This document shows positions 1-64,000 of a stretch of 64,000 nt of DNA, piece after piece. This DNA is from Guyparkeria halophila (GTDB lineage: Bacteria > Pseudomonadota > Gammaproteobacteria > Halothiobacillales > Halothiobacillaceae). Below the pieces are notes generated by a model, which had not been told where the DNA came from, did not search any database, and was given only the letters and a program-made list of their open reading frames with translations. Position 1 is the stretch's first letter. Each line of letters opens with the position of its first letter. A program made the translations under genes and the position numbers. The stretch is from positions 1,805,501-1,869,500 of the forward strand of contig NZ_CP140153.1 in the NCBI RefSeq assembly GCF_034479635.1, written 5' to 3'.

Positions 1-297
1 CGCCCACAGGGTCGCCTCGCCGGCTGCCCAACGGCGCGCGGTATCGGTGTCCAACGCATCGATCTGACCGGCCTCCTGCCAGGCATTCACCGATTCGGCA
101 CGATCACGCACCACCGCCATCGCGACGTCGACCAGGTCCAGGGTTGGCGCGATCTTGAGGATCTGTCCCTTGGCGAAGAAGCGTTCGAGCTCCGCCCATT
201 CGATCCGGGCCGTCTGTCCGACCAGTTCGGCGAAGAGGGTGTCGTCGTCGAGAGAGTCCGGCCCCGTCTCGGGAAGATTGGAGGAGATTTCTGTCAT
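1..297 (-). CDS. DUF2288 domain protein (3'-truncated by window edge)
   Basis: The first 99 residues of a short acidic protein are present and the gene runs off the left end of the window. The sequence has the pattern of the DUF2288 family: an N-terminal LFAELVGQTARIEW block, then LDLVDVAMAVVRD and a WQEAGQIDAL segment. Family members are roughly 100 residues, so only the last few residues are probably missing. No function is known for the family. The ATG start is divergent from the cupin gene, with about 40 bp between the two starts. Family assignment is from recalled sequence pattern and is moderately sure. Confidence 0.6.
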   Translation of the reverse strand, partial: MTEISSNLPETGPDSLDDDTLFAELVGQTARIEWAELERFFAKGQILKIAPTLDLVDVAMAVVRDRAESVNAWQEAGQIDALDTDTARRWAAGEATLWA

Positions 298-338
298 GAT
301 CTGCCCTTGTTCAATGTATTCGGAAAGGAGAGCCTGCA

Positions 339-764
339 ATGGCAAAACGCCGGCGTTCGGGGCCTGACCGCTCGAGCTACCTCAACCACCGCAGCGTCGT
401 CGAGCCGATCACGGCCCCCGATGGCTCGGCCGTGCGCGAACTGTTGCATCCGTCCCGTCACGCCATCGACCGCCTGAGCGTGGCGGAGGCGACCGTGGAA
501 CCGGGGCGGTCGACCCGCCTGCACCGCCACCCCATCGCCGAGGAGGTCTATCAGATCCTCGACGGCGCCGGTGTGCTGGAGCTGGGCGACGAGCGTCTGG
601 CTGTGGTGCCGGGTGATATCATCCGGATCGCCCCCGGTCAGCCGCACCGGCTCGAGACCAGAAGCGACGTCCCGCTGCGGCTGTTGTGTATTTGCCAACC
701 GGCCTATTCCGACGAGGATACCGAATTCCTCGACACCCCCGACTCAAGCGACTGCACCACCTGA
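339..764 (+). CDS. Cupin domain-containing protein
   Basis: This 141-aa single-domain cupin has cupin motif 1 around residues 60-80 (RLHRHPIAEEVYQIL, supplying the HxH plus Glu metal ligands). Cupin motif 2 lies around residues 95-110 (PGDIIRIAPGQPHRL, with the last His ligand). Such small cupins bind a metal and may act as isomerases, dioxygenases or simple ligand binders; the substrate cannot be read from sequence. The start is supported by an AAAGGAG ribosome binding site 8 bp upstream of the ATG. A small membrane protein gene follows after 5 bp, so the two are probably co-transcribed. Confidence 0.8.
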   Translation: MAKRRRSGPDRSSYLNHRSVVEPITAPDGSAVRELLHPSRHAIDRLSVAEATVEPGRSTRLHRHPIAEEVYQILDGAGVLELGDERLAVVPGDIIRIAPGQPHRLETRSDVPLRLLCICQPAYSDEDTEFLDTPDSSDCTT

Positions 765-769
765 ACGAC

Positions 770-946
770 ATGGTCATCCAGCGCAGCACCCTCGAATTCC
801 TGATTATCACCCTGGTCCTGGGCAGCATCATGGCCGCCACCCTCTGGCTGGGTCACGGCGCCGGCGTACTGTTCCTGATCGGCTGGGGCGTGGCCGGCTT
901 CATCTATCTCAAGCGCAAGGGCAAACGCGACACCCCGCGGGACTAG
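770..946 (+). CDS. Small membrane protein, unknown function
   Basis: This 58-aa protein is predicted to have two closely spaced membrane segments (about residues 9-25 and 30-49) and a basic tail (KRKGKRD). I chose the ATG at 770 because it begins just after the cupin stop; the longer reading frame from 686 would overlap the cupin gene and adds an Arg-rich unlikely N-terminus. No family is recognised. It could be a small accessory membrane subunit, but nothing in the context points to a partner. Confidence 0.55.
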   Translation: MVIQRSTLEFLIITLVLGSIMAATLWLGHGAGVLFLIGWGVAGFIYLKRKGKRDTPRD

Positions 947-959
947 CGCCCCGCTCTAC

Positions 960-1730
960 TCAGTCGGCCGCCTCCTCGGCCAACAGCCGGCGCACCCGTT
1001 CCAGGTCTGCCTGGGTATCCACGCCCGGCGGTGGCGTGATCTCGGCGATCTCGATGGCGATGATCTCCCCCATCGACAGGGCGCGCAGCTGCTCGAGCTT
1101 TTCGAGTCGCTCGATCTCCGGGCTACCCGAGGCGACGAAGCGGCGCAGGAAGCCGGCGCGATAGGCGTACAAGCCCAGGTGACGGAAACCGAACAGGCCC
1201 GCCTTGCCCGATTCGGGCACCCCATCCCGGTGAAACGGGATCGGCGCACGCGAGAAGTACATCGCCTCGGCGCGCTCATTGGCGACCACCTTGACCGCAT
1301 CGGAGGAGAGGAATTCGTCGCGCCCGGTGATCGGTACCATCAGGGTCGCCATCGCCGCCTCGGGCTTGGCGCGCAGCAAGTTGGCTACCTGGGCGAGCAG
1401 CACGGGAGGCATCATCGGTTCGTCACCCTGCAGGTTGACCACGACCGTGTCATCGGGGAGCTCGAGGAAGTCGATCACCTCGGCCAGCCGGTCGGTCCCG
1501 GACTCATGCCCCTCGCTGGTCAGTATCGCGCGCGCACCGATCTCGGCCGCCGCCTCCTGGATGCGTTCGTCATCGGTGGCGATGACCACGTGTTCCCCGC
1601 CGGCCGCCACGGCCCGCTCGTAGACCCAGTGGATCATCGGTCGACCACCAATGTCGGCCAGCGGCTTGCCCGGCAGGCGGCTGGAATCGTGCCGCGCCGG
1701 GATAATGATCCAGTCGTTCTCGGCCATCAT
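960..1730 (-). CDS. kdsB: 3-deoxy-manno-octulosonate cytidylyltransferase (KdsB)
   Basis: KdsB activates KDO with CTP to give CMP-KDO, the sugar donor for the inner core of lipopolysaccharide, in the cytoplasm. The 256-aa protein opens with the nucleotide-binding block [16 protein letters not shown] (residues 8-23) and carries [11 protein letters not shown] and [11 protein letters not shown], all typical of KdsB. Length matches the family (about 250). The start at 1730 overlaps the stop of the upstream Trm112-family gene by 4 bp (ATGA), and a second ATG follows directly. It is the last gene of an exbB-exbD-msbA-lpxK-Trm112-kdsB envelope operon. Confidence 0.95.
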
Positions 1731-1960
1731 GAGCCCGTCTCTCCATTGGCCGGATGTTTCTTGCGCCAGGCCTGGTATTCCTCATCGGACAGCCGGCGGG
1801 CCTCGTCCTCCAGCATCACGGGGATGCCGTCACGGACCGGATAGGCCAGATGGGCCGACAGCGAGATCAGCTCGCCGTTCGACTTGTCGTAGATCAGCGG
1901 CCCCTTGGTCACGGGACACACCAGGATATCGAGCAGCTTCTTGTCCATCGACGGTTTCAC
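1727..1960 (-). CDS. Trm112/YcaR family protein
   Basis: This 77-aa protein belongs to the Trm112/YcaR family, with the typical [17 protein letters not shown] opening and a central [13 protein letters not shown]. Bacterial members sit almost always between lpxK and kdsB, as here. Eukaryotic Trm112 is a methyltransferase activator; the bacterial role is not established. Only one cysteine is retained in the N-terminal motif, so a complete zinc site is unlikely. Its stop overlaps the kdsB start by 4 bp, implying translational coupling. Confidence 0.9.
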
Positions 1961-2012
1961 CTTGTGGAGTGGTCGGGGCGGGGCCGGCGTGCAGCCGGTC
2001 GCACCGAGGACA

Positions 2013-3005
2013 TCATGATTGCAGCGTTTTCAGGGTGGTCTCGAGCAGCGCCGGCGGCAGGTCGACGCCACCCCTCACCACCAGCACCTGGCCGGCCTGC
2101 GTCGGCTTCTCGGGCCATTTGACCGCATCCTTCTCGGTCATGACAACCGGGCGGCCGTCGGCCAGCCACGCGCGGGCCTGGGACCGTGTCGGCGCGGCGT
2201 GATCGTCGAGCGGGTGGGCTTCGATCACCGCACCCTCGGCCTCGAGCATGCGGAAGAAACGCGCCGGGTTGCCGATGCCGGCCAGGGCAATGACCTTTTG
2301 TTCGGCCAGGTCTGTGATCGGCCGTTCCGTTCGATCGAACAGGTCGACCAGTCCCTGCGGGCGGAAATCGATCCGCCAGGCCGGCACCCCGCGTGCGCCC
2401 GCCCCGTGACGGGACGGCTCGTCCCCGTTGACCAGTACCGCGTCGACCTCGTCGAGCACCGCGGGCGATTCGCGCAACGGACCGGCCGGCAGGCACCAGC
2501 CGTTGCCGAGTCCGCGCTGGCCGTCGACCACGACCCACTCGATCGAGCGGGCGAGCCGATGGTGTTGCAGCCCATCATCGCTGACGATCACGTCGACCTC
2601 GGGGTAACGGGCCTTGAGCTGTCGGGCAGCCTCGCGCCGGTACGGGTGAACCACCACCGGCGCGCGGGTACGTCGATGAATCAGCCAGGGCTCGTCACCG
2701 CAACTCGACGGGTCGACCGCCTCGGCGAGATCGACCGGCTCGATGCCCACCGTCACCCCAAAGCCGCGGCTGATCACCCCGGGGGTATGACCCGCCGCCC
2801 GCAACGCCTCGACCAGCGCGATCACCACCGGCGTCTTGCCGGTGCCACCGACGGTGAGATTGCCCACCACGATCACCGGGCATTCCGGCTCGCGCCCGGC
2901 CGCCCGGCGCCGACGTCGGGCGGCCTCGGCGCAGACCAGCCGACCCAGGGGCCAGAGCGCCCGCGCCAGCAGGCCGCGTCGTTGCCAGAAGTCGGGGTAG
3001 CGCAT
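2013..3005 (-). CDS. lpxK: Tetraacyldisaccharide 4'-kinase (LpxK)
   Basis: LpxK phosphorylates the 4' position of the lipid A disaccharide at the inner face of the inner membrane. The 330-aa protein starts [20 protein letters not shown], a membrane-associating N-terminus usual for the family. It has the P-loop [16 protein letters not shown] at about residues 47-62, and later DDGLQHHRL and [12 protein letters not shown] set the start at the ATG whose first base is shared with the last base of the msbA stop (TGATG). The open frame extends far upstream inside msbA, but that part is not coding in this frame. Confidence 0.95.
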
Positions 3006-4801
3006 CAGTCGGCCTGGTCGGCGAATTGCAGCCGGTACAGGCCGGCATAGGCACCATCGGCGGCCAGCAACTGCTGGTGACGACCCTGCTCGACGATACG
3101 ACCGCCTTCCATGACCACGATGCGATCGGCGTGCTCGATGGTCGACAGGCGGTGGGCAATCACCAGCGTGGTCCGCCCGCGCGTGAGGTTCTCCAGCGCC
3201 CGCTGGATGAAGCCTTCCGACCGGGTATCCAGCGCCGAGGTGGCCTCGTCGAGCAACAGGATGGGGGCATCGCGGTACAGGGCCCGGGCGATCGCGATCC
3301 GTTGCCGCTGGCCGCCGGAGAGCAGCACGCCGTTCTCGCCGATGTTGGTCTCGAAACCCTCGGCCAGCTGGTCGATGAACTCCTCGGCGAACGCGGCCTT
3401 CGCCGCCTCGCGCACCCGGTCCATGTCGAACTCCGCCCCGTCGGCATAACCGATGTTCGCGGCGATGGTGGTGTTGAACAGCACGGTCTCCTGCGAGACA
3501 TAGGCGAACTGGCGACGCAGGTCCGCCAGCGGTAGCTCGTCGTGACGGTAATCGTCCAGGCGGATCGCCCCCTGCTGGATCTCGACGAAGCGCGGCAAGG
3601 CACCCATCAGGCTCGACTTGCCCGCACCGGACTGGCCGACAAAGGCCACGGTCTCGCCCGCGGCGATCTCCAGCGACACGCCGCGCAGCACCCAGTCGGG
3701 GTCCTGCCGATCGGTCGGCGCCGGCTCCCGGTAACTCAACCAGACGTCCTCCATCGCGATCCGCCCCGTCACCCGGTCGACCGACCGCGTGCCCGACTCG
3801 GATTCCCGCGGCTCGTCCAGCAGGGCAAACAGGCTCTCGCCGGCGGCGATGCCCTTCTGGATGATGGCGTTGAGGTTGATCAGGCGCTTGGCCGGCGCCA
3901 GGGTCATGGCCAGCGCGGTGATGAACGAGACGAACGTGCCGACCGTGATGTCGTCCATGCGCTCGCCGCTGGTGGCGAACCAGACCACGCCGGCCACGCC
4001 GATGGCGAGCACGAACTGGGTCAGCGGCGAGGAGGCCGCCTGCACGGCCTGCATCTTCATGAAGGCGCGGAAGTTGTACTGGTTCTGGCGATCGAAGCGG
4101 GCGCTCTCGTAGTCCTCGCCGCCGTAGAGCTTGACCACGCGGTGGCCGCTGATGGTCTCCTCGGCGACATGCGAGACCTTGCCCATCGACTCCTGAATGC
4201 GTCGGGCGTAGCGCCGGAAGGCCCGCGAGATACCGGCCACCATGCCCACCAGGATGGGCAGCAGCACCAGGATGAACAAGGTGAGCTGCCAGGAGAGATA
4301 CAGCATCCACACCAGCAGCCCGATCACGGTCACGCTGTCGCGGATCAGGATGGTGAGCGCCTTGGAGGCGGCCTCGGACACCTGCTCGCTCTGGTAGTTC
4401 AGCCGGGTGAGCACCTCGGTCGACGGCACCCGGTCGAAGTAGCGCGGCGGCAGGTGCAAAACCTGGGCGAAGGTATCGTGGCGCAGGTCGCGGATTACCG
4501 AGCGCCCTACCCAGGCCATGCCGTAATTCGAGGCGAACTCGCCGATTACCCGGAAGACGAACACGCCCAGCAGGGCCAGCGGCATCCAGGTGACCAGGGT
4601 CGGATCGCGCTCGACGAAGCTGCCATCGAGCAATGGCTTCATCAGGGCGGCGAAACCCACCTCGGAGAGCCCCGCGACCACCATGCCGATGATCGCGATC
4701 ACCAGCACCCGCATGTAACGCCAGGTGTAGTTGAGCAGGCGCTGGTAGGTCTCCCAGCCGGCCGCGGCGTGAGCGCGTTGCTTGAGCGAATCGGGATTCA
4801 T
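3005..4801 (-). CDS. msbA: Lipid A export ATP-binding/permease protein MsbA
   Basis: MsbA is a homodimeric ABC flippase that moves lipid A-core across the inner membrane. The 598-aa half-transporter has an N-terminal six-helix domain (about residues 20-320). The C-terminal nucleotide-binding domain has Walker A VGQSGAGKSS, signature LLSGGQRQRIAIARAL and Walker B ILLLDEATSALD followed by an H-loop (VIAHRLST). Length is normal. It overlaps exbD upstream by 4 bp and lpxK downstream by 1 bp, so the four genes are tightly coupled. Confidence 0.95.
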   Translation of the reverse strand: MNPDSLKQRAHAAAGWETYQRLLNYTWRYMRVLVIAIIGMVVAGLSEVGFAALMKPLLDGSFVERDPTLVTWMPLALLGVFVFRVIGEFASNYGMAWVGRSVIRDLRHDTFAQVLHLPPRYFDRVPSTEVLTRLNYQSEQVSEAASKALTILIRDSVTVIGLLVWMLYLSWQLTLFILVLLPILVGMVAGISRAFRRYARRIQESMGKVSHVAEETISGHRVVKLYGGEDYESARFDRQNQYNFRAFMKMQAVQAASSPLTQFVLAIGVAGVVWFATSGERMDDITVGTFVSFITALAMTLAPAKRLINLNAIIQKGIAAGESLFALLDEPRESESGTRSVDRVTGRIAMEDVWLSYREPAPTDRQDPDWVLRGVSLEIAAGETVAFVGQSGAGKSSLMGALPRFVEIQQGAIRLDDYRHDELPLADLRRQFAYVSQETVLFNTTIAANIGYADGAEFDMDRVREAAKAAFAEEFIDQLAEGFETNIGENGVLLSGGQRQRIAIARALYRDAPILLLDEATSALDTRSEGFIQRALENLTRGRTTLVIAHRLSTIEHADRIVVMEGGRIVEQGRHQQLLAADGAYAGLYRLQFADQAD

Positions 4802-5199
4802 CGTGGCGGTGTCGTCCCCATGCCGATCCTCTCGATACCGGCGCGACGGGCCTGGTCGAGCACCGTCACCACCCGCTGATTGACCACCTGCGCATCCGCC
4901 CAGAGGACCACCGGGCGACCGTCATCGGCAATCTCGGCCAACACGCGCGGCAACTCCTGCTCGGAGACGCGTGTGCCGTCGACGGCGATCTCGCCGCGGG
5001 CATCGAGTTCGATGACGTGATTCTTCAGTTCGGCGCGCTCGCTGCTGCCCGATTCGGACACCGGCAGATCCACCTTGAGCGCACGGTCATGGACGAACGT
5101 CGTGGTCAGCATGAAGAAGATCAGCAGCATGAAGACCACGTCGATCAACGGAATCAGGTTGAGCTCGAGCGGCTCGCGCGGTCGCTGGCGGAAATTCAT
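4798..5199 (-). CDS. exbD: ExbD/TolR family biopolymer transport protein
   Basis: This 133-aa protein has a single N-terminal membrane helix (about residues 15-36) that carries the conserved Asp of the family in LNLIPLIDVVFMLLIFFMLT. A periplasmic domain of about 95 residues follows. With the ExbB-like protein upstream it should form a proton-driven motor unit. The placement directly before msbA-lpxK is common in gammaproteobacteria; whether it energises TonB or another envelope process cannot be read here. It overlaps the exbB gene and msbA by 4 bp each. Confidence 0.9.
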   Translation of the reverse strand: MNFRQRPREPLELNLIPLIDVVFMLLIFFMLTTTFVHDRALKVDLPVSESGSSERAELKNHVIELDARGEIAVDGTRVSEQELPRVLAEIADDGRPVVLWADAQVVNQRVVTVLDQARRAGIERIGMGTTPPR

Positions 5200-5828
5200 G
5201 CCGCCTGCCTCCGGCCCAGCCCCACCGGGTGAATCATGTCGACCAGGCGGATCGCCTCGGCCTCCATGTCGATGACCAACTCATCGATCAGGCCACGGAA
5301 GTAGCGGTGAAAGATGAACGCGGGCACCGCGACCATGATGCCGGCCGCGGTGGTGATCAGGGCCTTGGCGATCCCGCCGGCCAGCAACTCGGGGGCGACC
5401 GCCCCGGCCCCGCTGTGGGCGGTGATCGCCTGGAAGACGTCGATGATGCCGATCACCGTCCCCAGCAGGCCGAGCAGCGGGGCGATCAAGGCGATCGTGC
5501 CCAGCGTGTTGAGGTAACGCTCCATCTGGTGCGCCACGTGGCGGCCGGCATCCTCGATGCGCACCCGCATGCCCTCGGCCGAATGGCTTCCCGCCAGGCC
5601 CTCGGCGAGGATGCGCCCCAGCGGCGAGACCCGACCCAGCTCGTCGAGCCGCGCGGCCGTGATGCCGCCGTGGCCCTGCCAGGAACGCACCATCCCGACC
5701 GGGTCGCCGCCCATGATGCGCCCGCGACGTAGGGTGTAGAGACGCTCGAAGATGATCGCCAGGGCGATCACCGAGGCAATGATGATGGGCAGCATCATGC
5801 CGCCACCGGCCAGAACGAGATCAAGCAT
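5196..5828 (-). CDS. exbB: MotA/TolQ/ExbB proton channel family protein
   Basis: This 210-aa inner-membrane protein has a first helix at residues 5-27 and a pair of long hydrophobic helices around residues 105-130 and 150-175. These contain the family blocks LGTIALIAPLLGLLGTVIGI and GIAKALITTAAGIMVAVPAF. It is the channel partner of the downstream ExbD-like protein. As first gene of the lipid A operon it probably follows a promoter in the roughly 95-bp gap behind it. Confidence 0.9.
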   Translation of the reverse strand: MLDLVLAGGGMMLPIIIASVIALAIIFERLYTLRRGRIMGGDPVGMVRSWQGHGGITAARLDELGRVSPLGRILAEGLAGSHSAEGMRVRIEDAGRHVAHQMERYLNTLGTIALIAPLLGLLGTVIGIIDVFQAITAHSGAGAVAPELLAGGIAKALITTAAGIMVAVPAFIFHRYFRGLIDELVIDMEAEAIRLVDMIHPVGLGRRQAA

Positions 5829-5878
5829 GTTCGTGGTGGGTCCTTGTCCGTGGATGGAGGTTTAGTCGGTAATGGCGC

Positions 5879-5900
5879 CCCGACCCGCTGTTGGGTCGGG
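5879..5900. other. Perfect 8-bp GC-rich hairpin between DUF4139 gene and exbB
   Basis: CCCGACCC and GGGTCGGG are separated by a 6-nt loop, 23 bp past the stop of the DUF4139 gene and 50 bp before the exbB start. No T-tract follows on either strand, so it is a weak terminator candidate; a role in mRNA 3'-end stability is equally possible. Confidence 0.4.
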
Positions 5901-5923
5901 TCGCGCCGGTCAGGCCGGGCACA

Positions 5924-7639
5924 TCAGAACGGCGAGATCTGCTTGCCCTCGGGCCAACGCACCCGGTAGCCGAAGTCGATTTGCCAGGATTCGTCGGGCG
6001 CCATCTTGCGCTCATAGGCCCAGACACCCTTCTGGCCATCGAACTGGCGTTCGGCCGGTGTGTCGGTTTCCGCGAGCGCCTCGACCACGATATCGGCATC
6101 CAGCGGCGTCGGCATCCGCATCAGCACGACCACCGGCACGTCCGTCTGATGACGACTGGTCACGGTGACCTGGCGGCGGCGTTCGATCTGGTGGAACTTG
6201 CCGATCAGGCCATGACCCGCTCGCTCGTCCGGCGGGGCCTGGTAGTCGACGACCAGTCGGGGGTCGACCCCGAAGCTCAACTCGACCGGCTCGTCGGGCT
6301 GGAGCGCGGGTCGGGAGAGACCCGCCTGTTGCTGTCCGTCCCGATGGATTTCCCACCGTCCGGCCGGCAGCGGATTGACGATACTGGGGACAAAACGACC
6401 AACCACCACCGCATCGCGATCGGATTGCGGGGCGATCCGCAACGAGATCTCGGCGTCGAGCGGCTGTTCCAGCACCACCAGGTTCACCCCGCCCTCGCCG
6501 CTGGGAATCGCTGCCGGCTTGTTCACGGCGATGCGCGTGGCAAAACCGGTCTGATCCTCAACGCGCCCCGCCTCGGCAAGGCCGGCGGCATCGGCGCGCA
6601 TCAGCGTGCTCTGGGCCATGGGGCGAACCGGTGCGCCCTTGTCCGGGTCGATAAAGCCGATGGTCAATGGCGAGAACTCCGGCACCGGGTAGAAACGGCG
6701 CTGATCGCTGGTGACCAGGGTCATCGGCACCGCGGGCCAATCCTCGCCGGTCTGCTGGTGCACCCGCGCGGTCATGCGCCAGTCGACCTGTCGTTCGGTG
6801 GTATCGAGCCGCGCCCGGTAGATCGGCTCCCAGCCGGCGTTCTCGACGCGATATTCCAGCCGCAGGGCCTCGGCGCCGGGCTCGAGATCGGCTTGGTTGA
6901 GCGCCACACCGACCCGCCAGCCGGGCGCCTGCCCGGCCAACTCGTCGAGCGCGGCGCGCAACGCGTCGATATCCTCATCCATTGACGTCTGGCGATCGAG
7001 CAGCGCGCGACGCTCGTCGGTCAATCGCGACATCAACTCGTCCACCGGGCCGTTGTCACGCCACAGCGAGGCAAGATCCTCGCCGGTGGGCGACAAGGCA
7101 GCCAGTTGATCGCGGGCAATTCGGCGACGCAACGTGTTCTCTTCCAATGCCACGGCCAATGCCCGGGCCTCGGCCTGCACTTCTGTCAGGCGATTGGACA
7201 GGCGCTGGTAGGCCGGGGTCTCACGGATGACCTCACGCTCGAGCCGCACGCCGGCCTCGCCATCGACCATCGCTCCAGCCACACGCAGGGAGTCGCCATC
7301 GAGGGTCGCCGGCAAGCCGCCTATCCAGAGCCGCCCGCCCGCTTCGGGCGCCGCTCGACGCAGGCGCGAGGAGTCGGACTGTTCGAGCTGAGTGAGCGAT
7401 TCGACCGTCAGTGATCGGACCACCCAGGCCCCGGCAGGCGCCACGGTCAGTTGCTCGATGGCCATGGTCTGGTCGTCGACCGACTCGATCAGTGCCTCGA
7501 TCTCGGGCGAGACGGCCGCCGGCGAGACGGTCGTCCAACCCAGCAACGGCAAGGCGCAACCCAGCACCACGCCGGCGCGTCGCCAGGTGCATCGCCAGGC
7601 GCGAACGGCGAGGCGAGGACTGATCGCCCGATCAGCCAT
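5924..7639 (-). CDS. Secreted DUF4139 domain-containing protein
   Basis: This 571-aa protein begins with a basic region and hydrophobic segment ending in SPAAVS, consistent with a signal peptide. It then has a helical N-terminal part (about residues 130-260) and a DUF4139 beta-rich half whose hallmark YRVENAGWEPIYRARLDT appears near residue 300. DUF4139 proteins are found across life (MuiA-like 'mucoidy inhibitor' annotations), but no reaction is known. I start it at the ATG at 7639, which overlaps the 3' end of the DAHP synthase gene by 8 bp; the open frame runs 35 codons further upstream inside that gene. Periplasmic location is inferred. Confidence 0.8.
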   Translation of the reverse strand: MADRAISPRLAVRAWRCTWRRAGVVLGCALPLLGWTTVSPAAVSPEIEALIESVDDQTMAIEQLTVAPAGAWVVRSLTVESLTQLEQSDSSRLRRAAPEAGGRLWIGGLPATLDGDSLRVAGAMVDGEAGVRLEREVIRETPAYQRLSNRLTEVQAEARALAVALEENTLRRRIARDQLAALSPTGEDLASLWRDNGPVDELMSRLTDERRALLDRQTSMDEDIDALRAALDELAGQAPGWRVGVALNQADLEPGAEALRLEYRVENAGWEPIYRARLDTTERQVDWRMTARVHQQTGEDWPAVPMTLVTSDQRRFYPVPEFSPLTIGFIDPDKGAPVRPMAQSTLMRADAAGLAEAGRVEDQTGFATRIAVNKPAAIPSGEGGVNLVVLEQPLDAEISLRIAPQSDRDAVVVGRFVPSIVNPLPAGRWEIHRDGQQQAGLSRPALQPDEPVELSFGVDPRLVVDYQAPPDERAGHGLIGKFHQIERRRQVTVTSRHQTDVPVVVLMRMPTPLDADIVVEALAETDTPAERQFDGQKGVWAYERKMAPDESWQIDFGYRVRWPEGKQISPF

Positions 7640-8720
7640 GTTCCGGCAACTCGTCGAGCACCCCACCGCCGGCGCGACGGATCCGCACCGCCTCGGCGAG
7701 CCGGTGGATAACGGCCCGGCTGTCGTCCCAGCCGATGCAGGCATCCGTGATGCTCTGGCCGTAGGTCATCGGCTTGCCGGCGGCCACGTCCTGACGACCG
7801 GCAATCAGGTGGCTTTCGATCATCGCGCCGACGATGCCGGCATTCCCACCGGCGATCTGGCCGGCGACGTCCTCGGCCACCTGGATCTGCCGGGCATGCT
7901 GTTTCTGGCTGTTGGCGTGCGAGAAGTCGATCATCAACCGCTCGGGCATCTCGGTCTGGCGAAGCTGCTCGAGGGCCTCGCTGACACTGGCGGCGTCGTA
8001 GTTGGTGCTGCGTCCACCACGCAGGATGATGTGGCAGTCGGGGTTGCCGCTGGTGGCGAAGATCGCCGAGCGCCCGGCCTTGGTCACCGAGAGGAAGTGG
8101 TGCGGCCGGGCCGAGGCGCGGATGGCGTCGAGCGCCACACGCAGGCCGCCGTCGGTGCCGTTCTTGAAGCCGACCGGACAGGAAAGGCCCGAGGCCAGTT
8201 CGCGGTGGACCTGCGATTCGGTGGTCCGCGCGCCGATCGCGCCCCAGGAGATGGAATCGGAAATGTACTGCGGGCTGATCAGGTCGAGGTATTCGGTGGC
8301 CGTCGGCACGCCCATCTCGGCCAGGTCGACCAGCAGATGGCGGGCCACGCCCAACCCCTTGTTGATGTTGAAACTGCCGTCGAGATCCGGATCGTTGATC
8401 AACCCCTTCCAGCCCACGGTGGTGCGCGGCTTTTCGAAATAGACCCGCATCACCAGGAACACGTCGTCCTTGACCTCGTCGGCCAGCTCGCGCAGCCGAG
8501 CGGCGTACTCCCGCGCGGCGTCGACGTCGTGGATGGAGCATGGCCCCATGACCACCATCAGCCGATCGTCACGACGATCGAGAATGTTCTGGATGGTCCG
8601 GCGCGCATGGTCGACCGTCTCCGCCCCCTGTTCCGAGAGCACGTACTCGGCCCGGAAGACCTCGGGCGGGGTCAACTGGTGGATCTCCTCGATGCGCAGG
8701 TCGTCGGTCTGTACGGTCAT
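7632..8720 (-). CDS. aroG: 3-deoxy-7-phosphoheptulonate synthase (class I, AroF/G/H type)
   Basis: DAHP synthase condenses phosphoenolpyruvate and erythrose 4-phosphate, the first step of the shikimate pathway. The 362-aa protein has the class I blocks VVMGPCSIHD (near residue 60), MRVYFEKPRTTVGWKG and GFKNGTDGG, plus the metal-binding region RGGRSTNYD and DFSHANSQK. I prefer the ATG at 8720; an in-frame GTG two codons earlier is also possible. Which aromatic amino acid inhibits it cannot be told from this reading, so the gene symbol marks the family, not the isozyme. The gap behind it holds no visible terminator. Confidence 0.93.
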   Translation of the reverse strand: MTVQTDDLRIEEIHQLTPPEVFRAEYVLSEQGAETVDHARRTIQNILDRRDDRLMVVMGPCSIHDVDAAREYAARLRELADEVKDDVFLVMRVYFEKPRTTVGWKGLINDPDLDGSFNINKGLGVARHLLVDLAEMGVPTATEYLDLISPQYISDSISWGAIGARTTESQVHRELASGLSCPVGFKNGTDGGLRVALDAIRASARPHHFLSVTKAGRSAIFATSGNPDCHIILRGGRSTNYDAASVSEALEQLRQTEMPERLMIDFSHANSQKQHARQIQVAEDVAGQIAGGNAGIVGAMIESHLIAGRQDVAAGKPMTYGQSITDACIGWDDSRAVIHRLAEAVRIRRAGGGVLDELPEHG

Positions 8721-8831
8721 CTTCACTCAACTATCCGGTTTGGGCGCCCGGGCGGCACGGCCGACCGGGCGGGGATTCAGTGGGACATGGTAAAGGCCAA
8801 GCGTGATTTGCGCCATGGGCGCAGGAGCAAG

Positions 8832-9680
8832 TCAGCCGCCGCTGGCAAAGAGGTCCGGTCGGTGCAATCGTCGCACGGGAAAACGTTCCCGCAGCCCGCT
8901 GAGCCAGGGGTAGTCCAGCCGGGCGCATCGAACGCAATCGACAGCGTCGCCGGCATCTTCCAGCACCCGCCCCCACGGGTCGACGATCAGGCTGTGGCCG
9001 TAGGTTTCGCGACCGTCGGCGTGGTGGCCGATCTGCGCGGGGGCGACCACCCAGGCGCTGTTCTCGATGGCTCGCGCCCTCAGCAGCACGTGCCAGTGCG
9101 CCTCGCCGGTCGGACGGGTGAATGCCGAGGGAAGGCAGAACCAGTCCGCACCCGCCTGGGCCAGATGAGCGAACAGCTCCGGGAAGCGCAGATCGAAGCA
9201 GGTCGCCAGGCCTAGCCGCCCGGCCGGCGTGTCGACGACCACCGACCGATCCCCGGCGACAAAGGTGTTCGATTCGCGATAGCTCTCGCCATTGGGCAGC
9301 ACCACGTCGAACAGGTGAATCTTGTCGTAGTGCTCGACCACCTCGCCCTGGGCATCGATCACCAGGGTTCGCGCCGCGACCCGATCGCTGTCCGCCGGGT
9401 CGTCGGGGACAAACGGCAGGGTGCCGGCCACCAGCCAGACACGCCCCTGGGCTGCCCATGCCGACAGATCCCGCACCGCCCGCGGCGTGTCGGTCGCGGC
9501 CATCGCGATCAGCTCGCGCGGGTCGGACGGCATCGCGAGCAGGTTTTCCGGCAAGACCACCACGCTGGCGCCATCGTCCGCCGCCTGCGCGATCAATCGC
9601 CCGACGACGGGCCGATTGTCGTTCCAGTTGGCTCGGCCATTGATTTGCACGACGGCGACGGCCGGCTGCGGTTCGCTCAT
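8832..9680 (-). CDS. Carbon-nitrogen hydrolase (nitrilase superfamily, Nit-like)
   Basis: This 282-aa amidohydrolase has a complete nitrilase catalytic triad: Glu45 in VVLPENLLAM, Lys120 in HYDKIHLFDV and Cys161 in LATCFDLRFPELF. The protein most resembles the Nit1/Nit2 branch, whose members hydrolyse deaminated glutathione or other omega-amides; that substrate is inferred from family. I start it at the ATG at 9680, which overlaps the yhdP stop by 4 bp. A similar yhdP-hydrolase arrangement occurs in other gammaproteobacteria. Confidence 0.9.
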   Translation of the reverse strand: MSEPQPAVAVVQINGRANWNDNRPVVGRLIAQAADDGASVVVLPENLLAMPSDPRELIAMAATDTPRAVRDLSAWAAQGRVWLVAGTLPFVPDDPADSDRVAARTLVIDAQGEVVEHYDKIHLFDVVLPNGESYRESNTFVAGDRSVVVDTPAGRLGLATCFDLRFPELFAHLAQAGADWFCLPSAFTRPTGEAHWHVLLRARAIENSAWVVAPAQIGHHADGRETYGHSLIVDPWGRVLEDAGDAVDCVRCARLDYPWLSGLRERFPVRRLHRPDLFASGG

Positions 9681-12600
9681 GGTGTGCCCCCTCGCGTGAC
9701 CTCGGGCTGTTCGAACGTTCCCCCGATATGGTAGGTGACCGATGGCTCCGGGGCCTCGTCCAGCTGCCGGAAGGTTTCCTGCAGGGCCAGCACGGCCCCG
9801 CCGACCAGCGGACCACCGGCAACCGTGCCGATCAGCGGCAGGAGCATGCCGAAATCGGCATAGATCCGTGCCGTCAGGTCGAGGCGTCGATCGACCAGCT
9901 GCAGCTCGCCGTCGATCAGGGCGTTCAACGACGGGTTGGTCAATTCGAGCGGATCGACGATCAAGCGTCCCCGGTCCATGCGCCACTGCCCGGCCAGCGA
10001 GTCGAAATAAAGGCCTTCGCGGGTGACGTCGCGAAAATCCAGGCGCAAGCGGTCGGCGAGCGCCCCGAGACTCATCAAGCCGACCAATCGACCCGCACCC
10101 GGGTCGATACCCTTGAGCTGCCCCTCGGTGATGAGAAAGCGGCCATTGCCGGCCGCCCGCCCGGCATCGAAGCTGGTCGGGCTGCCCGGCCAGGCGATGG
10201 TGAGCTGCCCCTCGTCGACGTCACCACCCTGGATGGGTGATTCGCCGCTGATGGCCGCGATCGCCGCGCCCAGATCATCACCGTCCATGGCCAACGAAAG
10301 TCGGGTGCGCTGCCCCTGCGGGGCCTCACTGACCCCATCCTCGATCCGACCACTTCCCGAGACGCTCAGGCTCGGCGCCGGCTGCCAGGCGACCCGGTCG
10401 ATCCGGTAATGGTTGTCCTCCGGCAGCGCCTCCACACTCAAGCGGCCCAGTTTCAGCTCGTTGACCGTCAACGCATCGACGGCCAGGCTGGTCACCGGCA
10501 GCGCAGCCAGGTCCCAGGCCTGCGGCGCGGGCCGCTGGGCGTCGTCGGAGTTCGGCTCGCGGTGCAGCCACAGCCGATCAAAACGCCCTTCCAGCCGGTC
10601 AGCGGCCGCGCCGGCACCGGCCGTGAACCGCAATTCACCGCGGTTCTCCTCGCCGGAGACACCCAGCCACCAGCCGTCGTCCCGGCTCGACCAGCCGGCC
10701 GTGACTCCATTGAGCCAGCCGTCTCCCAGGCTCAACCGGTCGATACGGGCATCCACCCACCATTGATCCCCCCGGTCGGCTCCCCCGCCCTGGGCAGCGG
10801 CACGGGGGGCGACGGCCGTCCACCAGTCCAGCCAGGGATCGAGCGCCAGCTCCGCAAGCGTCAGGCCCACTCGATGATCCGCCGAGCCCCCCTCGCCGGC
10901 GGGATCCGTGTCCAGTGAACGATTGCCCAACCGCGTGCGCGTGAGCGCACCATTCGGGTCAAAGCCCAGCTCGGCACGCCAGGTCTGCGTCCCCTCCAGA
11001 CGAGCGCTCAGGGCGCGCAGCCCCCCGCTGCGCACGTCGAGGTCGATCGTCAGCGGCCAGCTGATAGGCGCGGGCTTTTCCAGCGGTGCCGGGAGTCGGC
11101 TGCGCCAGCCGATCAGGCCACTTTCCACCCGGATCCCCACCCCGCCCTCACCATGAGGGATGTCGACGCGCACGCCGACGTCCGTCTCGCCCTCGAGGCT
11201 GTCGATCAGCGCCCCCGCGACCGGCGTCTGGCCGGTCGGACCCAGCACCGTCGAGAGCCCCGCCGGCGTGAAGCGGGTATTGGCCTGGATCCGGGTGGCG
11301 GCCCGATCGGCAAGCGGATCGACCCGTGCACGGAACGACTCGCCCAGGAAACGTCCCGACAGCGCCTCGGCGCTAAAGCGCGTGTCCGTGAAGCGCAGCG
11401 GACCGGAGACGTCCTCGAATACGAAACGACCGTCGGCAACCGACAGCCGATGACCGGCAAACCGGTAGCCGCCGGATACCGACGGCGGCGGCGACCCCGA
11501 CGTCAGGCCGATCAGCACATCCAGCGTGAACGGCCCCTCGCCACGCCCCGAGAAGCCGGCCAGCGCCCCGGCGTCGATCAGCGGGGTCTGCCCGAGCCCA
11601 TCGAGGAGCGCGTCGATCGCCACCGGCCGGTCGACCGCGATCTGCAGCTTGGGTTGATCGAGGTCGAAGATGCTCACACGCGAATCGCCGACCGGCACCG
11701 GCCCGACCCGACCCTGCTCGACATCGACGTGGTACTGCTTGTTGACGAAGGCCATGCTGCCGCTGGCGTCGCTCAACGCCGGCCAGCCCGGTTGATAGGG
11801 CAAGGTCACGTCGTGGTAGTCGAACACGATCGAGAAGTAGCCGCCGCCGTCCGTGAACGGCGCGCGAGCCGGATCGCCATGGAAGATGAAGTGCCCCTCG
11901 TCGATGCGTCCCTGGGCGCCTTCACCCTCGAGCGCGGCATCCAACCAGTCAAGCGTCCGCGGACCGATCACGTGGCGCGGCAGATAGCCCGGCCCGCGGC
12001 GCGTGTCAGCAACGGCAAAACCGCTGTCGATCCCGAGGTACCCCGACTGGTCACCCGACTGATCACTCCGGCCTTGCCGGTAGAAGAAACGCCCGGCCAC
12101 GTCGAGCCCGGGCGAGGCCAACACCAGATTGGGGCTGTAAAGCGAGAGCCCCGCGGATTGATCCTCCGCCTCGGCCGCACCGACCTGATCGAACCAGTAG
12201 AGGTCGCCGCGCACCCGGTCGATGCTCACCGGCTCGCGGAACATGCCCGGAACGGCAAGAACGAGATCCTGCTGGTCGATACGCGCGAGCCAGCCGCCAG
12301 GCTGACGGTAGAGGATCAGATCCGCGCCGCCCCGCCCCGCGCGGGTGCCGATGACCGGCCGCAGCGGCACGCCGGTGGTGTTGCCAAAGCCGCGCAGATC
12401 GAGAAAGCCCTCGACCAGTTCGCCCTGGGTGAAGTGCAAGCGCACGTCGCGTGCCTGACCGCGCGGGACATTCTGGTCGAGCAACTCGAGAAAATCGGTC
12501 GGCAGGGGCGCCGCGGCCAGCCACACGGCAAGGTGGCCAAGATCGGCATGATCGGTGGAAAAAAAGAGCTCATCGCCGATCGCGCGCATGCGCACGAACT

Positions 12601-13678
12601 CGGTGGGCAACGGCTCCTCGCGCGCCGGGCGGACCTTCACGTCCTCGGCATCGAGATGCCATCCCTCGGCATCGCGCCCCCAGGCGAGCGTCGCCGACAC
12701 CCGATCCAGTGCGGCCTGACTGGCATCATCCTCGCCTAGCAAGTGCTCGCGGGTGACGGCGAGATTGCGCACGTCCGCCTGCACCGTGAGCTCGGTCAGC
12801 CGCGTCTGCTCCCAGTCAAGCCATAACTGGCCGTCGAGGCGACCGGAGTCGATGCGCGGCATGCCGACCTCACAGCGGGCGGGATTGCCGTCCCCGGGAC
12901 AGCCGCCCAGCGTGCGCCGCACGGTCGGGCCGCCGTAGCGGTCCAGACGCCGCTGCACCTGGGGCAGGTTCCACTCGCTCACCTGCAGGAAGAGCGACAC
13001 CCGGCTCTCCTCGCCGAAGCGCCCCTCGCCGGCAAACCGCATGGGCTCGTCACTGATGCCGGCAAGACGGGCATCCCCCGACCCTCGCCACTGATCGCGA
13101 TCAAGCTCGGCGGCCAGGCTGAAGGTCAACCGATCGCCACGACCACTCGGATCGCGGAATTCAACCACCGCGTCCCGCACCGACAGGTGCCCCAGGCGCG
13201 CCAACTGATCTTCCACCTCGGCCCAGGAGACCCGCTGGGCGGTCACGCCGGCACGCCCCTCGAGGGAAAGATCGGCCACCGACCAGCCCTCGTGATCGCG
13301 GATCAGGGTAAAGCGGGGGGCATCGAGCGTGATCTTGTCCGCGACCAGTCGCCATTCGACCAGGCTGCGCCACCAGGAGAGCCCCAGGCTCAAGGCGTCG
13401 GCGCGCGGACCGGCATCGATGCGCACGTCGCGGAAGACCACCTGTGGCTGGTAGCCCCGCCAGCGCAGGTCCAGGCTGCCGAAACGCACCGGCACGTCGA
13501 GCGTCTCGCTGACGACGGCCTCGAAGTCGGGCTGGTAGCGCTCCACCCAGGGCAGGAGCGCGCGGGAGACGGCACTCAGGGCGGCAACCAGCACCAGCAG
13601 CACGGCAGCCGTCATCAGCAGGCGACGAAAGGCCTGCCGGAGACGTCGTTCGCGTTTTGCGCTGCTCTCAGTGTTCAC
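9677..13678 (-). CDS. yhdP: YhdP family protein (AsmA-like, DUF3971/TIGR02099)
   Basis: A 1333-aa protein with one N-terminal membrane helix (about residues 17-38) followed by a very long, repetitive beta-rich periplasmic region and an AsmA-type C-terminus ending FRQLDEAPEPSVTYHIGGTF. This is the architecture of YhdP, one of the bridge-like AsmA proteins that carry phospholipids from inner to outer membrane. The start codon is GTG. Position directly after rng matches the conserved maf-rng-yhdP order. Length (about 1270 in E. coli) fits. Phospholipid transport is known for E. coli YhdP, inferred here. Confidence 0.9.
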   Translation of the reverse strand: MNTESSAKRERRLRQAFRRLLMTAAVLLVLVAALSAVSRALLPWVERYQPDFEAVVSETLDVPVRFGSLDLRWRGYQPQVVFRDVRIDAGPRADALSLGLSWWRSLVEWRLVADKITLDAPRFTLIRDHEGWSVADLSLEGRAGVTAQRVSWAEVEDQLARLGHLSVRDAVVEFRDPSGRGDRLTFSLAAELDRDQWRGSGDARLAGISDEPMRFAGEGRFGEESRVSLFLQVSEWNLPQVQRRLDRYGGPTVRRTLGGCPGDGNPARCEVGMPRIDSGRLDGQLWLDWEQTRLTELTVQADVRNLAVTREHLLGEDDASQAALDRVSATLAWGRDAEGWHLDAEDVKVRPAREEPLPTEFVRMRAIGDELFFSTDHADLGHLAVWLAAAPLPTDFLELLDQNVPRGQARDVRLHFTQGELVEGFLDLRGFGNTTGVPLRPVIGTRAGRGGADLILYRQPGGWLARIDQQDLVLAVPGMFREPVSIDRVRGDLYWFDQVGAAEAEDQSAGLSLYSPNLVLASPGLDVAGRFFYRQGRSDQSGDQSGYLGIDSGFAVADTRRGPGYLPRHVIGPRTLDWLDAALEGEGAQGRIDEGHFIFHGDPARAPFTDGGGYFSIVFDYHDVTLPYQPGWPALSDASGSMAFVNKQYHVDVEQGRVGPVPVGDSRVSIFDLDQPKLQIAVDRPVAIDALLDGLGQTPLIDAGALAGFSGRGEGPFTLDVLIGLTSGSPPPSVSGGYRFAGHRLSVADGRFVFEDVSGPLRFTDTRFSAEALSGRFLGESFRARVDPLADRAATRIQANTRFTPAGLSTVLGPTGQTPVAGALIDSLEGETDVGVRVDIPHGEGGVGIRVESGLIGWRSRLPAPLEKPAPISWPLTIDLDVRSGGLRALSARLEGTQTWRAELGFDPNGALTRTRLGNRSLDTDPAGEGGSADHRVGLTLAELALDPWLDWWTAVAPRAAAQGGGADRGDQWWVDARIDRLSLGDGWLNGVTAGWSSRDDGWWLGVSGEENRGELRFTAGAGAAADRLEGRFDRLWLHREPNSDDAQRPAPQAWDLAALPVTSLAVDALTVNELKLGRLSVEALPEDNHYRIDRVAWQPAPSLSVSGSGRIEDGVSEAPQGQRTRLSLAMDGDDLGAAIAAISGESPIQGGDVDEGQLTIAWPGSPTSFDAGRAAGNGRFLITEGQLKGIDPGAGRLVGLMSLGALADRLRLDFRDVTREGLYFDSLAGQWRMDRGRLIVDPLELTNPSLNALIDGELQLVDRRLDLTARIYADFGMLLPLIGTVAGGPLVGGAVLALQETFRQLDEAPEPSVTYHIGGTFEQPEVTRGGTP

Positions 13679-13699
13679 CGGCCTCTCCCGCGTGCCCGA

Positions 13700-15187
13700 T
13701 CACATCAGAACGATATCGTACTGCTCCGGCAGGTAATGCAGGTCAATCTGGAGCTTGAGGGGCACGCCGATGAACTCCTGCAATTCGGCCAGCGAGGTGG
13801 AATCCTCCTCGCGCAAGCGGTCGATCACCGAGGCGCTGGCGATCACCAGCATCGACTTGGGTTGGTACTGGCGGGCATCCCGGGTGACTTCGCGGAAGAT
13901 CTCGTAGCAGACCGTCTCGGCGGTCTTGACCGAGCCGCGCCCGGCGCAGACCGGGCAGGTCTCGCAAAGCACGTGCTCGAGCGATTCGCGGGTGCGCTTT
14001 CTGGTCATCTCCACCAGGCCCAGCGTGGAGACATCGCAGACCTTGGTGCGGGCGTGGTCGCGCTCGAGCGCACGGTTGAGCGCCTGGTGCACCTGGACGC
14101 GGTGCTCGGGCTCGGCCATGTCGATGAAGTCGATGATGATGATCCCGCCGAGGTTGCGCAGGCGCAGCTGGCGCGCGATCGACGCGGCCGCCTCGAGGTT
14201 GGTCTTGAAGATGGTCTCCTCGAGCGTCTTGTGGCCGACGAAGGCGCCGGTGTTGACGTCGATGGTGGTCATCGCCTCGGTCTGGTCGATGACGATGTAG
14301 CCGCCGGACTTGAGCGCCACGCGCTTCTCCAGCGCGCGCTGGATCTCTTCCTCGATGTTGTGCAGCTCGAAGATCGGACGCTCGCCCGGGTAGTGCTCGA
14401 CGATCGGCAGGATGTCCGGGACCATCTCCTCGGCGAAGGCGATGGCGCGGTGGTAGGTCTCGCGCGAGTCGATACGGATCTTCTCGACAAACTGGCCCAG
14501 CGTGTCGCGCAGCGTGCGCAGCGCCAGCGGCAGGTCCTCGTAGACCAGCCCCGGGTCGGTCATCTGTTGCCGACGCTCGGCGAGATTGCTCCACAACCGG
14601 CGCAGGAAACGGTAGTCGTGGCGGAGCTGCTCTTCCTCGACCCCCTCGGCGGCCGTGCGCAGGATCAGCCCGCCAACGCCCTCGAGCGCCCCCTCCTCCT
14701 CGACGATCAGCTCGGCCAGGCCGGTCTTGAGACGATCGCGTTCGGTCTTGTCCTCGATGCGGCTGGAAACACCGATATTGCGGCCGTTGGGCACGTAGAC
14801 GAGGTAACGCGACGGTATTGTGATCTCGGTGGTCAGCCGCGCGCCCTTGGTGCCGATCGGGTCCTTGATCACCTGCACCAGGAGGTTCTGGCCGGTACGC
14901 AGCAGCGTCTCGATCGACGGCGTCGCCGATTCGAGTTCGGTTGCGGTCTCGGCCGCCAGGCTCAGCTCCACATCCGAGACATGCAGAAACGCGGCGCGCT
15001 CCTCGCCGATGTCGATGAAGGCCGCCTCCATGCCCGGCAGCACGCGGGTCACACGACCACGGTAGATGTTGCCCACCATCCCGCGCGAGCGTGAGCGCTC
15101 GATGTTGATCTCCTGGAGCACCCCGTTCTCGACCATCGCGATGCGGGTCTCCTGCGGGGTGATGTTGATCAGGACTTCTTCGCTCAT
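13700..15187 (-). CDS. rng: Ribonuclease G
   Basis: RNase G is a single-strand endoribonuclease that matures the 16S rRNA 5' end and degrades some mRNAs. The 495-aa protein starts with MSEEVLINITPQETRIAMVE and has an S1-like domain (about residues 35-130). The catalytic core follows, with the zinc-link CETCPVCAGRG near residue 405, and the protein ends at that domain without the long scaffold tail that RNase E has. It is flanked by maf (16 bp upstream) and yhdP (21 bp downstream), so the three genes look like one operon. Confidence 0.95.
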   Translation of the reverse strand: MSEEVLINITPQETRIAMVENGVLQEINIERSRSRGMVGNIYRGRVTRVLPGMEAAFIDIGEERAAFLHVSDVELSLAAETATELESATPSIETLLRTGQNLLVQVIKDPIGTKGARLTTEITIPSRYLVYVPNGRNIGVSSRIEDKTERDRLKTGLAELIVEEEGALEGVGGLILRTAAEGVEEEQLRHDYRFLRRLWSNLAERRQQMTDPGLVYEDLPLALRTLRDTLGQFVEKIRIDSRETYHRAIAFAEEMVPDILPIVEHYPGERPIFELHNIEEEIQRALEKRVALKSGGYIVIDQTEAMTTIDVNTGAFVGHKTLEETIFKTNLEAAASIARQLRLRNLGGIIIIDFIDMAEPEHRVQVHQALNRALERDHARTKVCDVSTLGLVEMTRKRTRESLEHVLCETCPVCAGRGSVKTAETVCYEIFREVTRDARQYQPKSMLVIASASVIDRLREEDSTSLAELQEFIGVPLKLQIDLHYLPEQYDIVLM

Positions 15188-15203
15188 GACTCAATTCTCG
15201 TTG

Positions 15204-15884
15204 TTATTCCGTGTCGCTCGGGTCCATGTCGCCGCGATCCATGTCGCCCCGTTCCATGTCACCGCGACCCATCCAGGCCGGCCGGATGCCAAACATCGCC
15301 AGCAGGCGGCACGTGGCCGACAAGGGCAACCCGATGACCGCACTGCAATCGCCGTCGATCGCCTCGACGAAGCCGCCGGCCCGACCCTGCAGACCATAGC
15401 CGCCCGCCTTGTCCAGCGGCTCCCCGGTCGCTACGTAGGCCCGGATCGTCTCGGGCGACAGCCGGGCGAATCGCAGCCGGGATTCGACCACGGCCTCGCG
15501 CTGGACCTGACCAGTCCCGACGGCCACCGCGGTGATCACCCGATGCCACTGTCCACTCAAGGTGGCGAGCATGGCCTCGGCGTCGGCCGCGTCAACGGGC
15601 TTGCCCATCGGTCGTCCGTCCGGCCCCGCGACCAGGGTATCGGCGGCCAGCAACACGGCGCCGGCCGGTAGCGATGAGGCTGCCAGCGCGGCCTCGAGCT
15701 TCGCCTGCGCAAGCCGAAGGACGGCCCAATCGGGCCTTTCGCCCGGCAGCAGCGACTCGTCCACCTCGCCGGACGGACGTGCCCGACCGGCAATGAGGAA
15801 ACCGGCCTGTTCGAGCAGTTCCCGCCGGCGCGGCGAGCCGCTGGCCAGCCACAAGGCGGGACGCGAGTCGGAATCAGGTGTCAT
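15204..15884 (-). CDS. Maf family nucleoside triphosphate pyrophosphatase (YhdE type)
   Basis: This 226-aa protein is a Maf/YhdE-type pyrophosphatase that hydrolyses dTTP/UTP and modified nucleotides, a housecleaning role. It shows LASGSPRRRELL (residues 13-24), LLAADTLVAGPDGRPMGKP and EPLDKAGGYGLQG. Length exceeds the usual 190-200 residues because of a C-terminal tail built from RGDM-type pentapeptides (RGDMERGDMDRGDM) that belongs to no Maf domain. Substrate preference for dTTP/UTP is inferred from the branch next to rng. Confidence 0.9.
   Translation of the reverse strand: MTPDSDSRPALWLASGSPRRRELLEQAGFLIAGRARPSGEVDESLLPGERPDWAVLRLAQAKLEAALAASSLPAGAVLLAADTLVAGPDGRPMGKPVDAADAEAMLATLSGQWHRVITAVAVGTGQVQREAVVESRLRFARLSPETIRAYVATGEPLDKAGGYGLQGRAGGFVEAIDGDCSAVIGLPLSATCRLLAMFGIRPAWMGRGDMERGDMDRGDMDPSDTE
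15222..15273 (-). repeat. 15-bp tandem repeat in the maf 3' end
   Basis: Roughly three copies of a 15-bp unit built around TCCATGTCGCCGCGA encode the pentapeptide series RGDM(E/D) at the Maf C-terminus. The copies differ by a few bases. The period is a multiple of three, so copy-number change would keep the reading frame. Confidence 0.7.
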
Positions 15885-15935
15885 CGTTTCATTCTAACGA
15901 TTCGACCCGATCCGTGGGGATCGCGTTCCCGCTCG

Positions 15936-16406
15936 TCACTCGCGGTGATAGGGGTGATTCTGGTGCAGTGACCAGGCACGGTAGAGCTGTTCGGCCACCA
16001 GCACGCGCACCAGCGGGTGCGGCAAGGTCAGTGCCGAGAGCCGCCAGGTCTCGTCGGCGCGCTGCCGCAGGGATTTCGCCACGCCGTCCGGCCCGCCGAT
16101 GACCAGGGCAACGTCGCGCCCCTCGACCAGCCAATCGCCCAACGAGGCCGCCCATTGGCGAGTGTCGTGGTCGCGGCCGCGCTCGTCGAACAGGATGACG
16201 CGCGCGCCGCTCGGAATGGCGCGCTCGATGCGCTCCGCCTCCATCGTCTTGACGCGATCGATGTCGGCATTCTTGCCACGCGGAGCGGACGGGATTTCGG
16301 TCAGGCGTACCGGACAGCCCGCGGGCAATCGCTTGAGGTAGGTCCGCGTGCCCTCTTGGGCCCAGTCGGGCAACTTGTGCCCGACACTGATCAGCTCGAT
16401 CCGCAC
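15936..16406 (-). CDS. rlmH: 23S rRNA (pseudouridine1915-N3)-methyltransferase RlmH
   Basis: RlmH is a SPOUT-class methyltransferase that methylates pseudouridine 1915 in helix 69 of 23S rRNA, using SAM on assembled 70S ribosomes. The 156-aa protein has the SAM-knot sequence LVIGGPDGVA (near residue 107) and the family C-terminus EQLYRAWSLHQNHPYHRE. Length matches the family. The start codon is GTG. It follows rsfS by 6 bp, the normal operon partner. Confidence 0.95.
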   Translation of the reverse strand: MRIELISVGHKLPDWAQEGTRTYLKRLPAGCPVRLTEIPSAPRGKNADIDRVKTMEAERIERAIPSGARVILFDERGRDHDTRQWAASLGDWLVEGRDVALVIGGPDGVAKSLRQRADETWRLSALTLPHPLVRVLVAEQLYRAWSLHQNHPYHRE

Positions 16407-16412
16407 CCCGAC

Positions 16413-16826
16413 TTAGGAATTGGGGGCGGACGTATCGGCGGCCGGCGCCGACCAGAGCTTTTCCAGCTGATACAGCGCGCGGGTCTCGGGCATCATCAGG
16501 TGGACGATCACGTCGATGAAGTCGACCAGTACCCACTCGGTCTGCGGCGTGTCATCGCCCTCGACGTTCATCGGGCGCATGCCCTTCTCCTTGAGGGCCT
16601 TGACCACTTCCTGCGCCATCGCCTTGAGGTGGCGATCGGAGGTGCCGGAGGCAAACACCATGTAATCGGTGAAATTGCAGCGCTCGCGCACGTCGAGTGT
16701 CACGAGGTCGACGGCCTTGATGCCCTCGAGCGCCTCGACGGCATGCTTGAGGATCTCGTCGGCCGGCATCGCCGCGGTCTGGTCGACGGGCTCGGTGCGG
16801 GTGGATGGCGGTTGATTCGCGCTCAT
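16413..16826 (-). CDS. rsfS: Ribosome silencing factor RsfS
   Basis: RsfS binds ribosomal protein uL14 on the 50S subunit and blocks subunit joining during starvation. The protein (137 aa from this start) carries the family core LVTLDVRERCNFTDYMVFAS and WVLVDFIDVIVHLM. I chose the ATG at 16826 (MSANQ) because an AGG-containing site lies 8 bp upstream; another in-frame ATG at 16844 adds six residues. It sits between nadD and rlmH as usual. Confidence 0.93.
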   Translation of the reverse strand: MSANQPPSTRTEPVDQTAAMPADEILKHAVEALEGIKAVDLVTLDVRERCNFTDYMVFASGTSDRHLKAMAQEVVKALKEKGMRPMNVEGDDTPQTEWVLVDFIDVIVHLMMPETRALYQLEKLWSAPAADTSAPNS

Positions 16827-16940
16827 GAAGGAAACCTGTTGCATGGCGGCACCGGGCCACCAATGGAGTTGAAACGAAATGAAATCGGGGTGAAATCAGC
16901 GTTAAAAACGGGGCAATGGTCGACCCAACCGGGGATGCGG

Positions 16941-17558
16941 TCAACCACGGCTGAAATGACGGACCACCGGCTCGGGCACCAGGTAGCGCAGTGATCGGCC
17001 CTGATCGATGAACCCGCGCAAGGTGGTCGCCGAGATATCCAGGCGGGTAATGGCCACCGGCACGATCCGCCCGACCGGCGCATCGGCCGACGCATGGGCC
17101 AGCATGGCCGGATCGACTCGGCGCTCGGCCAGCCACTCGGCGGCCTTTCCCTCGGCCTGTGAACCCGGCCGGGTCGCGACCGCGATGTGCGCGAGATCAA
17201 GAATGCGTTCGACCTCGTGCCAGCCCGGCAGACCATTGAAGGCATCCATGCCCATCATCAGCACCAGCGGCTCGCCCGGAAACTCGGCGGCGAATTCGGC
17301 CAGCGTGTCGGCGGTGTAGGACGGCCCGACCCGTCGATGCTCGCGGTCATCGAGCACGAACCGCGGTTCATCGGCAATCGAACGGGCCACCAGGTCCAGT
17401 CGCGTGGTCGGGTCGAGCAGTGGCTCGCCCCGATGGGGCGGGATCGCCGCCGGCACCAGGTGAACCCGGGACAGACCCAGCGTCTCGGCCACCTCGGTCG
17501 CCAGACGCAGGTGACCGATGTGGACCGGGTCAAAGGTGCCGCCGAAGATGCCAATCAT
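16941..17558 (-). CDS. nadD: Nicotinate-nucleotide adenylyltransferase (NadD)
   Basis: NadD adenylates nicotinate mononucleotide to deamido-NAD, an essential step of NAD synthesis. The 205-aa protein has GGTFDPVHIGHLRLA at residues 6-20 (the nucleotidyltransferase HxGH motif) and ISATTLRGF near the C-terminus, a variant of the usual ISSTxIR block. The ribosome binding site GAGGAG lies 7 bp before the ATG and falls inside one arm of a long inverted repeat (see 17559-17700), which suggests control of translation. The upstream gene is proA. Confidence 0.95.
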   Translation of the reverse strand: MIGIFGGTFDPVHIGHLRLATEVAETLGLSRVHLVPAAIPPHRGEPLLDPTTRLDLVARSIADEPRFVLDDREHRRVGPSYTADTLAEFAAEFPGEPLVLMMGMDAFNGLPGWHEVERILDLAHIAVATRPGSQAEGKAAEWLAERRVDPAMLAHASADAPVGRIVPVAITRLDISATTLRGFIDQGRSLRYLVPEPVVRHFSRG

Positions 17559-17700
17559 GATCCGCTCCTCAGACCTGCTGCGCGGCTCGATTGCGGCGTC
17601 GCGTGCTCGTTCGCTTCTCGCCTATCGACCGGATATGTCTCATCGCTCACTCCGCGGCTCCTTGCACTCAAGCCGCTCGCGACGGCCTGAGAAGCGGATC
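17559..17700 (-). promoter_or_regulatory. Inverted repeat able to pair with the nadD ribosome binding site
   Basis: In the mRNA sense (minus strand) the 17 nt at 17700-17684 can pair along their full length with 17575-17559, using fifteen Watson-Crick and two G-U pairs. The second arm contains GAGGAG, the nadD Shine-Dalgarno sequence, and ends next to the ATG. The arms are separated by 108 nt. It may be a regulatory leader stem, or the ends of a small palindromic mobile element that landed between proA and nadD. Confidence 0.5.
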
Positions 17701-17714
17701 CATTACCAGTCTGA

Positions 17715-18983
17715 TCAGTGACGCGTCTCGCCGTTGCCCAGCACGATGAACTTCTGCGAGGTCAGCCCCTCGAGCCCGACCGGGCCGCGGGCGTGGATCT
17801 TGTCGGTGGAGATGCCGATCTCCGCCCCCAGGCCGTATTCCATGCCGTCGGCAAAGCGGGTCGAGGCATTGACCATCACCGAGGCCGAGTCGACCTCGCG
17901 CAAAAAGCGCCGCGCACGGGTGTAGTTCTCGGTCACGATGCTGTCGGTGTGGTGCGACCCAAAGGTCTCGATGTGCTCGATCGCGGCATCCAGCCCGTCG
18001 ACCACGGCCACGGCGAGGATCGGGCCGAGGTACTCCTCGCCCCAGTCCGCCTCGGTTGCCACGGTCATCGAGGGCACGATGGAACGGGCGCGCTCGCAAC
18101 CGCGCAGCTCCACATCCAGCTCGTCGAAGCGCTTGGCCAGATCCGGCAGCACGGCCTCGGCCACCGCCTGGTCGACCAGCAGCGTCTCCATCGCGTTGCA
18201 GACGCCGTAGCGATGGGTCTTGGCGTTGACCGCGATCGCCTTGGCCTTGTCCAGATCCGCATCCGGATCGATGTAGACGTGGCAGACGCCATCGAGGTGC
18301 TTGATCACCGGCATGCGCGCCTCGCGGGAAACCAGTGCCACCAGGCCCTTGCCGCCACGCGGGATGATGACGTCGATCGCCTCGGGGCTGTGCAGCATGG
18401 CCGTGACCGCCTCGCGGTCAGTGGTCCCGACGATCTGCACGGTCTCGGTCGGCAGGCCGGCGGCCTCGAGCCCATCGCGGATGCAGGCGGCCAGCGCCTG
18501 GTTGCTGTGGATCGCCTCCGAACCGCCGCGCAGGATGGTGGCGTTACCCGACTTGAGGCACAGGGCGGCGGCATCGATGGTCACGTTGGGACGCGACTCG
18601 TAGATGATGCCGATCACGCCCAGCGGCACGCGCATGCGCCCGACCTGGATGCCCGAGGGACGGAATACCGTGTCGGTGATCTCGCCGACCGGGTCCGGCA
18701 GCGCGGCGATCTGGCGCACGCCCTCGGCCATCTTCTGGATGCCGGCGGCATCGAAGGCCAGCCGGTCGATCATCGCCTCGTCCAGCCCATTGGCACGCCC
18801 CGCCTCGAGGTCCTTTTTATTGGCCTCGATCAGCGTGCCGGTGTGCTCGACCAGCTGATCGGCGATCGCGAGCAGCGCCGAGTTCTTCGCGTTGGTGTCG
18901 ACACGGGAGAGCGCCCGCGCCGCCCGCCGGGCCGCCTGGCCCATCGCCTGGATGGTTTCGGTGACGTTGTTCTCGTTGGCCAT
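17715..18983 (-). CDS. proA: Glutamate-5-semialdehyde dehydrogenase (ProA)
   Basis: ProA reduces glutamyl-5-phosphate to glutamate semialdehyde with NADPH in proline synthesis. The 422-aa protein has [19 protein letters not shown] (about residue 105) and the catalytic-Cys region [15 protein letters not shown]. It ends in the typical [16 protein letters not shown] set the start at the ATG at 18983, which has AGGAGA about 10 bp upstream; the open frame extends further but without support. It lies downstream of holA with 86 bp between. proB is not in the window. Confidence 0.93.
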
Positions 18984-19069
18984 CGTCAAGAGTCTCCTGA
19001 TCATTGCCGGGGCCGGCAGTGCCCGCCCGTCATCGTTGTCTGTCGTGTGGAGTGGCCGGGTCGTCGGGG

Positions 19070-20095
19070 TCAGCGCCCCGGCCGGCTGGCATGCAGCATC
19101 ACCTGGTCGAGCAGCGCCCAGACGCGGGCGCCGCCGTCGGCGGCATTGCAGCCCTCGCCCAGCCCCTTGATGCAGCGATCGACCTCCGCGCAACCGGCCA
19201 GCAGGCGCTGCCAGTTACCCGGCGGCAACATGCGGGCGCGGGCCTGGTAGCGCCGGGCGAGAAAGGCCGGGATCCGGGTCTTCTTGAACCCGGCCTGGTC
19301 GTTGCCCGCCAGCGCCACCAGTGCCCGCAGGTCACGGGCGATCACCCAGAGGATCAGCAGCGGCTCGGTGCCCTCGGCGCGCAGGCGCGAGAGCAGGTAC
19401 AGGCCACGCTCACGGTCGGCATCAAGCACCGCATCGCTCAATGCGAAGGTATCGACTCGTGACTGGTTGGCCAAGCCCTGGGCGACGCGGGCGGCATCCA
19501 CCGGCCCCTCGAGGTCCATCAAGGCCAGTTTCTCGATCTCCTGGGCGGCGGCAAGCAGGTTTCCCTCCACGCGCCCGGCGATCAGCTCGGCCGCGTCCCG
19601 CTCGAGGCGCACGCCCTGCGCCGCGGCCCGCCGGGTGATCCAGACCGGCAGCTGCGCCAGCGGCACGTCGTTGAACCGCACCGCGAGCCCCGCGCCGGCC
19701 AGCGCCTTGAACCAGGCGCTTTTCTGCAACTGGTTGTCCAGGCGCGGCAGGCTCACGATCCAGACATCCGACTCACCGCCACCCTTGACCCGCTCGGCCA
19801 GCGTGCTCAGCGCCTTCGAGCCGACCCGTCCCGGCTTGCCACCCGGGATGCGCAAGTCGATGATCCGCTGGCTGGCGAACAGCGACAGGCTCGCGCCCTG
19901 GCTTTCCAGCGCGCCCCAGTCAAACTTGCCATCCACCTCGAAGCGCAGTCGCTCCTCGCAACCGGCCTCGCGGGCCTTGGCGACGATCGCATCCCGCGCC
20001 TCCTGGACCAGCAACGGCTGATCGCCGCCGATGACATAGAGGGATTCCAGGCCCCGGGCGAGACGCTGCTCGAATTCCTGCGGCTTGGCGAGCAC
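19070..20095 (-). CDS. holA: DNA polymerase III subunit delta (HolA)
   Basis: The delta subunit is the wrench of the clamp loader that opens the beta sliding clamp. The 341-aa protein has the family features [18 protein letters not shown] near residue 21 and a C-terminal helical collar domain with [14 protein letters not shown]. Length matches E. coli HolA (343). The start codon is GTG. It is 6 bp downstream of lptE, in the leuS-lptE-holA order shared by most gammaproteobacteria. Confidence 0.93.
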
Positions 20096-20101
20096 GAGGG
20101 C

Positions 20102-20688
20102 TCAGCGACCGTCGCCGGGCGCGATCAGGGTGTCCGGGTCGATCGGCGCGAGCAGGCGGTAGAACAGCAGTTGCCCCACCAGTTCGCCCAGCTCGCGACG
20201 AATCTGCCCCTCGTTGCTCGACGAGGCGATCACACCCCTCGGATCGTAGTTGTAGTTGCGCGCCTGGCTGATCTTGCGACTGGGCGTACGCGCGCCATCG
20301 GGCAGCTCGATGTGATAACGCAGTTCGTGCAGCAACTCGTACTGGCGCACATTGGCGCTCGGATCGACCACCGAGGCACGCTCCTCGACCGAATCGCTCT
20401 CGACCACCAGTCGGGCCGTGGCGTCACGCCGGTCGTCGACCAGCACCGCCTTCGACTTGTCGATCTCGGCCGCCAGCGTGCGATAGACCGGGCTGGATTT
20501 CGACAGCCCCGAGACATGCACCCGCTCGAAGGTCGGGTCGACCTCGGCCACGCCACGCAACTGGTAGCCGCAGCCCGAGGTGACCAGCGTGGTCGCCGCC
20601 AACGCCATGGCCAGCCCCATGAAAAAGGCACGGGAAACGGCACGCATGCCGATGTGCGAGCGGGTCATCCTAGCCCGGGTCGTATCCA

Positions 20689-20689
<1 letters not shown>
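20102..20689 (-). CDS. lptE: LPS-assembly lipoprotein LptE
   Basis: LptE plugs the LptD barrel and helps insert lipopolysaccharide in the outer membrane. The protein has a signal peptide with the lipobox VTSGC and lipidated Cys40, followed by GYQLRG, the usual LptE opening. The ATG at 20689 shares one base with the leuS stop (TAATG); ATGs at 20668 and 20647 would give shorter, more typical signal peptides, so the exact start is uncertain. The mature part is normal length. Confidence 0.9.
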
Positions 20690-23175
<2,486 letters not shown>

Positions 23176-23338
23176 CTACCTTGGTTTTGAGCGTCTGCCC
23201 GGGCGACGGGACCGCGATCCCCGGGAACACGTTGCGTTCGTGACCGAACTTCGGCCACGATGAAGTGAACGAATTCAATGGCAGCGCCCCCGGCGCGGCG
23301 TCGGGGCTCTCCACGACAGCGCTACCGGGGGCTGAATA

Positions 23339-23606
23339 GGGAAGATCTGCTCGAATCCGATGCCACTCTGGCTTGGCGAGTCGTTCGTGATCAAGACGCG
23401 GTGTCGCCGGCGTGCCGGTGGCCACGTCAAGACATCGCAACGCGGAGCACGGGCGACTCGCCAAGCCCCGCAGGGCGAGCCTTGAGCAGGGCATCTGCTG
23501 CGTTGTCGTCCTTGGAAAGGGAATCGCCCTTCCACGGCGGACGAGCGCCTTGCATCTGCCCGGCTCAAGGCACGCAGAGCGGTATCGGATTCGTGCAGAC
23601 CTTCCC
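23339..23606. repeat. Nested inverted-repeat element upstream of leuS
   Basis: The outer arms, 23339-23370 and 23575-23606, are inverted copies matching at 28 of 32 positions. An inner, more diverged pair (about 23479-23511 and 23540-23572) also faces inward. Coding frames across it are low-complexity and lack known domains. It looks like a MITE or other palindromic repeat. The remainder of the 547-bp gap between leuS and the zinc-ribbon gene shows no gene; the leuS promoter must lie here but I cannot place it. Confidence 0.6.
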
Positions 23607-23710
23607 TAGCGCACTAGAATACCGAAAGGAGCCCCCCCCTGCACGACTCGGCAAGCATGACGCCGACCCGGGCGTGGCCCATCCAGCCGGCAAGACGGAG
23701 ACCAGAGCGA

Positions 23711-24220
23711 ATGACCCACAACCAGCACGAGCACAGCGAGACCTTTGATGCCCTGCGACACGGCTACTACCAGTTGCTCGAAAGGATCTATGCCCGCCTG
23801 CTCGACGAACCCGAGAACCGCCCCGCCGACCGGGCTCGCATCGCTCAGCTGGCCGAGGAGGAAGCGGCCGGGCTCGACACGCCCGATTTCCGCCACGAGA
23901 TCGTCGAGGCGGTAAAAGACGACCTGGAACACACCCGCGAAAGCCTCGCCTCCGAGGGGGAGAGCATCCGTGACACCCTGCGTGACTGGGCCGGCGACAT
24001 CGGCGCCAAACTGCTGTCGATTGCCGATCACACCGACGTGACCCTCGAGCAGATCCGCAACGAGGCGGAGCGCACCCGCCCGCGCGAGTGGGTGGCCGGC
24101 CACGCCACCAGCCCGAAGCGGCTCAAGTGCACCAGCTGCGGCGAGATCCTGCACCACGAGACCTTCGGCCCGGTGCCGAGCTGCCCCAACTGTGGCGGCA
24201 AGTCCTTCCGTCGCGCCTGA
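23711..24220 (+). CDS. Zinc ribbon-containing protein (DUF1451, YbeL-like)
   Basis: This 169-aa protein has a long helical N-terminal region (residues 5-125) and a C-terminal zinc ribbon: LKCTSCGEILHH and VPSCPNCGGKSF supply the two CxxC pairs. The layout matches E. coli YbeL and the DUF1451 family, of unknown function. I start it at the ATG at 23711 with GGAG 10 bp upstream rather than the ATG at 23657. It converges with the YjdF-like gene after 31 bp. Confidence 0.8.
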   Translation: MTHNQHEHSETFDALRHGYYQLLERIYARLLDEPENRPADRARIAQLAEEEAAGLDTPDFRHEIVEAVKDDLEHTRESLASEGESIRDTLRDWAGDIGAKLLSIADHTDVTLEQIRNEAERTRPREWVAGHATSPKRLKCTSCGEILHHETFGPVPSCPNCGGKSFRRA

Positions 24221-24251
24221 CCACTACCCCGCCTGGGCCCCGCAATGGGGC

Positions 24252-24914
24252 TCAGCGTCGGCTGAACAACCGCGGGTTGGCGTCAAGAAACGCCGCGATC
24301 CACTGCTCGAGAAACGATTTCCCCGCCGCCACCCTGAGATAGCCGTAACCCAGCACGGTAATCACCGCGGCCCCGACCGTATCGACCACCAGATCCATCA
24401 TCGTGTCCGTCAACCCCGACGGGTCGTCGAGCATCGCTTTCTGCATGTTGGTGCCCACGATCTGGTCCATGGCGAACTCGAATATTTCCCAGAGCGCCCC
24501 CACCCCGACGGCGAACATGAAAGCGAAAAACGCCACGAACCCGGGGGTCATGTGAAACCGAAGGTTCTTCTTCTCGTTCAGGATGTAGACCAGCAGGAAA
24601 CCGAAGATCCCGAGCAGGAACCCGGAAGCCGTGTGCAGCACCAGATCCCACCACCAGAAACGGGTGTAGTAACCCTGCACTTCGCCCAGAAACAACGAGG
24701 CGAAGATGAACCCCGTGGCCAGCAGCTTGAACTCCGAGGGGATGAACACCTCGAAGCGCTTGAACATCAGCACCGGCGCCACGGTCAGCAGCAGGATGAG
24801 GACCGTCATGGCAGCGATCAGCCAAAGGCCTTCCCAGAGGGCAAAGGCCAGTTCGGCCAGCATGATCACCTGGATGATCAACGTGACGCGTTGGTGGATT
24901 CGTCGTCGCTGCAT
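24252..24914 (-). CDS. DUF2238 (YjdF-like) inner membrane protein
   Basis: A 220-aa protein with about six membrane helices. It contains the DUF2238 blocks YTRFWWWDLVLHTASGF and ALWEIFEFAMDQIVG, followed by DTMMDLVVDTVGA, typical of E. coli YjdF. Conserved His, Glu and Asp residues within helices suggest a catalytic or metal site, but no activity is established for the family. AAGGAG precedes the ATG by 5 bp. The 174 bp behind it show no gene. Confidence 0.8.
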   Translation of the reverse strand: MQRRRIHQRVTLIIQVIMLAELAFALWEGLWLIAAMTVLILLLTVAPVLMFKRFEVFIPSEFKLLATGFIFASLFLGEVQGYYTRFWWWDLVLHTASGFLLGIFGFLLVYILNEKKNLRFHMTPGFVAFFAFMFAVGVGALWEIFEFAMDQIVGTNMQKAMLDDPSGLTDTMMDLVVDTVGAAVITVLGYGYLRVAAGKSFLEQWIAAFLDANPRLFSRR

Positions 24915-25088
24915 ACGCTCCTTGGGACGTTATGACCGATCAGGCCGACGGAGCGATTCGATCCACCGATCCCGCACACCAGGCACCGTCACGATTGGAA
25001 TCAAAGCCGTTTTCGGGCACGCAGGGGCGCCAATCGAACACACCCCGACGGTGGGGAGCGGCGAGGCGGCACCCGGATAAACCCCGCC

Positions 25089-25580
25089 TCACGCCGCCTG
25101 GATCGAGGCAATCTCGAGCCAAAACGGCCCGGCGCGACGATCCGCCAGCAGGAAGCCCAACCGATCGATCCGCTCGGGCGACAAGCGTGGCGCCTCGGGC
25201 ACCGCATGTCCTCGTCGTACTGCCTCGAACGCCCGCCAAGCCAGGCGGACATCCAGCCATTGACCGGCAATCGTGTCGAACCCTGCCGCATAGGAAACCC
25301 CGGGTGCCGTCTCGTCCATACCGACCCGGCATTGATAGCGCCGGCCGTCGCCACGAACCCGAATGGCCATCCCGCCGCTGTCCGCCAGCACGCCCGGAGA
25401 TACCGCTCGCCGCACGGAGGCAAACCCGCCACCATGCTCGAGCGACAGCTCGCCGCTGAACACGCCGTTCCCGGCGTCGAAATGAAACGCACCGGCAGAC
25501 ACGCCGCCCATCACCCCATCGTTGACGGCATGCCAGTGAGCCGATTCGGCAGGATCGAGGAAACTTGTCGTGGATGTCAT
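25089..25580 (-). CDS. CIA30 family protein
   Basis: A 163-aa beta-sandwich protein of the CIA30 family (named for a mitochondrial complex I assembly factor). It shows WHAVNDGVMGGVSAG near residue 15 and LSLEHGGGFASVRR, both family hallmarks, and ends with FLLADRRAGPFWLEIASI. Bacterial CIA30 proteins are mostly of unknown role; a carbohydrate-binding-like fold is often noted. No complex I genes are nearby. It is divergent from the secreted protein at 25649. Confidence 0.8.
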   Translation of the reverse strand: MTSTTSFLDPAESAHWHAVNDGVMGGVSAGAFHFDAGNGVFSGELSLEHGGGFASVRRAVSPGVLADSGGMAIRVRGDGRRYQCRVGMDETAPGVSYAAGFDTIAGQWLDVRLAWRAFEAVRRGHAVPEAPRLSPERIDRLGFLLADRRAGPFWLEIASIQAA

Positions 25581-25648
25581 TGGACTAACCTAGATCACCG
25601 ATGGAACAGCCGCACACCGATCCGAACGGAAAAACGAGGAGGTGCACC

Positions 25649-26143
25649 ATGCCGAGAACAACCGTTGCCTTGAGTCTCGCCCTGGCACTGCCACTGATCA
25701 CACAGACCGCCTGGGCGGTCGATGACGAGCCGTGGAAGAAGCCCGGCTGGGAACCGATCACCGAACAGGAACGCCAACCGGCCAGCCCCGACGAGGTAGC
25801 AAGCAGCGCCGTCGACGTCCGTGAGCATGAGGGGATCCGTTACCTCACCGGTGGCCTGGGTGCCGGTGAGCGCGCCTGGCTCGAGCAGCACGGATCGTCC
25901 TATCCGGTGGCCCTGCAGTTCTCGAAGGGCGATCGTGGCGCGTTCGTCTCGTCGGTGGACGTGACCATCCGGGCCACCGACAGCGAGGCACGATTCGAGG
26001 CCACGACGGACGGGCCGATGATCTACATCGACCTGCCGCCGGGCCGTTACAATGCCTCGGCCAACTATCAGGGACACGACCGCGATTTCAGCCTGCAGGT
26101 TCCCGCCAGTGGTCAGACCCGCCACTCGGTCAATTTCCCCTGA
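25649..26143 (+). CDS. Secreted protein of unknown function
   Basis: A 164-aa protein with a signal peptide (residues 1-23, cleavage after AWA). The mature part starts DDEPWKKPGWEP and ends in a beta-rich half in which YIDLPPGRYNASANYQG resembles the Pro-Gly-x-Tyr turns of carboxypeptidase-regulatory-like beta sandwiches. No family is confidently recognised. GAGGAGGT lies 5 bp before the ATG, so expression is likely good. A terminator follows at 26191. Confidence 0.7.
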   Translation: MPRTTVALSLALALPLITQTAWAVDDEPWKKPGWEPITEQERQPASPDEVASSAVDVREHEGIRYLTGGLGAGERAWLEQHGSSYPVALQFSKGDRGAFVSSVDVTIRATDSEARFEATTDGPMIYIDLPPGRYNASANYQGHDRDFSLQVPASGQTRHSVNFP

Positions 26144-26190
26144 GATTCCCGCCCCATGGCCGGCCCATGGGCGGCAAGTCAAGCCAAACG

Positions 26191-26228
26191 AAAAAATCCC
26201 GGGCCGCTGCCGCGAACCCGGGATTTTT
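26191..26228. terminator. Bidirectional intrinsic terminator
   Basis: AAAAAATCCCGGG and CCCGGGATTTTT form a strong stem with a T-run on both strands. It can end the secreted-protein gene on the plus strand and the tRNA-Ala transcript on the minus strand. Confidence 0.85.
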
Positions 26229-26236
26229 CTGATATT

Positions 26237-26312
26237 TGGTGGAGCCAGGCGGGATCGAACCGCCGACCTCCTGCGTGCCACGCAGGCGCTCTCCCAGCTG
26301 AGCTATGGCCCC
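26237..26312 (-). tRNA. tRNA-Ala (anticodon GGC)
   Basis: The minus strand gives a complete 76-nt cloverleaf from GGGGCCA to an encoded CCA. The D arm is GCTCAGCTGGGAGAGC, the anticodon loop GTGGCAC sits between CCTGC and GCAGG, and the T loop is GGTTCGATCCC. The anticodon is GGC, which reads GCC and GCU alanine codons. The gene stands alone, outside an rRNA operon. Confidence 0.97.
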
Positions 26313-26548
26313 TCGTACCTGAGGAATGCGCGCATTGTACCGGCACAACGGAGCCTGTCAACACCCTGTCACCCGGATTTGCGCGGATCACGACAAGCCC
26401 CTGAATCCTCGTCGAGGCGAACGCAGAGGATCAGGGAAATGCCGCCCACGCCGAGCAAGGCGTCGGGATTTTGGTTACATTACGGCCAATCGATCGGGCA
26501 GCCCATTTCACCTGCCCGCCCCACCCCTTCTAACCGACGAGGTATCAC

Positions 26549-27046
26549 ATGACGTCGAGCAACACCCCGAGCGTCTTGTTCGTTTGCATGGGCAATATCT
26601 GCCGCTCGCCTACTGCCCACGCCGTGTTCGAGCGACTGGTCGAGCAGGCCGAGCTGGCCGAGCGCATCCGGATCGATTCGGCGGGCACCCACGCGTTCCA
26701 CGTCGGCAACCCGCCAGACGAGCGCGCCATGCGTGCCGCGATCGCTCGCCAATATCGCATGGACCACCTGACCGCCCGTCAGGTCACTGCCGAGGACATC
26801 GCCGAACACGACTACGTGCTCGCCATGGATCTGGCCAACCTCGAGATCCTGCAGTCCCTCGCTGACGAGGCACTGCGTGAAAAGCCGCAGCTGTTCATGA
26901 GCTACGCCCCGGACTACGGCCTCGATGAGGTGCCGGATCCGTATTACGGCGGAGGCAACGGCTTCGAGCAGGTGCTCGACATGGTCGAGGCGGCCGCGGG
27001 CAACCTGCTCGAGGACGTCCGCCGCCGTCACCTGAATCAGACCTGA
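26549..27046 (+). CDS. Low molecular weight protein-tyrosine phosphatase
   Basis: A 165-aa LMW-PTP with the signature loop VLFVCMGNICRSPTAH, giving nucleophile Cys13 and Arg19, and the general-acid Asp in VPDPYYGG. These enzymes dephosphorylate tyrosine residues, often of exopolysaccharide kinases; no such kinase is in the window, so the target is unknown. A CGAGG site lies 6 bp before the ATG. It converges with rne, and a shared terminator lies between them. The 236 bp between the tRNA and this gene hold only its promoter region. Confidence 0.93.
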   Translation: MTSSNTPSVLFVCMGNICRSPTAHAVFERLVEQAELAERIRIDSAGTHAFHVGNPPDERAMRAAIARQYRMDHLTARQVTAEDIAEHDYVLAMDLANLEILQSLADEALREKPQLFMSYAPDYGLDEVPDPYYGGGNGFEQVLDMVEAAAGNLLEDVRRRHLNQT

Positions 27047-27100
27047 CACGCCCCTCGCCGCGCCGCACGCGCTCCTCCCACTCGAGCAGGAGGGCGCCGC

Positions 27101-27140
27101 AAAAGAAAACGCCCCGCATCAAGCGGGGCGTTCTTGTTTC
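27101..27140. terminator. Bidirectional terminator between LMW-PTP gene and rne
   Basis: A 10-bp perfect stem (AACGCCCCGC / GCGGGGCGTT) with a 5-nt loop is flanked by A-rich and T-rich sequence, so it can act for both convergent genes. Confidence 0.85.
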
Positions 27141-27159
27141 CGAGGCGACGACGAGTCGA

Positions 27160-30051
27160 TCAGCGCTCGCGCTTTTCCTCGTCGCTCGACGAGGCGCCAT
27201 CGGTCGGCTGCTCGGCCATCCCGGCCTCTTGGGCCTCTTGGGCCTTGGGCGTCTTGGCCTCGGCCACCGAGCTTTCCTCGCCTTGATCGGGCGCGGATTC
27301 CGCCTGCGTGGCCTCGGCGCCCTGGGACGGCTCGGCCGGCTTGGGCTCGGCCTTTGCCTCCGCAACGTCTGCCGATGAGGCCGGCTCGGCAGCCGCAGTC
27401 GGCTTGGCTTCGGCTTCAACCGACTCCTCGCGAGAGGGAGTCGACTCGGCGGCCTTCGGTGCCTCGACCGGGGTATCCGCTTGTGCCGGCGGCGTTTCCG
27501 AAACCGTTTCGTTGGCCATTTCCGGGGCCTTCGCTTCCGGCTGGCTCGCGGTGCCCGCGTCGGTCACGTTCTCGGCAGCCACGGCGGAGCCTGCATTGCT
27601 GGGCTCGGACTTGGATGCAGCGGCCTTGGCGGTCGCAGCGTCACTCGCCTTGACCAACCGATCGCTGGCCTCCAGTCGAACGGCGGCGTTGGGCGGCAAT
27701 TCCTCGGCCACGCCCTTCTTCTTCGCGACGTCCAGCGGCAGGCTCTTGCCTTCGCTGATCGGGGCGGCCAGTTGCTGCTCGACCATCTGCCGTTCGCGCT
27801 CGCCCAGCGGCGGCGGGGTCCGCGGCTCGCTCTTCGGGCCACGGTCACCGCGACCCTTGTTACCGGAGCCACCCGAGCCACCCGGGCCACCCGGGCCACC
27901 CGGGCCACCACGGCCGGACTGGCCACCGTCCTTCTTGCGCTGGCCGTCGGTCGGCGGCTTGCCGCGGGTCGGCTCGGCCTTGGCCTCGGCCGGCTGCTGC
28001 TCGTTCTTCTGCTCGTTCTTCTGGCCAGTGTCCTGCGGCGCCGCGTTGCCACCGTTGCCGCGACGACCGCGACCGCGACGACGTCGGTTACCCGACTTGC
28101 CCTTGCCCTGACCCTTGTCCTTGTCCTGGGAGTCGTCACGGGCGGCAGACTTGGGCTTCTCGCCCCCTTGATCGCCGGACTGGCGGCGACCGCCGCCCTT
28201 GCGACCGGAGCGATCACCGGCTTTCTCGCTGCCCTTGCCAGCGCCCTTGCCCTTGTCCTTGTCCTTCCGTGAACCGGCCTCGGCTCCTTCGTCCTCGTCG
28301 GCACGGCTGCCGAAGAGCTGACCCACGACGCGACGCAGCAGGGAAACCGCCCCGTTCGCGATCGGGCGCGGCGGTGCACTTTCAGCAGCCGGGGTGGCCG
28401 CGGCAGCCGGCGCGGGCTCGGCCGCCTTTGCCGGCTTTTCCGCGGCCGGCTGGGCCGCCCGTGGAATGGTCTGGACCGCGGCCTTCTCGGCCTGGCGATG
28501 ACGCGGCTCCGGCGACGGGGTCTCGACGGTCAGCGGCTCGATCATCTGCTGCACGTCGCGAGCGCGCGCCTCGTTGTCGTCGGCACGCACACGCTCGATT
28601 TCGTAGTGCGGCGTCTCGAGGTTGATGTTCGGGATCAGCAGCAGGTCGACGTTGTTCGACTGCTCGATCTCGTTGATCTGGTCACGCTTCTCGTTGAGGA
28701 GATAGGTGGCTACATCGATCGGCACCTGCGCGATCACGCGACCGGTGTTGTCCTTCATCGCCTCGTCGACCAGCAGGCGCAGGATGGCGAGCGACAGCGA
28801 CTCGACCGAGCGGATCACGCCCTGGCCGTTGCAGCGCGGGCACATGTGCTGGCTGGATTCCTCCAGCGAGGCACGCAGGCGCTGGCGCGACATCTCCAGC
28901 AGGCCGAAGCGCGAAATGCGGCTGGTCTGCACGCGGGCGCGGTCGTACTTGAGCGAATCGCGCAGGCGGTTTTCCACCTCGCGCTGGTGCTTGGAAGAGC
29001 CCATGTCGATGAAATCGATCACGATCAAGCCGCCCAGATCCCGCAGCCGCAGCTGACGTGCGATCTCCTCGGCCGCCTCCAGGTTGGTGTTGAAGGCGGT
29101 GTCCTCGATGTCCTGGCCCTTGGTGTTGCGCCCGGAGTTGATGTCGACCGCGGTCATCGCCTCGGCGACGTCGAACACCAGCTCGCCACCCGAGGGCAGC
29201 GTGACGTTGCGCTGGTAGGCAGACTCGATCTGCGCCTCGATCTGATAGCGCGAGAACAGCGGGGTCGGGTCGTCGTAGAGCTTGATCTTCTCGGCGACCT
29301 TGGGCGTGACCATCTGGACGAAATCCATCGCCTGCTGGTAGATGGTCGGCTCGTCGATCAGGATCTCGCCGATGTCGTTGCGCATGTAGTCGCGCAGCGC
29401 CCGGATGATGAGATTGCTTTCCTGGTAGATCAGGAAGGGGGCCTGCCGGCTCTCGGCCGCCTCGTGGATCGCGCTCCAGACCTGGACGAGATAGTCGAGG
29501 TCCCACTGGAGTTCCTCGACGTCGCGACCGACACCGGCGGTGCGCACGATCAGGCCCATGCCCGCCGGCACGTTCAGCTGTGCCAGCGCGGCCTTGATCT
29601 CGGCGCGGTCATCGCCTTCGATGCGGCGCGAGACACCGCCGGCCTTGGGGTTGTTGGGCATGACCACCAGGTAGCGCCCGGCCAGGCTGACCAGCGTGGT
29701 CAGGGCCGCGCCCTTGTTGCCACGCTCTTCCTTTTCAACCTGGACGATCAGTTCCTGACCTTCCTTGAGCGCGTCCTTGATGATCGGACGACCCTTGTCG
29801 TCGACCGCCTTGGGGTCGAAATACTCGGGCGAGATCTCCTTGAAGGGCAGAAACCCGTGGCGATTGGCGCCGTAATTGACGAACACGGCCTCGAGGCTGG
29901 GCTCGATGCGCGTGATGGTGGCCTTGTAGATGTTGGCCTTCTTTTGCTCCCGGGACGGGGTCTCTATGTCAATGTCATAGAGGCGTTGCCCGTCTACGAG
30001 CGCAACGCGGATCTCCTCGGAGTGCGTTGCGTTGATCAGCATTCGTTTCAT
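27160..30051 (-). CDS. rne: Ribonuclease E
   Basis: RNase E is the main endoribonuclease of mRNA decay and organises the degradosome. The 963-aa protein has an S1 domain (about residues 35-125), a catalytic core with [20 protein letters not shown], and the zinc-link CPRCNGQG near residue 405. The C-terminal half is a disordered scaffold: a Lys/Arg/Gly-rich stretch (about 575-745) with a [11 protein letters not shown] run, then an Ala/Glu/Pro-rich acidic tail. It is a little shorter than E. coli RNase E (1061). It is divergent from rluC with a 503-bp spacer, as in many gammaproteobacteria. Confidence 0.95.
27843..27915 (-). repeat. 9-bp tandem repeat in rne encoding a GGP run
   Basis: Several near-identical CCACCCGGG units encode Gly-Gly-Pro/Ser repeats in the RNase E scaffold. 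The period is a multiple of three, so length changes would stay in frame. Confidence 0.7.
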
Positions 30052-30554
30052 GGAAAAAATCTCGACGTTTCTGCACGAGTCGCGGCAGGCAACGGGCCGC
30101 GCGCGACAGGTGACTTGACTTCAGAGGGACGTCCCGACGCGCGCCCAAAGCCATTCCCACCAGACGTCGTGGCGCGCGACAACGCGACCACGACGTCTGC
30201 CGTCCGATCGCCACCAGGCGATACAGGACGGAGAGCGGCAGGAAGAGGAACCGGGAAAGGCGCATTGAGTACAGGACGTAAAACCGTTGATCGTTCTGGA
30301 AAACTGTGTGCGGGCGGCAACCCGAGGCGGGTCGTGCCCGTCGAGACCAGGCCAAGGATGTTGGCAGGGCCACGACGTCGGCAAGCGGGGTGGTCTGGCG
30401 CATGGCGCCGGCTTAACAAAAAAACCCGAGCGCTCGCTGGCTGCCGCGGGTGGTCGGCACATGCCGCACCACCTGACTTTCGCCACAGTGCGCTGATACT
30501 ATCACAACCCCGCCAGCGCACGGTCTCAATTGCGCCGCCAGCAAACCCGAGCCG
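30052..30554 (-). promoter_or_regulatory. Long rne leader and divergent rne/rluC promoter region
   Basis: The 503 bp hold no credible gene. On the minus strand TTGAGA (30529-30524) is followed by TGTGATAGTAT (30506-30496), a weak promoter candidate that would give an rne leader of more than 400 nt. The leader contains a GC-rich palindromic stretch followed by a T7 run (30424-30418). In E. coli the rne 5' UTR senses RNase E and sets its own decay; a similar role is inferred here, not shown. Confidence 0.4.
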
Positions 30555-31622
30555 ATGACAGCCCAGAATCACCAAGATCACCCGACTGCCTCCGCCCCGA
30601 CGGCCACCGATCGCCCGCGTGTCCGACACGAGACCGTCGACGCGCGCAGCGACGGTCAGCGCCTCGACAACTTCCTGTTGCGCGAGCTGGGCGCCCAACA
30701 CGACAAGCAGCCGCGGGCGCTGGTCTACCGCTTGATCCGCAAGGGCCAGGTGCGGGTGAACAAGAAGCGCGCCAAGCCGATGCAGCGCCTCCGCGACGGC
30801 GACATCGTGCGCATCCCGCCGGTCCGCGACCTGCGTGGAGACCCCGACACGGCACGCCCCGCCGCCCGGATTCCCGCCGGCTGGCTCGAGCGAGTCGACA
30901 CCCTGGTTCGCCACGAGGACGAGGCGCTACTGGTGATCGACAAGCCGGCCGGGCTCGCCGCGCACGCCGGCAGTGGCTTCGATTTCGGCCTGATCGAACT
31001 GTTGCGCGCCGCGCGCCCGACCAACGACATGCTGGAACTGGCCCACCGCATCGACCGGGAAACCAGCGGTCTGATCGTGGTGGCCAAGTCACGCGCGACG
31101 CTGCTCGACCTCCAGGAGCAATTCCGCCCCGAGGGCGTGGCAAAAAAACGCTACCTGGCCCTTTGTCACGGTCACTGGCGTGACGCGCACCAGACCATCA
31201 CCGCCCCGCTGCGCAAGGACCAGGGCGATGGCCGGGCCCACCGGGTGGTGGTCGATCCTCGGGCGGGCAAGTCCGCCCGCACCGATTTCGAACGCCTTGG
31301 CATCAGCCATCGCGGACCGGCGCTCAGCCTGATGGCGGCCACCCTGCATACCGGGCGCACGCATCAGATTCGCGTGCACTGCCGGCACGCGGGCCACCCC
31401 ATCGTCGGTGACAGCAAGTACGGCGACCGCACCCTGGACCGGCCCCTCTCCCTTAACCAGGCACGCCGCCGGCCCGAGCTGATGCTGCATGCCTATCGAC
31501 TCACCCTGACCCACCCGACCCACGGCGGCCGGCTGACCATCACCAGCAACCCGCCGGATACCTGGCAGCCACTGCTGGACGCGGCCGGGCTAACCTTGAA
31601 AAACCACCAACCACCCCGATAA
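30555..31622 (+). CDS. rluC: 23S rRNA pseudouridine(955/2504/2580) synthase RluC
   Basis: RluC isomerises three uridines in 23S rRNA. The 355-aa protein has an S4 RNA-binding domain (about residues 33-90) and a catalytic domain with LLVIDKPAGLAAHAGSGFDF and HRIDRETSGL, in which Asp167 is the nucleophile. Position divergent from rne supports RluC over RluD. A HAD phosphatase gene begins 8 bp after its stop, so they are co-transcribed. Confidence 0.93.
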   Translation: MTAQNHQDHPTASAPTATDRPRVRHETVDARSDGQRLDNFLLRELGAQHDKQPRALVYRLIRKGQVRVNKKRAKPMQRLRDGDIVRIPPVRDLRGDPDTARPAARIPAGWLERVDTLVRHEDEALLVIDKPAGLAAHAGSGFDFGLIELLRAARPTNDMLELAHRIDRETSGLIVVAKSRATLLDLQEQFRPEGVAKKRYLALCHGHWRDAHQTITAPLRKDQGDGRAHRVVVDPRAGKSARTDFERLGISHRGPALSLMAATLHTGRTHQIRVHCRHAGHPIVGDSKYGDRTLDRPLSLNQARRRPELMLHAYRLTLTHPTHGGRLTITSNPPDTWQPLLDAAGLTLKNHQPPR

Positions 31623-31630
31623 CCGCCGTC

Positions 31631-32350
31631 ATGACCGACATCAGCAGACTCCTCAACCGCCCGGAACACCTGGCCATCCCGCCACGACTGGTCGTGTTCG
31701 ACTGGGACGGCACGCTGGCCGACTCCACCGGGCGGATCGTCACCGCCTTCCAGGAGGCGCTGACCTCGGTGGACCACCCGCCGCTACCCGACGAGTCGAT
31801 TCGCGGCATCATCGGACTCTCGCTGGCCAATGCGATTGCCGAACTTTTCCCCGAGGGGGAAGGGCACTTCCGCGAGGCGCTGGCCCAGGCCTACCACCGC
31901 TGCTACTTCGCCAACGAGGAGCCGGTGGCGCTCTACCCCGAAGCCGAAGCATTGCTCAAGGCGCTGGCGGAAACCGGCTGCCTGATCGCCGTGGCCACCG
32001 GCAAGTCGCGCCGTGGACTGGATCGCGCCCTTGCGCAGACGGGAACAGCGGACTACTTTCACCACACGCTCACCGCGGAAGAGACCCGTTCGAAGCCGCA
32101 CCCGGAAATGCTCGAGGGTATTCTCGATTTCACCGGCAGCCAGCCGACCGAAACCTGGATGGTGGGCGATACCGACTTCGACCTCCTGATGGCGCGCAAT
32201 GCCGGCACCCACGCGATCGGCATTACCCATGGCGCGCACCCACGCGAGCGACTCGCCGCGGCCCGTCCGGACTGGCTGATCGAACGGCTCGCCCAGCTGC
32301 ACGACGGGGCATGGCAGCCGACGGAACCCAACCAGCGCGCGGCCGTCTGA
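31631..32350 (+). CDS. HAD-IA family phosphatase (phosphoglycolate phosphatase-like)
   Basis: A 239-aa HAD hydrolase with all four motifs: VVFDWDGTLADS (nucleophile Asp), a Thr in VATGKSRRG, the Lys in SKPHPEM, and VGDTDFD. The cap is the helical type I form. The order rluC-HAD-S49 peptidase is common in gammaproteobacteria. Substrate is unknown; phosphoglycolate phosphatase is only the closest general description. Confidence 0.88.
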   Translation: MTDISRLLNRPEHLAIPPRLVVFDWDGTLADSTGRIVTAFQEALTSVDHPPLPDESIRGIIGLSLANAIAELFPEGEGHFREALAQAYHRCYFANEEPVALYPEAEALLKALAETGCLIAVATGKSRRGLDRALAQTGTADYFHHTLTAEETRSKPHPEMLEGILDFTGSQPTETWMVGDTDFDLLMARNAGTHAIGITHGAHPRERLAAARPDWLIERLAQLHDGAWQPTEPNQRAAV

Positions 32351-32413
32351 CAGGTCGTTCGTCGAACACGCCGCCGCACGCCGGAGGCCGCACCACACCG
32401 GACCGAGATCACC

Positions 32414-33481
32414 ATGAGCCAGAACACCCCGCCAGACGACGTGCGCATTGAACCGCCCGGTGGCCCCGACTATCACCCCGGCGAACCCACCGGCGAGGAA
32501 AAACGACCACGGCGCGAGAAGACCGAGGCCTCCCCCGACTGGGCCCGCGACGCCCTGCTCGACATGGCGCGCCACGGGTTGGTCGAGCAACGTCGGACGC
32601 GACGCTGGAAGGTATTCTTCCGCTTTGTCTCCGTCGCGCTGGTGGTCTGGTCGCTGACCCTGATCACCCTGCTGTTCACCGCCGGCGATCGTAGCGCCCC
32701 GGGCCTTGCCAAGCCCGCCGCCGCGGTAATCGACATCAGCGGCCTGATTGCCGCGGGCGAGACCACCGAGGCCCGGCGCGTGATCCCGCAGCTGGAAAAG
32801 GCGTTCAAGCAAGAGAATGTCAAAGGCATCGTGCTGCGCCTGAACACGCCCGGTGGCAGCCCGGTCCAGTCCAGCGCGATCTTCAATGCCATCCGCGAGC
32901 TCAAGCAGGAATACCCGGACAAGCCGGTGTACGCGGTGGCCGAGGACATGGCGGCCTCGGGCGGCTACTTCATCGCCGCGGCGGCCGACGAGATCTATGC
33001 CAACCCCTCCTCGATCGTCGGATCGATCGGCGTGCGCATGGACAGCTTCGGTTTCGTCGATGCGATGGAGAAGCTCGGCATCGAGCGGCGCCTGCTCACC
33101 GCCGGCGAGAACAAGGCGATCGGCGACCCGTTCAGCCCCACGGATCCCCAGGAAACCGAATACCTCAAGGGCGTGCTCGGCGAGATCCACGAACAGTTCA
33201 TCGCGGCGGTGAAGACCGGCCGCGGCGACCGACTGGACGACGACGAGGCAATCTTTTCCGGGCTCTTCTACACCGGCGAGACCGCGTTGGAGAAAGGCTT
33301 GATCGACGGCCTCGACAGCGTCCGCGGCGTGATCCGCGACCGCATCGGCGTCGAGCACCAGATCGACCTCACCCCGCGCAGCAATCGGCTCGAGAAACTG
33401 CTGGGTGCGACGGCCGAGGAATTCGGCTCGGCCCTGACCGGCATCAAGAGCGAGCCGGCGCGACCGATGATGCTGCCCTGA
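32414..33481 (+). CDS. sppA: S49 family peptidase (SppA-like signal peptide peptidase)
   Basis: A 355-aa membrane-anchored protease with a soluble N-terminus of about 70 residues, one membrane helix (about 74-95) and a periplasmic S49 domain. It has LRLNTPGGSPVQSS, the nucleophile Ser in EDMAASGGYFIAAAADEI and IYANPSSIVGSIGV. A downstream Lys would complete the Ser-Lys dyad. It is the short, single-domain SppA type, which assembles as an oligomer and cleaves leftover signal peptides. It starts 63 bp after the HAD gene. Confidence 0.88.
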   Translation: MSQNTPPDDVRIEPPGGPDYHPGEPTGEEKRPRREKTEASPDWARDALLDMARHGLVEQRRTRRWKVFFRFVSVALVVWSLTLITLLFTAGDRSAPGLAKPAAAVIDISGLIAAGETTEARRVIPQLEKAFKQENVKGIVLRLNTPGGSPVQSSAIFNAIRELKQEYPDKPVYAVAEDMAASGGYFIAAAADEIYANPSSIVGSIGVRMDSFGFVDAMEKLGIERRLLTAGENKAIGDPFSPTDPQETEYLKGVLGEIHEQFIAAVKTGRGDRLDDDEAIFSGLFYTGETALEKGLIDGLDSVRGVIRDRIGVEHQIDLTPRSNRLEKLLGATAEEFGSALTGIKSEPARPMMLP

Positions 33482-33501
33482 GCTCGGGTTAGACTGTGGG
33501 C

Positions 33502-33870
33502 ATGACTGAGACTCGCCAGACCCGCATACCGTTTACTGCCGGCATCACCGCCGGCCCGCAGACCACCTACCGCCCACTCGAGACCGAGGAAGCCTCGGAG
33601 CAGGCGGTCAGTGACGAGCCCCCGATGTACCGGGTGCTCTTGTTGAACGACGACTTCACCCCCATGGATTTCGTGGTGCAGATCCTGATGCAACTGTTCG
33701 GCCTGACCTTCGATCAGGCCAACGCCGTCATGCTGGAAGTGCACCATTATGGGCGCGGGGTCTGCGGCGAATTCACCCGCGAGATCGCCGAGACGCGCGT
33801 CAGTCAGGTGAACCAGATTGCGCGTGAACACGAATACCCGTTGATGTGCGTGATGGAACGCGCCGAATAA
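33502..33870 (+). CDS. clpS: ATP-dependent Clp protease adaptor ClpS
   Basis: ClpS delivers N-end-rule substrates to ClpAP. The 122-aa protein has a flexible N-terminal extension and the adaptor core MYRVLLLNDDFTPMDFVVQI. It then has MLEVHHYGRGVCG and ends in HEYPLMCVMER. I use the ATG at 33502; a GTG two codons earlier is possible. clpA follows after about 150 bp, the universal pairing. Confidence 0.95.
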   Translation: MTETRQTRIPFTAGITAGPQTTYRPLETEEASEQAVSDEPPMYRVLLLNDDFTPMDFVVQILMQLFGLTFDQANAVMLEVHHYGRGVCGEFTREIAETRVSQVNQIAREHEYPLMCVMERAE

Positions 33871-34021
33871 GGTCGTCGAAACTGGAAATTCCTCACCCCG
33901 TTGGCAAGGCCGCAATCCGGCGTATCATCGGGACATGGGCAACGGCGCGGCTGTCAGCCGACGCCGGGCCATCTAAGGGAACCGCTGACCGGTTCCCTCA
34001 CCAGACCGGAGGAGAGGATCG

Positions 34022-36310
34022 GTGCTGAGCAAATCCCTCGAAACCACCCTGAGCCGCGTGTTCGATCGCGCCCGGCGCCAGAACTACGAATTCGTTACCC
34101 TCGAGAGCCTGCTCCACACGCTGCTCGAGGACCCCGACGCGCGCATGGTGCTGGAGGGCTGCAACGCCAATATCTCGCAGCTCGCCATGGACCTCGAGGC
34201 GCACATCCGACGCACCACGCCGCGCATCCCGGAGAATGATCCGCGCGAGACCCAGCCGACGCTGGGCTTTCAGCGCGTCCTCCAGCGCGCCGTGATGCAG
34301 GTCCAGGCCGCCCAGCGCAGCGAGGTCTCCGGCGCCCACGTGCTCGCCGCGATCTTTGGCGAGCAGGACGCCCATGCCGTGCACCTGCTGCACAAGGCCG
34401 GCGTCACGCGCCTGGACGTGATCAACTTCATCTCGCACGGCCCCGAGGCCGATGACGAGGGCGTCGATGACGAGGAGCCGGAGATCAATCAGGCCGACGT
34501 CGAGGCCGCCGAGGAGCAGCCGGCCGACGAGAACGCCTTCGAGAACTTCGCGATCAACCTCAACAAGCAGGCGGCCGAGGGCAAGATCGACCCGTTGATC
34601 GGCCGTACCGCGGAGCTCGAACGCGTTCAGCAGGTGCTCTCCCGTCGGCGCAAGAACAACCCGCTGCTGGTGGGCGAGGCCGGCGTGGGCAAGACGGCCA
34701 TCGCCGAGGGCCTGGCGCGCAAGATCGTCGACGGCGAGGTGCCCGAGGCCTTGTCCGAGGCGACCATCTACGCGCTCGACCTCGGCGCCCTGGTCGCCGG
34801 CACCAAGTACCGCGGCGACTTCGAGAAGCGCCTGAAGATCGTCTTGAAGAAGGTGCGCTCGGTACCCGACGCGATCCTGTTCATCGACGAGATCCACACC
34901 CTGATCGGCGCCGGCTCGGCCTCCGGCGGCTCGATGGATGCCTCGAACCTGATCAAGCCGGCACTGGCCTCGGGCGAACTGCGTTGCATCGGGTCGACCA
35001 CGCACCAGGAATACCGCAGCATCTTCGAGAAGGATGCCGCGCTGACCCGTCGCTTCCAGAAGATCGACGTCCCCGAGCCGACCGAGGACGAGACGGTCGA
35101 CATCATTCGCGGCCTGCGCGAGGGCTACGAGAAGCACCACCACGTCGTCTACACCGACGAGGCGATCGAGGCGGCGGTCAAGCTCTCCACCCGCCACATC
35201 AATGATCGTCACCTGCCGGACAAGGCGATCGACGTGATCGATGAGGTGGGCGCGCAGTATCGCCTGCTCCACCCGCGCCCCGAGGACAACCGCATCACCG
35301 CCAGCGACATCGAGCGCGTGGTGGCACGCATGGCGCGCATCCCGGAGCGCAGTGTCTCCACCTCCGACCGCGAGGTGCTGCGCCACCTCGACCGCAATCT
35401 CAAGATGGTGGTCTTCGGCCAGGACGAGGCGATCGCGCAGATCACCACCGCAATCCGCCTGGCCCGTTCCGGCCTGCGGCCGGACAACAAGCCGATCGGC
35501 TCGTACCTGTTCGCCGGTCCGACCGGCGTGGGCAAGACCGAGGTCTCCAAGCAGCTCGCCCGTCTGCTGGGTATCGAGCTGGTGCGCTTCGACATGTCCG
35601 AGTACATGGAACGCCACAGCGTCTCGCGCCTGATCGGCGCGCCGCCGGGCTACGTGGGCTTCGACGAGGGCGGCCTGCTGACCGAGAAGATCCACAAGAA
35701 CCCGCACTGCGTGCTGCTGCTCGACGAGATCGAGAAGGCGCACCCGGACGTGTTCAACGTGCTGCTGCAGGTGATGGACAACGGCTCGCTGACCGATACC
35801 AACGGCCGCAGCATCGATTTCCGCCACGTCATCCTGATCATGACCTCGAACATGGGTGCCGAGGAGATGGCGAAGAACAGCATGGGCTTCGTCGCGCAGG
35901 ACATCGGCTCGTCCGGTATGGAGGCGATCAAGCGTGGCTTCACGCCGGAGTTCCGCAACCGGCTGGACGCGATCATCCAGTTCCGCTCGCTGGGCTCGCG
36001 CCAGATCGCGAACGTGGTCGACAAGCTGTTGCTGGAGCTCGAGCAGCAACTCGAGGCCAACCACGTCACCCTGCAGGTCGACGACGAGGTGCGCCACTGG
36101 CTGGGCGAGAACGGCTACGACGTGGTGCTTGGCGCCCGGCCGATGGCCCGCCTGATCCAGGACAAGCTCAAGCGTCCGCTGGCCGAGCAGATGCTGTTCG
36201 GCGACCTGACCGACGGCGGCAAGGCACGCTTCACCATGGACGAGGACGAGCCCGCCCTGATCGCCACGCCCGCCGCCGAGTCGGTGGCGGAAGAATCCTC
36301 CACGGCCTGA
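34022..36310 (+). CDS. clpA: ATP-dependent Clp protease ATP-binding subunit ClpA
   Basis: ClpA is the hexameric unfoldase of ClpAP. The 762-aa protein has an N-domain (1-145) that binds ClpS, and a first AAA+ module with [14 protein letters not shown] and [15 protein letters not shown] second module has [14 protein letters not shown] and [15 protein letters not shown]. An acidic linker ([13 protein letters not shown]) follows the N-domain. The start codon is GTG, backed by a strong AGGAGAGG site 5 bp upstream. clpP is not in the window. Confidence 0.96.
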
Positions 36311-36335
36311 CCAGCCCGGGAAATGAACGGCATGC

Positions 36336-36370
36336 AAAACGGCGCCCTCTCAGGGGCGCCGTTTTTCTTG
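36336..36370 (+). terminator. Intrinsic terminator after clpA
   Basis: ACGGCGCCC and GGGCGCCGT form a 9-bp stem with a 6-nt loop followed by TTTTCTT, 26 bp past the clpA stop. Confidence 0.88.
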
Positions 36371-36484
36371 GCGGAATGTTTTCGACGGGCGCAGAAACGC
36401 GCTCGCCCGGCTCACGTGAGACGTGGCCGGGTGGACTCGTCCGTCGGGATCGATGGCGGCCGGCTCGTTAGAGCCGTCGCGGGA

Positions 36485-36703
36485 TCAGCGGGAGCGGAAG
36501 GAGATGCGACCCTTAGTCAGGTCGTAGGGAGTCAGCTGCACCGTGACCTTGTCGCCGGTCAGGATGCGGATGTAGTTCTTGCGCATGCGCCCGGAAATGT
36601 GGGCGGTCACCACGTGGCCGTTTTCCAGCTCGACCCGGAACATGGTGTTCGGCAGGGTGTCGATCACCACGCCCTGCATCTCGATGTAATCTTCTTTTGC
36701 CAT
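36485..36703 (-). CDS. infA: Translation initiation factor IF-1
   Basis: IF-1 binds the ribosomal A site during initiation. The protein is exactly 72 aa, one OB-fold, starting [20 protein letters not shown] and ending [14 protein letters not shown] start it at the ATG at 36703; the frame extends upstream without conservation. It converges with clpA, the same neighbourhood seen in E. coli. Confidence 0.97.
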
Positions 36704-36896
36704 AAATCCTCTAGCAGGTTGAAATGGGGCGTGATTATCGACGAAAACCGAGCTCGCGCCAAGAAAACGCCCCCTTCGGGCCAAACGCTGTTACGAATAG
36801 TTCAACAGGCGCGGCCCATTCGATGACCAATCAGGTTGGTCGCAAGCCCGCCATTATGAACGAAAATCGTCCAACCTTATATCGAGACCAGCCGAC

Positions 36897-37478
36897 ATGA
36901 CCGAACGCCAGGACCTGGTGGATGCCCTGATCCACCGCCACTCCACTCCAGCGACCAGCCTGACCGGACCCGCGCCGGACGACGTGACGCTACAGCGCAT
37001 CCTGCAGGCCGCCGAAAGCGCCCCCGATCATGGCGGGCTTCACCCGTGGCGTTTCCTGGTGATCGACGGCCCCGCCCTCGATCGGCTCGGCGAGATCTTC
37101 GTCGAGGCGATGCGCCAGAAGGACCCCGACGCGACGGAGGAAACCCTCGAGCGTGAACGACTCCGTGCGCAGCGCGCGCCGATGATCATCGCCGCTATCG
37201 CCCGCGAGGAACCGGAGCACGCCAAGATACCCGAGATCGAACAGTTGCTATCCGCCGGCATTGCCACCCACCAGATGCTGCTTGCTGCGAGGGCGTTGGG
37301 TTTCGGTGCCATCTGGCTGACCGGTCTGCGGGTCTACGACGACAACGTCATGCGTCCGCTGGGCCTGGCCGATAACGAGCGACTGATCGGCCTGATCAAT
37401 ATCGGCACCGTCAAGGACGGCGCACCGACACGCGGCAAGCGCCGACGCGAGGCGGCGATCGAACGCTGGACTGGCTGA
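36897..37478 (+). CDS. Nitroreductase family protein (YdjA-like)
   Basis: A 193-aa FMN-dependent oxidoreductase. ILQAAESAPDHGGLHPWRF near residue 42 is the flavin-binding block of the YdjA branch, and GFGAIWLTGLRVYDDN and LIGLINIGTVKDG follow. YdjA-type enzymes are small dimers whose physiological substrate is unknown. The gene stands alone, with about 190 bp on its 5' side that show no other gene. Confidence 0.88.
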   Translation: MTERQDLVDALIHRHSTPATSLTGPAPDDVTLQRILQAAESAPDHGGLHPWRFLVIDGPALDRLGEIFVEAMRQKDPDATEETLERERLRAQRAPMIIAAIAREEPEHAKIPEIEQLLSAGIATHQMLLAARALGFGAIWLTGLRVYDDNVMRPLGLADNERLIGLINIGTVKDGAPTRGKRRREAAIERWTG

Positions 37479-37628
37479 GTAGCGACCATCGCTGGCCCTG
37501 CCCCCGACCCGGATTCCAACACGCCCCCAGGCAATCGTGACTACGGGGGCAGCGAGCCTGCCGAATTTTCGTACAATGGCCGCTTCGCCATTGAACCCAA
37601 CCACTCCGTCGAGGCCCATCGAGCAAGC

Positions 37629-39344
<1,716 letters not shown>

Positions 39345-39357
39345 GCCGAAACAAACC

Positions 39358-39427
39358 GTAGGAGTGCCTTTAGGCGCGAAAGGCTGAACGGTAATGGCGG
39401 GGTTTTCGCGGCTAAAGCCGCTCCTAC
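39358..39427. repeat. REP-like palindrome, family A copy 1
   Basis: A 70-bp imperfect palindrome starts GTAGGAGTGCCTTTAGGCGC and ends CGCGGCTAAAGCCGCTCCTAC (last 20 bases shared with two other copies at 44.7 and 55.0 kb). It lies between the glnS stop and its terminator. Confidence 0.8.
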
Positions 39428-39479
39428 GAACTGTATCGGGACTAGTGCCTGGCGAACGAAGAGCCCGGTCAAGCACACA

Positions 39480-39512
39480 AAAAAACGGCCCGGGACTCCC
39501 GGGCCGTTTTCT
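39480..39512. terminator. Bidirectional terminator between glnS and the HiPIP gene
   Basis: AAAACGGCCCGGG and CCCGGGCCGTTTT form a 13-bp perfect stem with a 3-nt loop; A and T runs on the two sides let it serve both convergent genes. Confidence 0.92.
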
Positions 39513-39564
39513 CGTTGTGCGGCCAGATTAGACGATCCGCGCCGCCAGGTTCACCCTTTCCGGC

Positions 39565-39924
39565 TCACCCCTTCACGTAGGAACTGCACCAACCCGTACC
39601 CTTGACGGCCTTGCCGCGGAAGATGGAGCAACCGCCCCAGCCCTCGCCCGCGGCATCGGCCTTGTAGAGCGCGCAGTTGGCGCAGGTCTGACCGGCCTTG
39701 TACGACGCGTGCTCGACCTCGCTGGCATCGTGCTTGTAGTCCAGCGACTTTGCCATGGCGTCGTCCTCGGACAACTGCTCGAGTTCCTGCGCCTGCGCCG
39801 GGGCGATCGCCATCAGCGGGATCACGGCCGACGCCAGTGCCCCACCGACGAAACGCCGGCGCGATCGATCCATCGGCAGATCAAATTCCGACCGGCCGAA
39901 TCGCGAAGTGTGCTTATCCGTCAT
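39565..39924 (-). CDS. High-potential iron-sulfur protein (HiPIP), Tat-exported
   Basis: A 119-aa precursor with a twin-arginine signal (DRSRRRFVGG, residues 19-28) and cleavage near AQA45. The mature part carries four Cys (81, 84, 99, 113) spaced CxxC-x14-C-x13-C, the HiPIP [4Fe-4S] pattern. HiPIPs are periplasmic one-electron carriers of photosynthetic and sulfur- or iron-oxidising proteobacteria, donating to a cytochrome oxidase or reaction centre. I start it at the ATG at 39924, with GGGAGAGG just upstream. A promoter with a possible Fur box lies behind it. Confidence 0.92.
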   Translation of the reverse strand: MTDKHTSRFGRSEFDLPMDRSRRRFVGGALASAVIPLMAIAPAQAQELEQLSEDDAMAKSLDYKHDASEVEHASYKAGQTCANCALYKADAAGEGWGGCSIFRGKAVKGTGWCSSYVKG

Positions 39925-39994
39925 GTTTCCTCTCCCTTGGATGGATTGACAGCCCCTCGACTGTAGCGCGCTTTCCACCGGCAGGAAAACCATT

Positions 39995-40037
39995 TAGATA
40001 ACGCTAACTTGTTAATATACAAACGGTTCTCATTCGT
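39995..40037 (-). promoter_or_regulatory. Candidate HiPIP promoter with overlapping Fur-like box
   Basis: On the minus strand TTGTAT (40022-40017) and TATCTA (40000-39995) are 16 bp apart, a plausible sigma-70 pair about 70 bp before the HiPIP start. The -35 overlaps ACAAACGGTTCTCATTCGT (40019-40037), which matches 14 of 19 positions of a Pseudomonas-type Fur box as I remember it. Binding is inference. Confidence 0.4.
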
Positions 40038-40056
40038 TCGTCCATTCGTGTTCGTC

Positions 40057-40401
40057 TCACGACATTCCCCAGCTCACCAGCAACACGACCAGGGCGGCAA
40101 TCACCAGCCACCAGGCCAGCCGTGACGACTCCTCGGGCTCGGGCGTCTCCTCCTCGCCGGCCCGCTCACGTTCAGGTGACGGGGCTGGCTCGCGCTGTTC
40201 GTAGTCGGCGATGACGCGCTCGGCACGAGCCTCGTCTCGCTCGTCGAGCAACAACACCCGCGCGAAATCCTGCGGAGCCAACTGCCCCACCGCGCCCTGC
40301 TGATAGAACCCGGCCACCTCGGCCTCGATGCCCTCGGCATTCAGCATGCCGCAGACGATATGCGCCTCGAGGATGTCCGCTGCCCGATAGATGGTCTTCA
40401 T
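40057..40401 (-). CDS. DUF2007 domain protein with C-terminal membrane anchor
   Basis: A 114-aa protein. Residues 1-70 form a DUF2007 'putative signal transducing protein' domain (MKTIYRAADILEAHIVCGML and ending VLLLDERDEARAERVI). An acidic linker and a C-terminal membrane helix (about residues 94-112) follow. DUF2007 function is unknown, though it resembles small regulatory ferredoxin-like folds. I start it at the ATG at 40401. It is divergent from purM with about 110 bp between. Confidence 0.78.
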   Translation of the reverse strand: MKTIYRAADILEAHIVCGMLNAEGIEAEVAGFYQQGAVGQLAPQDFARVLLLDERDEARAERVIADYEQREPAPSPERERAGEEETPEPEESSRLAWWLVIAALVVLLVSWGMS

Positions 40402-40513
40402 GTACGTTCCCGCCACTGCAATTTCGTCATTCCGGTACCCGGCAAGGAGGCGTCCGGGGCCGCGATTGATGTAGACTACGCGCCATTCCAATCCAAGCGT
40501 TCAGCCTACCGCC

Positions 40514-41563
40514 ATGTCCCAGGAAATGTCCCCGGAAAACACCCCCCTCACCTACCGCGACGCGGGCGTCGACATCGATGCCGGCAACAGCCTGGTCGAA
40601 CGCATCAAGCCCGCGGTCAAGCGCACCCAGCGCCCCGAGGTGATGGGCGGCCTGGGCGGCTTTGGCGGGCTGTTCGCGCTGGACACCTCCAAATTCAAGC
40701 AACCGGTACTGGTCTCGGGCACCGACGGGGTCGGCACCAAACTGCGCCTGGCGATCGACCTGGGCAAGCATGACGCCATCGGCATCGATCTCGTCGCCAT
40801 GTGCGTCAACGACATCCTGGTCACCGGCGCCGAGCCGCTGTTCTTCCTCGACTACTACGCCACCGGCCGACTCGACGTCGACGTGGCCGCCCAGGTGGTC
40901 GAGGGCATCGCCAACGGCTGCGAGCAGGCCGGCTGCGCCCTGATCGGCGGCGAGACCGCCGAGATGCCCTCGATGTACGAGGACGGCGACTACGATCTGG
41001 CCGGCTTCGCCGTGGGCGCGGTGGAGAAGGACCAGTTGATCGACGGCAGCAAGGTGGCCGCCGGCGACAAGCTGATCGCCCTGCCCGCCTCCGGCCCGCA
41101 TGCCAACGGCTACTCGCTGATCCGCAAGATCATCGAGCGCGCCCAGCCGGACTGGAACACCCCCGACGGCCAGCAACTAATCGAGCAACTGCTCGCCCCG
41201 ACCCGCATCTACGCACGCGCCGTACAGGCACTGGGCGAGCAGGTCGACATCCACGCGATGAGCCACATCACCGGCGGCGGGCTGACCGAGAACCTGCCGC
41301 GCGTCTACCCGGATCATCTGGGCGCGGCCATCGACTGGTCGAGCTGGCAACGCCCGACCGTGTTCGACTGGCTGGCCGAGCAGGGCAACGTCGAGATCGC
41401 GGAGATGCGCCGCACCTTCAACAACGGCGTGGGGATGGTGGTCATCGTCGCCGCCGATCAGGCCGAGCAGGCCGTCTCGGCCATGCAGGCGGCCGGCGAA
41501 AATGCCTGGGTAATCGGCGAGATCGTCGAGCGGGGTAACGGCGAGCCCGTCACCTACCGCTGA
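40514..41563 (+). CDS. purM: Phosphoribosylformylglycinamidine cyclo-ligase (PurM)
   Basis: PurM closes the imidazole ring to give aminoimidazole ribotide, step five of purine synthesis. The 349-aa protein has [20 protein letters not shown] at the start, [20 protein letters not shown] and [10 protein letters not shown], and ends at [13 protein letters not shown]. Length matches the family (about 345). Its stop shares one base with the purN start (TGATG). Confidence 0.96.
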
Positions 41564-42228
41564 TGGCAGCGGCAGAGAAATCGCGCCTGGTCGTTCTCGC
41601 CTCCGGCAACGGCTCGAACTTCCAGGCGATCATCGATGCCTGCGAGACCGGTCGGCTGGATGCGGAGATCGTGCTGCTGGTGGTCAACCGCCCCGACGCC
41701 TACGCCCTCGAGCGCGCCGCCAGCCACGGCATCCCCAGCCGCCTGATCGACCACAAGACCTACGCCGACCGCGAGGCCTTCGACGCCGCCATGGCCGAGG
41801 CCATCGACGAGGCGCGACCCGACTGGATCATCATGGCCGGCTTCATGCGCATCCTCACCGATGGCTTCGTCGAGCATTTCCGCGGGAAACTAATCAATAT
41901 CCACCCCTCTCTGTTGCCCAAATACCCGGGCATGAACACCCACGCCCGGGCACTGGAGGCCGGCGACCTGAAGCACGGCGCGACTGTCCACTTCGTCACC
42001 CCGACCGTGGATGCCGGCCCGCCGATCGTGCAGGGCCGTCTCGAGATCCTCGACAACGACGACGTCGAGTCGCTCAAGCAACGCATCCATGGCGTCGAGC
42101 ACCGCATCTATCCACTGGCGATCGACTGGCTGGTGAAGGGCAAGATCGACTTCGACGGGGCGGCTACGCAGACCAGCCCGGCCGTGGTCGATGCCTCCGG
42201 CGCACTGATCGTCCCGCCGAGCCCGTAG
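41563..42228 (+). CDS. purN: Phosphoribosylglycinamide formyltransferase (PurN)
   Basis: PurN transfers a formyl group from 10-formyl-tetrahydrofolate to GAR, step three of purine synthesis. The 221-aa protein has VVLASGNGSNFQAIID, INIHPSLLPKYPG with the catalytic Asn-His, and HFVTPTVDAGPPIVQ containing the essential Asp. It is translationally coupled to purM. A REP-like element follows. Confidence 0.96.
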   Translation: MAAAEKSRLVVLASGNGSNFQAIIDACETGRLDAEIVLLVVNRPDAYALERAASHGIPSRLIDHKTYADREAFDAAMAEAIDEARPDWIIMAGFMRILTDGFVEHFRGKLINIHPSLLPKYPGMNTHARALEAGDLKHGATVHFVTPTVDAGPPIVQGRLEILDNDDVESLKQRIHGVEHRIYPLAIDWLVKGKIDFDGAATQTSPAVVDASGALIVPPSP

Positions 42229-42257
42229 GCGACACAGAAAACAGAAAACCACACCCC

Positions 42258-42380
42258 CTGTGGGAGCTTGCCTTGCAAGCGAATCGCGACGACAGGCGCG
42301 AGTCCCGGTTTAACGACACGATAGATATCCGCGGGCGCGGCCGCTAAAGCGGCCTTCGCGAGCGAGGCTCGCTCCCACAG
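42258..42380. repeat. REP-like palindrome, family B copy 1
   Basis: A 123-bp inverted repeat starts CTGTGGGAGCTTGCCTTGCA and ends GAGGCTCGCTCCCACAG. It sits in the convergent gap between purN and the gene at 42391. Two related copies lie at 44.8 and 53.4 kb. Confidence 0.8.
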
Positions 42381-42390
42381 TGTGGCATTC

Positions 42391-42786
42391 TCAGCGCCCT
42401 GCCCGGCCGACCAACCACGGCATCGCCGCCATCAGGAGCAAGCTGAGCGCGTAGGCCATGCCGGCCACCGGGTCACGTCCAGCCAGGTACTCCGCCAGCG
42501 TCAGTCCACGCAGCCCGAGCACGAGAGTGATCTCCGCCAGCAGCAGCCACCCCACGGCCAGGAACCCCACAACGACGCGCGGGGGCATCCTCGTCGGCAA
42601 TGCAAAGCGACGCACCGTCCAGCGGGCGGCCAGCACGACCACCACCAGCATCAGAGGCATCTCGACCAGCTCTGCGACACGCGTACCCAGCCACGGGGTC
42701 AGCCACAGCTCCCGCAGTACACCGAGGAAAAATCCCGCGGCGAATACCCACAGGAAATACGCCGTCCCGGCACTGAGCACCTTCAT
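42391..42786 (-). CDS. Small four-helix membrane protein, unknown
   Basis: A 131-aa, highly hydrophobic protein with four likely membrane helices (about residues 5-27, 40-57, 70-90 and 105-125). I recognise no family. AGGAG lies 7 bp before the ATG, which supports it as a real gene. It follows the YdcH-like gene on the same strand, but a terminator separates the two. Confidence 0.6.
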   Translation of the reverse strand: MKVLSAGTAYFLWVFAAGFFLGVLRELWLTPWLGTRVAELVEMPLMLVVVVLAARWTVRRFALPTRMPPRVVVGFLAVGWLLLAEITLVLGLRGLTLAEYLAGRDPVAGMAYALSLLLMAAMPWLVGRAGR

Positions 42787-42820
42787 CGCTCTTCTCCTGG
42801 GTTACCGACCTTCCCTAAGC

Positions 42821-42855
42821 AAAAGGGCCCGCCTGAACCAGGCGGGCCCTTATCG
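42821..42855 (-). terminator. Intrinsic terminator after the YdcH-family gene
   Basis: AGGGCCCGCC and GGCGGGCCCT form a 10-bp stem 26 bp past the stop; on the minus strand TTTTGCTT follows. Confidence 0.85.
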
Positions 42856-42875
42856 TGTGCCATCCGGCGGACCGA

Positions 42876-43112
42876 TCAGCCCTTGAGCATGGCGTAGAGC
42901 TCATCCTTCAGCGCCAGGCGCTGCTTCTTGAGTTCTTCCATGTGTTCGTCGGTGACCGGCTCGTCCTGCTTTTCCAGCCGCTCGATTTCCTTGGTCAGCT
43001 CGTCGTAACGCTCGAACTGCTTGTGGAAATGATTGTCGCTGGTCTTGAGCTCATGGATGCGCTCCTTGAACTCCGGGAATTCATGCGCCAGATCGTGATG
43101 GTCTACCTGCAT
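42876..43112 (-). CDS. YdcH family protein (DUF465)
   Basis: A 78-aa, almost wholly helical protein with the DUF465 pattern HDLAHEFPEFKERIHELK and EELKKQRLALKDELYAML. It is probably a two-helix coiled coil. Function is not known. AGAGGTGA precedes the ATG. It has its own terminator and is separated from fadL by another. Confidence 0.88.
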   Translation of the reverse strand: MQVDHHDLAHEFPEFKERIHELKTSDNHFHKQFERYDELTKEIERLEKQDEPVTDEHMEELKKQRLALKDELYAMLKG

Positions 43113-43127
43113 CGGTCACCTCTGTTT

Positions 43128-43162
43128 GGGGTAAAAAGACGGGCCGGAACGCCCGGCCGTCA
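43128..43162 (-). terminator. Intrinsic terminator after fadL
   Basis: GACG and GCCGG pair with CCGGC and CGTC with one bulged base, and a T5 run follows on the minus strand, about 80 bp past the fadL stop. Confidence 0.7.
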
Positions 43163-43237
43163 CAAGCCTAGATCATAGCGCTGAATGCGACAGGCGTCTT
43201 CCCAGCAGTTCGCTCGGGAATGGCCCCACGACCCCCG

Positions 43238-44602
43238 TCAGAACCTGGCATTGACCTGCAGGCCGAGGATATCGACCTCGCCTTCGTATTGACCCTGCAA
43301 CGTGTCCGGGATGCTCGATTCCGTGGTGTTGTTGATGGTGCTGTCGTTCAGCCAGATATGCGTGTAACCGACATCCACCGACCACTGCTGGTTGATCGCG
43401 TAACCAAGCCCGATCGATCCCCAGGTGCGATCGGCATCCGGCAGGCGAGCGGTGCGAAATTCGGCGCTGGGCACCGGCGTCGGATCGTAGGCCGCGCCGG
43501 CACGCAGGGTCCAGCGCGGCGCGAACTGCCACTCACCGCCCAACGCCACCCGTAGGGTGTCGTCCCAGTTCTCGGTCGTGATGGATTCGCGACCACCGCT
43601 CTGTTCAACCTTGAGCTCTTCGAAGCTCGACCAACCGGTCCAGAGCAGGCCGAGCGAGCCGGTCACGGTATCCGTGAACTGATGGGTCACACTCGCCGAC
43701 AGGCTGGCGGGCAAGTCCAAGCCGGCCGAGGCGGGGCTGTCGGCAAAGGCTGGATTGGCAGCAAGATCGGTGGGCATCGTGTAATCCGCGTCACCTTTGA
43801 GCTTGTGATCGATGCCGGAGTGATAACTCACGCCGAGCCGCGTGCGGTCGGTCGGCTGCCACAGGGCGCCGATGGTATAGCCGACGGACCAATCATCTCC
43901 CTCGATCTCAACACGACCATCGCTGGATGGCTGACCAGGAATTAACCCATCATTAGCGCAAGCGATGCCGGCAGTTGTCGCATCTAGCCCTTGAGCAATG
44001 CCTCCACCCACACAAGCCGCCCCGCCATCGATGGCGGAGGTCAGCTTCGCCTCGGCACGCTGGATATTGATCGCACCGCCAACGGTCCACTCGGGAGTGA
44101 GGTCAAAGCTGATCGACGGGCTGATATCGATCACCTCGATGTGGCTTTCAACACCGTGATAACGCCCCAGCCACTCCTTGTCATATTCCGTTGCCAGGCC
44201 GAACGGCACGGTCAGCGCCACCCCGACACGGGTCCGCTCGTTCAACTGATGAACCATCGAGGCATTCGGGATTGCGGCGGCGTCACCGGCATCCCCGCCG
44301 AGTCCGCCGACAGTCGGACCGAAGGCACTCCGTGAACTCGCCCCGGCCTGCAATTCGAACGACGGGCGAATGTAGGCGAGGCCACCCGAAACAGCGGTTC
44401 CCTCGATCTGCGTCATTGCCGCCGGGTTGCCGATCATGCCGCTGGCCTGGCCGTTGCCGGTGGCAAGGTTGGCGTAGGCTTGGCCCAGATCGGTGGCGTT
44501 CTTTTCCATCAACGCAAAGCCGGCGGCTTGCGCCTGGCCGGCCAGCGCGGCCATCGACAGCGACACGGCAGTCGCCAGGGTGGTCTTGTGGATGCGGTTC
44601 AC
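43238..44602 (-). CDS. fadL: Outer membrane long-chain fatty acid transporter (FadL/OmpP1/TodX family)
   Basis: A 454-aa outer-membrane barrel with a signal peptide cut after AQA, then GFALMEKNATDLGQAYAN. This is the N-terminal hatch opening of FadL-type proteins, with NPAAMTQIEGT after it. It ends in a Phe, as barrel proteins do. FadL proteins let long-chain fatty acids or other hydrophobic compounds diffuse laterally into the cell. The start codon is GTG. The acyl-CoA ligase gene next in line on the same strand suggests uptake followed by activation. Confidence 0.92.
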   Translation of the reverse strand: MNRIHKTTLATAVSLSMAALAGQAQAAGFALMEKNATDLGQAYANLATGNGQASGMIGNPAAMTQIEGTAVSGGLAYIRPSFELQAGASSRSAFGPTVGGLGGDAGDAAAIPNASMVHQLNERTRVGVALTVPFGLATEYDKEWLGRYHGVESHIEVIDISPSISFDLTPEWTVGGAINIQRAEAKLTSAIDGGAACVGGGIAQGLDATTAGIACANDGLIPGQPSSDGRVEIEGDDWSVGYTIGALWQPTDRTRLGVSYHSGIDHKLKGDADYTMPTDLAANPAFADSPASAGLDLPASLSASVTHQFTDTVTGSLGLLWTGWSSFEELKVEQSGGRESITTENWDDTLRVALGGEWQFAPRWTLRAGAAYDPTPVPSAEFRTARLPDADRTWGSIGLGYAINQQWSVDVGYTHIWLNDSTINNTTESSIPDTLQGQYEGEVDILGLQVNARF

Positions 44603-44679
44603 GGTGGGACTCCTCTCTCTTTCCTTTGGTTTTTTCTATTTTGATTTGCGTGACTGACGGGTCGCTCCTAGCGAACCCC

Positions 44680-44756
44680 CGTCGAAGCGCTTTCAGGCGC
44701 GATGGCCAATTCTGCCCCGCTGTTGTCGCGGCAATCGCGGCTAAAGCCGCTCCTAC
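44680..44756. repeat. REP-like palindrome, family A copy 2
   Basis: About 77 bp ending in the shared CGCGGCTAAAGCCGCTCCTAC core (20 bases of it identical to the copy at 39.4 kb); the left arm is more diverged (GAAGCGCTTTCAGGCGCGA). It lies between fadL and the acyl-CoA ligase gene. Confidence 0.75.
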
Positions 44757-44800
44757 TGTGTACGCCCGACGCCTTTCGCGCGGATCCCTGGTCACGCCGG

Positions 44801-44845
44801 GACGGCCGCTGACGCGGCCTTCGCGGGCAAGGCCCGCTCCCACAG
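44801..44845. repeat. REP-like element, family B partial copy 2
   Basis: The right half only of family B: CGCGGCCTTCGCGGGCAAGG followed by CCCGCTCCCACAG. Adjacent to the family A copy at 44680. Confidence 0.65.
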
Positions 44846-44856
44846 GCTCTGGTGGT

Positions 44857-46695
44857 TTAGCGGGCGGTGAACAGAGCCTTGATGTCCTCGGCGTGTTCCT
44901 TCTCGATCAGCGGACGCTTGAGCTTCTGGGTCGGCGTCATCAGGCCGTCCTCGATGGTCCACGGCTCGGTAAGGATCTTCACGCGACGGATCTGCGCATA
45001 GCCCGGAAAGTCTTCCAGGCGGGCATTCACGCGCTTGAGCACCAGTCGCTCGACGAAGCGGTCGGTCAGCGTTTCCGGCTCCTCGGGGTCGAAGTCGAAC
45101 TCGCGCATCAACCCGGTGAAGGTCTCCGGCTCGACCACCACCAGGGCGGCCAGTTGATGCTGCCCCTCGCCGAGTACCAGCACCTGGTCGACCAATGGGT
45201 CGAGAGCGATGGCGGATTCCATGGCCGCCGGCGGCACCTTCTCGCCGTTGGCCATCACGATGATGTCCTTGAGCCGACCGGTGATGCGGATGTGACCGTC
45301 CGCGTCGATCGCCGCCTGGTCGCCGGTATGCAGCCAGCCCTGCTCGTCGATCGCCGCGCCGGTGGCCTCCTGGTTCTTCCAGTAGCCCTGCATCACCCCG
45401 GCGCCCTTGACCAGCAGCTCGTCGTGCTCGCCCAGGCGCACCTCCACCCCGTCGAGCACCGTGCCGATGGTTTCGGGACGGTTGTCCTCGGGGCGATTGA
45501 CCGACACCACCGGGCTGGCCTCGGTCAGGCCGTAGCCCTGCAGCACCGGCACGCCGATGCCGGTGAAGACCGTTGCCAACTCCGGCGACAGCGGCGCCCC
45601 GCCACAGATGGCGTAACGCAGCCGGCCACCCAGTCGCTCGCGCAGCTTCGCGGCCACCAACCGGTCGAACAGCGGCCAGAAGGCGGCCTTCAGGGCACTG
45701 CCGTCGCGGCCCTGTGCCCGCTCGAATCGGGCCGAGCCCACCGCAACGGTGCGCTCGAACAGTTTCTGCGCGAACGCGCCCTTCTTCTTCAGCGCCACAC
45801 CGATGCGGTCGTAGACCCGCTCGTAGACGCGCGGCACCGAAATCAGCAGGGTCGGCTTGATGATGCCCAGATCCTCGCCCAGCTGCTGCGCCGAGCGGGC
45901 GAAGGCGACCGTCGAGCCGCAGATCATGGGCAGGTAATAGCCGCCGGTACGCTCAAGGGTGTGCGACAGCGGCAGGAAGGAGAGAAACAGGTCGTCGCCG
46001 GTGATCGAGGCGACCTTCGAGCAGGCGAAGGCGTTCTCCAGCATGTTGCTGTGCGTGAGCATCACGCCCTTGGCCCGCCCGGCCGTCCCGGAGGTATAGA
46101 CGATCGAGGCGAGCGTCTGGCCGTCGGCCTCCAAACGCTCCGGCTCGCCACGCGCGCCGAAGGTCCAGTCGGCAAACGACTCCAGGTGCTTGTCCTTGGC
46201 GCCGTCCTCGGCATCCACCGGCGCCAGGGTAACGATGCGCTTGAGGGACTCGAAGCCATCAGTCACCGCCTCGAGCCCGCGCCACTGGCGCCGACCGTCG
46301 ACCACCAGCAGCCGCGCCTCGGTCTCCTTGATAATCTTCGCCACGTTCTGTGGCCGGTCGTCCGTGTACAGCGGCACCGTCACCAGCCCCAGGCCGAGTG
46401 CCGCCTGATCGAACAACACCCACTCGCGAGCGTTCTTGAGCATCATCGCGATGCGATCGCCGGGCTTGAGATCGTCACGCTTCATCGCCGCCTGGATGCG
46501 CCCCACCTCATAGGCCATGTCGGCCCAGGTGGTATCGATCCAGTCCTGGCAACCGGGATCGTATTGCCGGTAGGCGATGGCATCGGGCGTGCGCTCGACG
46601 CGCTCGAAAAAAAGCCCGCTCAGGTTGACGGCCTGGGCAGGCGTGACGCGGTGATCCGCCAAGTGACTGGCGTGGGTCGGGTTGGGCGAGGACAT
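44857..46695 (-). CDS. Long-chain acyl-CoA ligase (AMP-dependent synthetase)
   Basis: A 612-aa adenylate-forming enzyme of the long FadD15/FAA type. It has SIVYTSGTAGRAKGVMLTH (P-loop, near residue 180), GYGLTEASPVVSVN, and GRLKDIIVMANGEKVPP with the hinge and catalytic Lys region. It activates fatty acids to acyl-CoA at the inner membrane. I use the ATG at 46695 with GGAGG 8 bp upstream; a TTG one codon earlier is also open. The pairing with FadL supports a role on imported fatty acids. Confidence 0.9.
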   Translation of the reverse strand: MSSPNPTHASHLADHRVTPAQAVNLSGLFFERVERTPDAIAYRQYDPGCQDWIDTTWADMAYEVGRIQAAMKRDDLKPGDRIAMMLKNAREWVLFDQAALGLGLVTVPLYTDDRPQNVAKIIKETEARLLVVDGRRQWRGLEAVTDGFESLKRIVTLAPVDAEDGAKDKHLESFADWTFGARGEPERLEADGQTLASIVYTSGTAGRAKGVMLTHSNMLENAFACSKVASITGDDLFLSFLPLSHTLERTGGYYLPMICGSTVAFARSAQQLGEDLGIIKPTLLISVPRVYERVYDRIGVALKKKGAFAQKLFERTVAVGSARFERAQGRDGSALKAAFWPLFDRLVAAKLRERLGGRLRYAICGGAPLSPELATVFTGIGVPVLQGYGLTEASPVVSVNRPEDNRPETIGTVLDGVEVRLGEHDELLVKGAGVMQGYWKNQEATGAAIDEQGWLHTGDQAAIDADGHIRITGRLKDIIVMANGEKVPPAAMESAIALDPLVDQVLVLGEGQHQLAALVVVEPETFTGLMREFDFDPEEPETLTDRFVERLVLKRVNARLEDFPGYAQIRRVKILTEPWTIEDGLMTPTQKLKRPLIEKEHAEDIKALFTAR

Positions 46696-46870
46696 CAATT
46701 TCCTCCGGGTGACATTCCTATGACTCGCCGGAGTGTATCAGTGACGATACACGAGGTAACGGCATAGAGTTTTATGGGGCATCAAGCCGCAAAAGCCTGT
46801 TGCAAGGCCATTTATCACCTAGCCCAAGGACTGGGAGACACGGTGGTGGTCTAACGCGGGAGGGGTTTCG

Positions 46871-46931
46871 CACGCCGGCCGTGAGACTAGCCGTAAGGGG
46901 GTGGAACCTTCGTTTTCCGCCATGCGGTGAC
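46871..46931. repeat. Degenerate repeat copy flanking higBA (left)
   Basis: CGCCGGCCGTGAG at 46873 begins a stretch that matches 47928-47983 with few changes, in the same orientation: both continue through AAGGGG, ACCTTCGTT and a CCGCC(A/G)TGCGG block. The two copies flank the higBA pair. The rest of the 259-bp gap beside the acyl-CoA ligase gene holds its promoter region and nothing else I can name. Confidence 0.6.
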
Positions 46932-46957
46932 CTAATGCTGAGGCCTTTAAGACGGCA

Positions 46958-47260
46958 TCAGGTGGCGACCGGGACGATCTCCTGAGTCAGGCTGTCGCCA
47001 CGCTCGATTTCGGCCCGACGTAATTCGTATTCCATCTGCAGGTTCAGCCAGAACCTCGCCGTCGTGCCGAAGTACTGCGCCAGACGCAATGCCGTGTCCG
47101 CCGTCACACCCCGGCGCTCCAGCACGATGTCGTTGATGCGGCTGGGCTGCACCTTCAGGGCCTTGGCCAGTGCATTGGCGCTCAGCTCCATCTGCTCGAG
47201 GTAGTCCTCGCGCAAGATCTCGCCCGGGTGGACCGGGCGCATGCCGTTCTTGATTGTCAT
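46958..47260 (-). CDS. higA: HigA family addiction module antitoxin
   Basis: A 100-aa HTH_XRE antitoxin with MRPVHPGEILREDYLEQMEL near the start, the hallmark of HigA, and a helix-turn-helix at about residues 24-60 (ALAKALKVQPSRINDIVLE). It ends in a helical tail. HigA binds and silences HigB and represses the operon. GGAGGGTGAG lies just before the ATG at 47260. It is 20 bp downstream of higB, in the toxin-first order typical of this family. Confidence 0.92.
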   Translation of the reverse strand: MTIKNGMRPVHPGEILREDYLEQMELSANALAKALKVQPSRINDIVLERRGVTADTALRLAQYFGTTARFWLNLQMEYELRRAEIERGDSLTQEIVPVAT

Positions 47261-47280
47261 CAGCTCACCCTCCTTCACGT

Positions 47281-47559
47281 TCAGTGATAATCCACCAGTT
47301 CGACGTCTTCCGGTCCGCGGTCCGTCCAGCGGAAGCACAGACGCCACTGGGCGTTGACCCGGATGCTGTGATGACCGGCCCGGTCGCCGCTAAGCGTTTC
47401 CAGCCGATTGCCCGGCGGCGAGGCCAGGTCCTCCAGTGCCTCCGCTGCGTGAAGCTGAGCCAGCTTGCGTTCGACGATCCGCCGGATATCCGACCAGCGG
47501 CGGGATCGGCCGGTCTCGAACAGCGTCTGCGTGTCCTTGCAGCGGAAGCTCCTGATCAT
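47281..47559 (-). CDS. higB: HigB family toxin (RelE superfamily)
   Basis: A 92-aa ribosome-dependent mRNA interferase of the HigB/RelE fold. It starts MIRSFRCKDTQTLFETGRSR, contains RKLAQLHAAEALEDL, and ends NAQWRLCFRWTDRGPEDVEL, all typical for the type II HigB that pairs with this HigA. I start it at the ATG at 47559. A palindrome overlapping its promoter region is a likely HigA operator. Confidence 0.92.
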   Translation of the reverse strand: MIRSFRCKDTQTLFETGRSRRWSDIRRIVERKLAQLHAAEALEDLASPPGNRLETLSGDRAGHHSIRVNAQWRLCFRWTDRGPEDVELVDYH

Positions 47560-47572
47560 GGTTTCGAGAATA

Positions 47573-47587
47573 TACCGTTTATCGGTA
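47573..47587. promoter_or_regulatory. Candidate HigA operator
   Basis: TACCG and CGGTA form a 5-bp inverted repeat around a TTTAT spacer, 13 bp upstream of the higB ATG. Its position and AT-rich core fit a HigA binding site; this is inference. Confidence 0.5.
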
Positions 47588-47737
47588 AGCGGCAAACTAC
47601 TCGTTTAAAACCTACGACCAGACCCAACCTGCCGTGGTACTGAACTCTGAGAAATGTCCAGACGTTGGGAGACGTGTTTCGCACGCAGGTTGCGTGTTGA
47701 GGCACAGATCAGACGCGGCGCGCTGCGTGCGAGGATT

Positions 47738-48291
47738 TTTCTTGCTTGTCCAAGAAAACACCCCAAAAGAAGGACACCCCACGGCTTAGCCCTTCGGGCC
47801 TTCGAGGCCGGACTTACGTCCGACCTCGAAGCCTCACGACCAGCGGCTGACTCGGGGCCGGCTCGACGCGACGTCGTGTCGCGCTGAGCCTCGGAGCGAC
47901 ATCCCTGTCGCTCCGACCCCGGCCACCCGCCGGCCGTGAGGCAAGCCGAAAGGGGAGAAACCTTCGTTGACCGCCGTGCGGCACGATTGCCACCGAAGCC
48001 TCTCCTGCCATTCGAACCCCAACAGCCCAAAGACAACTCGCCGATTGAGTGTGCCTAAAAATTTCAAACGAAGGGTGAGCCCCCTTACGCCTTGCCTCGC
48101 GAGCGGGGAATCGCAGGGTCGGGCCGCCAAGGACGGCGGCCCGAGGTTCGCCGCGACAGGACGTCGCGTCGAACCGACCCGTCCGCGATTGCCCGTTCGC
48201 GAGGCTGATCGCGGCAGCGATCAGGCCCGCAGGGCCAAGGCGTCGGGGTGTCCTTCTTTTCGTCGGTTTTCTTGGACAAGCAAGAAAACCG
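47738..48291. repeat. Long inverted-repeat element beside higBA
   Basis: The arms at about 47738-47805 and 48225-48291 are inverted copies sharing TTTTCTTGCTTGTCCAAGAA (itself a hairpin) and AAAAGAAGGACACCCC. The 420 bp between them hold further palindromic bits and a copy of the repeat at 46871. Frames across it give only Arg-rich, low-complexity protein, so I call no gene in the 884 bp between higB and the gene at 48444. It has the look of a MITE or decayed mobile element; no transposase is present. Confidence 0.65.
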
Positions 48292-48443
48292 ACTCGCGCG
48301 CCGGGCACCACGGGTGCATCGGTGCCCCTCACGCAAACAGCGCGTGAAATCAATCCACCAGCCGACCGACCAAAGGGCCCATCACGCTTACCTCCTACTA
48401 CCCCGCCTCAAATAAAGCAGTCCAAGGCCGATACTGCAGCCCG

Positions 48444-48884
48444 TCAGCCAAAAAACTGCCAAAGAATGATCGGAACAACAAAGAGGATTAGATAAGGAAG
48501 CCAGAACAAAAATCTATTCACAGAAAAAAGGCTTCTTAGATCACTCATACGGGGGGCATCAAGATCTGTCCCCACACTATCTGGGAAGACAGGCCTGTCA
48601 TCATGCGCAATGAAGCCATTAATCGTGCGCTCGATCTCAAGCGATTTGTTTATTATTTGATCTTGGAGACACCGGAACCCTGATTCCAGCATCAGAAAAA
48701 TAAGAGACAAAAATGAAGCCACTAAAAAAACATAACTCTCTCCAGAAGTAAATCCATAGGAAATAATCCCAGCAGAGACCGTAAAACAAACCGACTTAAT
48801 CTTCCATGCAGCGCCACCCATATCTCGTATGAGGTCCTGATAAACGCTCCAAGCCTTCAAGGCAATTTCAAGATCATCCTTCAT
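48444..48884 (-). CDS. Three-helix membrane protein, unknown (cassette gene 3)
   Basis: A 146-aa protein with membrane helices at about residues 31-47, 50-67 and 125-145, and a soluble charged segment of about 55 residues between helices two and three. Base composition is clearly more AT-rich than its neighbours, with AT-ending codons. The start overlaps the stop of the upstream gene by 4 bp. No family is recognised with confidence; its two close N-terminal helices and cytosolic insert recall SLATT-type membrane effectors that pair with nucleotidyltransferases in anti-phage islands. That link is inference. Confidence 0.7.
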   Translation of the reverse strand: MKDDLEIALKAWSVYQDLIRDMGGAAWKIKSVCFTVSAGIISYGFTSGESYVFLVASFLSLIFLMLESGFRCLQDQIINKSLEIERTINGFIAHDDRPVFPDSVGTDLDAPRMSDLRSLFSVNRFLFWLPYLILFVVPIILWQFFG

Positions 48885-49216
48885 GGCGACAAAGTGCCTA
48901 GGAAATTACCGATATAACAGGATGCAAAAGTGTCTATATCAAGGTTATGATCGCGGTAATCTTTTGACATCAGCATTTCTTCGTTTTTCAACATACCCAA
49001 AACGGCCTCAAGCTGAGGGGTTCTTTCGGACATCTCGTTTAAACGCTTGCGAAAATCAATATGGCTTTGGACTGGCTCATTAAACATACTCATGTGAACT
49101 TCACCGATCATGAGTTTATATGCGCCTTGCAATTTTTTCCTACCCTCGCCTGAGTCATAGTCAGCCGGATACTTAACCGCCTTTTCTAGATCAAGGAAGA
49201 CCCATTCAGAAATCAA
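48881..49216 (-). CDS. Protein of unknown function (cassette gene 2)
   Basis: A 111-aa, mostly helical, soluble protein with no membrane segment and no motif I recognise. It starts with TTG, which is well supported by AAGGAGG 5 bp upstream. It lies 10 bp after the nucleotidyltransferase gene and overlaps the membrane protein gene by 4 bp, so the three are coupled. Codon use is AT-rich, like the rest of the cassette. Confidence 0.65.
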   Translation of the reverse strand: MISEWVFLDLEKAVKYPADYDSGEGRKKLQGAYKLMIGEVHMSMFNEPVQSHIDFRKRLNEMSERTPQLEAVLGMLKNEEMLMSKDYRDHNLDIDTFASCYIGNFLGTLSP

Positions 49217-49226
49217 AACAACCTCC

Positions 49227-49853
49227 TTAAAACCTTCTCAGCCCTTTCCATTTTTGAGCCAAAGCTTCGAATTTTATCAAATCAGATTTTCCATATCGGC
49301 CAATTCTCTCGTAGCAATTATCAAGATGGATAAAATCCTTAGACATTTGCTCGGGAAGCCCAAATCCATACCTCAACGCAGACAGCTTATCAAACATGTA
49401 ACATTTGCGTTGCGCAAGACTGAATATTCCTATATTTTTTATCGACCTAAAAACAATAGACAAATAAGGAACGACGTTCTCTTTATAAAAAGGATACGAG
49501 TCAGCATAATTCAGAACCGAAGCATACTCCGATATCTCGCGATCGAACGAAGAAGCCACATTAAAATTGGATCTAATGCGATCCCAAACCACGTCATCCC
49601 CTTCTAAAAGCATGCCCTCGGAAAAGACGTGGAAGAGAAACAAAGAACCGATTTCGCACAATCGAACGAACTCTTCGATCGTATAATCGATGTAAGAACG
49701 ATAAGCCAAACCAGAAACCCAGGAAGGCAGCAAGGGCTGTCGCTCATGACCAACTCGAAGAATATCGACATCGCTCGTTTCACACGCGTCTCCTCGAGCA
49801 TAGGACCCAATCAACACTGTAAACTCAATGTTATGAAGGCTTAGGTTACTCAT
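49227..49853 (-). CDS. Minimal nucleotidyltransferase-domain protein (cassette gene 1)
   Basis: A 208-aa protein. The N-terminus has a polymerase-beta-type nucleotidyltransferase motif GSYARGDACETSDVDIL, giving Gly16-Ser17 and metal ligands Asp28 and Asp30, with Asp56 a likely third. Residues 95-208 form a helical domain of unknown type; I see no HEPN RxxxxH motif. Related minimal nucleotidyltransferases act as toxins, as antitoxins that AMPylate HEPN toxins, or in drug inactivation. The gene starts 15 bp after the dnaE stop and may share its transcript. It is AT-rich and looks horizontally acquired. Confidence 0.8.
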   Translation of the reverse strand: MSNLSLHNIEFTVLIGSYARGDACETSDVDILRVGHERQPLLPSWVSGLAYRSYIDYTIEEFVRLCEIGSLFLFHVFSEGMLLEGDDVVWDRIRSNFNVASSFDREISEYASVLNYADSYPFYKENVVPYLSIVFRSIKNIGIFSLAQRKCYMFDKLSALRYGFGLPEQMSKDFIHLDNCYERIGRYGKSDLIKFEALAQKWKGLRRF

Positions 49854-49868
49854 TGTAAGTAAGAGAAA

Positions 49869-52800
49869 TCACGCTCTTCCGGGATAGTAAGCCGCAGCCC
49901 GAATAACGGTATCCAACTCCCCCAACCGCTCCATCAAGGTAGCCTCCGGCGCCACCCGCCAGTCGTCGGCCAGCCGAAACGCCCCCCGCCCCAACTCACT
50001 CTGCACCTCGACAATCACCGGCAACCCCTCCGCCTCACGGAACGGCTCGATGATGTCGAGCATCCGCTCGGTGGCCTCGACGCCGCAGTCGGGGGTAAGC
50101 GCGATGGTGACGCACTGCGCGAACCGCGCCCGTGCCTCACCCAGCGTGTAAAGCCGCTTGTGACGAATCCGCAGATTGCCGTTGAAGGAATCGAAGGAGA
50201 CGTCACCCTCGACGATTACCAACTGGTCGCGGCCGACGCGATCGGCCAGGGTCTCGATGTCGTCGCCCACCAAGCGCATCTCGCCTCGACCATGGCCATC
50301 ATCCAGGGTGACGAACAGCTGCTTGTCGCCGCTCTGCGTACGCATGGTGCGCTCGGCGACGCACAGCCCCGCCACCACCGCGGGCGTGCCGCGGACGAAG
50401 CCGCCACCGGCAGCGGCCGCGGCGGCCTCGGCCTTGTCGGTCAGCTCGTCGAGCCGCCCGGTGATGAAGCACTTGATCTCGTCGATGTACTGGTTGATCG
50501 GGTGGCCGGTGAGGTACAGCCCGAGCATGTTCTTCTCGAGGCGCAGGCGCTCGTCGTCAGACCACTCAGGGAGTGGCTTAATCGGGCTGGCCACCGCCGT
50601 CTCCGGCTCGTCCATGCCGCCGAACAGGTCGCTCATGCCAGCCTCGGCGGCGTTGGCGACCTGGCTGGCCGCCTTCATCGCCTCGGGGATGTGGGCCTGC
50701 AGGGCCGCGCGTGACGGACCCAGCTCGTCGAGCGCACCGGCGCAGACCATGGCATCGAGCACGCGCTTGTTGAGCGCCTGCGCGCCGACGCGCTGGCAGA
50801 ACTCGTTCATGTCCTTGAAGGGCCCGTGCTCGGCGCGCTCCTCGACGATCCGCTGGATGACGCCCTCGCCCACCCCGCGGATCGCGCCGAGGCCGTAGAC
50901 GATCTCGCGCTCGCCGCCGGCGGTGAAGCGGTAGGCGCAGCGCTGTACCGAGGGCGGCACCACGTCGAGCTCCATGCGCCGGCATTCCTCGATCAGCCCC
51001 ACCACCTTGTCGGTGTTGTCCATGTCCGCCGAGAGCACGGCGGCCATGAAGTACGCCGGGTAGTGGGCCTTGAGCCAGGCGGTCTGGTAGGCGACCAGCG
51101 CGTAGGCGGCCGAGTGCGACTTGTTGAAGCCGTAACCGGCGAACTTCTCCACCAGATCGAAGATGTAGCCGGCCTGATCGACGTCGACGCCCTTCGCCGA
51201 TGCGCCATCGAGGAAGATCTGGCGCTGCTTGGCCATCTCCTCGGCCTTCTTCTTGCCCATCGCCCGGCGCAACAGGTCCGCGCCGCCCAGGGTGTAGCCG
51301 GCCAGGATCTGCGCGATCTGCATGACCTGCTCCTGGTAGACGATCACCCCGTAGGTGGGTTTGAGGACCTCCGTGAGCCAGGGGTGGAGGTACTCGACCT
51401 CCTGCTCGCCCTTCTTGCGCAAGATGAAGTCGTCGACCATGCCCGAATCGAGCGGGCCCGGACGGAACAGGGCCACCAGGGCGATGATTTCCTCGAAGTT
51501 GTCCGGCTGGAGCTTCTTGATCAGCCCCTTCATGCCCTTGGACTCGAGCTGGAACACCGCGGTGGTCTCGCAGCGCTTCAACAGCTCGAAGCTCTTTGGG
51601 TCGTCCATCGGGATGGCCGAGATGTCGATCGGCTCTTCACCGGACTGCGCGCGCGTGGCGTTGATGGCCTTGAGCGCCCAGTCGATGATGGTGAGGTTGC
51701 GCAGGCCCAGGAAGTCGAACTTCACGAGACCGACGGCCTCGACGTCGTCCTTGTCGAGCTGGGAGGCCGGCGAGGCGTGGTTGGCCTCGCAGAACATCGG
51801 CGTGAAGTCGGTCAGCTTGCTCGGGGCGATCAGCACGCCGCCGGCGTGCTTGCCCACCGAGCGCGGCAGGCCCTGCAGGGCGCCGCCCATGTCGATGACG
51901 GCTTGGACTTCCTCGTCGCGGTCGTAGAGCTCCTTCAGGTCGGCCGAATAGCGCTCGGGCTCCTTCTGGCTCTTCTCGGTCCGCCCGAGGGCATCGTCGA
52001 GCGAGACGTCCATGCCCGGCTTGAACGGGATCAGCTTGGCGATCCGGTCGACGAAGCCGTAGGGATAGCCCAGTACCCGGCCGACGTCGCGCACCACCGC
52101 CTTGGCGGCCATGGTGCCGTGGGTGGCGATCTGCGAGACGGCATCGCGACCGTACTGCTCGGCGACGTAGTCGATCACCCGGTCGCGACCTTCCATGCAG
52201 AAGTCGATATCGAAGTCGGGCATCGAGACCCGTTCGGGGTTGAGGAACCGCTCGAACAGCAGGTCGTAGGCCATCGGGTCGATGTCGGTGATCAACAAGG
52301 CCCAGGCGACGATCGAGCCGGCGCCCGAACCCCGCCCGGGGCCGACCGGGATGTCCTGTCGCTTGGCCCACTGGATAAAGTCCGCAACGATCAGGAAGTA
52401 GCCGGGGAAGCCCATCTGGATGATGACGTCCAGCTCGCGTTCCAGGCGCTCGCGGTAGATCTGGTGCTCGGACTCCGGGACACGCTCGAGACGGCCCTCC
52501 AGTCCCCGCGCGGATAACTCGCGCAGGTAGTCCGATTCGGTCTGCCCCGCCGGCGTCGGGAAGTTGGGCAGGAAGTTCTCGCCCAGCTTGAGCGTGACGT
52601 TGCAGCGCTCGGCGATGGCGAGGCTGTTGTCAATCGCCTCGGGGAGGTCCGCGAACAGCTCGCGCATCTCGGCGGCGGTGCGCAGGTATTGGCGGTCGGA
52701 GTAGTCGCGCGGGCGGCGCGGGTCCTCAAGCGTGCGGCCCTGGTTGATGCACACCCGCACCTCGTGGGCGTCGAAGTCCGCCTGGTCGAGAAAGCGCACG

Positions 52801-53390
52801 TCGTTGCTGGCGACGACCGGCAGGTCCTGCGTGATCGCCAGTTCCACCGCCCGCTCGATGAACGCGCCCTCGTTGACGCGGTTGGTGCGCGTGAGTTCGA
52901 GATACAGCCGGTCGGGAAAGCGCTGCGTCCAGAAGGCCAGCGCGTCGTCGACGATGTGATCGAGCCCGTGGACCAGCCCTCGGCCCAGATCGCTGTCCAC
53001 CCCGATCAGGGCAATCAGCCCGTCGGTCTTCTCGGGGGTGAGCCAGTCACGGTTCAGGCAGGGCCGGTCGTCGTGCTGGCCCTCGCAGTAGGCCTGCGAC
53101 AAGAGCTCGGTCAGATGCAGAAAGCCGATGTCGTTCTGTGCCAGCAGCACCACGCGCGACGGCGGGGTCTGGGCGTTCTCGTAGAGAAAGCAGTCCGCGC
53201 CGAAGATCGGCTTGATCCCGGCACCCAGCGCGGCCTTGTAGAACTTCACCATCGCGAACAGGTTGCCCTGGTCCGTCAGGGCGATGGCGGGCATGCCACG
53301 TTCCTTGGCCTGGGAAACGGCGTCCTTGACGCGCAAGGTGCCGTCGATCAGCGAGTATTCGCTGTGCACATGCAGGTGGACGAAGCTCAT
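49869..53390 (-). CDS. dnaE: DNA polymerase III subunit alpha (DnaE)
   Basis: The replicative polymerase. The 1173-aa protein has an N-terminal PHP domain starting MSFVHLHVHSEYSLIDGTL, and the palm with MPDFDIDFCMEGRDRVIDYV, which holds the first two catalytic Asp residues. A C-terminal OB-fold and tau-binding region follow. Length is close to E. coli DnaE (1160). I start it at the ATG at 53390; the frame continues upstream into a REP element. In many relatives dnaE is followed by accA; here an AT-rich cassette occupies that place. Confidence 0.97.
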   Translation of the reverse strand: MSFVHLHVHSEYSLIDGTLRVKDAVSQAKERGMPAIALTDQGNLFAMVKFYKAALGAGIKPIFGADCFLYENAQTPPSRVVLLAQNDIGFLHLTELLSQAYCEGQHDDRPCLNRDWLTPEKTDGLIALIGVDSDLGRGLVHGLDHIVDDALAFWTQRFPDRLYLELTRTNRVNEGAFIERAVELAITQDLPVVASNDVRFLDQADFDAHEVRVCINQGRTLEDPRRPRDYSDRQYLRTAAEMRELFADLPEAIDNSLAIAERCNVTLKLGENFLPNFPTPAGQTESDYLRELSARGLEGRLERVPESEHQIYRERLERELDVIIQMGFPGYFLIVADFIQWAKRQDIPVGPGRGSGAGSIVAWALLITDIDPMAYDLLFERFLNPERVSMPDFDIDFCMEGRDRVIDYVAEQYGRDAVSQIATHGTMAAKAVVRDVGRVLGYPYGFVDRIAKLIPFKPGMDVSLDDALGRTEKSQKEPERYSADLKELYDRDEEVQAVIDMGGALQGLPRSVGKHAGGVLIAPSKLTDFTPMFCEANHASPASQLDKDDVEAVGLVKFDFLGLRNLTIIDWALKAINATRAQSGEEPIDISAIPMDDPKSFELLKRCETTAVFQLESKGMKGLIKKLQPDNFEEIIALVALFRPGPLDSGMVDDFILRKKGEQEVEYLHPWLTEVLKPTYGVIVYQEQVMQIAQILAGYTLGGADLLRRAMGKKKAEEMAKQRQIFLDGASAKGVDVDQAGYIFDLVEKFAGYGFNKSHSAAYALVAYQTAWLKAHYPAYFMAAVLSADMDNTDKVVGLIEECRRMELDVVPPSVQRCAYRFTAGGEREIVYGLGAIRGVGEGVIQRIVEERAEHGPFKDMNEFCQRVGAQALNKRVLDAMVCAGALDELGPSRAALQAHIPEAMKAASQVANAAEAGMSDLFGGMDEPETAVASPIKPLPEWSDDERLRLEKNMLGLYLTGHPINQYIDEIKCFITGRLDELTDKAEAAAAAAGGGFVRGTPAVVAGLCVAERTMRTQSGDKQLFVTLDDGHGRGEMRLVGDDIETLADRVGRDQLVIVEGDVSFDSFNGNLRIRHKRLYTLGEARARFAQCVTIALTPDCGVEATERMLDIIEPFREAEGLPVIVEVQSELGRGAFRLADDWRVAPEATLMERLGELDTVIRAAAYYPGRA

Positions 53391-53405
53391 GCGACGGCCT
53401 CCACG

Positions 53406-53529
53406 CTGTGGGAGCGAGCCTCGCTCGCGAAGGCGGCGATAGCCGCCGTCCCGGCATAACGCCGGCGCCATGCGGAAAGCAGGACTCGCGCCGGTCGGCG
53501 CGATTCGCGAGCAGGGCTCGCTCCCACAG
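53406..53529. repeat. REP-like palindrome, family B copy 3
   Basis: A 124-bp inverted repeat from CTGTGGGAGCGAGCCTCGCT to AGGGCTCGCTCCCACAG, directly upstream of dnaE. The outer arms match family B at 42.3 kb. Confidence 0.8.
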
Positions 53530-53571
53530 GGGCTTCGATCCGACTCCGGCGGTCGTCAACGCGGAACAGGC

Positions 53572-54408
53572 TCATTTGCCCTCCAGCATGGCGAGCGTCT
53601 CGGCCTCCATGTCCTTCAGGTCGGCCATCTCGCCGTCGGAGAAGCCGGCGGCCTTGCGACCGACCTCGTCGTAGGGGCCGCGGATGCGCCCGGCCATGTA
53701 CTGCTGCAGCAGCTCGCGGAAGGTCGTGCGCGGATCGACGTCGCGCTGCTCGCAAGCGTAGCGGAACCAGCGCGTGCCGATATGCACGTGCTGGATTTCC
53801 TCGGTGTAGATGACATCGAGGATGTCGATCAGCGGCTGGTCGTCGTACTGGGCGAGCTTGCGCTGGATGCCGGGGGTGACATCCAGGCCGCGAGCCTCGA
53901 GCACGCGCGGGATCAAGGCCATGCGCACCAGCACGTCGTGCTCGGTGCCGTGCACCGTCTCCCAGAGGCTCGCATGCGCCGGGAAGGAGCCGTACTGGTA
54001 GCCGCGCTCGCGCAGGTAGGCATCCAGCAATTCGAAGTGCTTGGCCTCGTCGCGAGCCACCGACAGCCAGTCACGGTAGAAATCCGCGGGCATGGCATCG
54101 AAGCGGTAGCAGGCATCCAGGCCGATATTCATGGCGTTGAACTCGATATGCGCGAAGGAGTGCGCCATCGAGGCGCGGCCCTCGGCGCTGGCCGGACCGC
54201 GCTTGGGCACCCCCCGCGGGGCAACCAGCTCCGGGCGCTCGGGACGGCCCGGGTCGGGCACCGGTTCGATCGACGTGGGCGGGCGCGGCACCTCGGCGTC
54301 CGGCATGGCCATCGCCTCCTCAAAAAGCGCACGGACCGCATCGGCCTTGGTGGCCGGGTCGCGGTCGCGCAGGGCCCGGCCGGCGCGCTCACGCAGCGAG
54401 TCGGTCAT
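53572..54408 (-). CDS. Ferritin-like domain protein (DUF455)
   Basis: A 278-aa, all-helical protein. After a Pro-rich linker it has a ferritin-like domain with metal-ligand blocks HSFAHIEFNAMNIGLDA, ARDEAKHFELL and EEIQHVHIG, which supply paired Glu and His residues for a probable di-iron site. DUF455 proteins have no proven reaction. I start it at the ATG at 54408, which overlaps the ModE-type gene by 4 bp, so the two are translationally coupled. Confidence 0.82.
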   Translation of the reverse strand: MTDSLRERAGRALRDRDPATKADAVRALFEEAMAMPDAEVPRPPTSIEPVPDPGRPERPELVAPRGVPKRGPASAEGRASMAHSFAHIEFNAMNIGLDACYRFDAMPADFYRDWLSVARDEAKHFELLDAYLRERGYQYGSFPAHASLWETVHGTEHDVLVRMALIPRVLEARGLDVTPGIQRKLAQYDDQPLIDILDVIYTEEIQHVHIGTRWFRYACEQRDVDPRTTFRELLQQYMAGRIRGPYDEVGRKAAGFSDGEMADLKDMEAETLAMLEGK

Positions 54409-54803
54409 GAGCGCCCTCCCCGCTTTCGGTCCCGCTTCTCGGCGCGCCGGGCGAGAAAGGCGCGCAGGTCGTCCTCGAGCTCGCGGTAGCGGGCGATCGC
54501 GGCGCGGCCGGTGTCGGTGACCGTGGCATGGCCGCCGCCGGCGCCGCCAACCTCCTTGGAGACATAGGGCTCGTCCTCGAGCTGGTTGACCTCCTGGATC
54601 AGCGACCAGGCACGCTTGTAGCTCATGCCGAGCGTACGGGCGGCGTGGCTGATCGAACCGAGCTCGTCGATCGCCTCCATCAGCCGCACCTTGCCCACGC
54701 CCAGATAGTGCTCGCCCGCCTCGTCGATCAGCCACAGCCGGGCGTGGATACCCGGGGCGTAGGCCTGTCCGGGAAGGCGATTCTGGCGGGATTTCTTGGG
54801 CAT
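54405..54803 (-). CDS. ModE-type winged-helix regulator, DNA-binding domain only
   Basis: A 132-aa protein with the ModE N-terminal winged helix: GKVRLMEAIDELGSISHAAR, TLGMSYKRAWSLIQEVN and GGAGGGHATVTDTGRAAI. It lacks the C-terminal molybdate-binding (MOP/TOBE) domains of full ModE, so it probably does not sense molybdate itself. No molybdate transporter is nearby. It precedes the DUF455 gene in a two-gene operon. Confidence 0.85.
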   Translation of the reverse strand: MPKKSRQNRLPGQAYAPGIHARLWLIDEAGEHYLGVGKVRLMEAIDELGSISHAARTLGMSYKRAWSLIQEVNQLEDEPYVSKEVGGAGGGHATVTDTGRAAIARYRELEDDLRAFLARRAEKRDRKRGGRS

Positions 54804-54979
54804 GCGCGATCGATCCGTGACGGGGCGGTTGGAGGACTGTCTCGACGCGCCATGATACCCGAGCGGGTCGGCCGGGTGGCAAGACAGACCGCAGGGATTT
54901 CGCCCCTTGCGAGGATGAAACCGGGACGGCTGCTCGGGCGGCCTTCGCGGGCCGGGCTCGCGTCACGATTCTGATTTCC

Positions 54980-55049
54980 GCAGGAGCGCCTTGAGGCGCG
55001 AAATCCGATCGCGGTCAGCCCTGCCTATCGCGGCTAAAGCCGCTCCTAC
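54980..55049. repeat. REP-like palindrome, family A copy 3
   Basis: A 70-bp imperfect palindrome from GCAGGAGCGCCTTGAGGCGC to the shared GCGGCTAAAGCCGCTCCTAC core. A short piece resembling family B (CGGCCTTCGCGGGCCGGGCT) lies beside it. Both fill the 257-bp gap between the yejE-like gene and the ModE-type gene, which holds no gene. Confidence 0.8.
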
Positions 55050-55060
55050 GGCGAGACGGG

Positions 55061-56134
55061 TTAGCCGCGGCGGGTGTCGAGGGCGTCGCGGGTGGCCTCG
55101 CCGACGAAGATCAGCAGCACCAGCGTGCCGACCAGCACGAAGAAGGTCGATACCGACAGCCACCAGGCATCGATGTTGTTCTTGCCCTGCGAGAGCAGTT
55201 CGCCCAGCGACGGCGTGCTCGGCGGCACGCCCAGGCCGAGGAAGTCGAGGCTGGTCAGCGCCAGCACCGCCCCGGAGATGCGGAACGGCAGAAAGGTGAT
55301 CACCGGGGTCATGGCGTTGGGCAACAGGTGGCGGAACATCAGCCGCGGGCCGGAGACCCCCAGCGCCCGCGCGGCGCGGACGTAGTCGAGATTGCGGCCC
55401 TTGAGGAACTCGGCACGGACGTAGTCCGACAGCCCCATCCAGCCGAATAGCGCCAGCAACGCCAGCAACAGCCCGATCGACGGCTCGAAGATCGAGGCGA
55501 AGATGATCAGCAGATACAGCTCCGGCAACGCCGCCCAGACCTCGATGAAGCGCTGGAAGACGAGATCCGTCTTGCCGCCCAGATACCCCTGCACCGCCCC
55601 GGCGAGCACGCCGATGGCCGTGCCGATTACCGTCAGCGCCAGCGCGAACAGCACCGAAATGCGAAAGCCGTAGATCAGCCGCGCGGCGACGTCGCGACCG
55701 CGATCGTCGGTGCCCAGCAAATGGCGACTGTTGGGCGCGGCCGGATTGGGCTCCTCGTTGTAGTAGTCGATGGTGTCGAAGGAGAACGGGATCGGGGCGC
55801 GAAGCACCCAGCCCTCGCGCTCGATCAGCTCGATCACGTGGGGGTCGGTGTAGTCCGCCGCCGAGGCGAAATCCCCACCAAAGCGCGTCTCGGGGTAATC
55901 GTTCCACAACGGGAACAGCATCTCGCCCTGGTACTGGACCAGCAGCGGCCGGTCGTTGGCGATCAATTCCGCGCCGAGACTCAGGACGAACAGCGCCAGG
56001 AACAGCCACAGGCTGACCCAGCCGCGCCGGTGGCGACGAAAGCGTTTCCAGGCACGCGCCGCCGTGGAAATCTGGCCTTCCGTGCCGCTGCCCTTGGCGA
56101 CGGCGGTGTCCGCTCCGGCATCGACAATGGACAT
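55061..56134 (-). CDS. yejE: ABC transporter permease, YejE-like
   Basis: A 357-aa inner-membrane permease with a long N-terminal periplasmic insert after the first helix and a C-terminal binding-protein-dependent transport domain. It has the EAA-loop block ARALGVSGPRLMFRHLLPNA, which contacts an ATPase. It matches the YejE branch of oligopeptide importers (microcin C in E. coli). It follows yejB by 21 bp. No ATPase gene (yejF) follows it. Confidence 0.9.
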   Translation of the reverse strand: MSIVDAGADTAVAKGSGTEGQISTAARAWKRFRRHRRGWVSLWLFLALFVLSLGAELIANDRPLLVQYQGEMLFPLWNDYPETRFGGDFASAADYTDPHVIELIEREGWVLRAPIPFSFDTIDYYNEEPNPAAPNSRHLLGTDDRGRDVAARLIYGFRISVLFALALTVIGTAIGVLAGAVQGYLGGKTDLVFQRFIEVWAALPELYLLIIFASIFEPSIGLLLALLALFGWMGLSDYVRAEFLKGRNLDYVRAARALGVSGPRLMFRHLLPNAMTPVITFLPFRISGAVLALTSLDFLGLGVPPSTPSLGELLSQGKNNIDAWWLSVSTFFVLVGTLVLLIFVGEATRDALDTRRG

Positions 56135-56155
56135 CTATCGAACTCCCTCGATCAT

Positions 56156-57214
56156 CTACCGGACCGCCTCAAAGTGAATCCGCGGATCGACCCAGACATA
56201 GACCAGGTCGGAGAGCAGCTTGCCGAACAACCCGATCAGGCTGAAGACGTACAGCGTGCCCAGCACCACCGGGTAGTCGCGCTGCAGCACGGCGTTGTAG
56301 GAGAGAAGCCCCAGCCCGTCGAGCGAGAAGATGGTCTCGATCAGCAGGCTGCCGGTGAAGAACGCGCCGATGAACGCCGCCGGAAAGCCGGTAACGATCG
56401 GGATCAGGGCGTTGCGAAAGACGTGACGGTAGAGCACCGTGCGCTCGGCCAGCCCCTTGGCACGGGCGGTGAGCACGTACTGCTTTCTTATCTCCTCGAG
56501 AAAGCTGTTCTTGGTCAGCATGGTCATCACGGCGAAGTTGCCCACCACCATCGCGGTGATCGGCAGTACCAGGTGCCAGAGATAGTCGAGGATCTTTCCC
56601 ATGAGAGAGAGCTGCTCGAAGTTGTCCGAGGTCAGCCCGCGCAACGGGAACCACTGCACGAAGCTGCCGCCGCCCAACAGCACCAGCAGCACCAGACCGA
56701 GCACGAAGCCGGGAATGGCGTAGCCGACCAGGATGACTGTCGAGGTGATCGAATCGAACTTGCTGCCGTCGCGCACCGCCTTGGCCACCCCGAGCGGGAT
56801 GGAGACGAGATAGGTAAGCAGGAAGGTCCACACCCCGAGGCTGATCGAGACCGGCAGCTTCTCGACGATCAGCTCGCCGACGGACCGCTGGTAGAAGTAC
56901 GACTCGCCCAGATCGAAGGTGAGGTAGTTGCCGAGCATGTCGCCAAAGCGCTGGTACGCCGGCTGGTCGAAGCCGTAGAACTCGCGGAACTGCTCGATCT
57001 GCTCTTCGCCCAGCCCCTGTTCGCCACGATACAGGCCGCCGCTGAACTGACCGCCGGCCTCGGCCGCCGCGCCCTGCGTGCCGCCTTTAAGCTGCATCAT
57101 CAATTGCTCGACCGGCCCGCCGGGGACGAACTGGATCACGGCGAACGAGATCAAGAGGATCCCGAACAGGGTCGGGATCATCAGGGCCAGGCGCTTGGCA
57201 ATATACGCGCCCAT
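56156..57214 (-). CDS. yejB: ABC transporter permease, YejB-like
   Basis: A 352-aa permease with the family N-terminus YIAKRLALMIPTLFGILLIS and the EAA loop EEIRKQYVLTARAKGLAERT. It is the partner of the YejE-like permease. Its ATG lies directly after the stop of the Cys-rich lipoprotein gene, so the lipoprotein is part of this operon. Confidence 0.92.
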   Translation of the reverse strand: MGAYIAKRLALMIPTLFGILLISFAVIQFVPGGPVEQLMMQLKGGTQGAAAEAGGQFSGGLYRGEQGLGEEQIEQFREFYGFDQPAYQRFGDMLGNYLTFDLGESYFYQRSVGELIVEKLPVSISLGVWTFLLTYLVSIPLGVAKAVRDGSKFDSITSTVILVGYAIPGFVLGLVLLVLLGGGSFVQWFPLRGLTSDNFEQLSLMGKILDYLWHLVLPITAMVVGNFAVMTMLTKNSFLEEIRKQYVLTARAKGLAERTVLYRHVFRNALIPIVTGFPAAFIGAFFTGSLLIETIFSLDGLGLLSYNAVLQRDYPVVLGTLYVFSLIGLFGKLLSDLVYVWVDPRIHFEAVR

Positions 57215-57874
57215 CTACTCGGCCCCGCCCCTGTCGTTGGGCGCCGTGTCTGGCCCGGCGTTGGGATTGGCCGGGATGCGCGAGGCCGGCGTTTCGCCAT
57301 CGCAGTTCTCCACGCAGACCACACGGCGCTCCACCTGGCCGCCACAGCCGACATAGCACTGATCGAAGGCGCCCTGGCAGCCACAGTCGATGTTGCATTC
57401 GCGATCAATCACCGCGGCGCGAATCTCGTCGCGACTGGGTGCTGCCGGCGGCACCGGCGGGTCATCGTAGAAGCGGTCCGTGAACCAGAACGAGGCCGGA
57501 TAGCCGTAGTAGAACGGGTCGCGATACAGGCCGAACTGCATGGCCCGGTCGAGCTGATAGTACTGGCGCTCACGCATGTAGACGCGCCGCTCGGCCTCGT
57601 ACTGGCGCAGGGCCTGATCGAAGGCGGCGTCCACCTGCGGGCCGATGCCGGCGATACAGCTCTGGCGCTGTGACTGGCAATCGGCCTGGCAGGCCTGCAT
57701 GTCGGTGTGGCAGCCCTGCAGGCAGGACAGGCCCGCCTCACTCGTCGGCGGCAGGTAGCGCACCTCGGTGGCATAGCGCGGACCGGCACAGCCGGCGATC
57801 ATCACCGCGGCCGCCAAAACCAGCACCAGGGCACTCAGTCCGGTGCGTGACACCGGCCGGTCGTTTGCTTTCAT
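57215..57874 (-). CDS. Cysteine-rich lipoprotein with five CX3C motifs, in the yej operon
   Basis: A 219-aa lipoprotein with lipobox IAGC (Cys29). The mature part has 12 further cysteines, ten of them in five CX3C motifs: CLQGC, CQADC, CNIDC, CYVGC and CVENC. The first two form a twin CX3C hairpin (C51, C55, C62, C66), a pattern seen in disulfide-bonded helical hairpins. The middle is Tyr- and Arg-rich (about residues 88-135), and the tail is disordered. I recognise no family. It overlaps yejA by 4 bp and abuts yejB, so it is likely made together with the importer. Confidence 0.8.
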   Translation of the reverse strand: MKANDRPVSRTGLSALVLVLAAAVMIAGCAGPRYATEVRYLPPTSEAGLSCLQGCHTDMQACQADCQSQRQSCIAGIGPQVDAAFDQALRQYEAERRVYMRERQYYQLDRAMQFGLYRDPFYYGYPASFWFTDRFYDDPPVPPAAPSRDEIRAAVIDRECNIDCGCQGAFDQCYVGCGGQVERRVVCVENCDGETPASRIPANPNAGPDTAPNDRGGAE

Positions 57875-59838
57875 GACGGGCTCCCTCCATTCAGGCTGCT
57901 CACGTCGTTGACCACCGGCCCCGGCTGGGGTTCGGCGTGTGTCTCCCACCAGGTCTGCATCACCCATTCCGCGCCGCTGAAATAACGCGGCAGTGGCTCG
58001 TCGTGGTAGTCAAAACGGTTCCACCATGCCAACCGATGCGACCCGATATACCAGTTGGGCACCAGGTACTCATGCCACATCAGTACCCGATCGAGTGCCC
58101 GGCAGGCGGTGACCAGCGCCTCGCGATCCTCGGCGTAGATCACCGCCTCGATCATCGCATCGACCACCGGGTCGTCAATACCACTGTAGTTGCGCGAGCC
58201 CTCGCGATGCGCCGATTCGCTGCCGAACATTTCGCGCAGTTCGTTCCCCGGCGACTGCGACTGGCCATAGGACACCACGGTCATGTCGAACTCGAAGCGG
58301 TTCATGCGTCGCTGGTAGAGGGCCACGTCGATGGTGCGGTAGGACACATCGATACCCAGGCGACGCAGGTTGTAGGCGAATGGCGCGACGATGCGCTCGA
58401 AGCCCCGTTGCGCCAGCATGATCTCGAAGGTGAACGGTTCACCGTCGGCGTTGCGCAACTTGCCGTCCTGCAATTCCCAGCCAGCCAGGGCCAGCAGTTG
58501 CTGGGCCTCGACCAGGTGCTGGCGCTGGATTGCCGGCGTCGGCGCGAACGGCACCACGTGCGCCTGCTCGAACAGCTCGGACGGCAGTTGCTCGCGGTAC
58601 GGCTCCAGCAGCTCGAGCTCGACGCCTTCGGGGATGTCCTGGGCGGCCAGCTCACTGTTGGCGAAATAGCTCTCGCAACGACTGTACTGGCCGTAGAACA
58701 GGTGCACGTTCGACCAGTGGAAATCGAAGGCGAGGTTCAGCGCACGTCGGACGCGGCGATCCTGGAACAGCGACCGGCGCGTGTTCATGGCAAAGCCCTG
58801 CATGCCGGCATTGTTGTGGTGCGGGATCTCGCGGCGACGGATGCGCCCCTCGTCGAACGGCTTGCCGTGGTAGGCCCGTGCCCAGCGCTTGGAATTGCTC
58901 TCGTGAAACACGTCGAACTCGCCGGCCTTGAATGCCTCGAGCGCCACCGTCTCGTCCTTGTAGTACTTGAACCCCAGGGTGCGGAAGTTGTGCATGCCCT
59001 GGTTCACGCCCAGGTCCCGCGCCCAGTAGTCGTCGCGACGCCGATAACGGATGTCACGACCGAAGTTCACCGCCTCGATCTGGTAGGGGCCGCTGCCCGG
59101 CAAGGGCGTGCGTGAATGCTCGGCGAAGTCGACCTGGATCAGGGCATCGCGGGAGAATACCGGCAGCTCGCCGATGATCATGTGCAACTCGGGATTCGCG
59201 CGACGGAAATCGAATCGCACGTGCAATGGGTCCACCGCCGTGGCCCCGGCCACGTCGGCCCAGTAATAGCGATAGCGTGGGTGCGCGGCCTCGCCCACCA
59301 GGGTCTCGAAACTGAACACCACGTCACGGGCGGTGACCGGCCGGCCATCGACGAAACGCGCCGCGCTGTTGATGCGGAACGTCGCCGACAGGCCGTCATC
59401 GGCCAGCTCGAGACGATCGGCCAGCAGGCCATAGACGGAAAACGGCTCGTCCCAGGCCCGTACCACCAGCGTGTCGAACAGCAAGGTATTGGTCCCGGTG
59501 GCGGCCAGCCCCTTGAGCAGGAAGGGGTTGAGCGAATCGAAGGAGCCGAATACCGACAGCGTGAGCGCCCCCTCGCTAGGAGCGGCCGGATTGACGTAAT
59601 CGAAATGCGGGAATTCCACCGGGTAGGCCGGCGCATAGCCCAGCCCCTCGGCAAAGCCGGCAGCCCGGGTCAGCGTCGGCAGGGTCGACATCGCCGCCAG
59701 GCCACCCAGCCCGGCCATGCGACGCAGGAAGGCACGCCGGTCGGGCAACAGGCGGTTTGTCCCGTCGAGGGGGGCGTCGGCCGCCTCGATACAATCGGCC
59801 GGCCGCGATCTGGCGGGTGTGGGATGCTTGTTGGTCAT
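57871..59838 (-). CDS. yejA: Extracellular solute-binding protein, YejA-like (family 5)
   Basis: A 655-aa periplasmic peptide-binding protein. A long N-terminus carries a twin-arginine-like signal (DRRAFLRRMAGLGGL, about residues 33-47). The mature part starts with GFAEGLGYAPAYPVEFPHFD and the SBP_bac_5 core, with VFGSFDSLNPFLLKG. YejA-type proteins feed oligopeptides or peptide antibiotics to YejBEF. It starts the yejA-lipoprotein-yejB-yejE operon and is divergent from fabI with about 110 bp between. Confidence 0.9.
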   Translation of the reverse strand: MTNKHPTPARSRPADCIEAADAPLDGTNRLLPDRRAFLRRMAGLGGLAAMSTLPTLTRAAGFAEGLGYAPAYPVEFPHFDYVNPAAPSEGALTLSVFGSFDSLNPFLLKGLAATGTNTLLFDTLVVRAWDEPFSVYGLLADRLELADDGLSATFRINSAARFVDGRPVTARDVVFSFETLVGEAAHPRYRYYWADVAGATAVDPLHVRFDFRRANPELHMIIGELPVFSRDALIQVDFAEHSRTPLPGSGPYQIEAVNFGRDIRYRRRDDYWARDLGVNQGMHNFRTLGFKYYKDETVALEAFKAGEFDVFHESNSKRWARAYHGKPFDEGRIRRREIPHHNNAGMQGFAMNTRRSLFQDRRVRRALNLAFDFHWSNVHLFYGQYSRCESYFANSELAAQDIPEGVELELLEPYREQLPSELFEQAHVVPFAPTPAIQRQHLVEAQQLLALAGWELQDGKLRNADGEPFTFEIMLAQRGFERIVAPFAYNLRRLGIDVSYRTIDVALYQRRMNRFEFDMTVVSYGQSQSPGNELREMFGSESAHREGSRNYSGIDDPVVDAMIEAVIYAEDREALVTACRALDRVLMWHEYLVPNWYIGSHRLAWWNRFDYHDEPLPRYFSGAEWVMQTWWETHAEPQPGPVVNDVSSLNGGSPS

Positions 59839-59949
59839 CAGGCGAATACAATACGGTGAAAATCGAACTCAGACCAAGCATCGTCCGACGGTTTTCGCCG
59901 CCCGGCCCCGGTGCGGCCGTCGCCACCCTTTGGAACACAGGAGAAACCC

Positions 59950-60741
59950 ATGGGATTCCTATCCGGCAAGCGTGCCCTGATCACCGGCATTGCCAACAAC
60001 CGCTCGATCGCCTACGGCATCGCCGAGGCCATGCACCGCGAAGGCGCCGAGCTGGCCTTCACCTACCTCAACGACCGCTTCAAGCCGAAGGTCGAGAAGG
60101 CGACCAAGGATCTGGGATCCTCCATCTACCTGCCGCTGGATGCCACCGATGACGCGCAGGTCGATGCCCTGTTCCCGGCACTGGCCGAGCATTGGCCCGA
60201 GGGCGTGGACATCGTGATCCACGCCATGGCCTTCGCCCCGCGCGAGGCACTCGACGGCGACTTCCTCGACGGCATGTCACGTGAGGCGTTCGCTCAGGCA
60301 CACGACGTCTCGGCCTACTCGCTCGCCGCGCTGGCCAAGGCCGGCGAGCCGTACATGCGTGACGAGGGCGCGCTGCTCACCCTGAGCTACCTCGGCGCCG
60401 AGCGCGTGATGAAGAACTACAACGTGATGGGCGTGGCCAAGGCCTCGCTCGAGGCCACGGTCCGCTACCTGGCCGCCTCCAAGCTCGGCCAACGCGGCAT
60501 CCGGGTCAACGCGATCTCGGCCGGTCCGATCAAGACGCTGGCCGCGTCGGGCATCGGCGACTTCAAGGGCTTCCTCGACTACGTCGCCACCAATGCCCCG
60601 CTGCGGCGCAACGTCACCATCGAGCAGGTCGGCAACACCGCCGCCTTCCTCTGTTCGGACCTGGCCTCGGGCGTGACCGGCGAGAACGTGCACGTCGATT
60701 CCGGCTACTTCATTACCGGCATGGGCCGCTGCGACGACTGA
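59950..60741 (+). CDS. fabI: Enoyl-[acyl-carrier-protein] reductase (FabI)
   Basis: FabI reduces trans-2-enoyl-ACP with NADH, the last step of each fatty acid elongation cycle. The 263-aa short-chain dehydrogenase relative has [40 protein letters not shown] with the catalytic Tyr and Lys spaced as in FabI, and [17 protein letters not shown] start it at the ATG at 59950, which has AGGAGAA just upstream. It is the classical triclosan-target type. A terminator follows. Confidence 0.95.
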
Positions 60742-60765
60742 CACGGCGGTTCGACCGTCGACGAT

Positions 60766-60792
60766 CCGGGCGCCTTAGGGCGCCTTTTTTGT
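60766..60792 (+). terminator. Intrinsic terminator after fabI
   Basis: GGCGCC pairs with GGCGCC across a 4-nt loop and is followed by T6, about 28 bp past the stop. Confidence 0.85.
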
Positions 60793-60935
60793 TTCAGGCC
60801 GCGGCGTTCCAACAAGACCGATAAAAACGCGAGGTCTTGCCGAGAAAACTTTGATTGGAAAAGGTCTTTCCCCGCCACCACCATCTCCGTACACGAATAT
60901 CAGTGAATCAGGACATACTGGAGGAGACAGGGAAC

Positions 60936-61622
60936 ATGGATACCGGCATCCGCAAGGTCTTTCATTTTGGTGAACAAGTCGACGAATATCCCGTACGGGT
61001 AATCAACGAGCGCGAGGCCCGCGCCGCCGCCGGCCTGCTCGCCCTATTCGCTGGCTTTGCCTTCGCCCAGGGGTTCCTCACCGGCGATTTCATGTGGGAA
61101 CGCCTGCTGATCCTCGCCTTCACGGTGGAGTTCGGCATCCGCGTGCTGGTCAACCCTCAGTACGCACCGTTCATGATCATGGGACGCCTGATTACGCGCA
61201 ATCAGGAGGTCGAATACGTCGGGGCACCGCAGAAGCGGGTTGCATGGAGCATCGGCCTGCTCATCGCGGCGGTCATGATCTGGGTGGTGTTCATCGAGGC
61301 GAACACCGGCCTGATGAACCTGATCGGCTGTTCCGCCTGCCTGCTGTTCCTGGCCTTCGAATCGGCCTTCGGCATCTGTCTGGGCTGCGTGGCCTACAAC
61401 GTGCTCACCGGCAAGCAGGCGCAACTCTGCCCGGGCGGCGCTTGCCGCATCAAGCAGCTCGAACCGATCCAGCGAATCAAGTGGTGGCAGGTCATCCTGG
61501 TGGTGGCCTTCCTCGCCGCGCTCTGGGCGATCCCGGAATACAACCTCTGGAACATTCAGGAGAGCGTCGAGGTCGACGACCGCAACTTCGATACCATCGA
61601 CCTGGAAAGCCTGGAGTACTGA
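60936..61622 (+). CDS. DUF4395 membrane protein with three Cys pairs
   Basis: A 228-aa protein with four or five membrane helices (about 31-49, 55-72, 104-121, 127-145 and 183-200). Cysteines occur as C132-x2-C135 in the fourth helix, C148-x2-C151 just after it, and C165-x4-C170 in the following loop (CPGGAC). The family is DUF4395, often linked to thioredoxin-like proteins; electron or sulfur transfer across the membrane is a fair guess, not a demonstrated role. I start it at the ATG at 60936, backed by GGAGGAG. Confidence 0.78.
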   Translation: MDTGIRKVFHFGEQVDEYPVRVINEREARAAAGLLALFAGFAFAQGFLTGDFMWERLLILAFTVEFGIRVLVNPQYAPFMIMGRLITRNQEVEYVGAPQKRVAWSIGLLIAAVMIWVVFIEANTGLMNLIGCSACLLFLAFESAFGICLGCVAYNVLTGKQAQLCPGGACRIKQLEPIQRIKWWQVILVVAFLAALWAIPEYNLWNIQESVEVDDRNFDTIDLESLEY

Positions 61623-61657
61623 CAGCGAGTCGGCTGACGAGCCTGTCGTCTCGAACG

Positions 61658-61690
61658 AAGAAAGCCCGCCATCACTGGCGGGCTTTTTGT
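61658..61690. terminator. Intrinsic terminator after the DUF4395 gene
   Basis: AAAGCCCGCCA and TGGCGGGCTTT form an 11-bp stem with a 4-nt loop, followed by TT. It may also act on the minus strand for the symporter gene, whose stop is 70 bp away. Confidence 0.88.
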
Positions 61691-61759
61691 TGGGACAAGC
61701 TTAGCCCCACCAAGGGACCGCTAGGGACGCGCGGCACGCCCTTGATTCAACCGGCGGCT

Positions 61760-63070
61760 TCAGCCCCGCTCGCCACTCACGGCAGGCTCTCCCGTCACGT
61801 CTCCCCCATCTGATCGCGTGTCCATCAGGATACGATCCTCGCCACGTAGCTTGGCGATGATCACTGCGCCGGTAGCGTCGCTGTAGACGTTGACCGAGGT
61901 GCGCAGCATGTCCAGCAGGCGATCGACCACCAGCAACAACCCCATCGCCTCCAGCGGCAGGCCGAGCACCCCGAGAATCAGGGCAATCGCGACCAGGCTG
62001 GCCGACGGCACGGCGGCAACGCCGATGGAGGTGACCAGCGCCAGCACCACGATCAGCACCTGCATCGACAAGGAGAGGTCCACGCCGTAGGCCTGGGCGA
62101 TGAAGAGCACCGCGGCGCACTCGTAGAGCGCCGTGCCGTCCATGTTGATGGTCGCGCCCAACGGCAGCACGAACGAGGAGGTCTCGCGTGACACGCCGGC
62201 CCGTTGCGTCAGCGCCTGCAGGGTGACCGGCAGGGTGCCGGCCGACGAACTGGTCGAGAAGGCGACCAGCAGGGCCGGCCAGATCGCCCGGATGAACCGG
62301 ATCGGCGATCGGCGGGTGACCAGCCACAGCACCAGTGGCAACACCACCAGGGCGTGAATCGCCAACCCCATGACCACGGCCAGGAAGAAGTCGATCAGTG
62401 GCAGGATTACCGACAGGCCGCTTTCGGCGATCACGCCGGCCACCAGCGCGAACACGCCGATTGGCGCGGTCTTCATCACCCAGTGGGTGATCTGGATCAT
62501 CACGTCCTGCACGCCGGCCCAGAAATCCTTGACCGTCTGCATCCCCGGCGAGGTCGCGCGGGTCAGGGCGATGCCGAACAGCACCGAGAAGAAGATCAGG
62601 CCCAACATCTGGGCCTCGGCACCGGCCTGGACGATGTTGGACGGCACCATGTCGCGCAGGATGTTGAAGAACTCGGACAGCTCCTTGCCCTCCAGCCGGC
62701 CGCTGACCTCGTCACCGATCGGCGGCAGGGCAACGGTTTCCGACAGCGGCTGGCCGCCGGAAATCCCGGGCTGGAACAGGTTCATCACCATCAGGGCCGT
62801 GGTGACGGCCAGGGTGGTCGAGAACAGGTAGTAGATAACCGTGCGGCCCGCCATCATGCCGACCCCGCCGGCACTGCCGATGCTTGCCACGCCGGTGATG
62901 ATCGAGGCGGTGATCAACGGCACGATCAGCATCTTGAGCGCGTCGAGGAACAGGCCGCCGACGAAATCGTAGACGGCCAGCAGCGGGAGGCCGGCCGCCT
63001 CGGTGCCGAACACGGCGCCGACCAGGAAGGCCGCCGCCAGCGCGGTCAGGATCTGCCAGTGCAAGGCCAT
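61760..63070 (-). CDS. Dicarboxylate/amino acid:cation symporter (DAACS family)
   Basis: A 436-aa transporter of the GltP/DctA fold with about eight helices and two re-entrant loops. It has the Ser-rich hairpin AFSTSSSAGTLPVTLQA, FVLPLGATINMDGTALYE (the NMDGT substrate and cation site) and ATGAVIIAKLRGED. Family members take up glutamate, aspartate or C4-dicarboxylates with sodium or protons; the substrate here is not resolved. It is 52 bp downstream of ppiD on the same strand. Confidence 0.92.
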   Translation of the reverse strand: MALHWQILTALAAAFLVGAVFGTEAAGLPLLAVYDFVGGLFLDALKMLIVPLITASIITGVASIGSAGGVGMMAGRTVIYYLFSTTLAVTTALMVMNLFQPGISGGQPLSETVALPPIGDEVSGRLEGKELSEFFNILRDMVPSNIVQAGAEAQMLGLIFFSVLFGIALTRATSPGMQTVKDFWAGVQDVMIQITHWVMKTAPIGVFALVAGVIAESGLSVILPLIDFFLAVVMGLAIHALVVLPLVLWLVTRRSPIRFIRAIWPALLVAFSTSSSAGTLPVTLQALTQRAGVSRETSSFVLPLGATINMDGTALYECAAVLFIAQAYGVDLSLSMQVLIVVLALVTSIGVAAVPSASLVAIALILGVLGLPLEAMGLLLVVDRLLDMLRTSVNVYSDATGAVIIAKLRGEDRILMDTRSDGGDVTGEPAVSGERG

Positions 63071-63122
63071 GCAATCACTCCTGCTCGCCCATCACCCTGA
63101 CGGCGGGCGTGGACGGTTGCCG

Positions 63123-64000
63123 TCAATCGAAGGCGTGGTCGCGAATCTCGACGTCTGCCTCAGCGCGCAACGAGCGCATGAAGGCATCGATCAGACGGTT
63201 GGCCTGATTGTTCTCCAACTGACCGGCCAGGAGGTTGCGGGTCTCGGCATCCAGTTCGGCCGGCTCACCGGCGCGGACGCTGCTGAGAACGACCACGGCG
63301 GTGTCACCATCGGCCAGGCGAGCCGTCGTGGTGGCCAACGCCTCGTCGCCCGGCCTGGTCAGACCAAAGGCGGCCGACAGGGCGTCGGCAGGCATCGCGT
63401 CGCTGGCATCGGCCCGGCCATACCATTGCGCCGGGGTCCAGCTGGCCGCATCGACCTCGTCCACACGCTCGGCCGGGCTCTTGCCCGCGGCGAGATCGGA
63501 TTCGATCGACTCGGCCAGCTCGGCGATCGCCGTCTCTACCTGCTCGGCGCGCCATTGCGCGACCACCTGATCGCGAACCTCCTCGAACGGCAACGGCTGG
63601 GCGTCGCGATGTTCCTCGACACGCAGGACCACGGCGTGGCTGTTGTCCAGGTCAATCAGCTGGCTATTGAAACGCTCCTCGAGCACGGCCTCCCCGAACG
63701 CGGCCTCGCGCACGGCGCGACGCTCGCCGATGCCGTCTCCGGCCCCTCGGCTGATCCAGTCACTGGTCTCGATCTCCAGGCCAACGGCCTCGGCGGCCGG
63801 CACCAGGCTGTCGGGCTGCTCGTAGCTCACGCTCGCCAGTTGCTCGGCGGCGTCATAGTAGGCACGCTCGGCGGCGTCCTGCTTGAGTTGCTCGATCAAC
63901 TCGCCCCGCGCCTCTTCCAGCGGCGGCACCTCGGCCTGACTGACCTCGTAGACCTGGATCAGGTGCCAGCCGAAGCGGGTGCGCACCGGCTCGCTGATTT
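63123..64000 (-). CDS. ppiD: Peptidyl-prolyl isomerase PpiD (5' end outside window)
   Basis: The C-terminal 291 or so residues of a large periplasmic chaperone; the gene continues past the right edge. The visible part opens with EPVRTRFGWHLIQV, the last strand of a parvulin-type isomerase domain. A charged, helical chaperone-like C-terminal half follows, as in PpiD/SurA proteins, which handle newly exported outer-membrane proteins. PpiD is preferred over SurA because of the long tail after the isomerase domain. Confidence 0.8.
   Translation of the reverse strand, partial: ISEPVRTRFGWHLIQVYEVSQAEVPPLEEARGELIEQLKQDAAERAYYDAAEQLASVSYEQPDSLVPAAEAVGLEIETSDWISRGAGDGIGERRAVREAAFGEAVLEERFNSQLIDLDNSHAVVLRVEEHRDAQPLPFEEVRDQVVAQWRAEQVETAIAELAESIESDLAAGKSPAERVDEVDAASWTPAQWYGRADASDAMPADALSAAFGLTRPGDEALATTTARLADGDTAVVVLSSVRAGEPAELDAETRNLLAGQLENNQANRLIDAFMRSLRAEADVEIRDHAFD

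Follow-up and report, generated by a model that had tools for sequence, protein, structure and literature searches.

Insertion of a mobile element into a tightly packed operon is usually damaging. Prokaryotic MITEs are normally intergenic, and a 2024 review lists effects through promoters, IHF sites, RNase cleavage (RNase III), inactivation, sRNAs and, conceivably, riboswitches or terminators, while the words ribosome, Shine and start codon are absent from its main text (PMC10969869). The element described here, at the start of nadD in Guyparkeria halophila, resembles IS5-derived prokaryotic MITEs in its length (142 bp), matching terminal inverted repeats, short flank duplication, lack of a transposase and many copies, but differs in that, within this genus, its copies cluster where stop and start codons meet in operons and have been retained as long hairpins.

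The nearest precedent we found is MITEAba12 of Acinetobacter, whose terminal repeat gives the first codons of the neighbouring gene in three records (PMC6382973); there, as here, a MITE end contributes to the start of the adjoining gene. The likeness is one of description, and the MITEAba12 consensus differs in carrying a promoter and two or more stops in each of the six frames; neither a Shine-Dalgarno at its end nor insertion at gene overlaps figures in the portions of its description drawn on here (PMC6382973). Correia elements of Neisseria, also likened by description, are short inverted repeats that lie mostly just upstream of genes and are in some cases co-transcribed, but they affect their neighbours via promoters, IHF and RNase III, whereas here the Shine-Dalgarno lies in the terminal repeat (PMC10969869). 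Rickettsia palindromic elements (RPEs, about 150 bp) and ERIC are, like the present element, palindromic repeats with open frames (PMC10969869). RPEs form in-frame fusions inside genes, whereas the frame here lies between genes, terminating on the next start codon. ERIC elements are about 130 bp long.

Strict termination-reinitiation coupling has been reported in 13 of 14 tested pairs (PMC6728339). The native junctions of relatives without the element are overlaps of the ATGA or TGATG kind at which such coupling occurs; the difference is that here a mobile element sits within the overlap, which it seems to reconstitute at a distance. Among the literature matches listed, none gave a published account of the 142-bp repeat, or of MITEs supplying a Shine-Dalgarno at operon overlaps. 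A ready-made ribosome-binding site at the edge of the element is an unusual way for a mobile element to be tolerated.

The window, i.e. the whole 64,000-nucleotide stretch of contig NZ_CP140153.1 that was analysed, contains the following features around the nadD start, all on the minus strand:

17715..18983, minus strand: proA, the upstream gene (named from translation and position; ATG at 18983 placed by eye)
17559..17700, minus strand: MITE-like element of 142 bp with IS5-type ends, between proA and nadD (from repeat copies, covariance model and empty junctions in relatives)
17684..17700, minus strand: left arm, the upstream terminal inverted repeat, GATCCGCTTCTCAGGCC (from arm pairing)
17668..17703, minus strand: predicted short leader frame (MDPLLRPSRAA, then TGA) that begins at the ATG kept on the upstream side and spans the left arm
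17555..17650, minus strand: possible internal frame, predicted, of 31 codons from GTG 17650, with AAGGAG at 17663-17658 (motif placed by eye)
17559..17575, minus strand: right arm, the downstream terminal inverted repeat, GGTCTGAGGAGCGGATC (17/17 paired)
17565..17570, minus strand: Shine-Dalgarno GAGGAG within the right arm (predicted anti-SD duplex -8.8 kcal/mol)
17555..17558, minus strand: ATGA of nadD, the putative right copy of the target duplication (left-side copy decayed)
16941..17558, minus strand: nadD (NF000839 match, E 3.7e-61)

The proA open frame extends further upstream than the ATG at 18983. The stop of the possible internal frame, TGA, overlaps the nadD ATG, and this frame is open through the whole element. 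The initial annotation had described complementary arms that can mask the nadD ribosome-binding site, and its reading of the letters is borne out: 17684-17700 pairs with 17559-17575 at all 17 positions (15 Watson-Crick and 2 G-U), and the downstream arm contains GAGGAG (17570-17565) and abuts the nadD ATG (17558-17556). Pairing extends inward beyond the 17-bp arms, with 45 consensus pairs in 31 copies. On the sense strand, the 181-nt region folds at -78.9 kcal/mol (z -2.88), and 1 of 200 shuffles is equally good. No Rfam covariance-model match to the stem was found at E <= 1 over 17400-17850, and the three gathering-level Rfam matches of the window lie outside this interval. As a separate observation, two TwoAYGGAY RNA matches lie next to each other on opposite strands, at 48092-48207 (+) and 47853-47921 (-), with 58.1 and 46.7 bits.

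We consider it likely that an IS5-type MITE of 142 bp has inserted at the start codon of nadD, its terminal inverted repeats forming the stem, and that this junction insertion preserves translation. The element is a dispersed repeat with IS5-family ends and flanks fitting a 4-bp duplication, it is sited at gene junctions, and the nadD junction itself is mostly empty in the genus.

A genome search with the 181-nt region returned 11 matches at 10 loci, the nadD copy included. Copies elsewhere in unrelated contexts had been named beforehand as a result that would favour a mobile repeat, and the nine further loci, all in unrelated operons, do favour it. The copies in this genome have a common core, and inverted repeats terminate all ten that were read out; single TIR-like matches at 680648 and 1602866 were not counted, the second end being absent within 500 bases. 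A covariance model built from seven copies (R1) detects the element in 11 of 11 genus genomes. By BLAST it is present in 18 of 40 genomes, i.e. its own, 10/10 of the same genus, 7/14 of other genera of the family and 0/15 from outside the family. A core-pattern scan of named genome contigs gave 26 stretches, 25 of them in Guyparkeria or Halothiobacillus; the remaining one (L183), the lone match in Nitrosomonadales, is in Nitrosomonadales bacterium SZUA-261, outside the expected family, and possibly comes from a misnamed bin. The terminal inverted repeat consensus of the family is GGGCACCTCGAAAAACC, and 493 of 544 outer-arm cells are paired across 32 copies of 142 nt (G004 left out). Dispersed copies, terminal inverted repeats, target site duplication and empty sites in relatives, the marks of a MITE, are all found. 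We also considered the variable outer arms as an inverted duplication of the target Shine-Dalgarno, produced by some unusual mode of insertion, and dropped this idea on the wider set, which has one canonical repeat with compensatory drift.

Several variants accompany the 142-bp form. Longer ones (loci L008, L010, L144 and L044; lengths of 209 and 307 bp, and the G010 nadD copy) have extra sequence at the hairpin tip, in several cases with palindromes such as GGATGCAGGCCATCCATGGCCTGCA. Genome G015, from another genus of the family, has a second hairpin element of roughly 110 bp (L071, L073) with similar ends and another interior; it seems abundant, its end pattern matching 63 times forward and 69 times in reverse when 2 mismatches are allowed. 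At the ruvB-ybgC junction of five genus genomes (L008, L012, L013, L014 and L028) the ends of the copy have diverged, mostly to GCGGCTCGACAAACC, and the ybgC frame seems, by eye, to begin with TTG inside the element.

Ten of the 11 genus genomes yielded NadD, and the proA-nadD junction is filled in three of these ten (G000, G007 and G010, the last with a longer tip). It is empty in the other seven, where the distance from the proA stop to the nadD ATG is 7-16 nt. Among other genera of the family, the element occupies 0 of 12 proA-nadD junctions inspected by eye (L058 left out). On the proA and nadD trees the three filled genomes require 2-3 changes, and a single insertion as a clade character is unsupported by these trees; the arms of the three filled junctions share derived letters. 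The history of filling may be one of an old insertion with losses, of exchange, or of repeated gain.

The flanks of the copies fit a 4-bp target duplication. After 9 mis-bounded places were dropped from the 73 parsed, 64 copies had both ends. In 10 of these the 4-bp flanks match perfectly, versus 1.1 expected from cross-paired flanks, and in 26 they agree at three or more of four positions, versus 6.4 expected; 12 copies agree at one position and 11 at none. At nadD the duplication has decayed (AATG / ATGA in register, 1/4).

An IS5-family element of 1277 bp, present as two identical copies in G015, shares these ends, the consensus terminal repeat being identical to its left end at 17/17 positions and to its right end at 16/17. 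The 352-aa protein matches the NF033581 IS5 family transposase model (E 6.8e-92) and Pfam DDE_Tnp_1 (E 3.7e-31). The two IS copies have no 4-bp duplication around them (AATG/TATA and TACG/TTCA), and a search of the 11 genus genomes at E <= 1e-30 detected no related transposase. With none found at that cut-off, mobilisation within the genus would be read from the ends, and since the IS copies also have no matching flanks, we infer the IS5 parentage of the element from the ends together with the flanks of the MITE copies themselves. The second suggestion of the initial annotation, that a small palindromic mobile element supplied the nadD ribosome-binding site, is supported on several counts: 10 loci in unrelated operons, a nadD junction empty in 7 of 10 genomes, 4-bp flank duplications and an IS5-family element with the same ends.

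In this genus most copies of the element occupy the stop/start junction between two co-directional genes. The copies in its own genome lie between co-directional genes, and the genes downstream of them encode or are nadD, a CusA/CzcA-like RND transporter, a YbbP-like permease, prmA, a zinc-binding alcohol dehydrogenase, hvfC, ybgC, sdhB, an FtsE-like ATPase and an AAA-type ATPase, the last with weak NCBIfam matches only, which we read as MoxR-like. Some of the proteins in these downstream families are partial and score below the full-length cut-off; the upstream names accC, ruvB, sdhA, ftsY and proA come from translations and position. Of the 41 genus copies flanked by coding sequence on either side, 32 have a start codon 0-5 nt past the element. 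The 41 derive from a junction set of 64 copies from which 3, and then all 11 rows of G004 (a 64% complete genome), were dropped to leave 50, the GC3 criterion removing 9 more. The junction counts apply to this genus alone (eight copies from another genus stand outside the classification), and both they and the frame counts below include orthologous copies and are hence non-independent.

Junctions that remain empty in relatives reveal what the element enters. Empty ybbA-ybbP junctions have the native overlap ACATGA or AATAATG at the insertion point, and empty accC-prmA junctions have TAATG or TGATG. The motif used for these rows failed in 5 of 27 loci (L164, L166, L171, L175 and L176) and was misplaced in L168 and L169, and the rows for sdhB display the junction in part only. 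Since the insertion points carry native stop/start overlaps, the target duplication tends to take in the stop of the upstream gene together with the start of the downstream gene. Specifically, insertion at ATGA, TGATG or TAATG would restore, through the duplication, the stop of the gene before and the start of the gene after.

The ends of the element bear on the start that follows. Read outward, the terminal repeat is ...GAGGTGCCC, so a start in or next to the duplication gains a Shine-Dalgarno in either orientation; each end (consensus GAGGTG) would place it at a working distance from a start in the duplication. The predicted anti-SD duplex has a mean of -6.4 kcal/mol over 32 of the 38 copies taken, those in which a start lies no more than 6 nt away (3 of the 41 had fewer than 14 pairable outer positions and were dropped). 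Computed on short typed junction strings, the predicted duplex at nadD is -8.8, -6.0 and -8.8 kcal/mol in the filled junctions and lies between -1.7 and -3.5 in the seven that are empty; at ybbP, three empty junctions give -5.7 to -5.9 and the filled one -7.2, and at prmA four empty junctions give -4.1 and the filled one -6.3. Given that the empty ybbP and prmA junctions are already stronger, nadD is the one junction of the three compared where the gain is large. There, a short spacer with a weak predicted Shine-Dalgarno would have been replaced by a strong one held in a hairpin.

The body of the element also appears readable. With a 4-bp duplication the insertion adds 142 + 4 = 146 nt, and the stop of the duplicated ATGA or TGATG falls in frame with the upstream start. 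Within the 5 nt that precede the element, 24 of 32 junction copies have a start codon, and in 18 of these 24 the frame from it traverses the element and stops at -3 to +7 of the downstream start. Shuffled interiors pass in a mean of 10.0 +/- 1.9 of 24 and none of 1000 shuffles reaches 18, while the element reversed in place passes in 8 of 24. Many of the 18 passing leader frames are weak evidence when taken singly, most copies in antisense orientation passing in 54-79% even with a shuffled interior. In the 50 copies, the three frames are open 3, 7 and 28 times in the element's sense and 14, 40 and 36 times in antisense; the shuffled open-frame fractions are 0.26-0.27 and 0.41-0.44, respectively, and some observed frames fall below the shuffles. 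The nadD copy of the window is an exception, its upstream ATG frame ending after 11 codons with no read-through; the G007 nadD copy retains a 49-codon GTG frame. Where the frame is kept, a ribosome from the upstream start would often read across the 142-nt element and stop on the next start, and termination-reinitiation coupling could continue. Insertion at overlaps would thus be tolerated because stop and start are restored, the ends bear a Shine-Dalgarno and read-through coupling is kept.

For nadD itself, the folding model suggests how the start could be released. The six Shine-Dalgarno bases at 17571-17566 have a predicted unpaired probability of 0.000 at 25 C, 0.001 at 37 C and 0.015 at 75 C, and of 0.36 with 17703-17665 held open (the leader at 17703-17668 plus 3 nt). 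The initial annotation had offered an RNA thermometer among its readings, which does not agree with a predicted stem that stays closed up to 75 C. Because exposure is low even at that temperature and higher with the leader open, the site is probably not a temperature switch, no observation suggests a ligand, and the likeliest course is that upstream translation exposes the next start. Translation of the leader would disrupt the left arm, and the Shine-Dalgarno of nadD could thereby become accessible; coupling, masking and release at nadD are all predictions of the model.

Why the arms have remained complementary is a separate matter, on which the copies themselves are informative. In an alignment of 31 of the 32 copies of 142 nt (A3), 94.8% of the cells of the 45-pair consensus are paired and 25 pairs have double changes. 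There are 104 double-changed cells versus 30.7 in shuffled and at most 19 in slid versions; the pairing is maintained by compensatory change, at nadD as well. Relative to the family consensus, that copy has 8 arm pairs altered on both sides and 2 on one side, with 17/17 still paired; among the filled nadD copies, G000 has 8 and G007 has 9 pairs changed on both sides, each with 17/17 paired, and G010 has 16/17 arm positions paired. The inner stem (A3 columns 41-104) consists, by eye, of 1-2-bp stacks between small internal loops, many of them with G opposite A on the element's sense strand. As the hairpin stayed paired while both arms changed, it has probably been subject to a constraint on the RNA, to homogenisation by template switching on the DNA, or to both. 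Given the real covariation of the arms, some effect of the hairpin on translation is possible.

A pure DNA origin for this pattern, in which template switching (quasipalindrome correction) alone keeps the arms complementary and the hairpin is functionless in RNA, is an alternative that we hold to be somewhat improbable. Template switching is a known mutational process that homogenises the arms of inverted repeats (PMC8604942; PMC7202029), and it would yield double changes like those observed without selection. What speaks against it is a modest asymmetry between strands: with copies oriented by host transcription, G-U exceeds A-C by 44 to 13 events in the outer arms (38 copies in 23 junction groups, which were joined by shared 14-mers, some joins being doubtful and the copies related), with G-U ahead in 17 groups, behind in 2 and tied in 4. 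Over the whole hairpin, single transitions give G-U 54 versus A-C 28 (24 copies; 3 of 27 rows dropped), and unpaired positions have no such bias (19 versus 20). This comparison of paired and unpaired positions was also the check for a transcription-linked mutation bias, and its outcome is suggestive rather than decisive. The asymmetry therefore leans toward pairing at the RNA level, and it is modest and not decisive.

Two further proposals give the hairpin a role in the operon message, and we doubt both. According to the first, it is a processing site for RNase III or an mRNA-stability element, as in Correia-containing transcripts, which are cut at their terminal inverted repeats by RNase III (PMC10969869). 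A long stem that lies in a polycistronic message and is kept by covariation would suit such a role, which nevertheless leaves the start-codon position and the read-through frames unexplained. According to the second, an equally tentative extension of the junction-insertion reading, the element would be a mobile cassette for translational coupling. Its length (142 + 4 bp), open frames, Shine-Dalgarno ends and siting at overlaps would be adaptations for entering essential operons, and the hairpin would make downstream translation depend on ribosomes crossing the element, imposing a common control on unrelated operons (proA-nadD, sdhA-sdhB, accC-prmA, ftsY-ftsE and others).

A dedicated nadD switch (thermometer, ligand sensor or protein target) by which the ribosome-binding site is covered and uncovered was the first proposal of the initial annotation, and we now regard it as very improbable. 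The Shine-Dalgarno does coincide with the stem, its predicted unpaired probability at 37 C is low (0.001), and 8 of 17 pairs at nadD changed on both sides with all of them paired. Yet only 3 of 10 genus genomes carry the element at nadD, a patchy distribution that speaks against a ligand- or protein-binding leader, and the identical kind of hairpin occurs at many unrelated genes. The stem matches nothing in the Rfam search given above, and the thermometer form in particular has to contend with the minimal exposure predicted at 75 C. Lastly, a chance stem or ordinary terminator-like palindrome has next to no probability: strong folds are common in this GC-rich region (shuffles of the 181-nt region average -66.7 kcal/mol), but a repeat family with conserved sequence and covarying pairs refutes it, and the stem ends at an ATG with, by eye, no T run after it.

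If the junction-insertion reading is true, portable ribosome-binding sites at the ends and a readable body would show a way for selfish DNA to lodge precisely at the starts of genes, and such a family would rewire the translation of essential genes such as nadD, leaving behind hairpins that are kept paired by selection or by template switching. It would also call for caution, as covarying stems over ribosome-binding sites can be the domesticated ends of mobile elements rather than riboswitches.
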